From Sphingomonas sp. 67-36 (GTDB lineage Bacteria > Pseudomonadota > Alphaproteobacteria > Sphingomonadales > Sphingomonadaceae), in assembly GCA_001897375.1 (NCBI GenBank), contig MKSU01000002.1, positions 155,040 through 219,039 on the forward strand: DNA of 64,000 nucleotides, given 5' to 3'. The position numbers and the translations under genes are program-made. Shown in pieces: positions 1-64,000 of this stretch (the stretch's first letter is position 1; each line of letters opens with the position of its first letter). The notes under the pieces are model-generated. The model searched no databases, was not told where the DNA came from, and was given only the letters and a program-made list of their open reading frames with translations.

Positions 1-285
1 ACCTGCGGCAGCGAGAATCTGGGTTATGAGACGGTCTCGGGCAAGGGCACGCTGTTCACCTGGTGCGTGCTCAAGGAAGCGCCGGCCCCCGGCTTCCGCG
101 ACATGCTGCCGCTGATCGTGGCGATCGTCGAGCTGGCGGAGCAGCCGCATCTGCTGCTCTCCACCAATATCGTCGGCGCGCGCGAGGAGGAGTTGCGCCT
201 CGGCATGCCGCTGGAGGTGACGTTCGAGCGGGTGACGGAGGAGTGCGCGCTGCCGCAATTCCGCCCGGCGCGGGAGGCGGCATGA
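1..285 (+). CDS. DUF35 / OB-fold acyl-CoA-associated protein, 5' truncated
   Basis: Only the last 94 residues are inside the window; the frame is open from base 1 and stops at 283-285. The visible part begins with TCGSE, which looks like the end of a DUF35 rubredoxin-like zinc ribbon, followed by an OB-fold stretch (GKGTLFTWCVLKEAP, then PLEVTFERVTEE near the end). DUF35 proteins pair with thiolase-fold enzymes; in steroid side-chain degradation they form the complex with Ltp2-type aldolases. The stop overlaps the ATG of the next gene by four bases (ATGA), so the two are translationally coupled. Family is fairly sure; the exact substrate is not known. Confidence 0.85.
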   Translation, partial: TCGSENLGYETVSGKGTLFTWCVLKEAPAPGFRDMLPLIVAIVELAEQPHLLLSTNIVGAREEELRLGMPLEVTFERVTEECALPQFRPAREAA

Positions 286-1478
286 TGTGGGCTTTCAGGG
301 ACAGGATCGCGGTCGCGGGCATCGGCTACAGCCCATTGACCCGCCGGCCGGAGCGCTCGCTCGCCAGCCTCGCGGTGGAGGCGGTGGACGCGGCGCTGGC
401 CGACGCCGGGCTGGATCGCCGCGCGCTTGACGGCCTTGCCACCTCGCCCTCGATGCCGCGCTACGGGGGGGCGAAGGGCACGGTGGAGGGGATCGACGTC
501 GTCACCCCGTGGGCGCTGGGCGAGCGGCTCGGCATCCACGGCCATACGCGCTGGACCGGCTCGACCAACGGCATGGTGACGCAGGCGTTCATGGAAGCGG
601 CGATGGCGATCGCCAGCGGCGTGTGCAGCCATGTGGTCGTCTATCGCGCGCTGCATGTGCCGCCGGGCAGCTACATCAATTACGAGAACAAATATTCGGT
701 CGGGCCGGAGCAGTGGCTGGCGCCGTTCGGCTTCAGCGGCCCGCCGTCATGGGCGGCGAGCGTGGTCAAACGCTATTTCGAGATGTTCGGCTATTCGCGC
801 GCCGACTTCGCGCGCTACATCGTCGACAATCGCGCCAACACCTGCCGCAATCCCAATGGCTTCTGGCGCGGCAAGCCGCTGGTGGCGGACGATTATCTCA
901 ATGCGCGGATGATCGCCGACCCTATGTCGATCCTCGATTGCGACATTCCGGTCGACGGCTGCGCGGCGCTGCTGCTCACCTCGACCGAGCGCGCGCGCGA
1001 CCTGAAGCAGAAGCCGGCGCTGCTGACCGGCTTCGCCGCCGGCACCCATTCTGCACCGACCGGCGTGCCGATGACGCTCGACGATATCTGGATCGGGTGC
1101 GAGCAGGTCGCGGCGCGGCTGTGGGAGGCGACCGGCCTCGGCCCGCGCGATTTCGACAACGCCCAGCTTTACGACGGCTTCGCGCCGTTCGTGTATCTGT
1201 GGCTGGAGGGGCTGGGCATCGTGCCGCGCGGCGAGGGGCTGGCCTTCCTGCGCGACGGGCACGGCAGCCTCGGCGGCAAGCTGCCGGTCAACACCGGCGG
1301 CGGGGCGCTGGGCGAGGGGCGGCTACATGGGATGACGCAGCTTTCTGAGGCGGTGATCCAGGTCACCGATCGCGGCGGCGAGCGGCAGGTGCCGGGCGCG
1401 CGGCGCGCGATCGCGACGATCTCTAACGGGCTGACCAAGGCCACCGCCTTCGCCATCAGCCGCGACGAGGGGCAATAG
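282..1478 (+). CDS. Thiolase-fold lipid-transfer/aldolase-like protein
   Basis: A 398-residue protein of the SCP-x/Ltp thiolase-like family. The start is the ATG that overlaps the upstream DUF35 stop; a second ATG follows immediately. The N-terminus (IAVAGIGYSPL) and the C-terminal VNTGGGALGEGRLHGM block match thiolase-fold proteins. However, the usual nucleophilic cysteine position reads TGSTNGM and the second catalytic cysteine is also absent, so a normal thiolytic reaction is unlikely. Known cysteine-less relatives (Ltp2) catalyse retro-aldol cleavage of CoA-bound sterol side chains together with a DUF35 partner, exactly the pairing seen here. Retro-aldolase function is an inference from that context. 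Confidence 0.88.
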   Translation: MMWAFRDRIAVAGIGYSPLTRRPERSLASLAVEAVDAALADAGLDRRALDGLATSPSMPRYGGAKGTVEGIDVVTPWALGERLGIHGHTRWTGSTNGMVTQAFMEAAMAIASGVCSHVVVYRALHVPPGSYINYENKYSVGPEQWLAPFGFSGPPSWAASVVKRYFEMFGYSRADFARYIVDNRANTCRNPNGFWRGKPLVADDYLNARMIADPMSILDCDIPVDGCAALLLTSTERARDLKQKPALLTGFAAGTHSAPTGVPMTLDDIWIGCEQVAARLWEATGLGPRDFDNAQLYDGFAPFVYLWLEGLGIVPRGEGLAFLRDGHGSLGGKLPVNTGGGALGEGRLHGMTQLSEAVIQVTDRGGERQVPGARRAIATISNGLTKATAFAISRDEGQ

Positions 1479-1481
1479 GTG

Positions 1482-2033
1482 ATGGAAGCGGACCTCGCGG
1501 AGCGGCTGTGCCGGATCGAGGCCACGCTCGCGGTGACCACGCTGATCCATGCCGGCGCGCGCGCCAACGATCGCAAGCATATCGCGGCGATGCGGCAATG
1601 CTATTGGCCGGAGGCGACGATCGCGCACGGCGGCTATCGCGGCCCGGCCGACGGCTTCATCGATTATGCGCTGCCGATCATCGAGCGCTGCCTCCACGCG
1701 GCGCATCACATCTCGAACGTCTCGGTCGAGGTGCGGGGCGAGCGGGCGCTGGCCGAAAGCTATTATCTCGCGCATCATCGGCGCAAGGCGGCGGACGGAC
1801 ACGGCGAGGAGGACGCCTTCTTCGAGGGCCGCTACATCGACCTGTGCGAATGCCGCGCCGGGGTGTGGAAGATCCTGCGCCGCCGGGGCCTCTCCGATTT
1901 CTCGACCGTGGTGCCGGCGAGCGGGGCCTATGCCGACTGGCCGGCGGGCGCCCACAGCCTGCGCTGGCCGGACGACGATTATTATCGTCTGGTCGGCGAG
2001 TTTCGCGATGCGCTCGCCGGAGCGGGCGAATGA
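1482..2033 (+). CDS. SnoaL-like / NTF2-fold protein
   Basis: A 183-residue protein of the SnoaL/NTF2 cone-fold type, close to the group that includes BaiE-like dehydratases. The N-terminal helix (LAERLCRIEATLAVTTLIH) is followed by the typical CYWPEATI and GPADGFIDYALP blocks and histidines (HHISN) that line the pocket in this fold. I chose ATG 1482; GTG 1479 directly after the previous stop is possible. Its stop overlaps the next ATG by four bases. In this context it probably acts as a hydratase/dehydratase or isomerase on a CoA-linked or steroid-like substrate, but no substrate can be read from the sequence. Confidence 0.85.
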   Translation: MEADLAERLCRIEATLAVTTLIHAGARANDRKHIAAMRQCYWPEATIAHGGYRGPADGFIDYALPIIERCLHAAHHISNVSVEVRGERALAESYYLAHHRRKAADGHGEEDAFFEGRYIDLCECRAGVWKILRRRGLSDFSTVVPASGAYADWPAGAHSLRWPDDDYYRLVGEFRDALAGAGE

Positions 2034-2782
2034 CCGGTCGGCTGGAGGGGAAGGTCGCGATCGTCACCGGCGCGGCGATGGGGCTGGGCGCGGCGATCGC
2101 CACCTTGTTCGCGGAAGAAGGGGCGAGCGTGCTGCTCACCGACGTGGCGGAGGAGGCGGGGCAGGCGGCGGCGCGGCTCGCCCGGCCCGGCCTGTTCCTG
2201 CGCCATGACGTGTCCTCGCCGGAGGATTGGGAGGCGGTCGGCCGCGCGGCGGTCGAGCGGTTCGGGCGGATCGACATATTGGTGAACAACGCCGCGATCC
2301 TGATTCCCGGCTCGATCGAGGATGCCGATGTCGCCGACTGGCGGCGGGTTCAGGCGGTCAACGCCGACGGGGTGTTCCTCGGCTGCCGGATGGCGGTGCG
2401 GGCGATGAAGCAGAGCGGCGGCGGGTCGATCGTCAACATCGCCTCGGTCGGCTCGCACAGCGGCGAGGCCTATGCCGCCGCTTATTGCGCATCGAAGGGC
2501 GCGGTGCGCTCGTTGACCAAGTCGGTCGCCGTCCATTGCCAGAACCAGGGCTATGGCATCCGCTGCAACTCGATCCATCCGGGGACGATCGACACGCCGA
2601 TGGTGCGCAACCTGCGCGAAGGGCTGGGCCTGCCGCCCGAAAGCCCGGTCGCGGGCGATCCCCGGCAGTTCGCCTATGCCGCGCTCTATCTCGCGTCGGA
2701 CGAGGCGCTGCTGGTGAACGGCGCCGAGCTGCTGGTCGATTCGGCGCGCACCGTCACGCCGCCCGCGCCGCGCGCGAGCTAG
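2030..2782 (+). CDS. SDR family oxidoreductase
   Basis: A 250-residue classical short-chain dehydrogenase. Visible motifs are the NAD(P) loop TGAAMGLG near residue 14, the NNAA motif near residue 89, the catalytic serine in NIASVGS and the YCASK active site. An Asp at the end of beta-2 (LLTDV) suggests NAD over NADP. It is the last gene of the coupled run DUF35, thiolase-fold, SnoaL, SDR, so it likely oxidises a hydroxyl or reduces a keto group of the same substrate. The C-terminus ends in an unusual proline/alanine-rich tail (TPPAPRAS). Confidence 0.93.
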   Translation: MTGRLEGKVAIVTGAAMGLGAAIATLFAEEGASVLLTDVAEEAGQAAARLARPGLFLRHDVSSPEDWEAVGRAAVERFGRIDILVNNAAILIPGSIEDADVADWRRVQAVNADGVFLGCRMAVRAMKQSGGGSIVNIASVGSHSGEAYAAAYCASKGAVRSLTKSVAVHCQNQGYGIRCNSIHPGTIDTPMVRNLREGLGLPPESPVAGDPRQFAYAALYLASDEALLVNGAELLVDSARTVTPPAPRAS

Positions 2783-2791
2783 GCGGGGGCA

Positions 2792-4000
2792 TCATCCCAG
2801 CGCGGCGAGCTTCTCCTCCGCCAGCCGATCGAGCTCCGCGCGGCTTTTCCGCTCCGCCGCCGTCTTGAGCTGGCCGCAGGCGGCGTCGATGTCGCGCCCG
2901 CGCGGAGTGCGCGTCGGGGCGGAGATGCCGCCCTCGAATATGATGTTCGAGAAGGCCCTGATCCGCTCCGGCGCGGAACATTCATAGGGCGCGCCGGGCC
3001 ACGGGTTGAACGGGATCAGGTTCACCTTCGCGGGCAGGCGATACTGGCGGATCAGCCGCACCAGCTCGCGGGCGTCCTCGTCCGAATCGTTCTTGTCCTT
3101 CAGCATGACATATTCGAACGTGATGCGCCGGGCGTTGTTCGCGCCGGGATAATCGGCGCAGGCCTGGAGCAACTCCTCGATGCCGTATTTGCGGTTCAGG
3201 GGCACGATCTCGTCGCGCACCTCCTTCGTCACCGCGTGGAGCGAGACGGCGAGGTTCACCCCGATCTCCTCGCCGGCGCGCGCCATCATCGGCACCACGC
3301 CCGAGGTGGAGAGCGTGATGCGCCGCTTCGACAGCGCGAGGCCGTCGCCGTCCATCACGAGCCTGAGCGCGTCGCGCACGTTCTCGAAATTGTAGAGCGG
3401 CTCGCCCATACCCATCATCACGATGTTGGTGAGCATCCGCCCTTCGGGCTGGCTCGGCCATTCGCCGAGCGCGTCGCGCGCCAGCATCACCTGCCCGACG
3501 ATCTCGCCTGCGGTGAGGTTGCGGACGAGGCGCATCGTGCCCGTGTGGCAGAAGCGGCAGTTGAGCGTGCAGCCGACCTGGCTGGAGACGCACAGGGTGC
3601 CCCGATCGGCGTCGGGGATGAACACCATCTCGTAATCCTGCCTGTCGTCGGAACGGAGCAGCCACTTGCGCGTGCCGTCGGTCGAGACCTGCGCCGTCAC
3701 CACTTCCGGCCGGCTGATGACGAAGCGTTGCGCCAGCCACGGGCGCAACGTCTTGGAGATATCGGTCATCAGCTCGAAATCGGTGACGCCGCGGTTGTAG
3801 ATCCAGTGCCAGAGCTGCTTGGCGCGCAGCTTGGCCTGCTTCGGCTCGAGCTGTGACGTTTCCAGCGCCATGCGCAGATCGTGCTTCGACAGGCCGAGCA
3901 GGTCGATGCGCCCGTCGCTGCGCGGCGCGAGGGTGCGCTCCACGGGCACGGGGTCGATGTGCCCCGGAATGGGCATGGGGGCGGCCGAAGCTGTCTGCAT
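2792..4000 (-). CDS. rlmN: Dual-specificity 23S rRNA/tRNA adenine C2-methyltransferase RlmN
   Basis: A radical-SAM enzyme of 402 residues that methylates C2 of A2503 in 23S rRNA and A37 of some tRNAs. The cluster motif CTLNCRFC (C144, C148, C151) binds the 4Fe-4S centre. The cysteine in TLCVSS (C137) and the late cysteine in DIDAACGQL correspond to the pair used for methyl transfer. Other RlmN blocks are MMGMGEP and NLAVSLHA. The start chosen is ATG at 4000; an in-frame ATG four codons upstream (4012) is equally usable. It runs convergent to the SDR gene, nine bases away. Confidence 0.97.
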
Positions 4001-4047
4001 GGACGCGCACATAAGCGAAACCGCGCGTTTTTTCCAGTCGCCGCGAA

Positions 4048-4521
4048 TCAGCGCCCGGCGCAGCCCAAAGCGGCGGCGTCGATCGCGGTCGCCGCGCCGG
4101 ACAGGGCATAGGTGTCCGCGAAGGGGCGGCCATTCGGCGCGACGGTGGAGATGCTCATGCTGCGCGCGCCGCGCATCGCCGCGATCACCGCGTGGTCGGT
4201 CGCGGCGTCGGGCGACCAGGCGGCGGAATCGCGCGCGGAGAGGGTGAAGCGGCGGTCGCCGATCGCCAGCGTCACCGGCGCGCCGGGGCGGACGGCGGCG
4301 CTGAGGCGGACGAACAGCGCACCGCGCCGGTCCCGCCCGAAACGGCTTACGACGCTGGCGAACGGCCGCCAGCGCGCGGCGGCGCCCGCGCGCATCGGCG
4401 CCGCCATCGCGAAGCAGCGCGCGGGCGCGGCGTCGCGGAACGCGCCCCAGCTCTGCCACACGCCGAGCGTCGCGCGCCCCTCGGCGGCGGTGGCGAGCAG
4501 CAGGAGCGCGGCGGCGATCAC
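4048..4521 (-). CDS. Exported protein, weakly IalB-like
   Basis: A 157-residue protein with an N-terminal hydrophobic signal ([15 protein letters not shown]) and probable export. The layout of W..WGAF, a cysteine in PARCFAM, a middle beta-rich part and a final [14 protein letters not shown] resembles the invasion-associated locus B (IalB) family seen in alphaproteobacteria, but identity is weak by eye. Its ATG overlaps the stop of the histidine phosphatase gene by four bases, so the two are cotranscribed. No enzymatic motif is visible. Product could equally be called hypothetical. Confidence 0.7.
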
Positions 4522-5159
4522 GCCGGGGCGTATCCCGCGCCGAGATGGACGAGCGATTCGCGGCCGCCCTCGATTAGCGTGACGGTGCCCTGCGGATGGC
4601 CGGGCAGCACCGGCGCGCCATAGCGGCCGTCCGGCGCGCCGGTCATCACCCCGCGCATCACCCGGCTGGAGATGCCGTGCATGATGACCAGCCGGTCGCC
4701 GGCATCCCCGGCGGTGTCGGCGAGCCAGCCCGAGACGCGGCGCGCGATCGCCGGATAATCCTCGCCGTCCGGCGCGGGGCGCAGCAGCCCCTCGGCGTCG
4801 ATCACCGGCCCGACCTCGCCGATAACGTCGGCGTAATAGCGCCCGCCCCAGCTTCCCATGCCGATCTCGGTGAGGCGCGGGTCGATCCGCGCGTCGTGCC
4901 AGTCGAGATCGAGATGCTCGGCGACAATCGCCAGCGTCTGGAGCGCGCGGCCGGTGCTTGATGCCCAGAGCGTGAGCGCCGGGGCAGGCCCGAGCCTTTC
5001 GCGCAGCGCGCGGCCCATCTCCTCCGCCTGCGCGAATCCGGCGCGGGTGAGCGGCGTATGCAGCGCATCCCCCTGCAGGCGGCGGGCGGCGTTGAACACG
5101 GTTTCGCCGTGGCGGGCGATGAAATCGCGGCCGAGGCGGCGGATCGGGGATGCGTCCAT
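4518..5159 (-). CDS. Histidine phosphatase family protein (phosphoglycerate mutase-like)
   Basis: A 213-residue member of the histidine phosphatase superfamily. The signature ARHGETVFN lies near residue 15, with the phospho-accepting His in RHG; a second conserved His sits in [13 protein letters not shown], and the SSTGRALQT block carries the phosphate-binding Arg. The length matches small cobC/gpmB-like enzymes. Its substrate cannot be told from the sequence. It heads a two-gene operon with the exported protein downstream (ATGA overlap). Confidence 0.92.
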
Positions 5160-5371
5160 GAACGTGCTCTCTGGACCGCCGGAGGGGCGCGGCGCAACGC
5201 CTTTCTCGATGCCCGCGCGATTGGAACAGACCGGGGGGATTTCAACCCCCTGTGGCCCAAAAACAACGGATTTCCGCGTTTATCTGAGGTTCATGCAAAG
5301 CGCGCGGAGAAGGCCCAAATAGCCGCCGCGCCCCCAGTTTTCCGGGGACGGTTTAGTGAATGGAGTTTTAT
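5160..5371 (+). promoter_or_regulatory. Divergent intergenic region upstream of outer-membrane barrel gene
   Basis: About 210 bases without a gene between two divergent genes. A G-run/C-run hairpin (GGGGG at 5234-5238, CCCCC at 5246-5250) lies in the probable leader. A ribosome-binding site GGAG (5362-5365) stands seven bases before ATG 5372. No clear sigma-70 boxes could be assigned by eye. Confidence 0.4.
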
Positions 5372-5992
5372 ATGCGTAAGCTCGTTATCGCCACCGCGGC
5401 CGCTGCGATGGGTGCCGCCCTCGCCACCCCGGCGCTGGCGCAGAGCCAGGTCCCGTTCTCGGGTCCGCGTGTCGAGGTTCTCGCCGGCTGGGATCATGTG
5501 AACACCCGTGACAGCGACGGCGATGGCCGCGACGGTTTCACCTATGGCGGCGCGGTCGGCTACGACGCCCGCATCGGCGGCAACGCCGTGCTCGGCATCG
5601 AGGGCGAGATCGACGGTTCGACCACCCGCGCACGCGCCTACGATCTCGTCAACGCCAACGACAGCTTCCGCCTCAAGGCGGGCCGCGACATCTATGTCGG
5701 CGGTCGTCTCGGCTATGTCGTGTCGCCGCAGGCGATGATCTACGCCAAGGCGGGCTACACCAACGCCCGCTTCAACTCGCGCTACTTCGACGGCACCTCG
5801 ACCGTCTATGAGGACGGCCGCAACCTCGACGGCTATCGCGTGGGCGCGGGCGTGGAATACAATCTGACGCCGACCGCCTATATCAAGGGCGAGTATCGCT
5901 ACTCGCACTACGGGCACATCAACGGCATCGACAATTACGACCCGAACGTCGATCGCCATCAGATCATGGGCGGTGTCGGCATCCGCTTCTGA
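5372..5992 (+). CDS. Outer-membrane beta-barrel protein (opacity/porin-like)
   Basis: A 206-residue exported protein. A clear signal peptide (MRKLVIATAAAAMG, cleaved after ALATPALA) precedes a barrel of about eight strands with alternating aromatic residues, for example YVGGRLGYVV and ILGIE-type strands, ending in the C-terminal pattern VGIRF with a terminal phenylalanine, typical of BAM-assembled barrels. The start at 5372 is preferred to an earlier ATG because of the GGAG site. Family is the Omp25/opacity type eight-stranded barrel. It is a stand-alone transcription unit with its own terminator. Confidence 0.9.
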   Translation: MRKLVIATAAAAMGAALATPALAQSQVPFSGPRVEVLAGWDHVNTRDSDGDGRDGFTYGGAVGYDARIGGNAVLGIEGEIDGSTTRARAYDLVNANDSFRLKAGRDIYVGGRLGYVVSPQAMIYAKAGYTNARFNSRYFDGTSTVYEDGRNLDGYRVGAGVEYNLTPTAYIKGEYRYSHYGHINGIDNYDPNVDRHQIMGGVGIRF

Positions 5993-6021
5993 GCGGCGGC
6001 GGCACCCATCCACCGAAAAGA

Positions 6022-6051
6022 AGGGCCGGGGCGCTTGCTCCGGCCCTTTTT
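6022..6051 (+). terminator. Rho-independent terminator of the barrel gene
   Basis: An 11-bp stem AGGGCCGGGGC paired with GCTCCGGCCCT (one G-T pair), four-base loop, then a T run. It lies 30 bases after the stop of the outer-membrane barrel gene and before dnaN. Confidence 0.93.
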
Positions 6052-6112
6052 CATTGGCTAGGGTGGAATCAACTGTCCCCCGGGCTATGCCGGCGGGCTG
6101 GGGGATGAAAGA

Positions 6113-7228
6113 ATGAAGGCGACGATCGAACGCGCGACGCTCCTCAAGGGGCTTAGCCATGTGCAATCCGTGGTGGAGCGCAGGAACACCATCCCGATTC
6201 TGTCCAACGTGCTGATCGAGGCGACGGCGGAGGGCGCGCTGCGGCTGATGGCCACCGACCTCGACCTCCAGATCAACGAGAGCGTGCCGGCGGCGGTCGA
6301 CCAGCCCGGCGCGACCACCGTTTCGGCGCACACCTTGTTCGACATCGCGCGCAAGCTGCCGGAGGGCGCGCAGGTCTCGCTCTCGGCCGCCGAGGGGCGG
6401 ATGACGATCGTGGCGGGCCGCGCGCGCTTCTCGCTCGGCACGCTGCCGCGCGACGATTTCCCGGTGATCGCGGAAGGCGAGCTGCCGACCCAGTTCGAGA
6501 TGCCGGCCGAGGCGCTGAAGCAGATCATCGACAAGACGCGATTCGCCATCTCCACCGAGGAGACGCGCTATTATCTCAACGGCATCTTCCTGCACGTCGC
6601 CGACGAGGGCGCGCAGCCGGTGCTGAAGGCGGCGGCGACCGACGGCCACCGCCTCGCCCGCGTGACGATGCCCCGCCCCGACGGCGCGGAGGGGATGCCG
6701 GACGTGATCGTGCCGCGCAAATGCGTGGCGGAACTGCGCAAGCTGCTCGACGAGGTGGACGGCTCGGTCGGCGTGTCGCTCTCCGCGACCAAGATCCGCT
6801 TCGATCTCGGGCAGGCGATCCTCACCTCCAAGCTGATCGACGGCACCTTCCCGGATTATTCGCGCGTCATCCCGACCGGCAACGACAAGATCCTCAAGAT
6901 CGACCCCAAGAGCTTCATGGAGGGCGTCGATCGCGTCTCGACCATCGCGACGGAAAAGACCCGCGCGGTGAAGGTCGGGCTGGACCACGACAAGGTCACG
7001 CTCTCGGTCACCAGCCCGGAGAACGGCACGGCGGCGGAGGAAGTGCCGGGCGAATATGTCTCGGCCCCGTTCGAGATCGGCTTCAACAGCCGCTACCTGC
7101 TCGACATCCTCGGCCAGATCGACGGCGACATGGTGGAGGTCCACCTCGCCGACGCTGCCGCGCCGACGCTGATCCGCGAGAACGACAAGGCGCCCGCGCT
7201 CTACGTGCTGATGCCGATGCGGGTGTGA
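6113..7228 (+). CDS. dnaN: DNA polymerase III beta subunit (sliding clamp)
   Basis: A 371-residue protein of the usual clamp length with three repeated clamp domains. The N-terminus (MKATIERATLLKGLSHVQSV) and the C-terminal YVLMPMRV end are typical; the terminal M-P-M-R region forms part of the pocket where polymerase and other partners dock. It forms a ring dimer that tethers PolIII to DNA. It is a single gene here, not linked to dnaA or recF, and no DnaA-box cluster is seen nearby. Confidence 0.99.
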   Translation: MKATIERATLLKGLSHVQSVVERRNTIPILSNVLIEATAEGALRLMATDLDLQINESVPAAVDQPGATTVSAHTLFDIARKLPEGAQVSLSAAEGRMTIVAGRARFSLGTLPRDDFPVIAEGELPTQFEMPAEALKQIIDKTRFAISTEETRYYLNGIFLHVADEGAQPVLKAAATDGHRLARVTMPRPDGAEGMPDVIVPRKCVAELRKLLDEVDGSVGVSLSATKIRFDLGQAILTSKLIDGTFPDYSRVIPTGNDKILKIDPKSFMEGVDRVSTIATEKTRAVKVGLDHDKVTLSVTSPENGTAAEEVPGEYVSAPFEIGFNSRYLLDILGQIDGDMVEVHLADAAAPTLIRENDKAPALYVLMPMRV

Positions 7229-7274
7229 GGCCCAAGCCCCCTCCCCGGAAAGGGAGAGGCGAAAGGCGGCCCGT

Positions 7275-8075
7275 TCAGGCCGGTTCCTTCCGGGCATAAT
7301 CCGGCCGGCGCTTCTCGAAGAAGGCGGCGATCGCCTCCTCGAAATCGGGGCCGGAGGCGCAAAGTATCTGGTTGCGATCCTCCATCGCCACCGCCGCCTC
7401 CAGGCTCGGCGCGTCGATCGCCATGCGCAGGCATTCCTTGGTGAGCCTGAGGCCGAGCGGCGCGGTGGTGAGCATCGCTTCGATCAGCGGCGCGGCGGCT
7501 TCCTCCATCCGGTCGTCTGGCACCACGCGGCTGACCAGCCCCGTCGCCAATGCGCGATCGGCGGTGATGAAATCGCCCGTCAGCATGAACTCCGCCGCGA
7601 CGCTCGCGCCGACCAGCCGGGGGAGGAAATAGCTCACCCCGATGTCGCAGGCGGACAGGCCGATGCGGATGAAGGCCGCGTTCATCCGCGCCGATTCGCC
7701 GGCGATGCGGATGTCGCTCGCCAGCGCCATCGCGAAGCCGCCGCCGCACGCCGGGCCGTGGACGAGGCTGACGATCGGCTGCGGGCAATAGCGCATCTTC
7801 ATCACGATCTCCGCGATGCTGCGCTGATGGGCGAGCCGGTCGATCGTGTCGCGCCGCCTGCCGCCCGCCGCCGTCAGGTCCAGCCCGGCGCAATAGCCGC
7901 GCCCGGCGCCCTTCAGCACCACCACGCGGCAATCGCGATCGGTGGCGAGGCCGCCGAAATAGCCCGAAAGCTCCGCGATCATCGTGTCGTCCAGCGTGTT
8001 GAGCCGGTCCGGGCGGTTCAGCGTCACCCGATCGACCTCGCCCTGCCGCTCGACGATCAGCGTTTCGTAGCCCAC
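7275..8075 (-). CDS. Enoyl-CoA hydratase/isomerase family protein
   Basis: A 266-residue crotonase-fold protein. The oxyanion-hole segments are visible as GRGYCAGLDL and HGPACGGGFAMALASD. The expected catalytic glutamate region reads NAAFIRIGLSACDIG, so which acid acts is unclear; it may be a hydratase or an isomerase. The GTG start at 8075 follows GGGAGAAGG at good spacing; the frame extends further upstream but without a better start. It is divergent from the SDR/acyl-CoA dehydrogenase operon and probably shares its regulation. Confidence 0.92.
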   Translation of the reverse strand: MGYETLIVERQGEVDRVTLNRPDRLNTLDDTMIAELSGYFGGLATDRDCRVVVLKGAGRGYCAGLDLTAAGGRRRDTIDRLAHQRSIAEIVMKMRYCPQPIVSLVHGPACGGGFAMALASDIRIAGESARMNAAFIRIGLSACDIGVSYFLPRLVGASVAAEFMLTGDFITADRALATGLVSRVVPDDRMEEAAAPLIEAMLTTAPLGLRLTKECLRMAIDAPSLEAAVAMEDRNQILCASGPDFEEAIAAFFEKRRPDYARKEPA

Positions 8076-8109
8076 GCGCCTTCTCCCACGATCTGTTGAC
8101 GCGCACCTC

Positions 8110-8126
8110 AACATAACTGATGTTAT
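8110..8126. promoter_or_regulatory. Palindromic operator candidate in divergent acyl-CoA promoter
   Basis: Two nested inverted repeats occur in the 79-bp gap between the divergent enoyl-CoA hydratase and SDR genes: AACAT-N5-ATGTT (8110-8124) and ATAAC-TGAT-GTTAT (8113-8126). The site is AT-rich inside GC-rich DNA, as expected for a TetR- or FadR-like repressor site. No regulator gene is adjacent. Confidence 0.5.
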
Positions 8127-8154
8127 CCCGCAACAGGATACAGGAGAGCGATGC

Positions 8155-8940
8155 GTGAAGCTGGGACCGGATATCGCGGCGATCGTCACGGGCGGGGCCT
8201 CCGGGCTCGGCCATGCCACGGCGAGCGCGCTCCGTGCGGCGGGGGTGAAGGTCTCGCTGTTCGACAAGAACGAGGAGATCGGGCCGGAGGCGGCGACGAG
8301 GATCGGCGCGACGTTCTGCGCGGTCGACGTGATGGACCAGGCCTCGGTCGACGCCGGTTTCGCGCAGGCGCGCGCGGCGAACGGGCAGGAGCGCGTCCTC
8401 GTCAACTGCGCCGGCGGCGGCTTCGGCGCGCACAAGACGGTGGCGCGCTCGAAGGAGACGGGCGAGATCGAGCCCTATCCGCTCGACAAATATATCAGGA
8501 CGATCGAGCTGAACCTGATCGGCAGCTTCCGCTGCATCGTGGGCGCGGCGGCGGGGATGATGACGCTCGATCCGCTGCCGGACGGCGATCGCGGGGCGAT
8601 CGTCAACACCGCCAGCGTCGCGGGGGAGGAAGGGCAGATGGGGCAGGTCGCCTATGCCTCCGCCAAGGCCGGGGTGATCGGCATGACCCTGCCGATCGCG
8701 CGCGACCTGATGAGCGAGGGCATCCGCGTCAACACGATCCTGCCCGGCATCTTCGACACGCCGCTGCTCGCGCGCGCCAAGCCGCAGGTGAAGGCGGCGC
8801 TGGCGGCGATGGTGCCGTTCCCGAAGCGGCTCGGCGCGGCGGAGGAATATGCCGCGCTGGCGCTGGAGATGATCCGCAACGGCTATTTCAACGGCGAGGA
8901 CGTGCGGCTCGACGGCGCGATCCGGATGCAGCCGCGATAG
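8155..8940 (+). CDS. SDR family oxidoreductase (3-hydroxyacyl-CoA dehydrogenase type 2-like)
   Basis: A 261-residue short-chain dehydrogenase with TGGASGLG near residue 12, a substrate segment PLDKYIRTIELNLIGSF, the catalytic serine in NTASVAG and YASAK. The layout resembles type-2 3-hydroxyacyl-CoA dehydrogenases, including the LPGIFDTPLL block after the active site. The GTG start at 8155 follows AGGAG; an overlapping ATG at 8151 is in another frame and not used. It heads a tight operon with two acyl-CoA dehydrogenases, so it should act in the same beta-oxidation-like route. Confidence 0.92.
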   Translation: MKLGPDIAAIVTGGASGLGHATASALRAAGVKVSLFDKNEEIGPEAATRIGATFCAVDVMDQASVDAGFAQARAANGQERVLVNCAGGGFGAHKTVARSKETGEIEPYPLDKYIRTIELNLIGSFRCIVGAAAGMMTLDPLPDGDRGAIVNTASVAGEEGQMGQVAYASAKAGVIGMTLPIARDLMSEGIRVNTILPGIFDTPLLARAKPQVKAALAAMVPFPKRLGAAEEYAALALEMIRNGYFNGEDVRLDGAIRMQPR

Positions 8941-8950
8941 GGGACGGGCG

Positions 8951-10048
8951 ATGAACTTCGATTATTCCGACGATCAGAAGATGCTGAAGGACGAAGCGCG
9001 CCGTTTCCTCGCCGCGAAATGCGATGCGAAGGTGGTGCGCGGCGTGCTCGATCATGACGACCGCGCTTATGATGCGGCGCTGTGGAAGGCAGTGGCGGAG
9101 CAGGGCTGGCTCGGCACCGCGATCCCGGAGGCTTATGGCGGGCTGGGGCTGGGCCATGTCGAATTGTGCGCGCTGGCGGAGGAACTCGGCCGCGCCTGCG
9201 CGCCGATCCCGTTCGCCTCGACGGTCTATTTCGTCGCCGAGGCGCTGATGCTGTTCGGCAGCGAGGCGCAGAAGGCGAAATGGCTGCCCCGGATCGCCAC
9301 CGGTGAGGCGATCGGCGCCTTCGCCACCAGCGAGCGCGCCGGGCCGGTGACGCAGGCGTCGCTGCATACGGTCGCGACCGGCGGCACGCTGTCCGGCGAG
9401 AAGATCCCGGTGACGGACGGCGACGTGGCGGACCTGATCGTCGTGCTGGCGAAGGACGGGCTGTATCTGGTCGAGAAGGGCGCGGGCGTCTCGGCGGAGG
9501 TGCTCCGGACGCTCGATCCGACGCGCTCGGCGGCGAAGCTCGTCTTCGATTCGGCCCCGGCCGAACGGCTGGGCGGGGACGACGGCATCGTCGCGATGCA
9601 GGCGGTGTTCGATCGCGCGGCGGTGCTGCTCGCCTTCGAGCAGCTCGGCGGGGCGGACCGCTGCCTCGAAATGGCGAAGGATTACGCGCTGGAGCGTTTC
9701 GCCTTCGGGCGCGCGATCGCGGGCTATCAGGCGATCAAGCACAAGCTCGCCGATATCTATGTGAAGAACGAGATCGCGCGGTCCAATGCCTATTACGGCG
9801 CATGGGCGCTCAACACCGCCGCCGCCGAACTGCCGCTCGCCGCCGCCACCGCGCGCGTCGCGGCGAGCGAGGCGTTCTGGTTCGCGTCGAAGGAGAATAT
9901 CCAGACGCACGGCGGCATCGGTTTCACCTGGGAGGCGGACCCGCAGCTTTATTACCGCCGCTCGCGGCAGTTGAGCCTCGTGGCGGGCGCGCCCGCGACA
10001 TGGCGCGAGCGACTGGTGAGCCAGCTCGAAATGCGCAACGCGGCCTGA
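8951..10048 (+). CDS. Acyl-CoA dehydrogenase family protein (short, subunit-like)
   Basis: A 365-residue flavoprotein of the acyl-CoA dehydrogenase family. The N-terminal helical part (DEARRFLAAKCD), the PEAYGGLGLGHVEL block, the FATSERAG region and the C-terminal QTHGGIGFTWEADPQLYYRR are typical. It is shorter than the classical 380-400 residues and is followed 15 bases later by a second, longer dehydrogenase. Such pairs in steroid and bile-acid catabolism form alpha2beta2 heterotetramers (FadE-type); that arrangement is inferred here from gene pairing. Confidence 0.95.
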   Translation: MNFDYSDDQKMLKDEARRFLAAKCDAKVVRGVLDHDDRAYDAALWKAVAEQGWLGTAIPEAYGGLGLGHVELCALAEELGRACAPIPFASTVYFVAEALMLFGSEAQKAKWLPRIATGEAIGAFATSERAGPVTQASLHTVATGGTLSGEKIPVTDGDVADLIVVLAKDGLYLVEKGAGVSAEVLRTLDPTRSAAKLVFDSAPAERLGGDDGIVAMQAVFDRAAVLLAFEQLGGADRCLEMAKDYALERFAFGRAIAGYQAIKHKLADIYVKNEIARSNAYYGAWALNTAAAELPLAAATARVAASEAFWFASKENIQTHGGIGFTWEADPQLYYRRSRQLSLVAGAPATWRERLVSQLEMRNAA

Positions 10049-10063
10049 TCGGGGAGAGCAAGG

Positions 10064-11269
10064 ATGGACTTCAACGACACGGCGGAAGAAGCCGGATATC
10101 GCGCCGCCGCGCGCGCCTGGCTGGAGAAGAACGTCGCGGAGCACAAGGCGCTCCCCCATGCCGACGACATGGCCGCCGCGCGAAGCTGGCAAGCGCGCAA
10201 GGCGGCGGCGGGCTATGCCCAGATCACCTGGCCGAAGGAATGGGGCGGCGGTGGGGGCACGCCGATCCAGGGCGTGATCTTCGGGCAGGAGGAAGCGAAA
10301 TTCCCTGTCCAATATGGCTATTTCACGATCGGCCTGGGCATGTGCGTGCCGACCGTGATGGCCTTCGCCGATGAGGAGACGAAGAAGCGCTTCGTCGGCC
10401 CGGCGCTGCGCGGCGAGGAAATCTGGTCGCAGCTCTTTTCCGAGCCGGCCGGCGGATCGGACGTGGCGGCGATCCGCACCCGCGCGGTGAGGGACGGCGA
10501 TGACTGGGTGGTCAACGGTCAGAAGGTGTGGACCTCCGGCGCGCATTATTCGGATTACGGCATCGTGCTGGTCCGCACCAACGTCGACGTGCCCAAGCAC
10601 AAGGGGCTGACGATGTTCTGGCTCGACCTGCGCTCGCCGGGGATCGAGATCAGGCCGATCCACCAGATGTCCGGCGGATCGAACTTCAACGAAATCTACT
10701 TCACCGACGTCCGCATTCCGGATTCTCAGCGGCTCGGCGCGGTGGACGACGGGTGGAAGGTCGCGCTGGTGACGCTGATGAACGAGCGGCTGGCCGTGGG
10801 CGGCGGCGTGGGCGCGTCGCCGAAGGAAATCCTCGCGCTGGCGAAGGACCTTGACGCGGCGGACGGGCCGCTGATCGCGGACCCCGCCTTCCGGCAGCGC
10901 CTCGCCGACTGGTATGTGCAGGCCGAGGGGCTGCGCAACACGCGGATGCGCACGATCACCGCTTTGAGCCGCGGGCAGACACCGGGGCCGGAAAGCTCGA
11001 TCGGCAAGATCATCGCCGCCAACCAGCTTCAGGACCTGGGCAATGCGGCGGTGGAGGCGGAGGATCAGTACGGGATCATCGCCGATCCCGCGCTGCTGCC
11101 GCTCAAGGGCCTGTTCCAGACGGCGGTGATGAACGCGCCCGGCCTGCGCATCGCCGGGGGGACGGACGAGATATTGAAGAACATCATCGCCGAGCGCGTG
11201 CTCGGTCTGCCCGGCGAGATCCGCGTCGACAAGGACGCCGCGTTCAGGGACCTGCCGGTCGGGCGTTGA
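10064..11269 (+). CDS. Acyl-CoA dehydrogenase family protein
   Basis: A 401-residue acyl-CoA dehydrogenase. Conserved parts include WPKEWGGGGG, QLFSEPAGGSDVA (flavin/substrate region), WTSGAHYSDYG and the C-terminal GGTDEILKNIIAERVLG, which matches the GGT-E-I-NIIAERVLG signature. It oxidises an acyl-CoA to the enoyl-CoA with electrons passed to ETF. It is the third gene of an operon with an SDR and a shorter dehydrogenase, probably as the partner subunit of the latter. Confidence 0.96.
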   Translation: MDFNDTAEEAGYRAAARAWLEKNVAEHKALPHADDMAAARSWQARKAAAGYAQITWPKEWGGGGGTPIQGVIFGQEEAKFPVQYGYFTIGLGMCVPTVMAFADEETKKRFVGPALRGEEIWSQLFSEPAGGSDVAAIRTRAVRDGDDWVVNGQKVWTSGAHYSDYGIVLVRTNVDVPKHKGLTMFWLDLRSPGIEIRPIHQMSGGSNFNEIYFTDVRIPDSQRLGAVDDGWKVALVTLMNERLAVGGGVGASPKEILALAKDLDAADGPLIADPAFRQRLADWYVQAEGLRNTRMRTITALSRGQTPGPESSIGKIIAANQLQDLGNAAVEAEDQYGIIADPALLPLKGLFQTAVMNAPGLRIAGGTDEILKNIIAERVLGLPGEIRVDKDAAFRDLPVGR

Positions 11270-11275
11270 GGAAGA

Positions 11276-11362
11276 TCAGGCGACGGCGCTGACGGCGTTG
11301 ACGTAGATCAGCAGCGCGGCGGTGGCGAAGGAGGCGAAGCCGAGGGCGAAGGGGCGGTACAT
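11276..11362 (-). CDS. Tiny single-pass membrane protein
   Basis: A 28-residue reading frame, MYRPFALGFASFA followed by a hydrophobic stretch ending in VNAVSAVA. A GGAGAGA ribosome-binding site precedes the ATG. It follows a second tiny gene (11395-11505) with the same layout of a short polar head, one hydrophobic segment and an alanine-rich end, so the pair looks like a real small-protein operon. Function is unknown; size and composition resemble single-pass small membrane proteins. Confidence 0.5.
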   Translation of the reverse strand: MYRPFALGFASFATAALLIYVNAVSAVA

Positions 11363-11394
11363 CTCTGGTCTCTCCGATGAAGCGGGCGTGCCGA

Positions 11395-11505
11395 TCAGGC
11401 GATCGGCACGACGGGAACGGCGGCGCTGACCATCAGCGCGGCGACGAACAGCGCGCCGGCGAGGCTCAGGGCATAATGGCGGGCGGTGGTGAAACGGTCG
11501 GTCAT
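11395..11505 (-). CDS. Small membrane protein
   Basis: A 36-residue frame beginning MTDRFTTARHYALSLAG and continuing as one hydrophobic segment to VVPIA. AGGAAAG stands about nine bases before the ATG. The polar head and one predicted transmembrane helix resemble the 28-residue product just downstream, suggesting an ancient duplication or a common type. A perfect palindrome lies about 73 bases upstream. Unknown function. Confidence 0.55.
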   Translation of the reverse strand: MTDRFTTARHYALSLAGALFVAALMVSAAVPVVPIA

Positions 11506-11577
11506 GGCTTTGGCTTTCCTGTTGCTGGCCGCCGAGGAGTTCGGCGGTTGATGCCGGCATAATTGCAGGAGCCGTGC

Positions 11578-11592
11578 CAGTTTTATAAACTG
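11578..11592. promoter_or_regulatory. Palindrome upstream of the tiny membrane protein pair
   Basis: CAGTTT-TAT-AAACTG is a perfect 6-bp-arm inverted repeat in an AT-rich gap (11506-11671). The gap separates the small-protein genes from the GGDEF gene, all on the minus strand. It may be an operator or part of the promoter; nothing else gene-like is seen in the gap. Confidence 0.45.
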
Positions 11593-11671
11593 TGTTGAAT
11601 CAGTATGTTATAAAAACAGCGCCAAAGGATATGGCGAAATACGCCGCACTTAATCGGCGCTGAACACCAAT

Positions 11672-12769
11672 TTAAGGCGCGATTTCCACGCGATCGCGCC
11701 CGGCGCGCTTGGCGGCGTAGAGCGCGGCGTCGGCGCGGGCCATGCCGGCCTCCTGGCGCTCCGCCGCGAAGGTGCGCGCGATCCCGGCGGATATCGTGAT
11801 CGTGCCGATGAACGCATCGGTGGAGCGCAGCCGCAGTCGCCGGCTCGCGACCGCGCCGCGCGCGCGTTCGACCAGGACGCGCGCCTCGTCCAGCTCGACG
11901 CCGACGAACAATATGCCGAATTCCTCCCCGCCCAGCCGCGCGACGAGATGGCCTTCGCATTCGGTGGCGAGCGTATGGCCGATCGTCTTGAGCACGCGAT
12001 CGCCGACGGCATGGCCGAAATCGTCGTTGACCCGCTTGAAATGATCGACGTCGCACACCGCGACCACGGCGGACGTGCCCGGCATGAGCGCGGCATAGGC
12101 CTCGTCGAACGCGCGGCGGTTGGCCAGTTCGGTGAGCGGATCGAGCCGCGCATTGCCGCGCGCGACGGCGAGCGCGGAGCGCAGTTCCTCGGTCTCGCGG
12201 GTCGCCACCTCCAGCCGTGCTTCCACCTGCCGGACGCGCTCCAGCATCGCGCCGGTCAGCCGCGCGATCTCGTCGATTCCCTCGCCCAGCGTGTCCTTGC
12301 GCATCGCGGCGGCGCTGGCGGCGATATCGCGGCCGAACCCTTTCGCCTCGACATGGATCGCGCGCACCGTATCGGCGAAGCCATCGACCTGTGCCTGCGT
12401 CTTGGCGATCAGCGCGGCGGCGTCGGCTTGCTCGTCGGGGGTGGGAAGCGAGGGCGCGACTCGCGGCGACTCGCCCGAATATTCCACCGCCGGCCCCGTC
12501 ACCGCCTCGCCGCCGAGCGAGACGATATCGTCGCGCGACAGCCGCACGCCGCCGTCGGTGATCGCCGCGACCGCGCGCGCCAGTTCGCCCTCGGGATCGC
12601 TAAGAACGTGATAGGAAAAGGAATAATGCGCCGGTTCGGGGCTCAACCGATGCTCGGCGAGGAACATCCCGATCCGTTCGAACAGCCCCAGCGGCGCGCT
12701 GCCTTCCTGTACCTGCCGCGCAGCAATGAACTCCACCGTCAGCATCCCTCTGGCGTGCGGCAGCCGCAT
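11672..12769 (-). CDS. GGDEF domain protein (diguanylate cyclase)
   Basis: A 365-residue soluble protein. A sensory/coiled N-terminal half (residues about 1-200, with FERIGMFLAEHRLSPEPAHY and an alanine-rich coiled coil) leads to a GGDEF domain starting at DPLTELANRRAFD. The active site reads RLGGEEFGI, an intact GGEEF. The RxxD inhibitory site expected just before it is missing (CEGH instead), so product feedback is unlikely. It makes cyclic di-GMP from two GTP. I chose ATG 12769; a TTG nine codons upstream or ATG 12745 are alternatives. Confidence 0.93.
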   Translation of the reverse strand: MRLPHARGMLTVEFIAARQVQEGSAPLGLFERIGMFLAEHRLSPEPAHYSFSYHVLSDPEGELARAVAAITDGGVRLSRDDIVSLGGEAVTGPAVEYSGESPRVAPSLPTPDEQADAAALIAKTQAQVDGFADTVRAIHVEAKGFGRDIAASAAAMRKDTLGEGIDEIARLTGAMLERVRQVEARLEVATRETEELRSALAVARGNARLDPLTELANRRAFDEAYAALMPGTSAVVAVCDVDHFKRVNDDFGHAVGDRVLKTIGHTLATECEGHLVARLGGEEFGILFVGVELDEARVLVERARGAVASRRLRLRSTDAFIGTITISAGIARTFAAERQEAGMARADAALYAAKRAGRDRVEIAP

Positions 12770-12838
12770 CTGACGGCCGCCGCGTGCGTTGTTCAAAGGG
12801 CTGGTATCGGCAAAGAGCTAAGAACTTGTGACCAGATG

Positions 12839-13378
12839 TTAGCGGGTCTTAAGCTTTCGCACCGCTTCCAGTGTCGACGTGATATGTTCCGCCGGGTTCA
12901 TGTCACTGTGGACGAAGACGATTTTGCCGCTGCGATCGATGACGTAACTGGTGCGGTTGGTAACTTGTCGGCCATTGATCGTGCGCGGCAGCGATACGTC
13001 ATAGCCTTGCACGATGTTCGGCCCGGCGCTGGCCACCGCGAACTTGCCGGCGCACTCGGCGGAGGAAAATTTCTGCAGGTCTTCAACGGTATCGGCCGAC
13101 ATGCCGATCACCGTCGCGCCCGCCGCGCGGAACTCGTCGACCTTCTCGGCGAAAGCCTTCGCCTCGGCGTTGCAGCCCGGGGTGAAGGCGGCGGGAAAGA
13201 AATAGAGCACCACCGGGCCGTGGCGCAGCTTCTCGGCGAGGCTGACGCGCACCACCTTGCCGGCGATCGCGCCGCGCGTGGTGAAATCGGGCGCTTTGGC
13301 CCCCGGCGCGAGCGTGGCGGCGGCGGGGACGGCGAACGCCACGGCGGCGGTGGCGGCGAACAGCGGGAGTAGGCGCAT
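12839..13378 (-). CDS. Exported peroxiredoxin (AhpC/TSA, BCP-like)
   Basis: A 179-residue thiol peroxidase with a signal peptide (MRLLPLFAATAAVAFAVPAAA). The peroxidatic motif PAAFTPGC carries the active cysteine; a later cysteine in SSAECAGKF may be the resolving one. The fold blocks GPVVLYFFPAAF, VIGMSAD and YVIDRSGKIVFVHSD are typical of Bcp/PrxQ-type enzymes. It should reduce peroxides in the periplasm. The gene is divergent from the hisN-like gene, with a 60-base gap. Confidence 0.93.
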   Translation of the reverse strand: MRLLPLFAATAAVAFAVPAAATLAPGAKAPDFTTRGAIAGKVVRVSLAEKLRHGPVVLYFFPAAFTPGCNAEAKAFAEKVDEFRAAGATVIGMSADTVEDLQKFSSAECAGKFAVASAGPNIVQGYDVSLPRTINGRQVTNRTSYVIDRSGKIVFVHSDMNPAEHITSTLEAVRKLKTR

Positions 13379-13438
13379 GTCGGGATCTCCTTGCGTACGC
13401 GCCGATCCTAGCGCGATCGCGCCGGGTGCGATAGGCGC

Positions 13439-14272
13439 ATGGCCATGCCGATCCGCCAAGCAGATATCGATCTCGCGCTCCGTCTCGCCGATGCGGCGGG
13501 CGAAGCGATCCGTCCCTATTTCCGTGCCGAGCATGGCGTGGAGATCAAGGCGGACCATTCCCCCGTCACTCTCGCCGATCACGCGGCGGAGGCGGCGATG
13601 CGCCGCATCCTCGACGCCGAACGCTCGGGCGACGGGATCGTCGGCGAGGAATATGGCGTGAAGGAAGGCGTGACCGCGCGGCAATGGGTGCTCGACCCGA
13701 TCGACGGCACGCGCAGCTTCACCGCCGGGCGCGCGATCTTCGGCACGCTGATCGCGCTGGTCGAGGACGGCTGGCCGGTGCTCGGCATCATCGACCAGCC
13801 GGTGCAGCGCGAGCGCTGGCTCGGCGCGGCGGGGCGGCCGACGACGCTCAACGCGCGCGAGATCCGTACGCGGCCCTGCGCGACGTTGGAGGGCGCGCTG
13901 CTCGCCACCACCAGCCCGCACGCCTTCAGCGGAGAGGAAGCGGACGGCTTCCTCGCGCTCGTGGCGGCGGTGTCGGGCGGCCATGCGCGGCAGGGGCCGG
14001 TCTATGGCGGCGACTGCTACAATTACGGGCTGCTCGCGGCGGGGCAGCTCGATCTGGTGTGCGAGGCGGGGCTGGCGCTCTACGACTTCGCCGCGCTGGT
14101 GCCGGTGGTGGAGGGCGCGGGCGGGCGGATGTGCGACTGGAACGGCGACCCGCTGACCTCCGCGAGCAGCGGGCAGGTGCTGGCGATCGGCGATCCGGCG
14201 CGGACCGACGAGGTGCTGGAGGCGCTGCATGGCCATGCGCATGAGGATGGGCACGAGCACGAGCATCATTGA
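13439..14272 (+). CDS. hisN: Inositol-monophosphatase-type histidinol phosphatase, His-rich tail
   Basis: A 277-residue Mg-dependent phosphatase of the inositol monophosphatase superfamily. Metal-ligand motifs are GEE (residues 69-71) and DPIDGT (86-91), and YDFAALVPVVEGAGG carries the later Asp. The overall layout matches alphaproteobacterial HisN, the histidinol-phosphate phosphatase of histidine synthesis; an inositol or other sugar phosphate is the alternative. The C-terminus has an unusual tail, HGHAHEDGHEHEHH, which looks like a metal-binding extension beyond the normal fold. Confidence 0.88.
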   Translation: MAMPIRQADIDLALRLADAAGEAIRPYFRAEHGVEIKADHSPVTLADHAAEAAMRRILDAERSGDGIVGEEYGVKEGVTARQWVLDPIDGTRSFTAGRAIFGTLIALVEDGWPVLGIIDQPVQRERWLGAAGRPTTLNAREIRTRPCATLEGALLATTSPHAFSGEEADGFLALVAAVSGGHARQGPVYGGDCYNYGLLAAGQLDLVCEAGLALYDFAALVPVVEGAGGRMCDWNGDPLTSASSGQVLAIGDPARTDEVLEALHGHAHEDGHEHEHH

Positions 14273-14419
14273 GGGTGCCAATTACTGGCCAACGAGCAGG
14301 CGCGTTTTTGCTCAGAGCTCCGCAAAGCCGGGCTTGTTGGTCGACGTGCCATTGTGGCATTTGCCCTGTGGCGGCTTTACAATGACCCTGCCGAGACTGG
14401 CCGCGTCGAGGAGGTTTTT

Positions 14420-14818
14420 ATGAAAGCCGCGTTTGTCGCTTTGGCATTGATGTGGCCAGCATCGGCTTACGCATCCAGCCCGGACAAGTTCGGTGAAATT
14501 TGCGTTGGTACCGAGACGATCTCGAGCGAAAAACAACCCGAGAAAATGGTTCCATATTCAATGACATTCAGCATTGACCTTGCCTCGGGTCATTATTGCT
14601 ACGCGGAATGTAAGGCTTGGCAAACCCACAAGATCAGCGATGCCACCTCCAACCCGATAAAGCTTGCCGATGTGCGTGGCGCTCCCACTGAGCGTTTACT
14701 GACTTTCGATCGCCGGACAGGAAAGTTAACCGACCATCAGGTCGTCACCCTGTTTGGCAAAGTTGAAGGATTTACCACGGCGACTTGCCAGGCAGCGCCC
14801 TTTCACGCGCCTGATTGA
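14420..14818 (+). CDS. Exported protein of unknown function, lower GC
   Basis: A 132-residue protein with a clear signal peptide (MKAAFVALALMWPASAYA) and an excellent GAGGAGG ribosome-binding site. The mature part has three cysteines (EICVG, HYCYAEC) plus one near the end (TATCQA), suggesting disulfides. No family is recognised. Base composition from about 14275 to 14818 is visibly lower in GC than its neighbours, suggesting acquisition. The 147-base gap before it holds no other feature. Confidence 0.75.
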   Translation: MKAAFVALALMWPASAYASSPDKFGEICVGTETISSEKQPEKMVPYSMTFSIDLASGHYCYAECKAWQTHKISDATSNPIKLADVRGAPTERLLTFDRRTGKLTDHQVVTLFGKVEGFTTATCQAAPFHAPD

Positions 14819-14872
14819 ATAATTCCCGAATCTCGTGCGAAATCGCTGGCCCGTCATCGTGAGGCGATCTCG

Positions 14873-15328
14873 TTAGTCCGATGGAGAGTGGCGCGCGTCC
14901 GTCGCTTCCAGCATCGCAGCTATATCCGCCGGATAGATCGTCTCCGGCCAGCGCGCGATCTCCTCGCGCGCGAACCAGCGCCATTGCGTCATCACCCGCC
15001 GCTCCAGCGCGGTGTGGCGCGACGAATCCACTTCCGCGCCGTCGATATCGACGCGGAACCAGCGTTCGTCGGCGATCACCTCGACGCGCTCGATGGTGAG
15101 GAACTCGACGATGCGCTGCGCCACCTCCGGGCCGGGATCGGCGTGGATGCCGGTTTCCTCCAGCAATTCGCGGCGCGCAGCGGCGGCGTAGCTCTCGCCC
15201 GGATCGACCGCGCCGCCCGGTGTGCACCAGAAGGGCGGCCGCTCGTCGCCGGTGTCGAAGCGGAACAGCAGTACGCGCCCCGCCGCGTCGACCAGCAGGA
15301 TGCGCGCGGCCGGGCGCTCGGCCCTCAC
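14873..15328 (-). CDS. NUDIX hydrolase
   Basis: A 151-residue NUDIX protein. The box is complete: G39, E45, then R53-E54-L55-L56-E57-E58-T59-G60-I61, inside GGAVDPGES and RRELLEETGI. It hydrolyses a nucleoside diphosphate linked to some other group; the substrate is not evident. The GTG start overlaps the bolA stop (GTGA), so it is translated as the second gene of a bolA-NUDIX operon. Confidence 0.93.
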   Translation of the reverse strand: MRAERPAARILLVDAAGRVLLFRFDTGDERPPFWCTPGGAVDPGESYAAAARRELLEETGIHADPGPEVAQRIVEFLTIERVEVIADERWFRVDIDGAEVDSSRHTALERRVMTQWRWFAREEIARWPETIYPADIAAMLEATDARHSPSD

Positions 15329-15615
15329 GCCGCCTCGCCGGGTGCGAGGGCGCGGATGGCGAGCGCGTGGACGTGATCGCGCAGCAGCTCGGCCAATGCC
15401 TGGTTGACCAGCCGCTGCCGCTGGACGCGCGACTGGCCGGCGAAGGCGGCGCTCTCCACGACGACGCGGAAGTGGCTCTCGCCCGATCCGTCGTCGCCCA
15501 TATGGCCGCGATGTTGCGCGCTCTCGTTGATAACATTGAGGCGCGTCGGGGCGAGCGCGGCGGTGAGCCGGGCGGCGATTTCACGGGCGACGGGGCCGGT
15601 GGCGATATCGGTCAT
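15325..15615 (-). CDS. BolA family protein
   Basis: A 96-residue BolA-fold protein. The block NVINESAQHRGHMGDDGSGE contains the conserved histidine, and the FRVVVESAAFAGQSRVQRQR segment is the helix-turn-helix-like part of the family. BolA proteins partner monothiol glutaredoxins in iron-sulfur handling. It faces the J-domain gene across a 24-base gap, so the two promoters overlap. In alphaproteobacteria bolA next to a J-domain gene and cobST is a recurrent neighbourhood. Confidence 0.93.
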   Translation of the reverse strand: MTDIATGPVAREIAARLTAALAPTRLNVINESAQHRGHMGDDGSGESHFRVVVESAAFAGQSRVQRQRLVNQALAELLRDHVHALAIRALAPGEAA

Positions 15616-15639
15616 CGTCCCTATATAGCGGGCTTTTCC

Positions 15640-16254
15640 GTGAAAGGCTCGGGACTGGTGCGCGAAAGGAAGGAACGACCGAACACGCGCTTTCACGGCC
15701 GGGTCGCGGGCGATCGCCCGTGCTCCGCGCCGGGCTGCGCCGAGCCGGGCGAGTTTCGCGCGCCGCCGCCCGAGGGCGTGGGCGGCGGCTATGACGGGCC
15801 GCCGGCGTTCCGCTGGTTCTGCCTCGATCATGTCCGCGCGTTCAACGCCGGCTATAATTATTTCGAGGGCATGAGCGCCGAGGAGATCCACGCCGCGCAA
15901 CGCCCGATCGCCGGGTGGGAGCGCGAGGCGCGGGCCTTCGCGCGCGCCGGCACCGATCCCGGCCCGCGCTGGGCGGATTTCGCCGATCCGCTCGACGCGA
16001 TCAGCGCGCGCTTCCGCCGCGAGACCCCGCCCGAGCGCAAGGACGGCAAGCCGCTGTCCGGGCAGGACCGCGCGAGCCTGAAGGTGCTGGGGCTGGAGCC
16101 GGACGCCGATCGCCACGCGCTGCGCCGCCGCTATTCGGAGCTGGTCCGCCGCTACCATCCCGATCGCAACGGCGGGGACCGCAGCCACGAAGGCACGCTG
16201 GCGAAGGTGATCGCGGCCTATCAGCAATTGCGGCAGGCGCCCGCCTTCGCCTGA
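15640..16254 (+). CDS. J-domain (DnaJ-like) protein
   Basis: A 204-residue protein whose last 65 residues form a J domain (LKVLGLEPDADRHALRRRYS) with the HPD motif at residues 173-175. The N-terminal part has cysteines in CSAPGCAEPGEF and FCLDH that may bind metal, and a conserved YNYFEGMSAEEIH segment. It stimulates a DnaK-type ATPase and has its own client domain. Start is GTG 15640. It is divergent from bolA; its usual downstream partner cobS lies 5 kb away. Confidence 0.93.
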   Translation: MKGSGLVRERKERPNTRFHGRVAGDRPCSAPGCAEPGEFRAPPPEGVGGGYDGPPAFRWFCLDHVRAFNAGYNYFEGMSAEEIHAAQRPIAGWEREARAFARAGTDPGPRWADFADPLDAISARFRRETPPERKDGKPLSGQDRASLKVLGLEPDADRHALRRRYSELVRRYHPDRNGGDRSHEGTLAKVIAAYQQLRQAPAFA

Positions 16255-16257
16255 GGG

Positions 16258-16917
16258 CTATCCCTCGCGCTTCATCCGTTCCTGCCGCGCCTTCTCGCGC
16301 TCGCTCGGCTCGCTGAGCTGGAAGTCGCCGATCGGCACCGCGCCCGCCGGCTCATAGGTGGCGATCGTGACGCCGGTGGTCGACACCCGATGCTCGACGA
16401 GCCTCAGCGCGAAGGGCGGGGTGCCGGGGCCGAACAGCCGCTTGCCCGCGCCGAGCACCACGGGGAATGTCATCACGAACAGCCGGTCGACCAGCCCCGC
16501 CGCGAACAGCGCGGGATACAGGGTGGTGCTGCCCTGGATCAGCAGGTCCGGCCCGTCGGACGCCTTGACCGCCGCGACCTCCTCGATGCTGGCGACGCGG
16601 CGGCTGTTCCGCCACTCCAGCGGATCGTCGCCGCGCGTCACGACGAACTTGGTCACGCCGTCGAACAGCGCACCCATCGGATCGTCCGCCCCGACATAGG
16701 GCCAGTGCGCGGCGAATATCTCCCATGTCTTGCGGCCGAGCAGCAGGTCGAACGGGCCGCCGAACATGCCGCCCATCGCCTGCCCCATCATCTCGTCCCA
16801 GAATGTCGCCGACCAGCCGCCGAGCGTGAAGCCGCCGGTCCAGTCCTCGCTCGGCCCGCCCGGCGCCTGCATCACGCCGTCGAGCGACTGGAACACCCCG
16901 CCGACGAGCTTACGCAT
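16258..16917 (-). CDS. Dihydrofolate-reductase-fold protein (RibD C-terminal-like)
   Basis: A 219-residue protein of the DHFR/RibD-C family. Visible features are [20 protein letters not shown], the LLLGRKTWEIFAAHWP block (nucleotide loop), the core RRVASIEEVAAVK segment and the late VLGAGKRLFG motif. These are NAD(P)H-dependent reductases of unknown substrate in most genomes. The C-terminus is highly charged (EREKARQERMKREG). It is the last gene of the seven-gene operon driven away from the HxlR gene. Confidence 0.92.
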   Translation of the reverse strand: MRKLVGGVFQSLDGVMQAPGGPSEDWTGGFTLGGWSATFWDEMMGQAMGGMFGGPFDLLLGRKTWEIFAAHWPYVGADDPMGALFDGVTKFVVTRGDDPLEWRNSRRVASIEEVAAVKASDGPDLLIQGSTTLYPALFAAGLVDRLFVMTFPVVLGAGKRLFGPGTPPFALRLVEHRVSTTGVTIATYEPAGAVPIGDFQLSEPSEREKARQERMKREG

Positions 16918-17392
16918 CAGCTGCCTCCGTCAGGTGGCGCGCCACTTCCTCAAGCTGGTCGGCGCAGATGCCCCAGCCCTCGGCGAAGCCCATCTCGTCA
17001 TGCGCTTTCGTATCGGCGGCGTTCCAGTGGCGCGCGCTGGCGCGATAGGCGGTGCGGCCATCGGGCGCATCGGCGAGCGTGAGCATGCCGACGATCGCCA
17101 CCGGCTGCGCCGCCTGCGGCGCCCAGCCTTCGCCGAGCGCGTTGGTGAAGACGATCCGCTCATTTGGCACCACCTCCAGCAACATGCCATCGCCGCCGTG
17201 CACCTCGCCCTCCGGCCCGTGCATCGCGAGATGGAAGCGCCCGCCCGAACGCCATTCCAGCGCGATGATCTCGGTCCCCCACGGACGCGGGCACCACCAT
17301 TCGGCGAGGTGATCGGTCATCGCCCGCCACACCGCGTCGCGCGGCGCGTCGATCACGCGCTCGATCGCCAGCTCGTTGTCGGCGCTGTTCAC
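16910..17392 (-). CDS. SRPBCC / START-like domain protein (AHSA1-type)
   Basis: A 160-residue START/Bet-v1 fold protein. The N-terminus ([18 protein letters not shown]) and the HPCPW-type loop around [10 protein letters not shown], then [13 protein letters not shown], match the AHSA1 branch, which binds hydrophobic ligands. GTG start 17392 overlaps the upstream stop (GTGA), and its own end overlaps the next gene by eight bases. It is coupled within the HxlR-linked operon. Ligand unknown. Confidence 0.9.
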
Positions 17393-17883
17393 GCGGTGAT
17401 CTCCTCGCCGCGCCGCGCGCGCTCGATCGCGGCGATGTCGATCTTGCGCATCGTCATCATCGCCTCGAACACGCGCTTCGACACCGCCGGATCGGCGTCG
17501 CCCATCGCATCCATCAGCACGCGCGGCGTGATCTGCCACGAATAGCCCCAGCGATCCTTGCACCAGCCGCAGGCGCTTTCGGCGCCGCCCTCGCCGACGA
17601 TCGCGTTCCAGTAGCGATCGGTTTCCTCCTGCGTCTCGGTATGGACGATGAAGCTGACCGCCTCGTTCGGCTTGAAGTTCGGTCCGCCGTTCAGGCCCAT
17701 GAAGGGCTGGCCGAGCACCGTGAAAAGCACGGTCAGCTCGCTGCCCTTCGTCCCGCCGGGGAAATCGGACGGCGCGTCGTTCGCCTGCTCGACATGGCTG
17801 TCGGGGAAGGTGCGGGCATAGAATTCCGCCGCCTTGCGGGCTTCGCCGTGGTCGAACCAGAGGCAGGTGCGCATCTTGATCAT
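17389..17883 (-). CDS. VOC/PhnB-like (3-demethylubiquinone methyltransferase-like) protein
   Basis: A 164-residue protein of the PhnB/glyoxalase-like group. It starts [20 protein letters not shown]; the middle has [18 protein letters not shown] and the end has [11 protein letters not shown], as in the 3-dmu-9 methyltransferase-like family. It has a single beta-alpha-beta-beta-beta module and lacks the paired metal glutamates of glyoxalase I. Part of the HxlR-linked operon. Function unknown. Confidence 0.92.
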
Positions 17884-17895
17884 CGTTCCTCTCCG

Positions 17896-18675
17896 TTACT
17901 TGCGCGGCCCGACGAGGCCGATCTGGAAGCCGTGCGCGTCGGATACGTTGGCGGAATAGTCGCCGCCGGGAATCGGATCGGGGCCCTGGATCAGCGCGCC
18001 CTGATGCGCCTTGGCCGTTTCGATCGCGGCGTCGATGTCGGGGACGTGGACGTACCAGTTCCACCGCGCCGGCGCGCCGCTCAGGCTGCTCGACATCACC
18101 GCGCCGGGACGGAAATCCGCGCCCTTGCCGATGAAGGCATAGTCGCCCATCTCGCCCATCGGCATCGCGCCGGCCTTCTCCCAGCCGAACAGCGCGCCAT
18201 AGAAGGCGAACGCACCGTCCGGGTCCGGCGTCGCCAGCTCGACCCACACGCCATGCCCGATCGCTCCCGGCGCGGCGGCGAAGGCGCGCGAGCCTGCGGG
18301 GTCGGCGCCGGTCAGCAGGTTGAAGCCGATGCCTTGTGGATCGCTCACCGCGGCGAAGCGGCCGACATGCGGGATGTCCATCGGCCCGAAATGGACCGCG
18401 CCGCCCAGCTCCTTCACCCGCGCGGCCGCCGCGTCGACGTCCGCCACGCCGAAATAGACCGTCCAGCCGACCGGCGAAGGGGCGCCCGGCGGCGGCGCCA
18501 TCAGCCCCGCGATCCGCTCGCCGTCCGGGGCGGTGGCGATGCGATAGCCGCCGTGTTCGGCCATCGCGGAGGGCGCGATCGTCCAGCCGGCGACATGCCT
18601 GTAGAAATCCTGCGATTCGTCCGGGTCGGGCGTGGTCAGCTCGAACCAGACTGGCGTGCCTTCCATGTTGCTCAT
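17896..18675 (-). CDS. Tandem VOC (glyoxalase/bleomycin resistance-like) protein
   Basis: A 259-residue protein made of two VOC domains. The first starts near residue 6 (PVWFELTTPDPDESQDFYRH), the second near residue 140 (GVWVELATPDPDGAFAFYG), and each ends with a SDPQGIGFNL or SDAHGFQIGL segment. The duplication gives one ligand pocket within a single chain. Members bind hydrophobic or antibiotic-like molecules. It lies in the HxlR-linked operon; no specific substrate can be read. Confidence 0.93.
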   Translation of the reverse strand: MSNMEGTPVWFELTTPDPDESQDFYRHVAGWTIAPSAMAEHGGYRIATAPDGERIAGLMAPPPGAPSPVGWTVYFGVADVDAAAARVKELGGAVHFGPMDIPHVGRFAAVSDPQGIGFNLLTGADPAGSRAFAAAPGAIGHGVWVELATPDPDGAFAFYGALFGWEKAGAMPMGEMGDYAFIGKGADFRPGAVMSSSLSGAPARWNWYVHVPDIDAAIETAKAHQGALIQGPDPIPGGDYSANVSDAHGFQIGLVGPRK

Positions 18676-18685
18676 CGTCGCTCTC

Positions 18686-19390
18686 CTAGGCGTGGCGGGT
18701 GTCGAGGATCGGGGCGAACCCGCCGAAGATCGCGAGCTGGCCGTTCCACGGCGGCGGATTGTCGCGCATCCGGCCGTCCTGCATCAGCGCGGCCATGCCG
18801 GCGTCGCGCGTCGCCTTGTCGGGCCATTCGATCCAGCCGAAGATCACCGTCTCGCCCGCCGGGGCCTGCACCGCGCGGCGGAAATCGGTGACCTTGCCAT
18901 CCGGCACGTCCGCGCCCCAGCCGTCCACCACGCGGGTCGCGCCATGATCGCGGAAGATCACGCCGATCGCGTGGGCAGTGTCGGCGAAGGCCGCGCGCTT
19001 GTCGTCCGGCACCGAGGCGAGGATGCCGTCGACATAGCCGAACGGCCCTTCCGTTCCGCTTTGATAATCCAGATCATAGCCGCCGTAGATCATCCGTCGC
19101 GTGTCGAACGGTGCCGGCGTTTCAGGCGGGGTCATCTTCGTCGCGGCGGCGTCGCAGGTCGCGCGGTCGGGCCATTCGACCCACGCGAAGACGACCTCCT
19201 CATCGTCGGCGGCGTTCACGGCGCGGCGGAAATCGGTGTTCTTGCCGATCATCACGTCGTCGCCCCAGCACTCCACGATGCGTGTCGCGCCAAATTCGGT
19301 GAAGCCCGGGGCGACCATCGCGGCGAAATCCCGATAGGCGGCCTGATCGCCGCGCTTCACCGGCACGACGAATCCCTGGAAATAGCTCAT
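18686..19390 (-). CDS. Fused tandem DUF1428 protein
   Basis: A 234-residue protein composed of two DUF1428 modules, each about 115 residues. Repeat 1 has GATRIVECWGDDV and TDFRRAVNA; repeat 2 has GATRVVDGWGADV and TDFRRAVQA, and both carry VEWPDRAT/IEWPDKAT. Single DUF1428 proteins are dimeric alpha-beta barrels, so the fusion makes an internal dimer. Start at ATG 19390. It is the middle of the HxlR-linked operon. Function unknown. Confidence 0.92.
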   Translation of the reverse strand: MSYFQGFVVPVKRGDQAAYRDFAAMVAPGFTEFGATRIVECWGDDVMIGKNTDFRRAVNAADDEEVVFAWVEWPDRATCDAAATKMTPPETPAPFDTRRMIYGGYDLDYQSGTEGPFGYVDGILASVPDDKRAAFADTAHAIGVIFRDHGATRVVDGWGADVPDGKVTDFRRAVQAPAGETVIFGWIEWPDKATRDAGMAALMQDGRMRDNPPPWNGQLAIFGGFAPILDTRHA

Positions 19391-19401
19391 GGTTCGGCTC
19401 C

Positions 19402-20055
19402 TCAGGCGGCTGCGGGCTGGTCGAAGGTGGCGAGATGGTCGGCCATCGCCTTGCGGTGCGCCGGCCGCGCCTCGCCGCGCGCGACATAGGCGGCCAGGCG
19501 CGGGAACCGGTCGAGCACGCCGGTGCCGCGCAAGCCGCCCAGCACCGACACCATCATCAGGTCGCCGACGGTGAATTCGTCGCCGTCGAGCCATTGCCGG
19601 TCGCCGAGCGCATTCTCCAGATCGGCGAGCCGGCCGTCGAGGTCCGCCACCACCTTGTCATGCCGCATCGCGGACCACGGCCGGTCCGCCTCGAACATGT
19701 CGTTGACCGCCAGCGCCATCACCCACGGCTCGACCGAATTGAGCGCGGCGACCAGCCACTGGATCGCCCGCGCTCGCGCCGCCGGATCGGCGGGCACGAG
19801 CTTCCCCGCCTTCTCGCAGATGTGCAGCACGATCGCGCCGGATTCGAACATCTCCAGTTCGCCGTCGCGATACGCCGGCACCTGCCCGAACGGCTGGAGC
19901 CGGCGATGCTCCGGCCCCTTGGCGTCGGCGATCAGCACCGCCTCATAAGGCTGGCCGACCTCCTCGCACGCCCAGCGCGGTCGGATATCGCGGACGAAGC
20001 CGCGCGCGAACTCCGGCACCCAGCCGAAGGTGATGATCTGTGGTTTGTCCGGCAT
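19402..20055 (-). CDS. Glutathione S-transferase family protein
   Basis: A 217-residue GST-like protein. The thioredoxin-like N-terminal half ends with GQVPAYRDGELEMFESGAIV, containing the cis-proline VP and the ES-A glutathione motif; the C-terminal half is all helical (WLDGDEFTVGDLMM). Start chosen at ATG 20055, which has AAGGA nine bases upstream; an in-frame ATG six codons earlier exists. It is second in the HxlR-linked operon and probably conjugates or reduces an electrophile. Confidence 0.93.
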   Translation of the reverse strand: MPDKPQIITFGWVPEFARGFVRDIRPRWACEEVGQPYEAVLIADAKGPEHRRLQPFGQVPAYRDGELEMFESGAIVLHICEKAGKLVPADPAARARAIQWLVAALNSVEPWVMALAVNDMFEADRPWSAMRHDKVVADLDGRLADLENALGDRQWLDGDEFTVGDLMMVSVLGGLRGTGVLDRFPRLAAYVARGEARPAHRKAMADHLATFDQPAAA

Positions 20056-20085
20056 CTCTCTCGTCCTTGTCATCCGCGCGACGGT

Positions 20086-20511
20086 TCAGCCGTTGACCGG
20101 CGCGAGCGCCTGTTCGGCCGCCGCCATGTCCATCCAGAACGGGCCGAAGCCGTGGCCGTCGAGATCCTCGAACGCGCGGCTGTACATATAGGGCTCGTTC
20201 TCCGGATCGTGCAGCTCACGCCCGCCCGCGGCGAGCGCCGCTTCGGTGATGGCGTCGACCGCGTCGCGGCTGTCGAACGACAAAGCGATCAGCGCGCCGC
20301 TGCTCTTCCTGGCGTCGATGATCTTCTTGTCGGTGAAGGTGGAATAGAAAGCATGGTCGAGCAGCATGAACCCGATCGTGTCGGACCATTCCATCGCCGA
20401 TGCGCGGTCGTTCGAGAAGGTCGGATTCCGCTTCATCCCGATCGCCTCGTAGAAGGCGGTCGACTTCGCGACATCGGCCACCGGCAGGTTCACGAAAATC
20501 ATCTTTGCCAT
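20086..20511 (-). CDS. VOC family protein (PhnB/lactoylglutathione lyase-like)
   Basis: A 141-residue single-module VOC protein. It starts MAKMIFVNLPVADVAKS and carries AFYEAIGMKRNP and the end block FEDLDGHGFGPFWMDM. AGGAGAG precedes the ATG. As the first gene of the minus-strand operon it faces the HxlR gene across 65 bases that contain the HxlR-type operators, so it is the most directly regulated. Ligand unknown. Confidence 0.93.
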   Translation of the reverse strand: MAKMIFVNLPVADVAKSTAFYEAIGMKRNPTFSNDRASAMEWSDTIGFMLLDHAFYSTFTDKKIIDARKSSGALIALSFDSRDAVDAITEAALAAGGRELHDPENEPYMYSRAFEDLDGHGFGPFWMDMAAAEQALAPVNG

Positions 20512-20559
20512 TGGAAACTCTCCTATTTCGAATCGGTGCTTGCGATGGGTGCGCTCCAA

Positions 20560-20597
20560 GGTTACAAAAAGCAACCATGAAGTTAGAAAAAGTGACT
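20560..20597. promoter_or_regulatory. Two phased HxlR-type operator copies
   Basis: Copy 1 (20560-20576): GGTTAC-AAAAA-GCAACC, one mismatch from perfect dyad, ending exactly at the HxlR start codon. Copy 2 (20581-20597): AGTTAG-AAAAA-GTGACT, a weaker version inside the first codons. The copies are 21 bases apart, two turns of the helix. They sit in the divergent promoter of the HxlR gene and the VOC-to-DHFR operon. Confidence 0.68.
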
Positions 20598-21275
20598 GAA
20601 GGAAGCAAGGCGACGACGAAGCGTTGGTATGATGACGCCTGCGGCACCGCGCTGGCGATGGAATTGGTCGGCGAGCGCTGGGCGCTGCTGATCGTGCGCG
20701 AACTGATGTTCGGCGCGCGCCGCTTCGGGGAGCTGAAGGCGTCGCTCACCGGGATCAGCGCCAATGTGCTGACGCAGCGGCTGGAGGGGCTTGAGAAGGC
20801 CCACATTCTGAAGCGCCGCAGGCTGCCGCCGCCCGCCAGCGTGCAGGTCTATGAACTGACGCAATGGGGTTATGAGGCGGAGGACGCGATCAAGGCGCTC
20901 GGCGCATGGGCAGCGCGCTCGCCGGATCATGACCCGACGCTGTCCTTGTCCTCCGCCTCGATGATGCTGTCGCTGCGCACGATGATCGACGTGGAGAAGG
21001 CGCGCAAGCTGCCGCCGATGACGATCGGCTTCACCTTCGGCGCCGAGTCGTTCGTCGCGCGGCTGGCGGATGGCGCGCTGCCGATCGCGCGCGGCGAAGG
21101 CGAAACCGATGTGCATTTCGCCACCAACGCGCGGTTCATGGCCAATATCGTCTATGGCAAATGGCCGATCGAGGAAGCCGAGGCGGAAGGCGCGCTGGTG
21201 TTCGGCGGCGACCGGGAAAAGGCGCGCGCCTTCATCGACCTGTTCGCGCTTCCGCCCAAGGCAGAGGTTGAATAA
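20577..21275 (+). CDS. HxlR-family winged-helix transcriptional regulator
   Basis: A 232-residue regulator. Residues about 20-110 form the HxlR winged helix ([19 protein letters not shown], then [13 protein letters not shown]). The extra C-terminal 110 residues ([12 protein letters not shown] onwards, with [15 protein letters not shown] near the end) are longer than a minimal HxlR protein and resemble an SCP2-like ligand domain. It likely senses a small ligand and controls the divergent seven-gene operon and itself through the operators overlapping its start. Confidence 0.95.
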
Positions 21276-21322
21276 CGGGTGCCGCCGCGCTTAAGGCGTG
21301 TGCAAGATTCCGCGAGGCGCGC

Positions 21323-22327
21323 ATGACCGATATTCCGAACACCCAGCCCGACAGCCGCGAGACGACGATCCTCGACGCGCCCGACAAGATCATCAGCGTC
21401 CGCGAGATGTTCGGCATCGACAGCGACATGGAATGCCCCGCGTTCAGCGAGGCGGACGAGCGTGTGCCCGATCTCGACCCCGCTTATGTATTCGATCCGG
21501 ACACGACGCTGGCGATCCTCGCCGGCTTCGCGCACAACCGCCGCGTGATGGTGCAGGGCTATCACGGCACCGGCAAGTCGAGCCATATCGAGCAGGTCGC
21601 GGCGCGGCTGAAATGGCCGTGCATCCGCATCAACCTCGACGCGCATATCAGCCGCATCGATCTGGTGGGCCGCGACGCGATCGTGCTGCGCGACGGCCAG
21701 CAGGTGACGGAGTTCCGCGAGGGCCTGCTGCCGTGGGCGCTCCAGACGCCGACCGCTCTGGTGTTCGACGAATATGATGCCGGGCGCCCGGACGTGATGT
21801 TCGTGATCCAGCGCGTGCTGGAGACGGAGGGCAAACTCACCCTGCTCGACCAGAATCGCGTGATCCGGCCGAACCCGTATTTCCGCCTGTTCTCCACCGC
21901 CAACACCGTCGGCCTCGGCGACACCAGCGGCCTCTATCATGGCACGCAGCAGATCAACCAGGGCCAGATGGACCGCTGGAACATCGTTGTCACCCTGAAC
22001 TACCTGCCGGCAGCGACCGAGGCGCAGATCGTGCTCGCCAAGTCCGGCGAATATGACAAGCCGGAGGGCAAGAAGGTGGTGGACAACATGGTCCGCGTCG
22101 CCGACCTGACCCGCAAGGGCTTCATCAACGGCGATATCTCCACCGTGATGAGCCCGCGCACCGTCATCACCTGGGCGCAGAACGCGCTGATCTTCAAGGA
22201 TGTCGGCTTCGCCTTCCGCCTGTCTTTCCTCAACAAGTGCGACGAGGCGGAGCGGCCGCTGGTGGCGGAATATTACCAGCGCGTGTTCGGCAAGGACCTG
22301 CCCGAAAGCGTGGTCGGAAGGGCCTGA
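21323..22327 (+). CDS. cobS: CobS-like AAA+ ATPase
   Basis: A 334-residue AAA+ protein of the CobS family. Walker A is GYHGTGKS (residues 79-86), Walker B is [10 protein letters not shown], and sensor-type segments [11 protein letters not shown] follow. In cobalamin-making bacteria CobS and CobT power the CobN cobaltochelatase. No cobN or other cob gene is present here, only cobT 1 kb downstream, so a cobalamin-independent MoxR/vWA role is plausible. In many alphaproteobacteria it follows a J-domain gene. Confidence 0.94.
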
Positions 22328-22350
22328 CCCCACCGTTCATGGGGTGACGA

Positions 22351-22388
22351 AAAAAGGGGCGGCGTCCTTTCCGGCGCCGCCCCTTTTT
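22351..22388. terminator. Bidirectional terminator between cobS and the PEP-CTERM gene
   Basis: GGGGCGGCG (22356-22364) pairs with CGCCGCCCC (22375-22383), flanked by an A run before and a T run after. It can end transcripts from cobS on the plus strand and the PEPxxWA gene on the minus strand. Confidence 0.9.
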
Positions 22389-22413
22389 CAGTGATCGGTC
22401 GTGAGATCGCCGG

Positions 22414-22992
22414 TCAGGCGAGCCGCACCTTGGCCGAGACCCGGCGCTTGCCGCGCATCGCCACGCCGACCGCCCCGAAGCCGAGGATCATCAGCGCCCA
22501 GGTCGCCGGTTCCGGCACGCCGCCGGCGATCGCCCGCACGACGAGCGATTCGTTATAGCCGTTGCCCGTGTTCCACGGAACCTCGCCGAAGCCGCAGGCA
22601 GAGCCGGGTGCGTTGCACCAGTCGCCATGATCATATGAGCTGAAATAGGCCACGGCGAGCGCTGCCGCCGAATCCAGCGTGGGCGCGGTATAGGCGAAAT
22701 ATACGCCGCTGACCGGATCCGTGCCGCCGAGCGGAACATTGGCGCCGGCAAACATGAAATCCATCGCGCTTGGCGCGTTGAGCAGTTCCTGCGCCGTCGG
22801 CAGACGCCAGCCGAACTGCGACTGATAGCTGAGGTCGACGCTGGATTGATCGAGCGGCGAGGCCCAGGCCCATTGCAGCCCACCATAGTTGATCGTCGCA
22901 TTGGTCGGCACCGGCGCGTTCAGCGACGCGGCGCTCGCCGGAAGTGCGAGCGCGGCGATGGCGGCGGCGCTCGCGAGCATCAAGGACTTCAT
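22414..22992 (-). CDS. PEPxxWA-CTERM sorting domain protein
   Basis: A 192-residue exported protein. A signal peptide (MKSLMLASAAAIAALALPAS) starts it and a PEPxxWA-CTERM tail ends it (VPEPATWA from about residue 159, a hydrophobic helix, then RGKRR). The middle has LPTAQELLNAP and a cysteine pair (DWCNAPGSACGF). This tail is recognised by the exosortase/PEP-CTERM surface system of sphingomonads. Start at ATG 22992 with GGGGAAGG upstream. It splits cobS from cobT. Function unknown. Confidence 0.93.
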   Translation of the reverse strand: MKSLMLASAAAIAALALPASAASLNAPVPTNATINYGGLQWAWASPLDQSSVDLSYQSQFGWRLPTAQELLNAPSAMDFMFAGANVPLGGTDPVSGVYFAYTAPTLDSAAALAVAYFSSYDHGDWCNAPGSACGFGEVPWNTGNGYNESLVVRAIAGGVPEPATWALMILGFGAVGVAMRGKRRVSAKVRLA

Positions 22993-23310
22993 GGACCTTC
23001 CCCTGTTGCCTGCGATCATGACGGCACAATCGGCAGGTAAATGACACCACCGCTACCGGCAAATGCCGATCGCGACCTAAACGTTGACGAAGACCCGGAT
23101 GGTTTGTTTTACCCAGAACGCGGCCGAAGCGAATCAACATCGTTCTTAATGACATATTAAGCAATTATCGGTCGTGCGCAAGCGATCGCGGCGGGCGTCT
23201 CATGTCCCGGATTGGCACGGATCGCGGCGATATCGTCGATGCGCGCGGATATCGCCTCGACGGGGGCAGCGGTCTTGTGCGCCCCGCCGCGATGGTCCTA
23301 AAGCCGGGAC
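22993..23310. promoter_or_regulatory. 318-bp intergenic region with inverted repeats
   Basis: No coding gene is supported here. It holds the promoter side of the PEPxxWA gene and of cobT. A perfect dyad CTTAAT-GACAT-ATTAAG lies at 23145-23161 and a shorter one CGGC-AAAT-GCCG near 23060. Both could be regulator sites; the first is AT-rich in otherwise GC-rich DNA. Confidence 0.4.
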
Positions 23311-25140
23311 ATGGCTGAACGCACCCCGCTCGATCTGTTCAAGGACGTGCTCGGCGGCACGGCGCGCGCGCTGGCCGACGAGCCGGAGGTGGAGCTGGCC
23401 TTCACCGCCGATGCGCCGGCGCAGTCGGGCAAGCATCTCAAGGTGCCGATGCCCGCCCGCGCGCTGCCGGCGGAGCAGGTGGCGGAGGCGCGCGGCTTCG
23501 CGGACAGCTTCGCGCTGCGGCTCAGGCACCACGACCCCGCGCTGCACCTGCGCGCCGCGCCGCACGAGGCGGTGGCGCGCGCGGTGTTCGACGCGGTGGA
23601 GAATGCCCGCGTCGAGGCGCTCGGCAGCCGAGGCTATGCCGGCATCGCCGACAATCTGGCGACCGCGCTCGACGTGAAACTGCGCGCCGACCCCATCACC
23701 CGCGCCCGCACGCGCGAGGAGGTGCCGCTTTCCACCGCGCTCGGCCTGATCGTGCGCGAGCGGCTGACCGGTCGCGCGGCGCCGGCGGCGGCGGCCCCCG
23801 GCCTCGCGCTGGTCCGCGACTGGATCGACGAGAAGGCGGGCGCCGATCTCGATTCGCTCGCGCTCGCGCTGGACGACCAGCGCGCCTTCCAGAGCCTCGC
23901 GAGGAAGTTGCTCGAGGACCTCGAGCTGACGCAGGGCGACGAACTGCCCGAGGACAGCGAGGACAGCGATAGCGAGGACGAGGGCGCCGACGATCAGGAG
24001 AATGACGAGAAGGGCGATCAGGACGAGGACGGCGAAGGGCAGGGCGAGGCGCAGGTAGAGGCGCGCGGCGAGCAGCGCGATGCCGAGAACGAGGACGGCG
24101 AAGGCCAGGAAATGGGTGACGACGTCCAGGACATGGACGGCGAGCCGGGCGACGAGGGCGAGGAGGGGATGCAGCCGGTGCGCCCCAATCGCCCCTTCGC
24201 CGATCTTTCCCCGCAGTTCGACTATCGCGTCTGGACCACCGACTTCGACGAGGTGATCGCGGCGACCGACCTGTGCGACGCCGACGAGCTGGTGCGGCTG
24301 CGCGCCTATCTCGACCAGCAGCTCGTCCACCTGCAATCGGTGGTGTCGAAGCTCGCCAACCGGCTCCAGCGCCGGCTGATGGCGCAGCAGAGCCGCTCGT
24401 GGGATTTCGATCAGGAGGAAGGGCTGCTCGACGCGGCGCGGCTGGCGCGCGTGGTGGTCAGCCCGGACATGTCGCTTTCATACAAGATCGAGCGCGACAC
24501 CGAGTTCCGCGATACCGTGGTGACGCTGCTGATCGACAATTCCGGATCGATGCGCGGGCGGCCGATCTCGATCGCGGCGATCTCCGCCGACATCCTCGCG
24601 CGCACACTGGAGCGCTGCGGGGTCAAGACCGAGATTCTCGGCTTCACCACCCGCGCGTGGAAGGGTGGGCAGAGCCGCGAATCCTGGCTCGCCGCCGGCC
24701 GCCCGCCGCAGCCGGGGCGGCTCAACGATATCCGCCACATCGTCTACAAGAAGGCCGATGAGCCGTGGCGGCGCGCGCGCACCTCGCTCGGGCTGATGAT
24801 GCGCGAGGGGCTGCTCAAGGAGAATATCGACGGCGAGGCGCTGATGTGGGCGCACGCGCGGCTGGTCGCGCGGCCGGAGGAACGGCGCATCCTGATGGTG
24901 ATCTCGGACGGCGCGCCGGTCGACGATTCCACGCTCAGCGTCAATTCCGGCTCGTATCTGGAGCGGCATCTCCGGCAAGTGATCGACTGGATCGAGAAAC
25001 GCTCGCCGGTCGAGCTGGTGGCGATCGGCATCGGCCATGACGTGACGCGCTATTACACCCGCGCGGTGACGATCATGGACGTAGACCAGCTCGGCGGCAC
25101 GATCATCGAGCAACTCGCCGCGCTGTTCGACACGCCGTGA
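23311..25140 (+). CDS. cobT: CobT-like von Willebrand A domain protein
   Basis: A 609-residue protein of the CobT family. The N-terminal part is helical; residues about 210-285 are a very acidic low-complexity stretch (repeated ED/GE); the C-terminal vWA domain has the metal-binding DNSGS motif at residues 409-413. CobT partners CobS in cobaltochelatase, or in MoxR/vWA-type chaperone pairs when cobN is absent, as here. Its stop overlaps the next GTG by four bases. Confidence 0.94.
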
Positions 25141-25403
25141 TAACCGCCCCCGGCGAAGGCTTCGTCGGCCCGGTCAAGCGATCGATCACCATCGCCGGGC
25201 ACCAGACCTCGGTAAGCCTGGAGCCTTTGTTCTGGCGCGCGCTGGAGAAGGCGGCGGCGGCGCGCGCGTTGCCGCTGAGCGCATTGGTGGCGGAGATCGA
25301 CGCGCTGCGCATCGTCCAGCCCGATCCACCCAATCTCGCCAGCGCGTTGCGCAGCTGGCTGTTCGACATATTTTGCGACAATGATGAGAATATCTCGCAA
25401 TAG
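25137..25403 (+). CDS. Ribbon-helix-helix domain protein
   Basis: An 88-residue protein of the small RHH_4 family. The [20 protein letters not shown] beta strand is followed by the helix pair [23 protein letters not shown] 25137 overlaps the cobT stop (GTGA), so it is translated from the same transcript. Such proteins bind DNA as dimers; whether it regulates cobST or the iron-uptake operon that starts 53 bases later is not shown. A Fur-like site overlaps its 3' end. Confidence 0.88.
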
Positions 25404-25433
25404 CGTTGACTATGCGAACGACTCTCAATAGCG
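25373..25433 (+). promoter_or_regulatory. Two candidate Fur-type sites and promoter of the TonB receptor operon
   Basis: Site 1: TTGCGA (25373-25378) and TCGCAA (25395-25400) flank the palindrome GAGA-ATA-TCTC (25386-25396). Site 2: 25413-25433, TGCGAACGACTCTCAATAGCG-like core with the CTCTCAA block found in front of iron-regulated receptors. TTGACT (25406-25411) may be the -35 box. The sites directly precede the TonB-dependent receptor and overlap the RHH gene end. Confidence 0.55.
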
Positions 25434-25455
25434 CGATCCCCGAAAGGGGATCTTC

Positions 25456-27921
25456 GTGTCGAACAAGTCCAAGTCTTTTCTGGCGCTGTCGTGCGTCGGG
25501 TTCATCGCCAGCGCGCCGGCGGGAGCGGCCGCGCTACCCGGCAACGCCGACGCGCCTGAGGCCGATGGCGACGCGGTTCGTCATTCCGACGTGGTGGTGA
25601 CCGGCGAGCGCGAGCGCCGCGACGCCAATCCCAAGTTCATCGCCCCGCCGGTCGATACACCGCGCTCGATCGTGGTGCTGCCGGCGGAGACGATCGAGCA
25701 GACCGGTTCCGCGACGCTCGCCGATGCGCTGCGCACCGTGCCCGGCATCACCTTCGGCGCGGCGGAGGGGGGCAACCCGATCGGCGACCGCCCGTTCATC
25801 CGCGGCTTCGACAGCCAGGGCTCCACCTATGTCGACGGCGTGCGCGATTTCGCGTCGCAGAGCCGCGAGGTGTTCGCGGTCGATTCGATCCAGATCATCC
25901 GCGGTTCGGACACCACGCTCGGCGGGCGCGGCAATGCCGGCGGCACGATCAACATCATCTCCAAGACGCCGCAGAAGGAAAGCTTCGCCCGCGCCACCGC
26001 GAGCTACGGCACGGCCGATTACAAGCGCTTCACGGCGGACGTGAACCAGCGCGTCTCCGACATGATCGCGGTGCGTGTCGAGGGCATGTTCCACGATCAG
26101 GACGTCGCCGGCCGCGACGCGATCTGGCAGCGCCGCTGGGGCGTCGCGCCGTCGATCACGATCGGGGTGGATTCGCCGACCCGGCTGACGATCGGCTATT
26201 ATCATATGCACAGTAACGAGCTGCCGGATTCCGGCATCCCGTATCTCTACACGATCGGCAACGTGCCCAGGACGGGCTATGTCCTGTCGGAGCCGGCGAT
26301 CGGCCATGTCACCACCGCCAACGGCCAGTCGGGCTATGTCGATCGCTCGACCTTCTACGGCCTCAAGGATCGCGATTTCCGCGATACCGACATCGATCAG
26401 GCGACGATCCGCGCCGAGCACGACTTCGGCGGCATCACGCTGCGCAACACCTCGCGCTTCACGCATAACTGGCAGGCGTACATCTTCCTGCTGCCGGACG
26501 ATTCGCAGGGCAATGTCTACAACACCGGGCAGGTGTGGCGGCGCGCCAACACCCGCTATGGCTATGCCGACTCGATCGTCAACCAGACGGACCTGTTCGG
26601 CAAGTTCGATACCGGCGGCATCAAGCACAGCTTCGCGATCGGCGCAGAGCTGGCGTGGGAGAAGGCGCGGCGGGGCGCCTTCGTGACGCGCGGCTTCGTC
26701 AACTCGTCAGGGAACGAGTTGCTTTCCACCGGCGGGACGATCTCGCCGCGCTGCAACGCCACGACCGTTTCGCGCTATTATTGCACCAGCATCTTTAACC
26801 CGAATCCGAACGATCCGTGGGTCAATTATGCCAGCGATACCTCCACCACGCCGGCGGCGATCTCGCGCAACCTGCCGATCGCCGAAACACAGAACGATGC
26901 CAACACGCTCGGCATCTACGGCTTCGATTCGATCACGCTGGCCGAGCCGCTGATCCTCAACCTCGGGCTGCGCTACGATCGTTTCCATTCGCGGGTCCGG
27001 CCGGGCCAGCCGATCACGGCGACGAGCATGATCCAGTTCGAGCGCACCGACGAATTGTTCAATTGGCAGGCCGGCCTGGTGTTCAAGCCGACGCACAACA
27101 CCAGCCTCTATGCGAGCTACGCCACCGCCGCGACGCCGCCGAACAGCCTGCTTGGCGAGGGGTCCGAGGGCAATGCGCTGCCGACGACGGTGGCGACTGC
27201 GAACGTGCTCGATGCGCTGAAGCCGGAAAAGACCAAATCCTATGAGGTCGGGGCGAAGGCGGACCTGCTCGGCGGGCGGCTGAGTCTTTCGGCAGCGGCG
27301 TTCCAGACCGATACGGACAATGCCCGCGTCACCGGCGATGACAACACCGTCCAGTTCATCGGCAAGCGCCGCATCCGCGGCGTCGAGCTGAGCGTCAACG
27401 GCACGATCCTGCCGGGCTGGACGATCTTCGGCGGCTACACCCATCTCGACCCGAAGATCGTCGACGGCGGCTTCAGTTCGCTCACCGTGGCGGCGAACGG
27501 GCCGGCGAAGGCGACGACGGTGCTGGTCCCCTCGGTCAACAACGGCAAGCAGGCGCCGCAGACGGCGAAGGACAGTGTTTCGCTGTGGACCAACGTCACC
27601 CTGTTCGAGAAGCTCCAGATCGGTGGCGGCGTCTTCTATTTCAGTCGCGTCTATGGCGGCTATGCCGACAACCGCAGCGCCTCGCAGGATACCAGCGGCA
27701 ATATCACGGTGAAGCCAGCGACGACGGTGCTGGCGCGCTCGGTGCCGGGCTATACCCGGTTCGACGCGCGGCTCGGTTATGATATCACCGAGCGGGTGAA
27801 CCTCAGCGTCAACGTGCAGAACCTCACCGACAAGACCTATTTCACCCAGGCCTATGCCTCGCATTATGCGACGATCGCGCCGGGCCGGTCGGCATTCGCC
27901 ACGCTGTCGGTACGTTACTGA
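25456..27921 (+). CDS. TonB-dependent siderophore receptor (Fiu-like)
   Basis: An 821-residue outer-membrane receptor. After a signal peptide the plug domain starts near PRSIVVLPAETIEQTGSATL, with GFDSQGSTYVDGVRD and GRGNAGGTINIISK typical of catecholate siderophore receptors. The beta barrel follows, ending in a final strand with aromatic-terminal SVRY. GTG start 25456 is supported by AGGGGA. A piuC gene two genes downstream and iron-type operator sites upstream support a ferric-catecholate role. Xenosiderophore specificity is unknown. Confidence 0.95.
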   Translation: MSNKSKSFLALSCVGFIASAPAGAAALPGNADAPEADGDAVRHSDVVVTGERERRDANPKFIAPPVDTPRSIVVLPAETIEQTGSATLADALRTVPGITFGAAEGGNPIGDRPFIRGFDSQGSTYVDGVRDFASQSREVFAVDSIQIIRGSDTTLGGRGNAGGTINIISKTPQKESFARATASYGTADYKRFTADVNQRVSDMIAVRVEGMFHDQDVAGRDAIWQRRWGVAPSITIGVDSPTRLTIGYYHMHSNELPDSGIPYLYTIGNVPRTGYVLSEPAIGHVTTANGQSGYVDRSTFYGLKDRDFRDTDIDQATIRAEHDFGGITLRNTSRFTHNWQAYIFLLPDDSQGNVYNTGQVWRRANTRYGYADSIVNQTDLFGKFDTGGIKHSFAIGAELAWEKARRGAFVTRGFVNSSGNELLSTGGTISPRCNATTVSRYYCTSIFNPNPNDPWVNYASDTSTTPAAISRNLPIAETQNDANTLGIYGFDSITLAEPLILNLGLRYDRFHSRVRPGQPITATSMIQFERTDELFNWQAGLVFKPTHNTSLYASYATAATPPNSLLGEGSEGNALPTTVATANVLDALKPEKTKSYEVGAKADLLGGRLSLSAAAFQTDTDNARVTGDDNTVQFIGKRRIRGVELSVNGTILPGWTIFGGYTHLDPKIVDGGFSSLTVAANGPAKATTVLVPSVNNGKQAPQTAKDSVSLWTNVTLFEKLQIGGGVFYFSRVYGGYADNRSASQDTSGNITVKPATTVLARSVPGYTRFDARLGYDITERVNLSVNVQNLTDKTYFTQAYASHYATIAPGRSAFATLSVRY

Positions 27922-27926
27922 CGCGG

Positions 27927-28661
27927 GTGGGCGACGCCTCGTCCCTGACGCGCGAGGAAATCGCCGCGCGCCTCTCCGGTCCGCCGGAGGAGCGCGCGGC
28001 GTTCCTGCGTCAGCTCGCCGAGCAGGGCGTGGCCGAGGCGCAGGCGTTGTTCGGCCAGCTTTTGCTCGACGGCAACGGCGTGGCGCGGGACGAGCGCGCC
28101 GCCTTCCGATGGTTCGAACGTGCCGCGCGGCAGCATCATGCGATGGCGCTCAACATGGTCGGGCGCTGCTATGATCTCGGCTGGGGCGTGGCGGTGGACA
28201 AGACGCGCGCGGCGGAATGCTTTCGCGTCGCGTCAGCGCGCGGGTTGCCCGAGGCGCAATATAATTACGGCACCGCACTGGCGCTCGGCGTTGGCGTGGC
28301 GGAGGACAAGGCCGCCGCGCTGGCGTTGTTCGAACAGGCGGCCGCCGCCGGCTATGCCAAGGCGATCAATCATGTCGGCAGCTTCGCCGAGGACGGCTGG
28401 GTAGGGCCGCGCGACATGGCCAAGGCGGCGGATTGCTATGCCCGCGCGGCCGAGGGCGGCGATTTTCGCGGCTGCTTCAATCACGCGCGGCTGCTCGGCG
28501 TGGCCGGCGATGTGAAGGAAGCTTTGCCTTGGCTGCGGCGCGCGGGCGAGCTTGGCAACGAGCGGTTCGTCGCCAAGGCGCTGGCATGGCTGGCGGCGAG
28601 CGATGTGCCCGGTTTCGCGGACCGCGGCGTGGCCGCGCTGAAGGAAGGTGCAGGATGCTGA
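27927..28661 (+). CDS. Sel1-repeat (SLR) protein
   Basis: A 244-residue protein made of Sel1-type helical repeats, each with the A-A-W/Y-F/A-A-A-G pattern: [61 protein letters not shown]. No signal peptide is seen, so it is cytoplasmic. Start is GTG 27927, six bases after the receptor stop. It sits between a siderophore receptor and piuC; Sel1 proteins usually act as adaptor scaffolds, and this one is often found in the same place in sphingomonads. Confidence 0.9.
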
Positions 28662-29338
28662 TCACGATCCCCGATGTGCTCGACGCGGGCGGCGTGGCGC
28701 GACTGCGCGCGCTGATCGACGCCGCCGAATGGATCGACGGCAATTCCACCTCCGGCCCGCAATCCGCGCTCGCCAAGCGCAACCAGCAACTCGCGGAGGA
28801 AAGCCCCGCCGCGCGCGAGGCGGGGAACATGGTGCTCGACGCGCTGGCCCGCTCCCCGCTGTTCGTCGCCGCCGCATTGCCGCTCAAGGTCTTTCCGCCG
28901 CTGTTCAATCGCTATGAGGGCGGGGAGACGTTCGGCCAGCACGTCGACAATGCCGTGCGCATCCGGCGCGGCAGCGATTTCCGCATCCGCAGCGACCTTT
29001 CGGCTACCCTGTTCCTCGCCGATCCCGACAGCTATGACGGTGGCGAGCTGGTAATCGAGGGGCAGTTCGGCGAGCAGAGCGTCAAGCTGCCCGCCGGGCA
29101 TATGGTGCTCTATCCCGCCTCCAGCCTGCATCGCGTGACGCCGGTGACGCGCGGCGCGCGGATCGCGTCCTTCTTCTGGATCCAGTCGATGGTGCGCGAC
29201 GAGGGCGCGCGGCGCATCCTGTTTGAGCTGGACCAGTCGGTACAGGCGATCGGGCAGGATCGCGGGCAGGACGATGCCGAGGTGATCCGCCTGACCGGCG
29301 TCTATCACAACCTGCTGCGCCGCTGGGCGGATGTTTGA
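28655..29338 (+). CDS. piuC: Fe(II)/2-oxoglutarate-dependent PKHX-type hydroxylase PiuC
   Basis: A 227-residue 2-oxoglutarate dioxygenase of the PiuC/YbiX family. Iron ligands are H96 and D98 in QHVDNA and H159 in SSLHRV, with R169 for the co-substrate. In E. coli the same gene (ybiX) follows the receptor fiu. The ATG overlaps the preceding gene end by seven bases. The enzyme is thought to help in catecholate-siderophore use, but its exact substrate is not established. Confidence 0.95.
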
Positions 29339-29345
29339 GAGGGCC

Positions 29346-29774
29346 CTAGGCCTGCTGGATATATTCCCGCATCGCCGCCGCATCCGCCTCGATCTTCTCG
29401 ATGCGATATTTCACCAGGTCGCCGATCGAGACGATGCCGATGACGCGCCCGTCCTCCACCACCGGCAGGTGACGTATCCGCCGCCGCGTCATCAGCGAGA
29501 GCGCGGCGAGCACCGGCTCGGCGAGCGTGACGGTATGGGCCGGCGCGGTCATCGTCTCGGATACCGCGCGTTGCAGCGTCGTGGTGTCGCCGTCGCTCAG
29601 CCCGTGGATCACGTCGCGTTCGGAAAAGACGCCGACCACCGCGCCGCCGTCGATCACGGGGACGGCGCCGATCCGGTGTTTCGCGAGCAGCGCGATCGCC
29701 TCCGCCACCGTCTGCGTCGGGCTGACGTAGATCACGTCCCGCCCCTTGTTGCCGAGGATCGCCGCGATCGTCAT
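29346..29774 (-). CDS. Two-CBS-domain protein
   Basis: A 142-residue protein made of two CBS modules. The first (DVIYVSPTQTVAEAIALLAK, then IGAVPVIDGG and FSERDVI) is followed by the second (AHTVTLAEPVLAALSLM, then IRHLPVVEDG and VSIGDLVKY). It forms a Bateman pair that binds adenosyl ligands. AGGAG precedes ATG 29774. It is convergent with piuC, seven bases apart, and regulates an unknown target. Confidence 0.95.
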   Translation of the reverse strand: MTIAAILGNKGRDVIYVSPTQTVAEAIALLAKHRIGAVPVIDGGAVVGVFSERDVIHGLSDGDTTTLQRAVSETMTAPAHTVTLAEPVLAALSLMTRRRIRHLPVVEDGRVIGIVSIGDLVKYRIEKIEADAAAMREYIQQA

Positions 29775-29834
29775 CGTCCGTCTCCTGCCATGTCGGGCTG
29801 GCAGCGTCTCACTTTTCCGGGCTAATGGCAAAGG

Positions 29835-30119
29835 ATGAACGAGCATAAAACCGGGCTGGACGACCCCGAATCCGCACGCTTCGCCTGGGCACGCTTCCGC
29901 CGCATCCTGACGTGGATGGGGCTGGTGGGGGTGATCGCGGCGATCGTCTCGGTTTGGGCGCTCGGGCGGATCTACGGCACGCTCGGCTGGGTGGCGACGC
30001 TGGCGACGATCGGCGGCGTCGTGGGCACCGTGCTGATGGCCGGCGCGCTGATGGGCCTTGCCTTCCTCAGCTCCGGCACCGGGCACGACGAAGCGGTGGA
30101 CGATCGCGACCGGCACTGA
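29835..30119 (+). CDS. Small two-helix membrane protein
   Basis: A 94-residue protein with a polar N-terminus (MNEHKTGLDDPESARF) and two transmembrane helices: about residues 25-45 (WMGLVGVIAAIVSVWAL) and 52-80 (VATLATIGGVVGTVLM). The tail is short and charged (HDEAVDDRDRH). No family known to me. It stands alone, divergent from the CBS gene and followed by a strong terminator. Hypothetical. Confidence 0.75.
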   Translation: MNEHKTGLDDPESARFAWARFRRILTWMGLVGVIAAIVSVWALGRIYGTLGWVATLATIGGVVGTVLMAGALMGLAFLSSGTGHDEAVDDRDRH

Positions 30120-30140
30120 CCGGCGGGGAGCGGGATAAGC

Positions 30141-30180
30141 AAAAGGGCCGGTTTCCCGCGTGGGGAAACCGGCCCTTTTT
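30141..30180. terminator. Strong bidirectional terminator
   Basis: A 17-bp perfect stem AAAAGGGCCGGTTTCCC with GGGAAACCGGCCCTTTT and a five-base loop, ending in T. It ends the membrane-protein gene (plus strand) and, on the other strand, the DUF4167 gene. Confidence 0.94.
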
Positions 30181-30198
30181 CGTCGATCCCGCGATGGA

Positions 30199-30978
30199 TC
30201 AGTTCGCGCTGGCTTCCGCGTCGGTCGTGCGACGGCGACGGGTGCGCGGCTTGGGCGCCTCGACCGGCTCGCCCTCGCTGGCGATCACGCCCTCGGGCGG
30301 CACCGCGCCGAGCGACGGCGGCAGGCGATCGGCGCCGAGCGCCTCGGCTTGCTCCGTCTCCGGAAGCGGATTGCGGCGCGGACGACCGCGACGCGGGCGC
30401 GGCGCCTCGACAGCGGCGTTGTCGGCGCTTTCCTCGGCGGCGACCGGAGCGGGCGCTTCCTCGCGCGCCGGCTCGGCGGGTGCCGCGCGAGGGTTCTCGT
30501 CGCGGCGCTCGAAGCGGCGATCGCGACCGTTGCGGTCCTCGCGGGCGTTGCGCTCCTCCCGACCGTTACGGTCCTCGCGGCCGTTACGGTCCCAATTTCG
30601 CTCCTCGCGACGACCTTCGTCGCGCGGCTGCTGCTCGTCGGCGCGGACGATATCGTTATCGTCGCCGAAATCGTCGCCGTCGTCGAAATCGTCGCGCGGG
30701 CGGCGATCGCGGTTCTGATCCTCGAAACGGCCGCGCTGGTCGGCGAGGACGCGGAAATAGTGATCGGCGAACTGGAGATAATATTCGGTGTTGACGCGGT
30801 CGCCGGAAAGCTGGGCGTCGCGCGCCATGTTCTTGTATTTCTCAAGAAGCTGGGCGGCATTGCCGCGCGCGCGGCTGTCGATGCGATTGCCGCTGTCGCG
30901 CTGCCCCTGCCCACCGCCGGGCGAACGCTGCCCACCACCGCGACCGCGACGGCGGCCGTTCTGACGATTGTTGATCAA
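30199..30978 (-). CDS. DUF4167 domain protein with RG-rich and charged repeats
   Basis: A 259-residue protein of the alphaproteobacterial DUF4167 family. The conserved N-terminal part (INNRQNGRRRGRGGGQ, then LEKYKNMARDAQLSGD and YYLQFADHYFRVLADQR) is followed by an acidic stretch, then a repetitive RNGREDR/REERNARED block, and an alanine/proline/glutamate-rich end with a basic tail (TRRRRT). It looks RNA-binding and largely disordered. I chose TTG 30978 because the family starts there; a TTG 12 codons upstream is possible. Confidence 0.88.
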   Translation of the reverse strand: MINNRQNGRRRGRGGGQRSPGGGQGQRDSGNRIDSRARGNAAQLLEKYKNMARDAQLSGDRVNTEYYLQFADHYFRVLADQRGRFEDQNRDRRPRDDFDDGDDFGDDNDIVRADEQQPRDEGRREERNWDRNGREDRNGREERNAREDRNGRDRRFERRDENPRAAPAEPAREEAPAPVAAEESADNAAVEAPRPRRGRPRRNPLPETEQAEALGADRLPPSLGAVPPEGVIASEGEPVEAPKPRTRRRRTTDAEASAN

Positions 30979-31243
30979 ATTACTGTCCTCGTCCTCGAAC
31001 CCAAATGGCCCCAATCCCGAAACCGGCGCCGGACTTCCCGGTGCGACATTCCCGGCCCGGTGCAGCGCGAATCGTCGCGCGAACCGGACCTGCCAAGGCC
31101 GCCGGACTACAGCGGCTTATGACGAAGAGCGGGCAACCTGCCCTTTTTCAACTACTTGGAGTTGATATGGCGTGCCCCTGCCGGCCTCTTAGCGGTTACG
31201 CGGGGTTTCTCAAAGCGAAATGTGCGAATTTCGCATGTCAGTT
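30979..31243. other. 265-bp intergenic region
   Basis: No gene is supported. It holds the leader and promoter side of the DUF4167 gene. A small hairpin GGGCA-ACC-TGCCC followed by a T run occurs at 31131-31148 but points away from both neighbouring genes. Confidence 0.4.
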
Positions 31244-32072
31244 TCAAGGCGTGACGACGAGGCAACGGTCGCGGCCGGCAAGATCGCGGCGCAATGCGAC
31301 GGCCAGGCCAGCGGCGCGGAACAGCGTGGCGGCGCTTTCGCCCTGGTCGTATCCGATCTCGATGCAGGCCACGCCGCCGGGCGCGATCTGCCGGCCGAGC
31401 ACGGGAGCGATGGCGCGATAGTCGTCCAGCCCCTCCGGCCCGGCGAACAGCGCGGAGGCCGGTTCATATTCCGCCACCTCGGGCGACAGCGCGGCGTCGG
31501 CGGCGATATAGGGCGGGTTGCACAGGATCAGGTCGAACGCCTCGCCGGTGCCGTCCCAGCCGCCCGCCGCGATCGTCGCGCGACCGGGAGCGATCCGCGC
31601 GGCATTGTCGCGCGCGATTGCGAGCGCGGCGGGGGAGGCATCCAGCCCCACGCCGCTCGCCTGCGGCCATTGATCGAGCGCGGCGAGCAGCAGCGCGCCG
31701 GAGCCGGTGCCGAGATCGAGCACGCGCCCCGGCCCTGCCGTGCCGTTGAAATGCGCGACCGCCGCTTCGATCAGCGTCTCGCTGTCGGCGCGCGGGACCA
31801 GCACGCCGGGCGCGACATCGAGGTCGATCGTCCAGAAGGCGCGCGCGCCTGTGATATAGGCGACCGGCTCATAGCGCGCGCGGCGTTCCACCAGCGCGGC
31901 GAAGGCGGGCGGAGCTGCGTGGTCGGCCAGCGTCAGCAGCATCCGCTCGCGCGTGATGCCGAGAGCGTGGGCGAGCAGCAGCTCCGCATCGAGCCGGGGG
32001 GTGGCGGAGAAGGCGAAGCGCGCGGTGGCGTCGGTCAGCGCGGCGCGGGCGCTCTCAAGCGCCTTTCCTGAG

Positions 32073-33145
<1,073 letters not shown>

Positions 33146-33149
<4 letters not shown>

Positions 33150-34393
33150 GCGGCGGTGTGTTGCTCGAAGATGGCGCGCGCCCGCGCCACTTCGGCGAAC
33201 GCCTCGTCCAGCAGCCTGAAGCTGTGCGTCCGCGCGCCGTCGCGTACGTCGAGCGAGACGATCGCGGCGGGCTTGCGTTCCATCGCCTTGCCGAAGCGCT
33301 TGCGTGGGCTGCCGGTGACGAACAATTCCGCCGCGATGCCGCCGCGCCGCAAGGCGCTGGTCAGCGCGCCAGCGTCCTCCTCGCGTGCTTGGTTCTCCGC
33401 GACCACCGCCACGTCCGGGCGCTCCGCCGCCGGCTCCGCCAGCAGCATCGCCAGCCGCTCGACCCCCGCCGCCCAGCCGACACCCGCCGTCGCCGGGCCG
33501 CCGAGGTTCTCGACCAGTCCGTCATAGCGTCCGCCGCCCAGCACCGTGCCCTGCGCGCCGAGCCGGTCGGTGACGAACTCGAACGCGGTGTGGCGGTAAT
33601 AGTCCAGTCCGCGCACCAGCCGCGCGTTGCGCGTCCACGCCACGCCCGCCGCGTCCAGCCCGCGCGTCACGCTCTCGAAGAACGCCCCCGCCTCGACGGT
33701 CATGAAATCGTCGATGCCGGGGGCGGCGTCGGCGATCGGGCGGTCGCGCGGGTCCTTCGAATCGAGGATGCGCAGCGGGTTCTTGTCGAGCCGCGCCATG
33801 CTGTCCTCGGACAGCTCGCCGCGATGCCGCTCGAAATGCGCGATCAGGGCATCGCGCCACGCATCGCGCGTCGCCGCGTCGCCGAGCGTGTTGAGCTGCA
33901 ACGTCACCCCGTCCGCGATGCCGAGTTCATGGAGCAACTGATCGGCGAGGCACAGCAATTCCACGTCGGCGGATGGCTCGGGCGCGCCCAGAATCTCGGC
34001 GTCGATCTGGTGGAACTGGCGATAGCGCCCCTTCTGCGGCCGCTCGTAGCGGAACACCGCGCCGGAGGTGGCGAGCTTGAGCGGGGCGAATTGCTGCCAC
34101 CCCTCGGTGATATAGGCGCGCGCGATGCCGGCGGTGAACTCCGGCCGCAGCGTCAGCGAATCCCCGCCCTTGTCGGGGAAGGTGTACATCTCCTTGGAGA
34201 CGACGTCGGTGGTCTCGCCGATCGAGCGGGCGAAGACCTCGGTCGCCTCGAACACGGGCACGTCGACGCGGCCGAAGCAATAGAGCTGGCGCACGCGATC
34301 GAACGTGTCGAGCACGGTGGCGAAGCGGCGCTGCTCCGCGCCGAAGATGTCCTGCGTGCCGCGGACGCGATTGGGGGTCTGGATACGGGCCAT
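33146..34393 (-). CDS. hisS: Histidine-tRNA ligase
   Basis: A 415-residue class II aminoacyl-tRNA synthetase. Class II motifs are seen in [13 protein letters not shown] (motif 2 region with [16 protein letters not shown]), the HisA loop [13 protein letters not shown], and motif 3 in [11 protein letters not shown]. The C-terminal anticodon-binding domain follows. It charges tRNA-His. First gene of the hisS-prfA-prmC operon. Confidence 0.99.
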
Positions 34394-34445
34394 GATGAAG
34401 GGCGGCTATCTATGCGAGGAACGCGCGCGACGCTAGGTGGAGGAT

Positions 34446-35102
34446 ATGACCCGCAGCGATCACGGATGGCACATCGGCCGGCGCCTCGCGCCGGTGCGTT
34501 TCCTCGTCTCGATCGCGATCATGGCGGCAATTGGCGTTGCCGCCGGAATCGTCGGGAAGTTCGAATGGGGCCGGGCGCTGATGATCGGCTTCGACGCGGG
34601 CGCGGTGGTGTTCCTCGCCTCGCTCTGGCCGCTGCTCGATGACGACAGCAGCGACATGCGCGCGCACGCCAAGGACAATGACGCGAACCGCGCCGGGCTG
34701 CTGGCGATCACCGGGCTGGTGATGATCGTCATCCTGGTGGTGGTGCTGACCGAACTCGCCACGCAGCCATCGGCGTGGATCATCGCGCTGGTCGTCGCGA
34801 CGCTGGCGCTCGCGTGGCTGTTCTCGAACATCGTCTATGCGCTGCACTATGCGCACATCTACTACAGCGAGAAATCAGGACAGGACACCGGCGGGCTGGA
34901 TTTCCCGAACTGCGACGAGCCGAACTATTGGGACTTCATCTATTTCAGCTTCACGCTGGGCATGACCTTCCAGACGTCGGACGTGAACATGACCTCGCGG
35001 CGGATGCGGCGGGTGTCGATCGGCCAGTGCCTCGCGGCCTTCGTGTTCAACATCGGCGTGCTCGCCTTCACCATCAACGTGCTGGGCAGCAGCGGGCATT
35101 GA
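34446..35102 (+). CDS. DUF1345 membrane protein
   Basis: A 218-residue integral membrane protein of the DUF1345 family, with about five helices. Typical stretches are VRFLVSIAIMAAIGVAAG, LVMIVILVVVLTELA, and the late motif DFIYFSFTLGMTFQTSDV followed by RRVSIGQCLAAFVFN. ATG 34446 follows GGAGG. It is divergent from hisS. Function is unknown; the family is sometimes linked to ion transport because of its F-T-x-x-M-T-F region. Confidence 0.9.
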   Translation: MTRSDHGWHIGRRLAPVRFLVSIAIMAAIGVAAGIVGKFEWGRALMIGFDAGAVVFLASLWPLLDDDSSDMRAHAKDNDANRAGLLAITGLVMIVILVVVLTELATQPSAWIIALVVATLALAWLFSNIVYALHYAHIYYSEKSGQDTGGLDFPNCDEPNYWDFIYFSFTLGMTFQTSDVNMTSRRMRRVSIGQCLAAFVFNIGVLAFTINVLGSSGH

Positions 35103-35161
35103 GCCGGCGGGCGGCGGCGTCTAGCGTCGCGACATATGTCATTCTTCCGAAAGCCTGATTG

Positions 35162-37090
35162 ATGATCCGTAGCGTCTTTGCCGCTTTTCTGCTTTCCGCA
35201 TCTTCCGCCGCCTTGGCCCAGGTTCCCGCCGGCAATTCCGCGCCGCAGCCGGTCCCCTTCGTCGACACGATCCCGCAGCCGCGCGACGAGGCCTATCCCG
35301 CCGGCCCGATGGTGGTGAACGTCGATGCGACCGACACGGTGCGCGGCATCCTGCGCGTGAAGCAGACCATTCCCGTCGCCAAGGCCGGCGCCCTCACGCT
35401 GCTTTTCCCGAAATGGCTCCCCGGCGCGCATTCGCCGCGCGCCGAGATCGAGAAGGTCGCCGGTCTGGTGATCCGCGCGGGCGGCAAGCCGGTGCCATGG
35501 ACGCGCGATCCGGTCGATGTCTTCGCTTTCCATATCGACGTTCCGAAGGGCGCGGCGCAGCTTGATGTGGAATTCCAGTTCCTCTCCGCGACCAAGAAGG
35601 ATCAGGGCCGCATCGCCGTCACCCCGACGATGATCAGCCTCCAGCCGAATTCGGTCAGCCTCTATCCGGCCGGATGGTTCACGCGTCGCATCCCGGTGCG
35701 GATGAACGTGACTTGGCCGGCGGGCTGGACGGCGGCGGGCGCGCTGCGTGGCAAGCCGGCCGGCACGGGCGGCAACACCTGGGCCTACGAACAGACCAAT
35801 TACGAGGTGCTGGTCGATTCGCCGATGCTCGCCGGGCGCTACGGCCGGGTGATCCCGCTGAGCGACAAGGTGACGCTCAACGTCTTCGCCGACAATCCGG
35901 GCGAGTTGGTCGCCACGCCGGCGCAGATCGACGCGCACAAGAAGCTGGTCGATCAGGCGGTCAAGACCTTCGGATCGCAGCATTACGACCATTACGACTT
36001 CCTGCTCTCGATCGCCGACCGGCTCGGCGGGATCGGGCTGGAGCATCACCGCAGCTCCGAGGACGGCGTGACGCCGGGCTATTTCGCGAAATGGGACGAA
36101 GGGCCGGGCCGCCGCAACCTGCTGCCGCACGAATATACCCATAGCTGGAATGGCAAGTTCCGGCGCGGCGCGGACCTGTGGACGCCCGATTTCCGCACGC
36201 CGATGCGCGGATCGCTTTTGTGGGTCTATGAGGGGCAGACGCAATTCTGGGGCTATGTGCTCCAGGCGCGGTCGGGGCTGGTCTCCAAGCAGGACACGCT
36301 CGATCAATATGCCGCGATCATGGCGAATTACGATTCGCAGCCCGCGCGGCACTGGCGCGACCTTCTCGACACCACCAACGATCCGGTGATCGCCCAGCGC
36401 AAGCCGAAGGGCTGGCTGAGCTGGGAGCGCAGCGAGGATTATTACAACGAGGGATTGCTCGTCTGGATGGACGTCGATTCGCTGCTGCGCGAGAAATCGG
36501 GCGGGCGGAAGTCGATCGACGATTTCGCCCGCGCGTTCTTCGGGATGCGCGACGGCGACTGGGGCGAGCTGACCTATACGATCGACGACGTCGCGCAGAC
36601 GCTGAACGCGATCCAGCCGTGGGACTGGAAGGCCTATCTGGTGAAGCGGCTGACCGAACATGCCGAGGGCGCGCCGATCGAGGGCTTCGAGCGCAACGGC
36701 TATCGCCTCGTCTATACCGATCGGGCGACGCCCGCGTTCCGCGATGGGGAGAAGGTGCGCAAGGTCACCGATCTCACTTATTCCGGCGGCTTCATCGTCG
36801 GCGAGGGCGGGGCGTTGAGCGGAGTGACGTGGGATGGCGCCGCGTTCAAGGCGGGGCTGACCGTGGGCACGGTGATCGCGGCGGTCAACGGCGAGAGCTA
36901 TTCGGCCGAAGGGCTGAAGGGCGCGATCGCCGCCGCGAAGGATACAAGGGCGCCGGTGACGCTGCTCGTGCGGAATGGCGAGGATTATCGCACGGTAACG
37001 CTCGACTGGCACGGCGGGCTGCGCTACCCGCGCCTCGAAAAGATCGGGACCGGAGAGGGTGGTCTGGACAGGCTGCTGGCCCCGCGCTGA
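35162..37090 (+). CDS. M61 family metallopeptidase with PDZ domain
   Basis: A 642-residue exported peptidase. After a signal peptide ([19 protein letters not shown]) comes an N-terminal beta domain, the zinc-binding HEYTH (H323, E324, H327) and a PDZ domain near the C-terminus ([20 protein letters not shown]). M61 enzymes are glycyl aminopeptidases. Its ATG is directly after TTG; ATG 35162 is preferred. It lies 59 bases behind the DUF1345 gene and 44 bases before ppa. Confidence 0.95.
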
Positions 37091-37134
37091 CGCGCGGGCC
37101 GGTGCCGTGTCGTTCGAGCGAAGTGAAGGACAAG

Positions 37135-37674
37135 ATGCGCATCGACCTCATCCCCGTGGGCAAGAACCCGCCCGAGGATCTCAACGTCATCATCGAGGTG
37201 CCGCTTGGCGGCGAGCCGGTGAAATACGAGTTCGACAAGGAATCCGGCGCCTTGTTCGTCGACCGCATCCTGCATACGCCGATGCGCTATCCGGCGAACT
37301 ACGGCTTCGTGCCGCATACCCTGTCGCCGGACGGCGACCCGCTGGACGCGCTGGTGATCTCGCGCTCGCCGTTCATTCCCGGCTGCGTCGTCCGCGCGCG
37401 GCCGATCGGCGTGCTCAACCTGGAGGACGAGCATGGCGGTGACGAGAAGCTGATCTGCGTGCCGGTCGATACGACCTTCCCTTATTATTCGGATGTCGGC
37501 GAGCGGCAGGACCTGCCCTCGATCGTGCTTCAGCAGATCGAGCATTTCTTCACCCACTATAAGGATCTCGAATCCGAGAAGTGGGTGCGGATCGGCAATT
37601 GGGGCGACGCCGAGGAGGCGCGGCAGATCGTGATCGAGGCGATCGACCGCGCGAAGAAGACCAAGGCCGCCTGA
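37135..37674 (+). CDS. ppa: Inorganic pyrophosphatase
   Basis: A 179-residue soluble family I pyrophosphatase. The metal site DGDPLDALV matches the family signature, and [19 protein letters not shown] and the C-terminal [14 protein letters not shown] block are all present. It hydrolyses pyrophosphate to keep biosynthetic reactions forward. AAGGA precedes ATG 37135. Housekeeping, not part of a coupled operon. Confidence 0.99.
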
Positions 37675-37699
37675 AGCGACGCCGGGCGGGGCGCGGGGC

Positions 37700-38071
37700 T
37701 TACCCGCGTGCCGCCCGCTTACGGCGCAGTGCCGGTTTTGGCGGTGCGCGCCGCGCCGCCTCCAGCGCGAGCATGGCCCAGTCGCGCAGCGCCTCGGGAT
37801 CGTCATACACATCGTCCGGCGCGCGGCGATAGGGCAGGGACTGCACCCGGCCGTTGTCGCGCGTGACGGTGAACAGCGGCGCGTCGATCGCGTCCCATGC
37901 GGCGGCGCTTTGCGCGTCCGCCTTGAACCACAGGACATCGAACGCGATGATCGCGAAGGTCAGCCCGTCGCAATAGAGCGCGGCCCCGCCGAACAATCGC
38001 TTGCGCGTGACCGTGCCGATCGGCGCCATCGCCTCCTCCACCCAATCGGCAAGGCCGGCGTCGATGCTCAC
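37700..38071 (-). CDS. TfoX N-terminal domain protein
   Basis: A 123-residue protein of the TfoX/Sxy N-terminal family. The VTRKRLFGGAALYCDGLTFAII stretch carries the family's glycine-rich turn (FGG.ALY..G..FA.I). A positively charged alanine-rich tail ends it (ALRRKRAARG). Full-length TfoX controls competence, but single-domain forms like this have no known function. GTG 38071 overlaps the SMR stop (GTGA). Confidence 0.9.
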   Translation of the reverse strand: MSIDAGLADWVEEAMAPIGTVTRKRLFGGAALYCDGLTFAIIAFDVLWFKADAQSAAAWDAIDAPLFTVTRDNGRVQSLPYRRAPDDVYDDPEALRDWAMLALEAARRAPPKPALRRKRAARG

Positions 38072-38382
38072 GCGGTCATCTTGAGTCCGGCGATGCAGGC
38101 GACCACGCCGAGGATCAGCAGGCCGCGCACCGCGCTCAGCGGCTCGCCGAAGAAGGCGATGCCGACCAGCACCGTGCCGAGCGCGCCGATCCCGCCCCAA
38201 ACCGCATAGGCCGTGCCCATCGGGATCGCGCGCGAGGCGACCTCCAGCAGCCCCATCGACAGCGTGACCGAAGCGAGGAAGCCGAGCGTCCACGGCACGT
38301 TGCGGAAGCCGTCGACGTAGCGCAGGCAGGTGGTGAACCCCACCTCGAAACAGCCGCCGACGATCAGCCACAGCCACGCCAT
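38068..38382 (-). CDS. SMR-family multidrug efflux protein (SugE/EmrE-like)
   Basis: A 104-residue protein with four transmembrane helices of the small multidrug resistance family. The invariant glutamate is E13 in GGCFEVGFTTCLRY. The end motif GVVACIAGLKMTA is typical. It exports cations such as guanidinium or quaternary ammonium compounds by proton exchange; the SugE group favours guanidinium. Its gene runs directly after GNAT with a shared base (TGATG). Confidence 0.95.
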   Translation of the reverse strand: MAWLWLIVGGCFEVGFTTCLRYVDGFRNVPWTLGFLASVTLSMGLLEVASRAIPMGTAYAVWGGIGALGTVLVGIAFFGEPLSAVRGLLILGVVACIAGLKMTA

Positions 38383-38864
38383 CAGCCGCGTCCCGCGAGG
38401 CGGACGAGCGCGTCGCCGCTGACGCGCTGCACGGTCCATTCGTCCATGCCGACCGCGCCCATCGCGCGATAGAAGTCGATCGCCGGAGTATTCCAGTCGA
38501 GCACCGCCCATTCGAACCGCGCGCAGCCGCGATCGAGCGCCAGCCCGGCGAGATGCGCGAGCAACGCTTTGCCCGCCCCCGACCCGCGCGCGGCGGGGGT
38601 GACGTACAGGTCTTCGAGATAGATGCCGCGCTTGCCCGCCCAGGTCGAGAAATTGTGGAAGAACAGGGCAAAGCCGATCGCCTCGCCGTCGCGCTCGGCG
38701 ATCAGCGCCTCGGCGGCGGGCGGCGTCGAGAACAGCGCGGCGGCGAGCATCTCCTCGGTCGCCTCCACGGCGTCCGGTTCGCGCTCATATTCGGCCAGTT
38801 CGCGCACGAAGCGCAGGATCGTGCCGCAATCGTGCGGTGCGGCGGGGCGGATGGTGACGGTCAT
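38382..38864 (-). CDS. GNAT family N-acetyltransferase
   Basis: A 160-residue acetyltransferase of the diamine-acetyltransferase (SSAT) type. The acetyl-CoA loop RGSGAGKALLAHLA and the preceding IYLEDLYVTPAARG are the motif A segment, and RFEWAVLDWNTPAIDFY is the substrate part typical of spermidine/diamine N-acetyltransferases. Its stop overlaps the SMR start by one base. It is translated with the EamA transporter upstream. Confidence 0.93.
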   Translation of the reverse strand: MTVTIRPAAPHDCGTILRFVRELAEYEREPDAVEATEEMLAAALFSTPPAAEALIAERDGEAIGFALFFHNFSTWAGKRGIYLEDLYVTPAARGSGAGKALLAHLAGLALDRGCARFEWAVLDWNTPAIDFYRAMGAVGMDEWTVQRVSGDALVRLAGRG

Positions 38865-39757
38865 ACCGCGCCCTCTAGCGCGGCTTGCGCGATATCGCGA
38901 CGCCTTGCGGCATAAAGGCACGCCGCGACGATGATCGCCGCGCCCGCCAGCGTGTACGGCGACAGGCGTTCGCCGAACACCGCGTAGCCGAGCGTCGCGG
39001 CATAGACGAACGAGGTATATTCGGTCGTCGCCAGATAGCCCGTCTCGCCATGCGCATAGGCCCAGCCGAGCAGGAACAGCGAGGCGGTGGCGAGCGCTGC
39101 CGCCACCGCGATCTTCCACCATTGCCCCGCCTCCGGCACCGCGAGTAGCCACGGTGCGCCGAGCGCCAGGAAGGCGGTGACGATCGCGCCCTGGAAGAAG
39201 GCGATCTCGCCGGGGCCGGCGGCCTGGCTCTGCATCCGCGCGACGACGAGATTGACGGCGTAGAGCAACGCCGAGCCGAGCACCGCCACCGCACCCTCCA
39301 GCGCCCCCGGCCCGAGCGCCGCCTGCGATTGGCCGGCCAATACCACCAGCACCCCGGTGAAGGCGGCGAGCGATGCGCCCGCCACGCGCCGCCCGACCCG
39401 CTCGTGCAGGAACAGCGCCCCCAGCAGCAGCGCGAGCAGCGGCGCGATGTATGACAGCGTGATCGCCTGCGCCATCGGCACGCGGGCGAGACCCCAGAAG
39501 AACAGCAGCGCCATCGCCGCCGTGATCGCGCCCCGGATCGCATGCAGCCGCATCCCGCGCCGCGTCGGCCGTCGCGCCCCGCTTGCCGCCCATGCGCCGA
39601 AGCCGAACAGCGCCGACACGCCGGTCCGCCAGATCAGCGCGTTATAGACGCCCAGCGCGAGCGTCAGCGACTTCATGAAGGCGTCCATGATCGAGAACAG
39701 CCCGATCCCCGCCGCCGCGACGGCGAAAGCCAGCGCGGGGGAGAGCGGGCGGTTCAA
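38861..39757 (-). CDS. DMT family (EamA-type) transporter
   Basis: A 298-residue membrane protein with ten predicted helices in two EamA halves, for example PLSPALAFAVAAAGIGLFSI at the start and FLLGWAYAHGETGYLATTEY in the second half. It is of the drug/metabolite transporter superfamily. Its stop overlaps the GNAT start by four bases (ATGA). It is the first gene of a four-gene minus-strand operon with GNAT, SMR and TfoX. Substrate unknown. Confidence 0.93.
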   Translation of the reverse strand: MNRPLSPALAFAVAAAGIGLFSIMDAFMKSLTLALGVYNALIWRTGVSALFGFGAWAASGARRPTRRGMRLHAIRGAITAAMALLFFWGLARVPMAQAITLSYIAPLLALLLGALFLHERVGRRVAGASLAAFTGVLVVLAGQSQAALGPGALEGAVAVLGSALLYAVNLVVARMQSQAAGPGEIAFFQGAIVTAFLALGAPWLLAVPEAGQWWKIAVAAALATASLFLLGWAYAHGETGYLATTEYTSFVYAATLGYAVFGERLSPYTLAGAAIIVAACLYAARRRDIAQAALEGAV

Positions 39758-39780
39758 CGGATCGGGTGGGCGCGGGGCGG

Positions 39781-40905
39781 CTATTCGGCCGCGATCGTCG
39801 CCGCGTCGGACGCGGCCTCGATCTCCGCCGCCTTGGCCTCGACCAGCTTGACGATATGCTCGATCATGTCGGCGTCCTGCACATGATGGTCGGTGACGCC
39901 CGACAGATAGACCATGTGTTTGCCGTTGCCGCCGCCGGTGATGCCGATATCGGTCTCGCGCGCCTCGCCGGGGCCGTTGACGACGCAGCCCAGCACCGAG
40001 AGCGACATCGGCGTGCGGATATGCTGGAGCCGCTCCTCCAGCGCCTGCACGGTGCGGATCACGTCGAAGCCCTGCCGCGCGCAGCTCGGGCAGCTCACCA
40101 CGCGCACGCCGCGGTTGCGGATGCCGAGCGCCTTCAAAATCTCGAAGCCGACGCGCACCTCATCCTCCGGCTCGGCGGAGAGCGAGACGCGGATCGTGTC
40201 GCCGATCCCGTACCACAGGAGCGAGCCGATCCCGATCGCCGACTTCACCGTCCCGCCGACGAACCCGCCCGCCTCGGTGATGCCGAGATGCAGCGGGCAA
40301 TCGACCGCCTCGGCAAGCTGTTGGTAGGCGGCGACCGCGAGGAACACGTCCGACGCCTTCACCGCCACCTTGAACTCGTGGAAATCGCGGTCCTGCAGCA
40401 GCTTGATATGGTCGAGCGCGCTCTCGACCAAAGCCTCCGGGCACGGCTCGCCGTATTTTTCGAGCAGGTCTTTCTCGAGGCTGCCGGCGTTCACGCCGAT
40501 GCGGATCGCGCAGCCATTGGCCTTGGCGGCGTTGACCACCTCGTTGACGCGCTCGGCCGAGCCGATGTTGCCGGGGTTGATGCGCAGGCACGCCGCGCCC
40601 GCGTCCGCCGCCTCCAGCGCGCGCTTGTAGTGGAAATGGATGTCCGCGACGATCGGCACGCGCGCGGCGCGGACGATCTGGCGGAACGCGGTCGTGCTCT
40701 CCACGTCCGGGCAGCTCACGCGGATGATGTCGACGCCCGCCTCCTCGCAGCGGCGGATCTGGTCGATCGTCGCCTTCGCGTCGCTGGTCGGGGTGTTGGT
40801 CATGGTCTGCACGGTGACGGGCGCGTCGCCGCCGACGGGGACGCTGCCCACCATGATCTGGCGGCTCTTGCGGCGCTGGATATCGCGCCAGGGACGGACG
40901 GACAT
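39781..40905 (-). CDS. ispG: 4-hydroxy-3-methylbut-2-en-1-yl diphosphate synthase
   Basis: A 374-residue GcpE enzyme of the MEP isoprenoid route. The cluster-binding cysteines are in [11 protein letters not shown] and [13 protein letters not shown]. The TIM-barrel part starts with [19 protein letters not shown]. It reduces MEcPP to HMBPP. Isoprenoid supply here also feeds the carotenoid genes 10 kb downstream. Stand-alone unit. Confidence 0.98.
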
Positions 40906-40990
40906 GGATACGCTTCCTATCGGGGTCGGAGGCGATATAGCGGGTTGCAACGCGGAACGGAACGCCGCGTACCGAAAAGGAGCAGGTTCG

Positions 40991-41512
40991 ATGACGCTTT
41001 CCCTGTACGACGCGACGATCCCCTCGAATATCCAGATCCTCGGCGCGGTCGCCGGACTGATCGACAAGGCGGAGGCGTTCGCCGCCGAGCGGGGCATCGC
41101 GCCGGCCGAACTGATCGACGCGCGGCTCGCGCCCGACATGCTGCCGTTCGGCTATCAGGTGAAGGCGTCCGTCGAACATGCCGTCGGCGCGATCGAAGGA
41201 GTGCGCGCGGGCAGCTATTCGCCCAACCTTGACGCCTGGCCTACCGACTTCGCCGGGCTGCGCGTCAAGGTGCAGGACGGGATCGCGGCGCTCAAGGCGC
41301 TCGATCCGGCGGAGGTGGATGCGCTGGCCGATCGCGATACCGAGTTCCGCTTCGGCGAAACCGCGCTGCCCTTCGGCGGCGCCAGTTTCCTGCTCAGCTT
41401 CTCGCAGCCGAACTTCTATTTCCACGCCTCGATCGCCTATGCGATCCTGCGCATGAAGGGCGTCGAGATCGGCAAGCGCGACTTCATGGGAATGCCGCGC
41501 ATCAAACGCTAG
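40991..41512 (+). CDS. DUF1993 family protein
   Basis: A 173-residue protein of the DUF1993 (DinB-like helical bundle) family. Typical blocks are [39 protein letters not shown] and the end [21 protein letters not shown] histidine-containing helix and DinB-like layout hint at a metal-binding bundle. Divergent from ispG with an 85-base gap. Function unknown. Confidence 0.92.
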
Positions 41513-41528
41513 GACCGGCCGTTCTGCA

Positions 41529-41559
41529 CGGCGAAGCGGTGGCCTCGTCCGCTTCGCCG
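41529..41559. terminator. Strong hairpin after the DUF1993 gene
   Basis: An 11-bp perfect stem, CGGCGAAGCGG with CCGCTTCGCCG, and a nine-base loop lie 17 bases after the DUF1993 stop. There is no T run, so it is terminator-like or a Rho-assisted/stability hairpin. Confidence 0.5.
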
Positions 41560-41609
41560 AATGCCCCATGTGATTGTCCTTCCGGGCTTTGGACCCTACA
41601 GCCGCCCGG

Positions 41610-42746
41610 ATGGCACGACATTACGGGATGGACTGGCTGCGCATCGGGGCATTCGGCCTGCTCATCCTCTATCATATCGGCATGGTTTTCGTGCCGTGGA
41701 ACTTCCATGTGAAGTCGACCAACGGCGAGGACTGGACGACCCTGCCGATGATGGCGACGAACGCGTGGCGGCTGCCGCTGCTGTTCGTCGTCTCGGGCTA
41801 TGCCAGCCGCGCGCTGATCCGGCGCTCGGCGGGGCCGGGGGCGTTCCTGGCCAATCGGAGCTGGCGGCTGCTGGTGCCGCTCGCCTTCGGCGTGGCGGTG
41901 ATCGTGCCGCCGCAGCCGTGGGTCGAGCTGACCACCAAATACGGCTATGCTCACGGCTTCCCCTATTTCTGGCTGCACGACTATTTCCGTTTCGGTCCGC
42001 TGGACGGGATCGTGCTGCCGACATGGAACCACCTGTGGTTCGTCGGCTATCTGTGGGTCTATACGCTCGGGCTGACCCTGCTCGTCATGCTGGTGCGGAC
42101 GGAGCTGTTGCAGCGCTGGTTCGACCGGCTGTTCCGCGGTTGGGGCGTGATCCTCGTCCCGATGGCATGGGCGCTGGCCGTGCATGTCTGGTGGTTCCCG
42201 ATGGTCGGCGAAACCCATGGGCTGTTCGACGATACGATGGCGCATTCCATGTACGTGCCTTATTTCCTGTTCGGCTTCGGGCTGGCGCGCTCGGCGCCGG
42301 CGATGGCGGCGATCGCCCGGCTGTGGCCGGTCGCGGCGGCGGTCGCGCTGGCCGCGTTCGGCTGCGTGCTGGCGATCGAGTTCACCTGGCCGCCCTCCGT
42401 GCCGACGCCGCGCTGGGTGCTCCGCCCTTACGGCGCGGCGCATGCCTTGCAGCAATGGGGCTCGATCGTCGCGCTGCTCGGCGTGGCGGATCGCTGGTGG
42501 AATCGCGACACGCCCGCGCGGCGGATGCTGACGGAGGCGGTGTTCCCCTTCTATATCATCCACCAGACGATCATCGTGGTGGTGATGTTCTGGCTGCTGC
42601 CGCTGCACCTTTCGGGGCCGGCGGAATTCGCGATCCTCGTCGCCGCGACGGTGGCGGGGTGCTGGGCCTTCTACCTTGGCGGGCGCGCGATTCCGTTCGT
42701 CCGCCCGCTGATCGGATTGCGACCCAAGGGAGCCAGGCATGGCTGA
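41610..42746 (+). CDS. Membrane acyltransferase 3 family protein
   Basis: A 378-residue integral membrane protein of the acyltransferase-3 family, OpgC/glucans-biosynthesis type, with about ten helices. The N-terminus has the family H/D-type segment (DWLRIGAFGLLILYHIGMVF), with a conserved histidine, then RLPLLFVVSGYASRALIRR. It transfers acyl groups (usually from CoA) to glycans outside the cytoplasmic membrane. ATG 41610 is preferred over a TTG 12 codons earlier. Its end overlaps phnA-like by eight bases. Confidence 0.93.
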   Translation: MARHYGMDWLRIGAFGLLILYHIGMVFVPWNFHVKSTNGEDWTTLPMMATNAWRLPLLFVVSGYASRALIRRSAGPGAFLANRSWRLLVPLAFGVAVIVPPQPWVELTTKYGYAHGFPYFWLHDYFRFGPLDGIVLPTWNHLWFVGYLWVYTLGLTLLVMLVRTELLQRWFDRLFRGWGVILVPMAWALAVHVWWFPMVGETHGLFDDTMAHSMYVPYFLFGFGLARSAPAMAAIARLWPVAAAVALAAFGCVLAIEFTWPPSVPTPRWVLRPYGAAHALQQWGSIVALLGVADRWWNRDTPARRMLTEAVFPFYIIHQTIIVVVMFWLLPLHLSGPAEFAILVAATVAGCWAFYLGGRAIPFVRPLIGLRPKGARHG

Positions 42747-43044
42747 CGACGACGATTATGTGTTCGACGAGGAAAGCGGCGAATGGCTCCCCGCGTCCGA
42801 GCTGGCCGGGAAGCGGGCGGCGGCGGACCGGGTGGAGGTGCGCGATTCTGTCGGCAACCTGCTCTCGGACGGCGATCAGGTGACGCTGATCAAGGACCTC
42901 GACGTGAAGGGCGCCGGGCAGACGCTGAAGCGCGGCACGCTCATCAAGTCGATCCGGCTGACCGGCGACCCGCAGGAGATCGACTGCAAGTTCGACGGCA
43001 TCAAGGGCCTCGTTCTGCGCGCCGAGTTCGTCCGCAAGCGCTGA
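42739..43044 (+). CDS. PhnA-type protein (alkylphosphonate utilisation protein)
   Basis: A 101-residue protein of the PhnA family. The C-terminal domain (VRDSVGNLLSDGDQVTLIKD and VKGAGQTLKRGTLIKSI) is a KOW-like beta barrel. The N-terminal zinc ribbon usual in PhnA is absent; instead the protein has an acidic start (MADDDDYVFDEESGEW). Despite the name, no phosphonate genes are near. Function unknown. Confidence 0.88.
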   Translation: MADDDDYVFDEESGEWLPASELAGKRAAADRVEVRDSVGNLLSDGDQVTLIKDLDVKGAGQTLKRGTLIKSIRLTGDPQEIDCKFDGIKGLVLRAEFVRKR

Positions 43045-43056
43045 AGGAGGCGGGGC

Positions 43057-43755
43057 ATGGCCGATCCGAAGATGGACGCGACGTGGCTGGAGCCGCTCCG
43101 CGCTGAATTCGCCAGCGATTACATGGGCGTACTGCGTCAGTTCCTGCTGGCGGAGAAGGCGGCGGGCAGACAGATCTTCCCGCATTCCGCCGACTGGTTC
43201 CGCGCGCTGGAACTGACGCCGCTGCCCGACGTGCGCGTCGTGATCCTCGGGCAGGACCCGTATCACGGACCGGGGCAGGCCCACGGCCTGTGCTTCTCCG
43301 TCCGCCCCGGCGTCCGTCCCCCGCCGAGCCTCGTCAATATCTACAAGGAGCTGGAGAGCGATTGCGGCATCCGGCCGCCGGCGCACGGCTTCCTCGAAAG
43401 CTGGGCGGAGCAGGGCGTGCTGCTGCTCAACAGCGTGCTGACCGTCGTGAGCGGGCAGGCCGCCTCGCATCGCGACCGGGGGTGGGAGAAGTTCACCGAT
43501 GCGATCATCCGCCTGATCGCCGCGCGGCCAGAGCCGATCGTGTTCATGCTGTGGGGCAGCTATGCGCAGAAGAAGGCGGCGTTCGTGCGCAGCGTGGAGC
43601 AGGGCGGGCACCATCTGGTGCTGAAAGCGCCGCACCCCTCGCCGCTGTCGGCGCACAGCGGCTGGTTCGGCAGCCGGCATTTCTCGCAGGCCAATGCGTT
43701 TCTGGAGAAGAGCGGGCGCGGGAAGATCGACTGGTCACTGCCGGAAAGGGTCTAA
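43057..43755 (+). CDS. ung: Uracil-DNA glycosylase
   Basis: A 232-residue family 1 uracil-DNA glycosylase. Motif A GQDPYHGPGQAHG carries the catalytic Asp; motif B HPSPLSAHSG carries the catalytic His. It removes uracil from DNA at the start of base excision repair. A second base-excision enzyme follows 44 bases later under an SOS box. It begins 13 bases after the PhnA-like gene. Confidence 0.99.
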   Translation: MADPKMDATWLEPLRAEFASDYMGVLRQFLLAEKAAGRQIFPHSADWFRALELTPLPDVRVVILGQDPYHGPGQAHGLCFSVRPGVRPPPSLVNIYKELESDCGIRPPAHGFLESWAEQGVLLLNSVLTVVSGQAASHRDRGWEKFTDAIIRLIAARPEPIVFMLWGSYAQKKAAFVRSVEQGGHHLVLKAPHPSPLSAHSGWFGSRHFSQANAFLEKSGRGKIDWSLPERV

Positions 43756-43771
43756 TAGACCACTGGCATTC

Positions 43772-43786
43772 GTTCTTATTTTGTTC
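43772..43786 (+). promoter_or_regulatory. LexA (SOS) box of the alphaproteobacterial type
   Basis: GTTC-TTATTTT-GTTC is an exact match to GTTC-N7-GTTC, the LexA site of alphaproteobacteria. It ends 12 bases before the ATG of the endonuclease III-like gene, overlapping its likely promoter, in a short AT-rich gap after ung. Confidence 0.88.
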
Positions 43787-43798
43787 TAATCGAACGTC

Positions 43799-44479
43799 AT
43801 GCAAATGGCGTTCGGCTTTCTGGGCGCGGATATCGTGCGCTGGCGCGGCCGGGTGGCGGCCTTGCGTGCGGGAGTCGCGCCATGGCCCGCGCGCAGGCCG
43901 GTCGCGCAACTCATCAAGTCGATGATCAGCGGCCGGACGCGCGATGCGGTGTCGCAGGCAGCGTTCGATCGCTTGACCGCGAAGTTCGGCAGCGCCGCGC
44001 GGCTGGCGGAGGCGCCGCCGGCCATGGTGGAGCGGCTCATCGGGGACGTGACCTTCGCGCAGGACAAGGCGCGATACGTCGTGTCCGCGCTGCGCAGGTT
44101 GCAGCGCGAGCCGGCGGGCTTCAGGCTCGATTCGCTCGCCGATCGCCCGCTCGATGAGGCGCTGGCGTGGCTGGAACGCCTGGACGGCGTGGGCCGCAAG
44201 GTTTCCGCCTCGACGCTGAACGCGAGCACGCTGGCGCTGCCGGTGATGATCGTCGATACGCATGTCCTGCGGGTGCTGCGTCGGCTTGGCGCGGTGCCGG
44301 ATCATGCCGATTATCGCGCGACGAGCGAGGCGGTGACGGCCGCGCTGCCGGCGTGGACGGGGCCGGATTTCCTCGATCTGCATATCGTGATGAAGCGGCT
44401 GGGGCAGCTCTATTGCCACCACGAAGCGCCGCATTGCGCCGCCTGCCCGCTGCGCGCGGATTGCCCTACCGCACGATAG
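43799..44479 (+). CDS. Endonuclease III-like DNA glycosylase (HhH-GPD, 4Fe-4S)
   Basis: A 226-residue member of the endonuclease III superfamily. The helix-hairpin-helix is LERLDGVGRKVSAS with the catalytic Lys K134; the catalytic Asp is D153 in VDTHVLR. The four cysteines C206, C213, C216 and C222 complete the cluster motif C-x6-C-x2-C-x5-C. It should cut damaged bases, perhaps oxidised pyrimidines. It differs from standard Nth by a longer N-terminus. A perfect LexA box in front makes it SOS-induced. Confidence 0.95.
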   Translation: MQMAFGFLGADIVRWRGRVAALRAGVAPWPARRPVAQLIKSMISGRTRDAVSQAAFDRLTAKFGSAARLAEAPPAMVERLIGDVTFAQDKARYVVSALRRLQREPAGFRLDSLADRPLDEALAWLERLDGVGRKVSASTLNASTLALPVMIVDTHVLRVLRRLGAVPDHADYRATSEAVTAALPAWTGPDFLDLHIVMKRLGQLYCHHEAPHCAACPLRADCPTAR

Positions 44480-44486
44480 CGCGCGC

Positions 44487-46873
<2,387 letters not shown>

Positions 46874-46926
46874 GATAGGTGATGGATAGAGCGTTGTGAC
46901 GGCGGCGTCCAGCGCCGCCGGCCGGA

Positions 46927-47889
46927 TCAGCCGCTGGCGGCGCTGGCGTTGACCGTGCCGTTCACGCCCGACGGGAAGAACCCGCCGGAAGTAGTCGACG
47001 CCTTGTTGAGGAAGAAGATGTTGAGCGCCTGCCCGGTCGAGCGGCTGAAGACGATGCCGTTGCCGTCCACCGGCGCCACGTTCGAGATCGAGCTGTCCGC
47101 CCCGGCGATGCCCTGATCGAGGTCGGTCGAGCCGTCCAGACTGTCGCGCGCATCGCTGAACTTGGTCGCCGTGACCGTGAAGCCCTTTTGATAGAGCAAG
47201 GTGCGGATCAGGCCGCCATGATAGGATTCGGCGCCCAGAATGCCCGCGACGCCCGCGATCCACGCCGGGGTGCCGACCAGCGGAGCCAGCCCCTTGTAGG
47301 CGGTGACGATCACATCCTTCAGGATGAAGGCGCCGTAGAGGAAGTTCTCGTCGGAGGAATAGGGGTTGAAGCTCGCCACCCCGGCGATCTGCCCGAGGGC
47401 GGCGAAGGCGTTCGAGATGTCGATCGCGGGCATCGCCACCGCCGCGCTGCCGAGTTGCGCGCGAAGATATTCGACATGCGCCCGCTCATCGCGCGCGATC
47501 TCTCGCGCGCAGGCGGCGACGATCGGATCAGCGAAGGTCACCTGCGTCCCGCCGGTGACGCTGCCCGGCGTGCCGGTGCCGCTGGTGTCGCTCGACGGCA
47601 GCCCGCTGCCCTGCGCGGCCCAGGAGAAATATTGCGCCGAGAGATATTCGAGGTTCAGCGCGTAGTTGAGGATCGAGATGTCCGCCGCCTCGATGCTGCT
47701 GGTGGAGGTCGCGCTCGGCGTGGGCGTCGGCGTGGCCGATCCCGAACTGCTCCCGCCGCACGCCGAAAGCAGCGCGAGGCCGCCGGCTGCGGCTCCGCCG
47801 CGCCCGACGAGGCTGAGGAAGCGGCGGCGCTCCGCGCTGCGCAGCGCGGCGGCGTCGAGGACGGTGGCGATCTTTTCCTGGTCGATCAT
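46927..47889 (-). CDS. Exported ferritin-like protein (Ferritin_2 / Pcc13-62 type), Tat lipoprotein
   Basis: A 320-residue protein. The N-terminus has ERRRFLSL, a Tat-type double arginine motif, and a lipobox at LLSAC (C44), followed by a Ser/Thr/Pro linker. The ferritin-like domain has the first helix glutamate E81 (NLEYLSAQYF), the ExxH pair E135/H138 in DERAHVEYL and a later E/H site in GAESYHGG. A C-terminal tail (VNASAASG) ends the family pattern. Its close paralog lies directly upstream. Function unknown, possibly oxidative or desiccation stress. Confidence 0.9.
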   Translation of the reverse strand: MIDQEKIATVLDAAALRSAERRRFLSLVGRGGAAAGGLALLSACGGSSSGSATPTPTPSATSTSSIEAADISILNYALNLEYLSAQYFSWAAQGSGLPSSDTSGTGTPGSVTGGTQVTFADPIVAACAREIARDERAHVEYLRAQLGSAAVAMPAIDISNAFAALGQIAGVASFNPYSSDENFLYGAFILKDVIVTAYKGLAPLVGTPAWIAGVAGILGAESYHGGLIRTLLYQKGFTVTATKFSDARDSLDGSTDLDQGIAGADSSISNVAPVDGNGIVFSRSTGQALNIFFLNKASTTSGGFFPSGVNGTVNASAASG

Positions 47890-47944
47890 GACGATATTCC
47901 TGTGAATCCTGGAGAGCGAGGGCGGAGGCGCCGGGGCGCGTCCG

Positions 47945-48910
47945 TCAGCTCGCGGCGCTCGTCGTGATGTTGCCGTTCACCCCGCCGGGGAAGAAGCCGC
48001 CCTTGGTGGTGGAGATGCGGGTGAGGAACAGAATGTTGAGCACCGCGCCGCTCGCCCGCGGGAAGGTGTTGCCGTTGCTGTCCACCGGCGCGATGTTCGC
48101 CACCGAGCCGACCGGGCTGATGCCCTGATCGTCGTCGCTGCCGCCGTCGAGGCTGTCGCGGTAATTGGAGATCGTGTTGACCTGATCGAGCAGCGCCGGG
48201 GTCGCGACGCTCTTCTGGTACAACGTCGTGCGCACCAGCGCGGCGTGATAGGCCTCGGTCGCCATCAGCCCGCCGACCGCTTCGCGATAGCTCTGGCTCG
48301 TCAGGAGCGAGACCATCCCCTGATAGGCGCTGACCGCGATATCCTGGAGAAAGAAGGCGCCAAGCAGGAAATTGGCGTCGGAGGCATAGGGATCGAACGC
48401 AACGCCCGAGCCGACCAGTCCGGCATTCTGCGCCATCACGCTGAACGCGCTGGTCGCCGAATAGCCGAGATCGATCGCCGGCTGCGCAACCGCCGAGGTG
48501 GCGAGTTGCGTACGGAGGAAGCGGACCTGAGCGAGCTGGTCGGCGGCCATTTCCTTGGCATAGGCCGCGACGGTCGCATCGGAGAAGGTCGCCTGCCGTC
48601 CCGGCGTCACCGAGCTGCCCGGCGTCGGCGTGGCGGCGCCGCTCTGCGTGTCGGCGGTGGCGAGGCCCGCGCCGGCCGAGGCGTAGCCGTAATAATTCGC
48701 CTGAAGATATTCGAGGTTCAGCGCGAAGTTCAGCACGTCCGCGTCGGTGATCGTCTGCGCCGAAAGCGGATCGGCGAAGAGGAACGCGCCCGTGCCGATC
48801 GCGGCCGCGCCGATCGCGGCGGCGAAGAAGGCGCGGCGATCGTCGCTGCGCTCCCCGGCCGTTTCGGGGGGCGTTCCGGGCGTCCCGGCAAGTCGCTCGT
48901 CCTGCGTCAT
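47945..48910 (-). CDS. Exported ferritin-like paralog lacking the ExxH ligands
   Basis: A 321-residue protein with a Tat-type RRAFF signal and the same ferritin-like domain as its neighbour. Helix 1 keeps E67 (NLEYLQANYY) and the late site TEAYHAALVRT is kept, but the second-helix ligands have changed to Q125 and Q128 (ADQLAQVRFL) where the paralog has E135 and H138. It has no lipobox. A C-terminal FFPGGVNGNITTSAAS resembles the paralog. It probably does not bind a full di-metal centre and may bind as a partner. Confidence 0.9.
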   Translation of the reverse strand: MTQDERLAGTPGTPPETAGERSDDRRAFFAAAIGAAAIGTGAFLFADPLSAQTITDADVLNFALNLEYLQANYYGYASAGAGLATADTQSGAATPTPGSSVTPGRQATFSDATVAAYAKEMAADQLAQVRFLRTQLATSAVAQPAIDLGYSATSAFSVMAQNAGLVGSGVAFDPYASDANFLLGAFFLQDIAVSAYQGMVSLLTSQSYREAVGGLMATEAYHAALVRTTLYQKSVATPALLDQVNTISNYRDSLDGGSDDDQGISPVGSVANIAPVDSNGNTFPRASGAVLNILFLTRISTTKGGFFPGGVNGNITTSAAS

Positions 48911-49061
48911 TGCTGCCTTCCTTCCTGAACCCGCCCGTTATCTTCCGGGCAAAACGCGGCCTAAAGTGTTTCGCTGTCGCCAAGCTGAACGAATCGACAG
49001 AATCGCGACCGCGTGGCCATAAGCGCAGATCGCCCGCCTGTCGCTTCCCGATTGCGGCCGA

Positions 49062-49910
49062 TCAGAAAGTATAGGCGACGCCGAGCGCGCCAAGCCACTG
49101 ATTCGGCGAGCCGACATCGCTGACCAAGGGGCTTTGCGCCGCATCGCCGAGCATCCGGCGATAGGTGACGCCGCCGACCAGCTTCCAGCCGCGCAGCAGA
49201 TCGCCCGAGATCGAGACGGTGCCGATCGCCCCCGCCGTCCAGCTCTTCCACCCGCCGCGCCCGCTGAACACGGGCAGGCCGCTCGCCAGGCTGTCCGCCG
49301 GGGTGACGTCGAAATAGGTCTGCATGTAGCGCCGCCCGACATGCTCGGCCGACACGAACAGCGCGACCGCCGTCTTGCGGCTCAGCGGAGTCATGTAATT
49401 CACGGTCGGGGCGACGATCGCGCTGTCGTGCACGCCGGTCACATCGTGACGATAGCTGACCGAGATCGACAGTTTGTCATAGGGGCTGGTGACGACGCCG
49501 GTCTTGCCGATCCCGACATAGCCGCCCAGCTCCACCGCCAGCCCGCGTTTGGGCAGCGCGCGGACCTGCGGATCGTTGATCGCGCCGCGGCTGTTGCGGT
49601 TGAAGTTGACCACCGCGATCGGGCCGAGCTGCACGTCCCACCGTGGCCCCGGCTGGTTGCGAATCAGGTCCACGCTGGCGCGGTTGCCGATCACCGTGAA
49701 ACTGTGTCCCCCGACCGAGCCGATCGCGCCGGGCAGCGGGAAGAAGGAATAATGGTCCGCGCCCTCATAATCGGTCATGTAGCTGGCGGCGATGCCCACC
49801 GTCACGCTGTCGCGCGCGAGATCCTCGTCGGAGGGGCCGGCGGCCTGCTGCGCCAGCGCCGGCGTCGCGGCGAACATGCCGGCGAGAATGATCGGGTGGA
49901 AAGCGCGCAA
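49062..49910 (-). CDS. MipA/OmpV family outer-membrane protein
   Basis: A 282-residue exported barrel. A short signal (HPIILAGMFAATPALA) precedes the mature AAGPSDEDLARDSVTVG. Barrel features include GIAASYMTDYEGAD, FPLPGAIGSVGGHSFTV, KLVGGVTYRRMLGDA and the terminal LGVAYTF with a C-terminal aromatic. The start is uncertain; TTG 49910 is chosen for its GAGGGGAA site. MipA members act as scaffolds or porins. It lies opposite to crtY. Confidence 0.9.
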   Translation of the reverse strand: MRAFHPIILAGMFAATPALAQQAAGPSDEDLARDSVTVGIAASYMTDYEGADHYSFFPLPGAIGSVGGHSFTVIGNRASVDLIRNQPGPRWDVQLGPIAVVNFNRNSRGAINDPQVRALPKRGLAVELGGYVGIGKTGVVTSPYDKLSISVSYRHDVTGVHDSAIVAPTVNYMTPLSRKTAVALFVSAEHVGRRYMQTYFDVTPADSLASGLPVFSGRGGWKSWTAGAIGTVSISGDLLRGWKLVGGVTYRRMLGDAAQSPLVSDVGSPNQWLGALGVAYTF

Positions 49911-50157
49911 ATGAAATTCCCCTCTCGTTTCCACGGCTTCAACCGATGAGCCCGCATTCGGGTCCGTCGCGGCGACGGGACGGGAGCCCCGCGCGCCCGT
50001 TGTCGTCAAGGATCAGGCCGCCCGCGCATAACCGGCTCGCGGCGATCGTTCGAGCCGGAATCGCATCGCTGCTTTCGCGGAAACGACCGTCCCGATCCGG
50101 GCCTCGTGCGATTTTCCCGCTCTTTCGCCCGCGCCAGCGATTCGCTACGCCGCCGGA
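49911..50157. promoter_or_regulatory. Divergent intergenic region MipA-like / crtY
   Basis: About 247 bases with no supported gene, holding the divergent promoters of the MipA-like gene and of crtY. No clear operator dyad was seen. Confidence 0.35.
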
Positions 50158-51318
50158 ATGGCGGAAATCCACGGTTGCGACGTGGCGATCGTCGGCGGCG
50201 GCCTGGCCGGATCGCTGATCGCGCTGGCGCTCGCGGAAAAACGCCCCGATCTCTCGCTGCTGCTGATCGAGGCGGGCGAGACGATCGGTGGCAACCGGCT
50301 CCGGTCGTTCCTCGACGCCGACGTGGCGCGGGAAGATCGCTGGCTGCTCACCCCGCTCGTCTGCCACGCATGGCCCGAGTACGACGTGACCTTTCCGGCA
50401 CATGCCCGGACGCTCCGCCAGCCCTGCTATGCGATCGACGCGGCGCGGCTGGATCTGGTGGTGCGTGCGCGCCTGTCCGAAGCGGCGGTGATGACCGGAC
50501 GCAAGGTGCAGAGCGTCACCGCGACCAGCGTCTCGTTCGTGGAGGGCGAGCGGATTGAGGCGAAAGGCGTGATCGACGCGCGCGGCGCGGGCGATTTCTC
50601 CGCGCTCGATCCTGGCTGGCGCAAGTTCGTCGGGCGCGAGCTGGAGGTGCCCGACGGGCATGGCCTCGAACGTCCGCTGGTGATGGACGCCACCGTGGCG
50701 CAGCACGACGGCTTCCGCTTCGTTTCCTGCCTGCCGCTGTCGCCGACGCGGCTGTTTGTCGAGGACAGCTATTACAGCGACACCGCCAATGTGAACGCCG
50801 GCGCGCTCGGCCGGCGGATCGAGGGCTATGCCGCGAATCGCGGCTGGCACATCGGCGAGGCGGTGCGCGAGGAGCGCGGCGCGCTGCCGGTGGCGATCGG
50901 CGGCGATTTCGAGGCCTATTGGCGCGCGGGCGGCGCGCGGGTCGCCAAGGCCGGGATGCGCGCGGGGCTGTTCCACCCGACGACGGGCGATTCATTGCCC
51001 GATGCGGTGCGTCTCGCGGTGAGGATCGCGGCGGCGGACGACCTGTCGGGAGACGCGCTCCACGCACTGACTCACGATCATGCGCGGACGATGTGGGACG
51101 AGCGGCGCTTCTACCGGCTCGCCTCCGCGATGTTGTTCCGCGCCGCCGACCCGGACACGCGCTATCGCCTGTTCGAGCATCTCTATCGCCAGCCGGCTGG
51201 AGTGATTTCGCGCTTCCACGCCGCACGTTCCACCTTTTCGGACAAGACGCGGGTGCTTAGTGGCAGGCTACCCGTGCCCTTCTCGCGCGCGGTAAGGGTG
51301 GCGAGACGGATGGCGTGA
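50158..51318 (+). CDS. crtY: Lycopene beta-cyclase
   Basis: A 386-residue flavoprotein-type lycopene cyclase. The dinucleotide motif VAIVGGGLAGSLIALALA starts it, followed by FLDADVAREDRWLLTPLV and the later SYYSDTAN and GLFHPTTGDSLPDA blocks typical of CrtY. It cyclises both ends of lycopene to beta-carotene. The stop overlaps the next GTG by four bases. Confidence 0.96.
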   Translation: MAEIHGCDVAIVGGGLAGSLIALALAEKRPDLSLLLIEAGETIGGNRLRSFLDADVAREDRWLLTPLVCHAWPEYDVTFPAHARTLRQPCYAIDAARLDLVVRARLSEAAVMTGRKVQSVTATSVSFVEGERIEAKGVIDARGAGDFSALDPGWRKFVGRELEVPDGHGLERPLVMDATVAQHDGFRFVSCLPLSPTRLFVEDSYYSDTANVNAGALGRRIEGYAANRGWHIGEAVREERGALPVAIGGDFEAYWRAGGARVAKAGMRAGLFHPTTGDSLPDAVRLAVRIAAADDLSGDALHALTHDHARTMWDERRFYRLASAMLFRAADPDTRYRLFEHLYRQPAGVISRFHAARSTFSDKTRVLSGRLPVPFSRAVRVARRMA

Positions 51319-52769
51319 CGACGGCGGTGGTGATCGGGGCCGGATTGGGCGGGCTGGCGCTCGCCATCCGGCTGCAATCGGCGGGGGTCGCGACGACGAT
51401 CGTCGAGGCGCGCGACCAGCCCGGCGGCTGCGCCGGCTTCTGGCAATGCGACGGCTATACCTTCGACACCGGCCCCACCGCGATCACCGACCCGGATGCC
51501 TTCGCGGCATTATGGGCGCTGAGCGGGCAGGACATGGCCGCCGACGTGACGCTCGACCGGATCGAGCCTTTCTGTCGCTTCAACTGGCCGGATGGCACGA
51601 ATTTCGATCTCGGCGGCAACGACGCGACGGTGCGCGCGGAAATCGGCAAGCTCGATCCGGCCGATGTCGCGGGCTATGCGCGGTTGCTCGATCATGCGGC
51701 CGGCGCGCGGCGCGAGTTCGGCGATAATGCCTTTTCCGATCTCGGCGCGATGGTGCGCGCGGTGCCGCTGCTGGCGAGATATCAGGCATGGCGCTCGGTC
51801 TATTTCACCGTGTCGCGCTTCGTCCGCAACGAGAAGCTGCGGCAGGCGCTGGCGTTCCATGTGCTGCTCGCCGGCGGCAATCCGATGACGGCGAGCGCGA
51901 TCCATGCGCCGTGGCTCGCGCCGGGTGGCCTGTGGAGCGTGCGCGGCGGCACCAACCGGCTGGTCGCGGCGCTGGCGGCGCTGTTCGAGCGACTGGGCGG
52001 GACGATCCGGCCGGGCGACGCGGCGGTGCGGATCGAGACGCTCGGCGACCGCGTGACGGCGGTGGAGACGGCGAGCGGCTGGCGTGCCGATTGCGCGATG
52101 CTCGCCGCGAACAGCGATGCGGTCCACACCTATCGCGACCTGCTCGCCGGATCGGCGGCGGCGCGGCGCGGGGCGGAGCGGCTGATGCGCAGGCGTTATT
52201 CACCCTCGCTGTTCCTCCTGCATTTCGGGATCAGGGGGACGTGGCCGGGCATCCCGCACCGCATGGTGCTGTTCGGCCCGCGCTATCGCGAGCAGCTCGC
52301 CGACATCTACGAGCACGGCATCCTTTCGCCCGATTTCCCGATCTCGCTCGCCCATCCGAGCGTGACCGACCCGTCGCTTGCGCCGGAGGGATGCTCGACC
52401 TTCCAGGCGCTCGTTCCGGTGCCGCATCTCGGCAGGTTTCCGGAGGACTGGGCGCGCATCGCCCCGATCATGGAGCGGCGCGTGCTGGACGAGATCGGGC
52501 GAAGGCTGATCCCCGATGTGCACGAGCGGATCGTGACGCGGTTCAGCCATACCCCGGTCGATTTCGCGCACGACCTTCACACGCATCTCGGCAGCGCCTT
52601 CGGTCCGGAGCCGCTGCCGGCGCAAAGCGGCTGGTTCCGTGTCCACAATCGCGACGACGCGATCGGCAATCTCTACTTCGTCGGCGCGGCCACCCATCCC
52701 GGCGCGGGGATTCCGGGTGTGCTGAGCAGCGCGACGGCGACGGCGGACCTGATGCTGGGCCGGGCATAG
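51315..52769 (+). CDS. crtI: Phytoene desaturase
   Basis: A 484-residue FAD enzyme. The N-terminal dinucleotide fold is VVIGAGLGGLALAIRLQSAG, with FDTGPTAITDP following, and the family's C-terminal motif is NLYFVGAATHPGAGIPGVL. It introduces the double bonds that turn phytoene to lycopene. It is translated directly after crtY. The phytoene synthase gene crtB that often follows in this family is not in the window. Confidence 0.97.
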   Translation: MTTAVVIGAGLGGLALAIRLQSAGVATTIVEARDQPGGCAGFWQCDGYTFDTGPTAITDPDAFAALWALSGQDMAADVTLDRIEPFCRFNWPDGTNFDLGGNDATVRAEIGKLDPADVAGYARLLDHAAGARREFGDNAFSDLGAMVRAVPLLARYQAWRSVYFTVSRFVRNEKLRQALAFHVLLAGGNPMTASAIHAPWLAPGGLWSVRGGTNRLVAALAALFERLGGTIRPGDAAVRIETLGDRVTAVETASGWRADCAMLAANSDAVHTYRDLLAGSAAARRGAERLMRRRYSPSLFLLHFGIRGTWPGIPHRMVLFGPRYREQLADIYEHGILSPDFPISLAHPSVTDPSLAPEGCSTFQALVPVPHLGRFPEDWARIAPIMERRVLDEIGRRLIPDVHERIVTRFSHTPVDFAHDLHTHLGSAFGPEPLPAQSGWFRVHNRDDAIGNLYFVGAATHPGAGIPGVLSSATATADLMLGRA

Positions 52770-52830
52770 GTCGGCGCTTGTCCGGCCGCCGCTCTTTCGC
52801 TAGCGCGGCGCTTTCCGGCAGGTTGATCCT

Positions 52831-53412
52831 ATGAAGCGTCTCGCGGTCTATTGCGGCTCGGCTACCCCGACCGATCCGGTCTATCTCGAAACCGCGCGCG
52901 CGGTGGGGCGCGGGCTGGCCGAGCGCGGCATCGGCCTCGTCTATGGCGGCGGCCGGCTCGGGCTGATGGGCGCGGTCGCGGATGCGGCGCTGGCGGCGGG
53001 CGGCGAGGTGATCGGCGTGATCCCGCAGGCTCTGGTCGATGCGGAGGTGGCGCATCGCGGGCTGACCGAGTTGCACGTCGTGCCCGGCATGCACGAGCGG
53101 AAGAAGGCGTTCACCGACATCGCCGACGGCTTCGTCACCATCCCCGGCGGCACTGGCACGATGGACGAATTGTGGGAGGCGCTGTCGTGGGCGCAGCTCG
53201 GCTATCACAGCGATCCGGTCGGGCTGCTAAACACGATGGGCTATTATGACGATCTCGTCGCCTTCTGGGCGAAGATGGCGACGGTCGGCTTCCTGCGGCC
53301 GCAGCATCGCGACCTGCTGATCGTTTCCGAGACGCTGGACGAACTGCTCTATCGCATGGCGGCGCATGTGCCGACGCAGCCGATCGTGCGGATGAAGGCG
53401 GAGGATCTCTGA
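52831..53412 (+). CDS. LOG family protein (TIGR00730 Rossmann-fold)
   Basis: A 193-residue protein with the LOG signature PGGTGTMDE and the typical N-terminal GSATPTDPVY and GIGLVYGGGRLGLMG. These proteins hydrolyse cytokinin-type or other nucleoside monophosphates to the free base. It lies between the carotenoid genes and the glycan cluster, which it may head. Its stop is overlapped by the likely start of the following glycosyltransferase. Confidence 0.95.
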   Translation: MKRLAVYCGSATPTDPVYLETARAVGRGLAERGIGLVYGGGRLGLMGAVADAALAAGGEVIGVIPQALVDAEVAHRGLTELHVVPGMHERKKAFTDIADGFVTIPGGTGTMDELWEALSWAQLGYHSDPVGLLNTMGYYDDLVAFWAKMATVGFLRPQHRDLLIVSETLDELLYRMAAHVPTQPIVRMKAEDL

Positions 53413-54815
53413 ACCCCGCTTCGCCCGTCGCCCGTCGCCTGATCCTGCTGCTCGCCGTCGCGATCGCGGCGCGGGCGGCGACCTTCGGCAATCCGGTCGT
53501 CCATGTCGACGAGGCTTTCTATTTCACCGTCGCGCGGGCGATGTGGGGAGGGGCGATCCCCTATCTCGACATATGGGACAGGAAGCCGGTGGGGCTGTTC
53601 CTGCTCTACATGCCGCCGGCGGCGCTCCCCTTCCGGTGGGGCGTCTGGAGCTATCAGGCGATGGCGCTGGCGGCGGTGGTGGCGACGGCGCTCCTCGTGA
53701 CCCATATGGCGCGCCGTGTCGCGTCGGATCGCGGCGCGCTGCTCGCTGGCGTTACCTATATCCTGTGGCTGAACCTGGCGGGAGGGCAAGGCGGGCAGGC
53801 GGGCGTTTTCCACAATCTGCCGATGGCGGGCGCCGCCGCGCTGATCCTCGCCAACGAGCGACGCCGGTTCGCGCCAGATGCGGCGGCGATGCTGCTCGTC
53901 GGCATCGCGCTGCAGATCAAATACAGCGTCGTGTTCGAAGGGGTGTTCTTCGGACTGTGGATCATGTGGCGACTGCACCAGGGCGGCATGGCGATGGCGC
54001 GGGTGATGGCGCGGGGCGTGGTTCTGGCGTCGGTCGCCCTGCTGCCGACTGCCGCCGCAGCCGGTTATTATGCTGCGATCGGGCAGGGCGCAGCCTTCGC
54101 CTATGCCAACTTCTTCTCGATTGCGGCGCGCAAGGCCGATCCGTGGACGGTGCAGGCGGGCAATCTCGCGCATGTCACGCTGTTGCTCGCCCCGCTGATC
54201 GGCATGGCCGTGGCGGCGCGCGGCGCGGCACCGGCTCGCCGCTTTGTGCTTGCATGGTTCGCGGTGTCGCTTGGCGCGATTATCGTGTTCGGCGACTGGT
54301 ATCTGCATTATGCGCTGCCCGCGCTGTTGCCAGGTGCCGTGGCGGCCGCCCCGTTTCTTGGACAGATACGCAAGCGTTGGAGCGCGTCGATCCTGCTGCT
54401 GGCCGCGCTGGCGGGCCAGGGCGTGGTGATCGGCAATATCATGGGGCGCGGCACGACCGCGCAGTTCGTGGCATTGACCGACGCCGTAGGTCATGGAGGC
54501 GGATGCCTGTACGTCTATTCGGGCACGCCGATGCTGTATGCGTCGACCGGGCGGGCTGCCTGTTCGCGCTGGATGTTTCCGGGGCATCTCTATCTCGCGC
54601 ATGAGGAAGGGGCGGTCGGCGTCGACCAGCTTGCCGAGGTTGGGCGCATTCTCGCGCGAGAGCCGGACGCGATCACGATGCGCCCTGCGGTGTCTGGAGA
54701 GCGGCCGGAAGTGCGCCGCCGCGTCATGGCGGCGATCGGCGCGCATTATGGGCTGGTCGCCCGGCTACCGATGGGCGACGAGATCATTTCCGTCTATCGC
54801 CGGAGGAAAGGATGA
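53409..54815 (+). CDS. GT-C membrane glycosyltransferase (ArnT/GT39-like), likely CTG start
   Basis: A 468-residue protein with about ten transmembrane helices, lacking an ordinary start codon. From CTG 53409 the frame reads LNPASPVARRLILLLAV and then the catalytic DE pair D34/E35 in VVHVDEAFYFT. A canonical start is found only at ATG 53541, which would cut off the first helix and the DE pair needed in this family. A GGAGG site stands just before CTG, and the LOG stop overlaps it. Transfers a sugar from a polyprenyl donor. Confidence 0.8.
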   Translation: MNPASPVARRLILLLAVAIAARAATFGNPVVHVDEAFYFTVARAMWGGAIPYLDIWDRKPVGLFLLYMPPAALPFRWGVWSYQAMALAAVVATALLVTHMARRVASDRGALLAGVTYILWLNLAGGQGGQAGVFHNLPMAGAAALILANERRRFAPDAAAMLLVGIALQIKYSVVFEGVFFGLWIMWRLHQGGMAMARVMARGVVLASVALLPTAAAAGYYAAIGQGAAFAYANFFSIAARKADPWTVQAGNLAHVTLLLAPLIGMAVAARGAAPARRFVLAWFAVSLGAIIVFGDWYLHYALPALLPGAVAAAPFLGQIRKRWSASILLLAALAGQGVVIGNIMGRGTTAQFVALTDAVGHGGGCLYVYSGTPMLYASTGRAACSRWMFPGHLYLAHEEGAVGVDQLAEVGRILAREPDAITMRPAVSGERPEVRRRVMAAIGAHYGLVARLPMGDEIISVYRRRKG

Positions 54816-55825
54816 TCGCGCGCTTCGCCTGGCATGCCGACAGTTACGACAGGCGGCTGGCGTCGATCCGCTACAGGTTGCTCGCGCCACTCGATGCGCT
54901 GCGCCGGCAGGGCGTGGCGATCGAGCAATATCAGGCGGGGCGCGACTATGCCGCGATCATCTTCTCCAAATCGCATTCGCCCGCAGCGGTGGCGGCGGCG
55001 CGGCGCGCGCGGGCGGGCGGGCATGAGGTGATATTCGATCTTTGCGACAATCTGTTCGCCGCGCAGCGCGCCGGCCATGCCAGCGGCGCGCGGGTCGCCC
55101 GCCTGCGCGAGATGCTCGGACTCGCGACCCATCTCACCTTCTCCACCGCCACGCTGGCCGAGCAGATCGCGGAGGAAGTGCCCGGTCTGAGAGCGCCAAC
55201 GTCGGTCATTCCCGACGTATTGGATATCGATCCGCCGGCCGCGTTGCCGTTGTCGCTCCGCGACCAGGTGGCGCTCGCCAGCCTGCGGCGGTTCCACGCC
55301 CGGCATGCCGGCGCATTGCATTGCGTGTGGTTCGGCAAGAGCCTCGGGCAGGCATCCGGCTATGCCCATGTCGGCGCGGCGGCGCGCGAACTGGGGCGCT
55401 TCGCCCATCCGACGACGCTTACCATCGTCAGCAACGACTGGCTGGGCTATCGCGGCGCGCGGCGTCGCTGGCCGGTGCCCGTCACCTATGTTCCCTGGAC
55501 GCTGGCGAGCGCGCCGATCGCGCTGGCGCGGCATCGCGTGGCGGTAATCCCGCTGGAGCAGAACGATTATACCGCCGGCAAGACGATCAATCGCCCTGCT
55601 ACCGCGCTGCTGGCCGGATTGGGCGTCGTGGCGGATGCGCTCCCTTCCTATGAGGAACTGCGGCCGTTCATCGCGCTCGATGACTGGCAGGGCGGGCTGG
55701 AACGATATCGGCAATGGTCGGACGAGACGGCGGCGGCACTGGCGGCGGGCCGGGCGCACCTTGCGGCGGCCTATGGAGCGGATGCGGTCGCCGCGCGCTG
55801 GCGCGCGATCCTGGAGGCCCTATAA
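54812..55825 (+). CDS. Glycosyltransferase-like protein (GT-B type)
   Basis: A 337-residue protein translated directly from the GT-C gene (ATGA overlap). The N-terminus MIARFAWHADSYDRRLASIRYR and the central DLCDNLFAAQRAG and SVIPDVLDIDPPAALP resemble GT-B donor-type folds. The late EQNDYTAGKTINRPATALLAG gives the nucleotide-binding C-terminal half. No E-x7-E is clear. Sugar unknown. Part of the glycan cluster. Confidence 0.82.
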   Translation: MIARFAWHADSYDRRLASIRYRLLAPLDALRRQGVAIEQYQAGRDYAAIIFSKSHSPAAVAAARRARAGGHEVIFDLCDNLFAAQRAGHASGARVARLREMLGLATHLTFSTATLAEQIAEEVPGLRAPTSVIPDVLDIDPPAALPLSLRDQVALASLRRFHARHAGALHCVWFGKSLGQASGYAHVGAAARELGRFAHPTTLTIVSNDWLGYRGARRRWPVPVTYVPWTLASAPIALARHRVAVIPLEQNDYTAGKTINRPATALLAGLGVVADALPSYEELRPFIALDDWQGGLERYRQWSDETAAALAAGRAHLAAAYGADAVAARWRAILEAL

Positions 55826-55868
55826 GGCGCTTTGACGGAAGTCGATGTGGTGGCCGAGGGGTGGCGTC

Positions 55869-56132
55869 ATGGATCGCGAAGACGACGATATAAAGGAAGA
55901 GCTGAAAAGAATAGACCCAAATGACATGCTTGGGATTTTGTCGATACTATCGACAATAGCTAATATAATTTGTAGCATAATATTTCATTATTATACAATA
56001 GATATATTGACATCTATGTCGATAATATTCGGTATATTGTCGATCGTGAATAAAAATGGGATAATTCCAAAGATTTCCTTGATTCTCGTATCATCGCAGT
56101 TGTTCATCATCTTCCTTCTGCGGATACAATGA
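55869..56132 (+). CDS. Small AT-rich membrane protein
   Basis: An 87-residue protein with an acidic, charged start (MDREDDDIKEELKRID) and three hydrophobic helices, rich in isoleucine (IANIICSIIFHYYTID). The codon use is strongly AT-rich, unlike the flanking genes. Its stop overlaps the following glycosyltransferase start by four bases. No known family. Likely acquired together with the next gene. Confidence 0.75.
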   Translation: MDREDDDIKEELKRIDPNDMLGILSILSTIANIICSIIFHYYTIDILTSMSIIFGILSIVNKNGIIPKISLILVSSQLFIIFLLRIQ

Positions 56133-57553
56133 TATATCGCGGATTTTCAACGCGGTTGATGTGGTTCTTGTGGATCGTTGTCGCGCTGCTGGCATTGGGC
56201 AGGCTGGGAACCGTATTTTCGTCCGTTCTTCTTGACTATAATGAAGGATGGAACGCCTTTCAAGCGGCCGCTGCGATGGGGAAGGGGGCGCTGTATCCAC
56301 CAGCGAACGGGTTTACGGCGAACAATTATCCGCCGTTATCTTTCTACGCCGTCAGTTTTTTCTCAAAATTCTTTGGTGACCTTATTGTATCCGGGCGAAT
56401 TGTGTCGTTGATTTCCGTGATCGTTGTCTCCGGAGCTATTCATGCGGCAATAGGAAGGATCGTGCCGGAGAGAAGAATCTTTCCCTGGCTGGGATGCTTG
56501 ATATTTCTTTTGTTCAACGTCACCGTTTTTCGCTCTTATGTCGCCATGAACGATCCCCAATGGATGGGGCATGCGTTCATGATGGCAGGAGTACTCGCCC
56601 TGATATGGCGGGCGCCGGAAAAGCGGGTGCCGCTGCCTGCCATCATAATGTTCTCTCTCATGATGTTCCTCGGAATGCTGGTGAAGCATAATATAGTCGC
56701 AATTCCCTTGTCCGTTGCGATATGGCTTCTCTCATTCGATCGTCGCGCCTTTTTCATCTGCCTGGTGATGGCGATCCTGTCCGTCGTCGCGATCGCCGCG
56801 CTCGACGGTTTGCTGTTCGATGGAAATATGATCGCATCGGTAATCGAGTTCAAAAGATCCTATTCGCTGGACAGGATGCTGCTTCATTCCCTGGTGGCCA
56901 TTCTCTTTATTCCGATGACCCTGTGCTCGGGCCAGTTGTGGCATGAGCGGCGATGGGATCGTCGCGCCGGCTTGTTGGTGATCGGAATTTGGGTGTCGTT
57001 GCTGCTGGGGGTGCTTCAGGGGAGCGGCAGCGGTGTCGATATCAATGCCTATTTCGAGACGCTGATTTTCCTGTCGATCGCGTGTCCGGTCGCGCTTGCG
57101 TTGCGATCGTCGTCAGCGTGGGGGAGGCGTTTCCGGTTTCTGCTGGCGCTGCCGCTGGCGATCCTGATTCCGTACGGAGCCGTGGTGAGCGCCGGGGAGA
57201 TCAGGGGAAAAGCGGAGAGTGTCGCGACAGCCGAGGCAATGATCTCCCGGATAAGGATGATGCCGGGACCGGTCGCCTGCGAAGATCTCGCCTTGTGCTA
57301 TTGGGCGGGGAAGAATTTCGAGGTGGATTTTTTCTCGACCCGGCAAAAATTGGCGCAAGGGGAATTCAGAAAGCGTTTTCACGACGCGATCGCGAACCAC
57401 GATTATAGCGCGATCGAGATGAAGAATATGATGCCCGGAACCGATGAAAATTCGGTCAGGATGTTGATATCAGAGCATTATCACTTGCTTTATGAGCGCG
57501 GAGACATGGGGATTTATGTGCCGAATTTGTCCGGCCGGATGGCGGGACAATGA
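56129..57553 (+). CDS. GT-C-type membrane glycosyltransferase, low GC
   Basis: A 474-residue integral membrane protein with about ten helices. Near the start the extracytoplasmic loop has LLDYNEGWNAFQAAAAM with D36 and E39, in the place of the catalytic acid pair of GT-C enzymes. The late part is soluble and periplasmic. Composition is lower in GC than neighbours. It is coupled to the small membrane gene before it and the deacetylase-like gene after it (ATGA). Substrate unknown. Confidence 0.85.
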   Translation: MIYRGFSTRLMWFLWIVVALLALGRLGTVFSSVLLDYNEGWNAFQAAAAMGKGALYPPANGFTANNYPPLSFYAVSFFSKFFGDLIVSGRIVSLISVIVVSGAIHAAIGRIVPERRIFPWLGCLIFLLFNVTVFRSYVAMNDPQWMGHAFMMAGVLALIWRAPEKRVPLPAIIMFSLMMFLGMLVKHNIVAIPLSVAIWLLSFDRRAFFICLVMAILSVVAIAALDGLLFDGNMIASVIEFKRSYSLDRMLLHSLVAILFIPMTLCSGQLWHERRWDRRAGLLVIGIWVSLLLGVLQGSGSGVDINAYFETLIFLSIACPVALALRSSSAWGRRFRFLLALPLAILIPYGAVVSAGEIRGKAESVATAEAMISRIRMMPGPVACEDLALCYWAGKNFEVDFFSTRQKLAQGEFRKRFHDAIANHDYSAIEMKNMMPGTDENSVRMLISEHYHLLYERGDMGIYVPNLSGRMAGQ

Positions 57554-58287
57554 AGCGCCTGCTCGCCTCGATCCATGATGTCGGCCCACGCTCCGAGTGC
57601 GAGGTGGACGCGCTGCTGGAGCGGCTGTCGGGCCATCTCGGCGGGCCGCGCCTCGCGATGCTGGTTGTGCCTGACCACTGGGGCGAGGCGCCGTTGACCC
57701 TCGGCACCCCCTTTGCGACGCGGCTGCGTGGGTGGGCGGAGGCGGGCGTCGAGATGTTCGTCCACGGCTGGTTTCACCGCGACACAAGCGAGCATCACGG
57801 CATCGCCGCCCTCAAGGCGAAGCACATGACGGCGAGCGAGGGCGAGTTCCTCGGCCTCGACCACGTCACCGCGCTCGACCGGATGACGCGCGGCAAGGCG
57901 CTGGTGGAGGATATCATCGGTCGCCCGGCGGCGGGGTTCATAGCGCCGGCGTGGCTCTATTCGGACGGCGCGCTCAAGGCGCTGGGCGAGGCGGGCTTCG
58001 CGCTGGCGGAGAACCACGGCCGCGTCTGGTCGCCGATCGAGCGCGACCGGGTGCTGACGCGCGGCCCGGTCATCACCTGGGCGAGCCGCACCAACGCGCG
58101 GCAGCTAAGCTCGCTCGCCGCCGCCGCCGTGCTGCGCCATCTGCTCCAGCCGGCGAAGGTGGTGCGGGTCGCCGTCCACCCCGGCGACGCACATGTTCCC
58201 CGGCTGCTGGAGAGCATCGACCGCACCTTCCGCGCTTTCACGCGCGGCGGGCGCGTGCCGTCGCGTTATGCCGACCTGAGGGGATGA
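57550..58287 (+). CDS. Polysaccharide deacetylase-like protein (DUF2334-type)
   Basis: A 245-residue NodB-fold protein. The SIHDVGPRSECEVDALLE start contains the first metal Asp/His layout, FVHGWFHRDTSEHHG gives the H-x-H metal ligands, and PAAGFIAPAWLYSDGALKAL follows. DUF2334 and relatives remove acyl groups from glycans or lipids. It follows the low-GC transferase (ATGA overlap), ending the plus-strand run. Confidence 0.9.
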   Translation: MKRLLASIHDVGPRSECEVDALLERLSGHLGGPRLAMLVVPDHWGEAPLTLGTPFATRLRGWAEAGVEMFVHGWFHRDTSEHHGIAALKAKHMTASEGEFLGLDHVTALDRMTRGKALVEDIIGRPAAGFIAPAWLYSDGALKALGEAGFALAENHGRVWSPIERDRVLTRGPVITWASRTNARQLSSLAAAAVLRHLLQPAKVVRVAVHPGDAHVPRLLESIDRTFRAFTRGGRVPSRYADLRG

Positions 58288-58300
58288 ACCCAGCGCCTGT

Positions 58301-58400
58301 CGTCACGCCGGCCTTGTGCCGGGGCCGGCGGGGAGGCGAACAAGAGGGTCTTGCGGTACGGTTCGAGGCAGAGCGGACCTGACACAAGGCGGGGATGACG
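58301..58400. repeat. 100-bp imperfect palindromic intergenic element
   Basis: CGTCACGCCGGCCTTGTG (58301-58318) and CACAAGGCGGGGATGACG (58383-58400) are inverted arms that match in 15 of 18 positions. The middle carries smaller inverted parts. It lies between two convergent genes, the usual site of such dispersed REP- or MITE-like elements, and could act as a bidirectional terminator. Copy number cannot be seen in one window. Confidence 0.55.
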
Positions 58401-58442
58401 GGAGCCAGCCACTGAGCGCGCTCAGGCCCTCCTCTCTTATCC

Positions 58443-59630
58443 TCACGCCCTTGCGCGCTGAGCGCCGTCGCGTCGCGCGATCTGCTCCGCATAATAATCG
58501 ACCAGCGCCTGCGCGTGCTGATGATCGTCGACCACCTGCGCGGCGGCGACGACGGCGGCGCGGCGCAGGATGCGCTGGTCGCGCGCGGCGAGCCGGCGGA
58601 TCGCCGCGGCGCAGGCCTTGGCGTCCCCCGCGGCATAGGTTTCGGCGAATGCCGGCCGGGCGACTTCCGCCGCGCCACCCTCGTCGGGCACGATCAGCGG
58701 CGCGCCCGAGGCCAGCGCCTCGGACACGACCAGCCCGAACGTCTCGATCTCGCAGCCATGGATGCAGGCGTCCGCGCTGGCCATGATGCTGGCGAGCCGC
58801 TCGCGGTCATAGACCGGCTTGAACAGGCGGATATGCGGGCTGCCCGCCGCGCGCCGCTCCAGCGCCGGGGTCTGGCTGCCGTGGCCGATCAGGATCAGCC
58901 CGACCGGCAGGTGCGCGCCGGCGCGCTCCACCGCGTCGATGATCATGTCCCACCGCTTCTCGCGATGATGGCGGCCGACGCCGAACAGCAGCAGCCCGTC
59001 CTCCGGCAGCCCGCACTGCGCGAGCAGCGCGCGGCGCAGCCGCTCGTCGCGGAAGCGCGGCGAGAAATGCTGCCGCTCGATCCCCAGCGGGAAGGCCGCG
59101 TCGATCCTGAGCCCGCGCGCCGTCAGCCGCTTCTGCAGTGCCGGCCCGTTGGTGACGACGCAATCATATTTGTCGAGGAAGCGCGCCATGTAGCGCGTGT
59201 ACCAGGCGAAGGCGCGCTCCACCCGCTCCGCGCTCGCCACGCCCTCGAACCAGCGCTGGGCGTAGGCGGCCATATTGTCGTTGTGCATGAAATAGGATTT
59301 GAGCGCGCGGCCCTGCCAGTCGCCGACGAACCATGCCGGCTTCCACGGGCTGCAATTCTCCACCACGTCCGGATCGTAATGGTCGAGCAGGCCGGTGATC
59401 GCGTCGCGATCCCAGAACAGGCCGTAATTCTTGTCGAACGGGATCGGCGGTGACTTGACGTAGTGGATGCGGCCGCCGCCGGGGCGATCCTCGATCCGCT
59501 CCTCCTTGCCGCAGGCGAGCACGATCAGTTCGTGCCCCAGATCGGCCATGATGCCGATCTTGCGGTCGATATAGGTGCGCACGCCCCCGCCGGTCGGCGA
59601 GTAGATCTCGTTCACGTCGACGATGCGCAT
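58443..59630 (-). CDS. GT4-family glycosyltransferase
   Basis: A 395-residue GT-B transferase. The start is MRIVDVNEIYSPTGGGVRTY, with the glycine-rich acceptor loop GGGVRTY, the FGVGRHHREKRWDMI donor part and the E-x7-E motif in EIETFGLVVSEAL. It likely adds a hexose from a nucleotide sugar. It runs one base after the DUF2141 gene, in a minus-strand run of three genes ending here. Confidence 0.94.
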   Translation of the reverse strand: MRIVDVNEIYSPTGGGVRTYIDRKIGIMADLGHELIVLACGKEERIEDRPGGGRIHYVKSPPIPFDKNYGLFWDRDAITGLLDHYDPDVVENCSPWKPAWFVGDWQGRALKSYFMHNDNMAAYAQRWFEGVASAERVERAFAWYTRYMARFLDKYDCVVTNGPALQKRLTARGLRIDAAFPLGIERQHFSPRFRDERLRRALLAQCGLPEDGLLLFGVGRHHREKRWDMIIDAVERAGAHLPVGLILIGHGSQTPALERRAAGSPHIRLFKPVYDRERLASIMASADACIHGCEIETFGLVVSEALASGAPLIVPDEGGAAEVARPAFAETYAAGDAKACAAAIRRLAARDQRILRRAAVVAAAQVVDDHQHAQALVDYYAEQIARRDGAQRARA

Positions 59631-59631
59631 T

Positions 59632-60153
59632 TTATTCGCCCACCGGGCTGAAGGCGGGCGGGAAGCCATGGAGATATTGCGCGCGGATCACCACCGTCGT
59701 CACCCCGTTGCCCACGTTGACCAGCGCGTTGGCGAGCTTCGGGCGCGACCGGCCGAGCCGCTGGTTGCCCGGCACGCCGGCGCCGTCGGTCCAGAAATTG
59801 AACTTGTTCTTCCCGTCGCGATCATGCGTGAACAGGATCGCATAGCTGCCGGGATGCGGCACGCGCATGCACATCACCACCGGGCCGGTGTGCGGTGTGG
59901 CGACCCAGACGCGGCGGAACACCTTGCCTTCGGCCAGCAAGTCATGGTCGTCGCGGAGGAAATCCTGCTCCGTCGCCGGGAAAAGCTCCAGCTTCAGCGA
60001 GCCCTGCCGGTCCTTCATGCCGACGATCTCGGCGCGGATGCCGGGGCCGTTGACGCAGGCGTCGGTCTCGCCGACCGGCTGCGCGGCGGCGGCCAGCGGC
60101 GCGAGCAGCGGGAAAAGCGCGGCGGCGAGCGGGATCAGGCGGCGGCGTACCAT
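59632..60153 (-). CDS. DUF2141 domain protein, exported
   Basis: A 173-residue exported protein with a signal (PLAAALFPLLAPLAAAA). The DUF2141 block is GSLKLELFPATEQDFL, then AILFTHDRDGKNKFNFWTDG and a GRSRPKLANALV end. Cysteine C33 (DACVNG) is near the N-terminus. Members lie in the periplasm with unknown function. Its start is inside the previous gene end by 19 bases. Confidence 0.9.
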   Translation of the reverse strand: MVRRRLIPLAAALFPLLAPLAAAAQPVGETDACVNGPGIRAEIVGMKDRQGSLKLELFPATEQDFLRDDHDLLAEGKVFRRVWVATPHTGPVVMCMRVPHPGSYAILFTHDRDGKNKFNFWTDGAGVPGNQRLGRSRPKLANALVNVGNGVTTVVIRAQYLHGFPPAFSPVGE

Positions 60154-61073
60154 TCGCGGGCCTTTGCAAGTGCGGTCCCGGCGCCGATCACAGCGATGAC
60201 GACGACGTGGACGAGAAGGGTGAAGGCGGCGGTGAAGGCGATCATCTCCGAAAGGGCCTGGTCCTGCCCGATGATGATGATCGCGAAATTGGCGAACAGC
60301 AGGTCCTTGTTCGGCAGGAACGGCAGCCGCGAGACGAGCAGCCGGCCGGCGGAAAGGAACAGCCACATGCCCACCGAAACCTCCGGCATGGCGAAGTGCC
60401 AGCACAGGGCCAGCAGCACCGAGCCGATCGCGATGCGCGTGACATGGATGGCGAAAATCGCCCACAATTGCCGGCGCGGCAGCGAGAATACCCGCTTGGA
60501 GAAAGCGACGATCGCCACCGAGATGAACAATGTGACGCCGCCCGACCACGCCACCGCCTTCAGGATATGCGGCGGGATGAGCTGGTAGCCGAGCGGCAGC
60601 GCGATGGCGCAAAGCAGGATCGTCGCGCAATTGCCGGCGATGCCGGAAAGGATGCCGACGTCCTTCACCGCGCCGAACGGGGCGGCGATCATGTGCGATC
60701 TGGCGCGCGCCCAGGCGTAGAAATAAGCCTCGCCCGAATAGCCGAGCACCACGTCGTTGGCGATCCGCTTCTTGTTGAGCGCGATGAACCCGCCGAGCCA
60801 CGGAATCCGCCACAGATAGCGGAAGATCAGTACGTCGCCGACCGGGAAGGTGAAATAGAGCGCCGTGAAGCAGAGGTAGAACCACGGGTTTGTCGGCACG
60901 GTGCGGTGCAGCCCGGCCAGCCCGGAGCCGAGCAACTCGTAACCGAGGCTGACGATCATCGCGATCGTCACCAGCCCGCCGAGGAACATCGGCCAGCGGC
61001 GCCTGATCGTCTCGACCGGCTCCAGCCCGGCGAGTTCGACGACCGGATCGGGCGCAAGGGCGGTGGCGGGCAT
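60135..61073 (-). CDS. Polytopic membrane protein of unknown function
   Basis: A 312-residue protein with about seven helices (for example PMFLGGLVTIAMIVSLGYELL, CFTALYFTFPVGDVLIFRYL, LPFLPNKDLLFANFAIIIIG). The loop ALNKKRIANDVVLGYSGEAYFYAWAR is conserved-looking and charged. It is next to a DUF2141 gene and GT4 genes on both sides, so it is likely a glycan-related membrane protein. Start is uncertain: ATG 61073 is used; TTG 61136 is an alternative. Family unknown to me. Confidence 0.75.
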   Translation of the reverse strand: MPATALAPDPVVELAGLEPVETIRRRWPMFLGGLVTIAMIVSLGYELLGSGLAGLHRTVPTNPWFYLCFTALYFTFPVGDVLIFRYLWRIPWLGGFIALNKKRIANDVVLGYSGEAYFYAWARARSHMIAAPFGAVKDVGILSGIAGNCATILLCAIALPLGYQLIPPHILKAVAWSGGVTLFISVAIVAFSKRVFSLPRRQLWAIFAIHVTRIAIGSVLLALCWHFAMPEVSVGMWLFLSAGRLLVSRLPFLPNKDLLFANFAIIIIGQDQALSEMIAFTAAFTLLVHVVVIAVIGAGTALAKAREWYAAA

Positions 61074-61219
61074 CTCGGGCGGGGCTCCGGCGGGCAAGGC
61101 TGTCTTTCGGTTCGCCCGATTTCGGGTCTTGGGCAACCCGTTTCGGGGACGTTAACCCCTTCGCGGCTGATTGTGGATTCTTGTAGGCAAATCTGGGCTG
61201 TTGCATGGCAGGGTGCAAG

Positions 61220-62371
61220 ATGGACCGCGCGAAACACATCTTTACCTATGCCGAAACGCTGGAAGGCGGCGGGGTGGAGCGTGCCCAGCTCCGGCTCGCG
61301 CGCGGGTGGATCGAGGCGGGGCGGCGCGTCACGCTGGCGATCGGCGACGCCGGAGGGCCGCTCGCAGCCGAGATTCCGGCGGGGCTGGAAGTGGTGCCGC
61401 TGGGCGGACGGACGTATCGCGCGCTGTTCGCGGTGCCGCGTGTCGTGCGGGAAATGCGGCCGGACGTGATCTTCTGCGCCGGCTCCTATTACACCGGCAT
61501 CGCCTTGTGGACGCGGCTGCGGCTCGCCGGATCTTGCCCGCCGATCGTCGGCAAGGTGTCGAACGCGATGCGGCGCGGGGACCATCCGCCGCTGGTCAAC
61601 CTGGGCCATGCCGCATGGCTGCGCGCCCATCCCTGGTTCCTCGACCGGATCGTCGCGATGAGCGAGGCGAGCGCGCGCGATGTGGTGGAGACGACGCGAA
61701 TCGATGCCGCGCGCGTGCCGGTCATCCCCAATCCCCCCGCGCTGCCGCTGCCGGGATCGACGCTCGCCGATCTGCCGCCGCGCTATGTCCTCGGCGTCGG
61801 CCGGCTGGTGCGGCAGAAACGATGGGACCGGCTGCTCGACGCGATGACGCGACTCGCCGAACGCCTGCCGCTCGTCATCCTGGGCGAGGGCGAGGAGCGC
61901 GAGGCGATCGAGGCGCGCGCGGCCTCACTCGGCGTGGACCTGCGCCTTCCCGGCCATGCCGCCGATCCGCTGCTGGCGATGCGCGCCGCCGCGGTGCTGG
62001 CGCTGACCTCCGATTACGAGGGCGTGCCCGGCGTGCTGCGCGAGGCGCTGTCGGTGGGCACGCCCGTCGTCACTACCGATTCGTCGCCGGCGGTGGCGGA
62101 GATCGTCTCCGCGCCGGCGCTGGGGACGATCGTGCCGGCGCACGACGGGGATGCGCTGGTTGCGGCGCTCGACGCATGGCTGGGTCCGGCCGCCGTTCGG
62201 CCATTGCCCGTGCCGCCGCCGGGGGCGGATTCGGCGCTGCGCTATCTGGAGCTGTTCGATTCGCTCATGCCGGGCGCACCCGCTCCGGCGCGGCGGCCTG
62301 AAACGCCGGCAGCGCCTGACACGTCGCTTCCGCCGCCCGAAGGCGCGGCCACGGGTCGAGCGGCACGTTGA
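61220..62371 (+). CDS. GT4-family glycosyltransferase
   Basis: A 383-residue GT-B transferase. The acceptor loop is GGGVERAQLRLARGWIE, the donor half starts at YVLGVGRLVRQKRWDRLLD, and the E-x7-E motif is in DYEGVPGVLREAL. ATG 61220 is chosen for its AGGG upstream; an ATG five codons earlier is in frame. It is divergent from the membrane protein and its last 107 bases overlap the gene on the other strand. Confidence 0.93.
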   Translation: MDRAKHIFTYAETLEGGGVERAQLRLARGWIEAGRRVTLAIGDAGGPLAAEIPAGLEVVPLGGRTYRALFAVPRVVREMRPDVIFCAGSYYTGIALWTRLRLAGSCPPIVGKVSNAMRRGDHPPLVNLGHAAWLRAHPWFLDRIVAMSEASARDVVETTRIDAARVPVIPNPPALPLPGSTLADLPPRYVLGVGRLVRQKRWDRLLDAMTRLAERLPLVILGEGEEREAIEARAASLGVDLRLPGHAADPLLAMRAAAVLALTSDYEGVPGVLREALSVGTPVVTTDSSPAVAEIVSAPALGTIVPAHDGDALVAALDAWLGPAAVRPLPVPPPGADSALRYLELFDSLMPGAPAPARRPETPAAPDTSLPPPEGAATGRAAR

Positions 62372-62894
62372 AGCGGCGCGCGTTGGCGAGTTGCGGGACG
62401 AGGCACACGTCGGAGATATCCGGGGCATCGCCGCCTAGGAAAGGACCCTCCCCGGCCATTTGCTCCAGCGCGTTCAGCCCCTCGACGATCCAGTGCGCGT
62501 ACCAGGCGTCCTTCGCCGCCTGATCCGCGCCGAATTGCGATTCGAGCCGCTTGAGCACGCGCAGATTGTCGATCGGGTGGATGTCCGCGGCGATCACCAG
62601 CGCGCGGGCCAACTGGTCGGCGCGGATGAAGGGATCGCGCGACAGCAGCGGCGGATCGGGGAATTGCGCGTCGAGCCAGTCGATGATCGCGAGGCTCTGC
62701 GTGAAAGCGCGGCCGTCCACCAACAGGGTCGGCACCAGCCCCTGCGGGTTTATCGCGCGGTTCGCGGCGGAGGTCTGTGCGCCTTCCAGCAGGTTGACCG
62801 GCACGATATCGTAGGCGACGCCCTTGAGATTGAGGGCGATGCGGACGCGATAGGCGGCCGAGGAGCGCCAGTAATCGTGCAGCGTGATCTTCAT
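62265..62894 (-). CDS. maiA: Maleylacetoacetate isomerase (zeta-class GST)
   Basis: A 209-residue glutathione S-transferase of zeta type. The active-site motif SSAAYRVRIAL begins at residue 11 and INPQGLVPTLLVDG carries the cis-proline. The mid-part QSLAIIDWLDAQF and the helical C-terminal ILP-type domain follow. It isomerises maleylacetoacetate in tyrosine breakdown; other GST roles remain possible. It is translated directly after the AI-2E gene (ATGA). Confidence 0.92.
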   Translation of the reverse strand: MKITLHDYWRSSAAYRVRIALNLKGVAYDIVPVNLLEGAQTSAANRAINPQGLVPTLLVDGRAFTQSLAIIDWLDAQFPDPPLLSRDPFIRADQLARALVIAADIHPIDNLRVLKRLESQFGADQAAKDAWYAHWIVEGLNALEQMAGEGPFLGGDAPDISDVCLVPQLANARRFNVPLDPWPRLRAAEATCQALPAFQAAAPERVRPA

Positions 62895-63967
62895 GGCGTG
62901 TCCATCGCGGCGGCGTCCTCATCCTCGACATGCTCGGAACGGCGCTCCATCGCGGTCTTGATCAGCACGGTCATCGGATCGGCCAGCGCGAGCCCGAGGA
63001 TGCCGAACAGCGCGCTCGCGAGAATCTGCGCGCTCAGCGTCAGCGCCGGCGGCAGGTCCACCGCGCGCTTGGCGACCATCGGGATGATGACATAGCCGTC
63101 GAACAATTGCACCGCGACATAGATGCCGATCGCCGCGAAGCCGGTGTGAAGCCCGGCGGAGAAGCCCACCGCGATGGTCAGCGCGCCGGAAATGAACGCG
63201 CCGATATTGGGGATGAAGGCGAGCATCCCGGTCAGGATGCCGAGGATCAGCGCCATCGGCACGCCGGCGATCGCCAGCGCGACGCCGACGAACACGCCCT
63301 CCGCCGCCATGCCGACGAGCCGCCCGGCAAGCAGCCGGCGCATCGTCTTGCCCATCTCCTGCACGGTGATGGCAAATTCGCGGCGACTGTCCTCCGGCAC
63401 CATCCATTGCAGCCCGCGATCATAGACCCGGGGGTCCATCGCCACGAACAGGCCGATCACCATGATCATGAACATCGTGGTCAGCGCGCCGAACGCGGTG
63501 CCGACCCATGAGGTGAGCCGCCCGACCGACGAGAGCGCCTCACGCGCCATGCCGCTCACATCATTCGCGCCGGGGATCAGCCCCTGCGCGGAAAGCCAGC
63601 CCGCGAAGCGCGTCCCCTGCACCTCCACGGTGGAGCGGAGCTGCGTCACCTGATCAGCGATCTGGACGCCGGCGATGTAGAAGGTCGCGACGAGGAAGGC
63701 GATCGTCAGCAGGCAGACGATCAGCAGCCGCAAGCCGCGCGCGATCGGCAGCACGCGGCCCAATAGCCGAACGCCGCCGTCGAGCAGCGCGGCGAACACC
63801 AGCCCGGCGAAGATGATGAGCAGCGGCTGGATCAGCAGCACGACCAGCGCGATCGCGGAGGCCATGCCGAGCCATACGGCGGCGCGGCGGATCTCGCGGC
63901 GCGTCTCCGGATTGCGGACCTCGTGCGGGCTGGCGCCGGCGACGACCTCCACCCGCGGACCGCTCAC
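62891..63967 (-). CDS. AI-2E family permease
   Basis: A 358-residue membrane protein of the AI-2E/PerM family with about eight helices. Typical are the early LVVLLIQPLLIIFAGLVFAALL, the FMIMVIGLFVAMDPRVYDRG loop, and the late PMALILGILTGMLAFIPNIG and GYVIIPMVAKRAVDLPPA. Substrate is unsure (autoinducer 2 export or other small molecules). GTG 63967 follows GGAGCAGG. The 33 bases beyond hold no other gene. Confidence 0.92.
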   Translation of the reverse strand: MSGPRVEVVAGASPHEVRNPETRREIRRAAVWLGMASAIALVVLLIQPLLIIFAGLVFAALLDGGVRLLGRVLPIARGLRLLIVCLLTIAFLVATFYIAGVQIADQVTQLRSTVEVQGTRFAGWLSAQGLIPGANDVSGMAREALSSVGRLTSWVGTAFGALTTMFMIMVIGLFVAMDPRVYDRGLQWMVPEDSRREFAITVQEMGKTMRRLLAGRLVGMAAEGVFVGVALAIAGVPMALILGILTGMLAFIPNIGAFISGALTIAVGFSAGLHTGFAAIGIYVAVQLFDGYVIIPMVAKRAVDLPPALTLSAQILASALFGILGLALADPMTVLIKTAMERRSEHVEDEDAAAMDTP

Positions 63968-64000
63968 CGCACCTGCTCCGGGTGGAGCGAGGTGCCCGCG

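Follow-up and report, generated by a model that had tools for sequence, protein, structure and literature searches.

An HxlR-family regulator with a predicted SCP2-fold domain and a putative twin operator extending into its first codons stands divergent to a seven-gene cassette beside cobS in Sphingomonas

The window analysed here is a 64,000-nucleotide stretch of the genome of Sphingomonas sp. 67-36, in which seven genes on the minus strand are divergent from a single HxlR-family regulator gene (20577–21275, plus strand). In ascending coordinates, the seven genes encode a RibD_C/DHFR-fold reductase (16258–16917), an AHSA1 (SRPBCC) protein with a GTG start (16910–17392), a PhnB-like, VOC-fold protein of the 3-dmu-9_3-mt family (17389–17883), a tandem Glyoxalase/VOC protein (17896–18675), a tandem DUF1428 protein (18686–19390), a glutathione S-transferase (GST) family protein (19402–20055) and, as the first gene of the divergent operon, a single-domain VOC protein (20086–20514, ATG at 20509–20511). 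The cassette is flanked by a J-domain gene (15643–16254, plus strand, start approximate) and by cobS (21323–22327, TIGR01650 above cut-off), which lies 47 bp past HxlR on the same strand. Pfam searches placed all eight genes as an earlier note on this DNA had claimed, and the cassette does lie between the two flanking genes. The start codons of the cassette are our choice, the mechanical open reading frames being longer for several genes; with these starts the successive spacings are −8, −4, +12, +10, +11 and +30 bp. Between 15600 and 21500 there is one terminator-like site, inside VOC coding sequence, against 3.0 expected in shuffled sequences. The two halves of the DUF1428 gene are 75% alike in DNA over 158 nt; in some relatives the protein is single rather than tandem. 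The description of all products as small ligand-binding or reductive folds fits the Pfam assignments, and further genes that recur at the relatives' loci and that we looked at encode similar products. From these families we infer a detoxification role. An anti-phage role was rejected: none of the eight proteins matches PADLOC models.

The divergent genes share an intergenic region of 65 bp (20512–20576). It contains, on the plus strand, a −35-like TTGCGA (20540–20545) and, after a 17 bp spacer, a −10-like TACAAA (20563–20568); on the opposite strand the VOC gene has a ribosome site of the GGAG type. Across 81 sequences, the window and the best 80 named loci, conserved columns read TTTG at −38 to −35 and GTTA..AAAAA at −16 to −7. 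We read these elements as a candidate HxlR promoter; a generic promoter scan found no promoter at the locus. Only one of the 81 sequences has a Shine–Dalgarno-like motif before HxlR, and the HxlR transcript is probably leaderless.

Two near-palindromes of the form GTYA-N7-YRAC, positioned 21 bp apart on the plus strand, make up a putative twin operator. The first, O1 (GTTACAAAAAGCAAC, 20561–20575), overlaps the apparent −10 element, and the second, O2 (GTTAGAAAAAGTGAC, 20582–20596), lies within HxlR codons 2–7. The pair was noticed in the window and 44 loci and then counted in the 81 sequences: O1 is present in 75, O2 in 69 and both in 64, with a spacing of exactly 21 bp in 63 of those 64. Seven loci do not have a plain HxlR start at the aligned place, and in five of them the full twin pattern is absent. 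A strict 36 nt version of the pattern, searched in 249 genomes of the family, gave 14 matches against none for the control; 13 of them fall at HxlR starts, and the remaining one at an HxlR gene that is truncated. The number is small because other copies vary. In the 4.0 Mb genome of the strain itself, O1 is the sole exact match to the strict single-site pattern (the reversed control likewise matches once), and O2 has one mismatch, as do three other sites. A wider regulon in this genome was rejected, as sites with up to two mismatches number 37, below the 66 of the control. The conservation of this twin operator, within and next to the promoter region that both sides share, thus lends strong sequence-level support to the proposal that the cassette is HxlR-controlled.

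The codons overlapping O2 are unusual. Leucine at codon 3 is encoded by TTA in 69 of 69 cases, while TTA accounts for 14 of 1971 leucines across codons 8–220, and A or T occupies 358 of 486 third positions in codons 2–7 as against 2999 of 17253 later (both counts over the same 81 sequences). It could be argued that the encoded residues are what is conserved, for instance as a DNA-contacting arm, and that the second DNA repeat is a by-product: residues 1–7 (MKLEKVT) are well conserved in protein alignments, and HxlR-type proteins can carry N-terminal arms. This is very unlikely. The fixed TTA departs from the other 14 conserved leucine columns of HxlR, of which 13 favour CTG and one CTC; loci L205 and L242 keep both O1 and O2 despite in-frame stops within O2; O1, of the same form, lies upstream of the gene; and residues 1–13 are modelled with a pLDDT below 50 in AlphaFold2. 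The opening codons of HxlR appear to be fixed by the operator DNA and not by what the protein requires.

The N-terminal part of the regulator matches the Pfam HxlR domain with 69.3 bits (gathering score 20.8). Its AlphaFold2 model has a winged-helix fold like those of YodB, HypR and HxlR, with Foldseek matches to 5hs7_A (TMt 0.84) and 4a5m_A (TMt 0.88); YodB is the best sequence match among solved structures, and HypR and HxlR are among the 16 such matches. The C-terminal part, approximately residues 121–232, is predicted to have an SCP2 fold. Modelled alone, this half reaches a pLDDT of 92.1, and all 45 Foldseek matches in the PDB with E values of 0.001 or below are either SCP2-type proteins or alkylsulfatases. 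In an alignment of 46 C-terminal halves (45 of the best 80 named loci and the window), 39 match Alkyl_sulf_C and 32 match SCP2 in Pfam at E 0.05. The window protein itself falls below gathering for both families (SCP2, 14.4 against 21.3 bits; Alkyl_sulf_C, 21.6 against 27), and relatives reach E values of 3.4e-8 and 5.2e-9. Profile matches and structural models together show an HxlR winged-helix protein fused to a predicted SCP2-fold domain. Neither this domain nor the twin operator nor the probable leaderless start figures in the earlier note.

Conservation within the regulator bears on what it may sense. An earlier alignment comprised 30 of 44 HxlR loci and the window; in the larger one of 56 members (55 of the best 80 named loci and the window), Cys22 is invariant. 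The distance from Cys22 to the GER motif at 34 equals that from Cys11 to the GGK motif at 23 in HxlR. PMC7835342 describes Cys11 of HxlR as conserved and as a reported sensor of electrophiles or oxidants in other family members, and states that formaldehyde sensing by HxlR needs Cys11 and Lys13. The Cys-X-Lys pair is absent from the window protein, which has C22-G23-T24, and formaldehyde-type Cys-Lys sensing was rejected since Thr24 stands in place of the lysine. The regulator might nevertheless sense only thiol-reactive electrophiles such as quinones and aldehydes through Cys22, like YodB and HypR, with the SCP2-fold domain being structural. The invariant cysteine, the similarity to YodB, HypR and HxlR, the reported sensing in the family, and the GST and reductases, which suit electrophiles, all speak for this; the missing Cys-Lys pair and the retention of the SCP2-fold domain in all 56 members, with R172, Y193 and G211 invariant, speak against it. 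We consider electrophile-only sensing possible rather than probable; it overlaps the explanation that we favour, so that the odds of the two do not sum to one. Most likely, judging by these sequence features, the regulator is a dedicated, autoregulated switch responding to a lipophilic or electrophilic compound.

The divergent arrangement recurs across loci. We counted it in 64 of the best 80 named loci, those with at least 6.9 kb on either side of the HxlR homologue. All 261 locus-family matches of the seven cassette families on the divergent side of HxlR lie on the opposite strand, and the other side holds only one cassette-family match, a GST. The arrangement is therefore not due to chance. 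The single-domain VOC family is the most frequent (59 of the 64 loci), followed by the PhnB-like 3-dmu-9_3-mt (48), DUF1428 (44), tandem VOC (38), GST (29), AHSA1/SRPBCC (26) and RibD_C/DHFR-fold (17) families.

The history of the locus was followed through its position beside cobS. A J-domain match lies 56–154 bp from cobS in 12 of 24 genomes of the same order; the remaining 12 have no J-domain match beside cobS among the matches listed. HxlR is found at cobS in 24 of 33 readable relatives of the same genus, and at most 3 kb upstream of cobS in 42 of 67 testable genomes of the family, on the cobS strand in all 42. The reading of the cassette as an inserted accessory unit is thus half right: the gap between the J-domain gene and cobS does hold an insert, but an old one, largely ancestral in the relatives whose gene order was compared, and a recent or private insertion is rejected. 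We found neither strain-specific presence, nor a composition break, nor an edge tRNA, as expected of a recent genomic island: GC content has no clear break at the cassette, and the sole tRNA-like call of the window (16873–16965, no amino acid assigned) is within coding sequence. No convincing pair of direct repeats borders the insert; the candidate D3 (21 nt, 81%), from the J-domain gene to the HxlR end, looks like chance. The cassette probably entered its position next to cobS a single time, at an early stage in the history of the family.

The association with cobS is not universal. No HxlR was detected at E 1e-25 in 138 of 249 family genomes, and a fused HxlR–SCP2 profile is matched by only 16 of 289 genomes at class level, including the window and G010. 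In G132, G145, G288, G295 and G274 the unit is kept and cobS is absent from the stretch, as is also the case, among the matches listed, at loci of Microvirga, Paracoccus, Brevundimonas and Lysobacteraceae. Distance correlations with cobS are 0.11–0.35 for the cassette genes, 0.15 for a nudix control and 0.54 for bolA; tandem VOC and J-domain distances correlate at 0.54. Because the nudix control behaves like the cassette genes, these values lend little weight to gene replacement, and saturation may contribute to the low ones. The locus could instead be an ordinary neighbourhood, in which loosely related housekeeping detoxification genes lie at cobS by chance and HxlR controls only itself. The steady presence of HxlR in the genus would agree with this, as would the freely varying gene content: of the nine same-genus relatives without HxlR at cobS, six keep one or two cassette-type genes. 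Away from cobS, however, the same families remain divergent from HxlR, with the strand bias described above, and we regard an ordinary neighbourhood as unlikely. The cassette appears to be an old unit of a single bacterial family, with its genes reshuffled.

On balance, the locus is probably an old, movable, gene-shuffling chemical-stress cassette under its own regulator. Two HxlR–SCP2 dimers, bound on one side of the double helix at a distance of roughly two turns, would silence the divergent operon as well as the probably leaderless HxlR transcript. They would be released by a lipophilic compound that occupies the SCP2 pocket, by an electrophile at the invariant Cys22, or by both, and the operon products would then bind, conjugate or reduce the compound. 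Cassette genes would since have been lost, replaced or moved, leaving the regulator–operator module intact. More tentatively, HxlR–SCP2 proteins could form a distinct class of one-component sensors for lipophilic toxicants (a quinone, a sterol- or fatty-acid-like compound, an antibiotic) with the twin operator in their own leaderless start codons: a self-contained promoter–operator–regulator module, moved between alphaproteobacteria and beyond, that would bring varying ligand-binding genes under a single switch. Such a module offers a concrete, testable switch for common and poorly explained small proteins (DUF1428, PhnB/3-dmu-9, AHSA1, tandem VOC), and the ligand of one regulator, if found, would hint at what the entire gene set does in many bacteria of soils and plants. 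Operator-driven first codons can also mislead start-site annotation and codon-based analyses.

The regulator shares the winged-helix fold, the conserved N-terminal cysteine and a short palindrome next to the target genes with YodB, HypR and HxlR of Bacillus subtilis (HxlR/DUF24 family). The YodB-type operator is a 4-N7-4 site; none of YodB, HypR and HxlR is known to have an operator within its own coding sequence. Their solved chains are 110–131 residues long and, unlike the window regulator, have no SCP2 domain; Lys13 of the B. subtilis formaldehyde sensor corresponds to Thr24. Among the papers searched, none joined HxlR to SCP2 or sterol carrier protein, DUF1428 to HxlR, HxlR-family operators to quinones, or ECF42 to DGPF, and none combined three of six cassette terms. 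YCII/DGPF, VOC and SRPBCC genes lie beside a dedicated regulator in clusters of the ECF41/ECF42 and ArsR/SRPBCC types, a similar bag of small ligand-binding families; those clusters differ in regulator class and operator, and the cassette of the window encodes no sigma factor. The predicted C-terminal domain groups with the SCP2, alkylsulfatase C-terminal and UbiJ-SCP2 folds, its matches including palmitate-bound SCP2 (1pz4), liganded human SCP-2L (1ikt) and UbiJ (6h6p, TMt 0.68). In the window regulator this fold is fused to a DNA-binding domain, with lipophile binding as its putative function.

An HxlR-family regulator gene (20577-21275, plus strand; Pfam HxlR, above cut-off) diverges from seven minus-strand genes lying between 16258 and 20514, and the Pfam matches and coordinates confirm the gene set described in an earlier note. 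The neighbours of this block are a J-domain gene, whose end lies at 16254, and cobS, which starts at 21323. The Pfam families of the seven genes are RibD_C, AHSA1, 3-dmu-9_3-mt, tandem Glyoxalase/VOC, tandem DUF1428, GST and VOC; among the eight cassette proteins, HxlR included, NCBIfam gives no match above cut-off. With the start codons we chose, the gaps within the seven-gene run are -8 to +30 bp, and one terminator-like site is found against 3.0 expected, so the run fits a single operon. The two halves of the DUF1428 gene (18799-19304) are 75% alike at the DNA level over 158 nt, and relatives carry one or two copies. Upstream of the J-domain gene, a 154 aa ORF without a Pfam match (14354-14818) adjoins a nudix gene in a low-GC dip (0.54-0.56).

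The start region of the HxlR gene is nearly invariant. A GTTA-N7-CAAC sequence lies just before the ATG (candidate operator O1, 20561-20575), and a similar second site occupies the first codons (O2, 20582-20596, inside codons 2-7). Among 81 sequences, the pattern GTYA-N7-YRAC is found at O1 in 75, at O2 in 69 and at both in 64, with a start-to-start spacing of 21 bp in 63 of these 64. Codon 3 encodes leucine as TTA in 69/69 cases, compared with 14 of the 1971 leucines in codons 8-220, and the 14 other conserved leucine columns prefer CTG (13) or CTC (1). Third positions are A or T in 358/486 O2 codons versus 2999/17253 later ones. Codon usage thus shows the codons under O2 to be constrained at the DNA level. 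Two loci (L205 and L242) keep both sites despite in-frame stops in O2; at five more loci without a plain start at the aligned place, the full twin pattern is unmatched. The proposed control of the cassette by HxlR is therefore strengthened at the sequence level by the twin site and the codon constraint.

A strict 36-nt twin pattern produced 14 matches in 249 genomes of the family, against none for the reversed control. Thirteen of them lie 16-22 bp before the start of an HxlR match, the 22 bp in genome G169 being due to an HxlR match that begins at residue 3. The remaining match (G303 C2) stands at a truncated HxlR gene of 63 aa. This locus (L306, 415576 region) neighbours VOC (70%), GST (69-71%), part of a DUF1428 gene (71%) and tandem VOC (40%), and looks like a second, decaying cassette. 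Because the sites vary, most of the 111 HxlR-bearing genomes go undetected with the strict pattern. In the window's own genome O1 is the sole exact match, and the single-site control also gives one; O2 is among four sites at one mismatch, and up to two mismatches yield 37 matches versus 66 in the control. Hence no wider regulon is visible in this genome with the single-site pattern at up to two mismatches.

Upstream of HxlR, TTTG at -38 to -35 is separated by 17 bp from TAnnAA, and an SD-like motif occurs at the HxlR start in 1/81 sequences. Together these suggest that the HxlR mRNA is leaderless. The spacing between HxlR and cobS is 47 bp with no terminator-like site, so cobS could receive read-through from the HxlR promoter. 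Both cobS and cobT are present (21323-25140), with a PEP-CTERM protein gene between them (22414-23019, minus strand); in some relatives cobT directly follows cobS. Since cobN (TIGR02257, a model that matches 5/14 control genomes) was not found in this 99.99% complete genome, cobS and cobT may have a role other than serving cobaltochelatase here.

The cassette had been proposed to be inserted between the J-domain gene and cobS. The insertion is real: J-domain and cobS matches are 56-154 bp apart in 12/24 same-order genomes (G037, G038, G039, G043, G047, G048, G049, G050, G054, G056, G058 and G059; those of G048, G050 and G054 are weak or partial), and the four junctions read (G038, G039, G047, G058) contain zero cassette genes. 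For the remaining 12 genomes, a J-domain match beside cobS is absent among the matches listed. The insertion is, however, old. We surveyed the cobS neighbourhoods of same-genus genomes G001-G036, except G015 (cobS match absent); G007 (cassette on a short contig) and G020 (cobS at a contig end) were unreadable. HxlR adjoins cobS in 24 of the 33 readable genomes, the slot is empty in three (G017, G018, G024), and six carry 1-2 cassette-type genes without HxlR (G001, G010, G013, G014, G025, G036). In the family, HxlR is matched at E 1e-25 or better in 111/249 genomes. Excluding the window's own, cobS is listed in 67 of 110; the two genes lie within 3 kb in 42, always on the same strand (42/42), far apart in 11 and on different contigs in 14. 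At class level, the fused profile was matched at E 1e-25 in 16/289 genomes (11/223 genera). The distribution fits a history in which the cassette probably arrived by a single insertion, early relative to the order, and was afterwards eroded or moved.

The cassette coheres as a unit. The same families diverge from HxlR in stretches without cobS (G132, G145, G274, G288, G295). The best 80 named loci include Microvirga, Skermanella, Paracoccus, Pseudaminobacter, Agaricicola, Brevundimonas, a Brucella-group species and a Lysobacteraceae strain; at the 64 with 6.9 kb or more of sequence on each side, the divergent side carries VOC (59), PhnB (48), DUF1428 (44), tandem VOC (38), GST (29), AHSA1 (26) and RibD_C (17). 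All 261 of these cassette-family matches are on the strand opposite to HxlR, and the other side holds a single GST. At 17 non-sphingomonad loci, VOC (16) and PhnB (12) are commonest, followed by AHSA1 and DUF1428 (4 each) and tandem VOC, GST and RibD_C (1 each). Rough single-linkage clustering over 124 loci recovers further recurrent genes: extra VOC (29), DUF899 (15), second GST (11), YCII (6) and, between HxlR and cobS, an additional AHSA1 (5; L162, L195, L196, L199, L205); one cluster representative also contains a DoxX_2 piece. Pairwise distances agree among J, cobS and cobT (rho 0.62-0.83), versus 0.11-0.35 for HxlR and cassette genes against cobS; the controls nudix and bolA give 0.15 and 0.54 against cobS, and tandem VOC against J gives 0.54. 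Gene replacement within the cassette is suggested by these distances.

The AlphaFold2 model of the whole regulator (56 sequences) has a mean pLDDT of 87.7, with residues 1-13 below 50. Its Foldseek matches comprise YodB, HypR, HxlR, SCP2 proteins and alkylsulfatases. As the matched part of the model was unspecified, residues 121-232 were modelled alone (46 sequences; pLDDT 92.1). This model has 45 PDB matches with an E-value of 0.001 or below, and each of them is an alkylsulfatase or an SCP2-type protein; a palmitate complex, liganded human SCP-2L and UbiJ are among them. An SCP2-type fold is thus predicted for the C-terminal domain. At E 0.05 in Pfam, 39/46 C-terminal halves match Alkyl_sulf_C and 32/46 SCP2; the window's own half is below gathering. 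Searching PDB sequences with a profile returned only weak matches (alkylsulfatase at best 0.015, SCP2 0.24, with ZO-1 chains between). The literature searched contained no paper on such an HxlR-SCP2 regulator or on this cassette.

We propose that HxlR-SCP2 dimers on O1 and O2 would block the leaderless HxlR promoter and the divergent promoter. Relief would come either from a lipophile occupying the predicted pocket of the SCP2 domain or from an electrophile at Cys22, which is invariant in 56/56 aligned sequences, and the cassette products would bind, conjugate or reduce the inducing compound. Cys22 precedes GER by the same distance that separates Cys11 from GGK in the peptide of the formaldehyde sensor HxlR given in PMC7835342. 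The partner Lys13 is replaced by Thr24, so we rejected the formaldehyde chemistry of HxlR for HxlR-SCP2. The cassette is probably a locally regulated chemical-stress operon of a known general kind.
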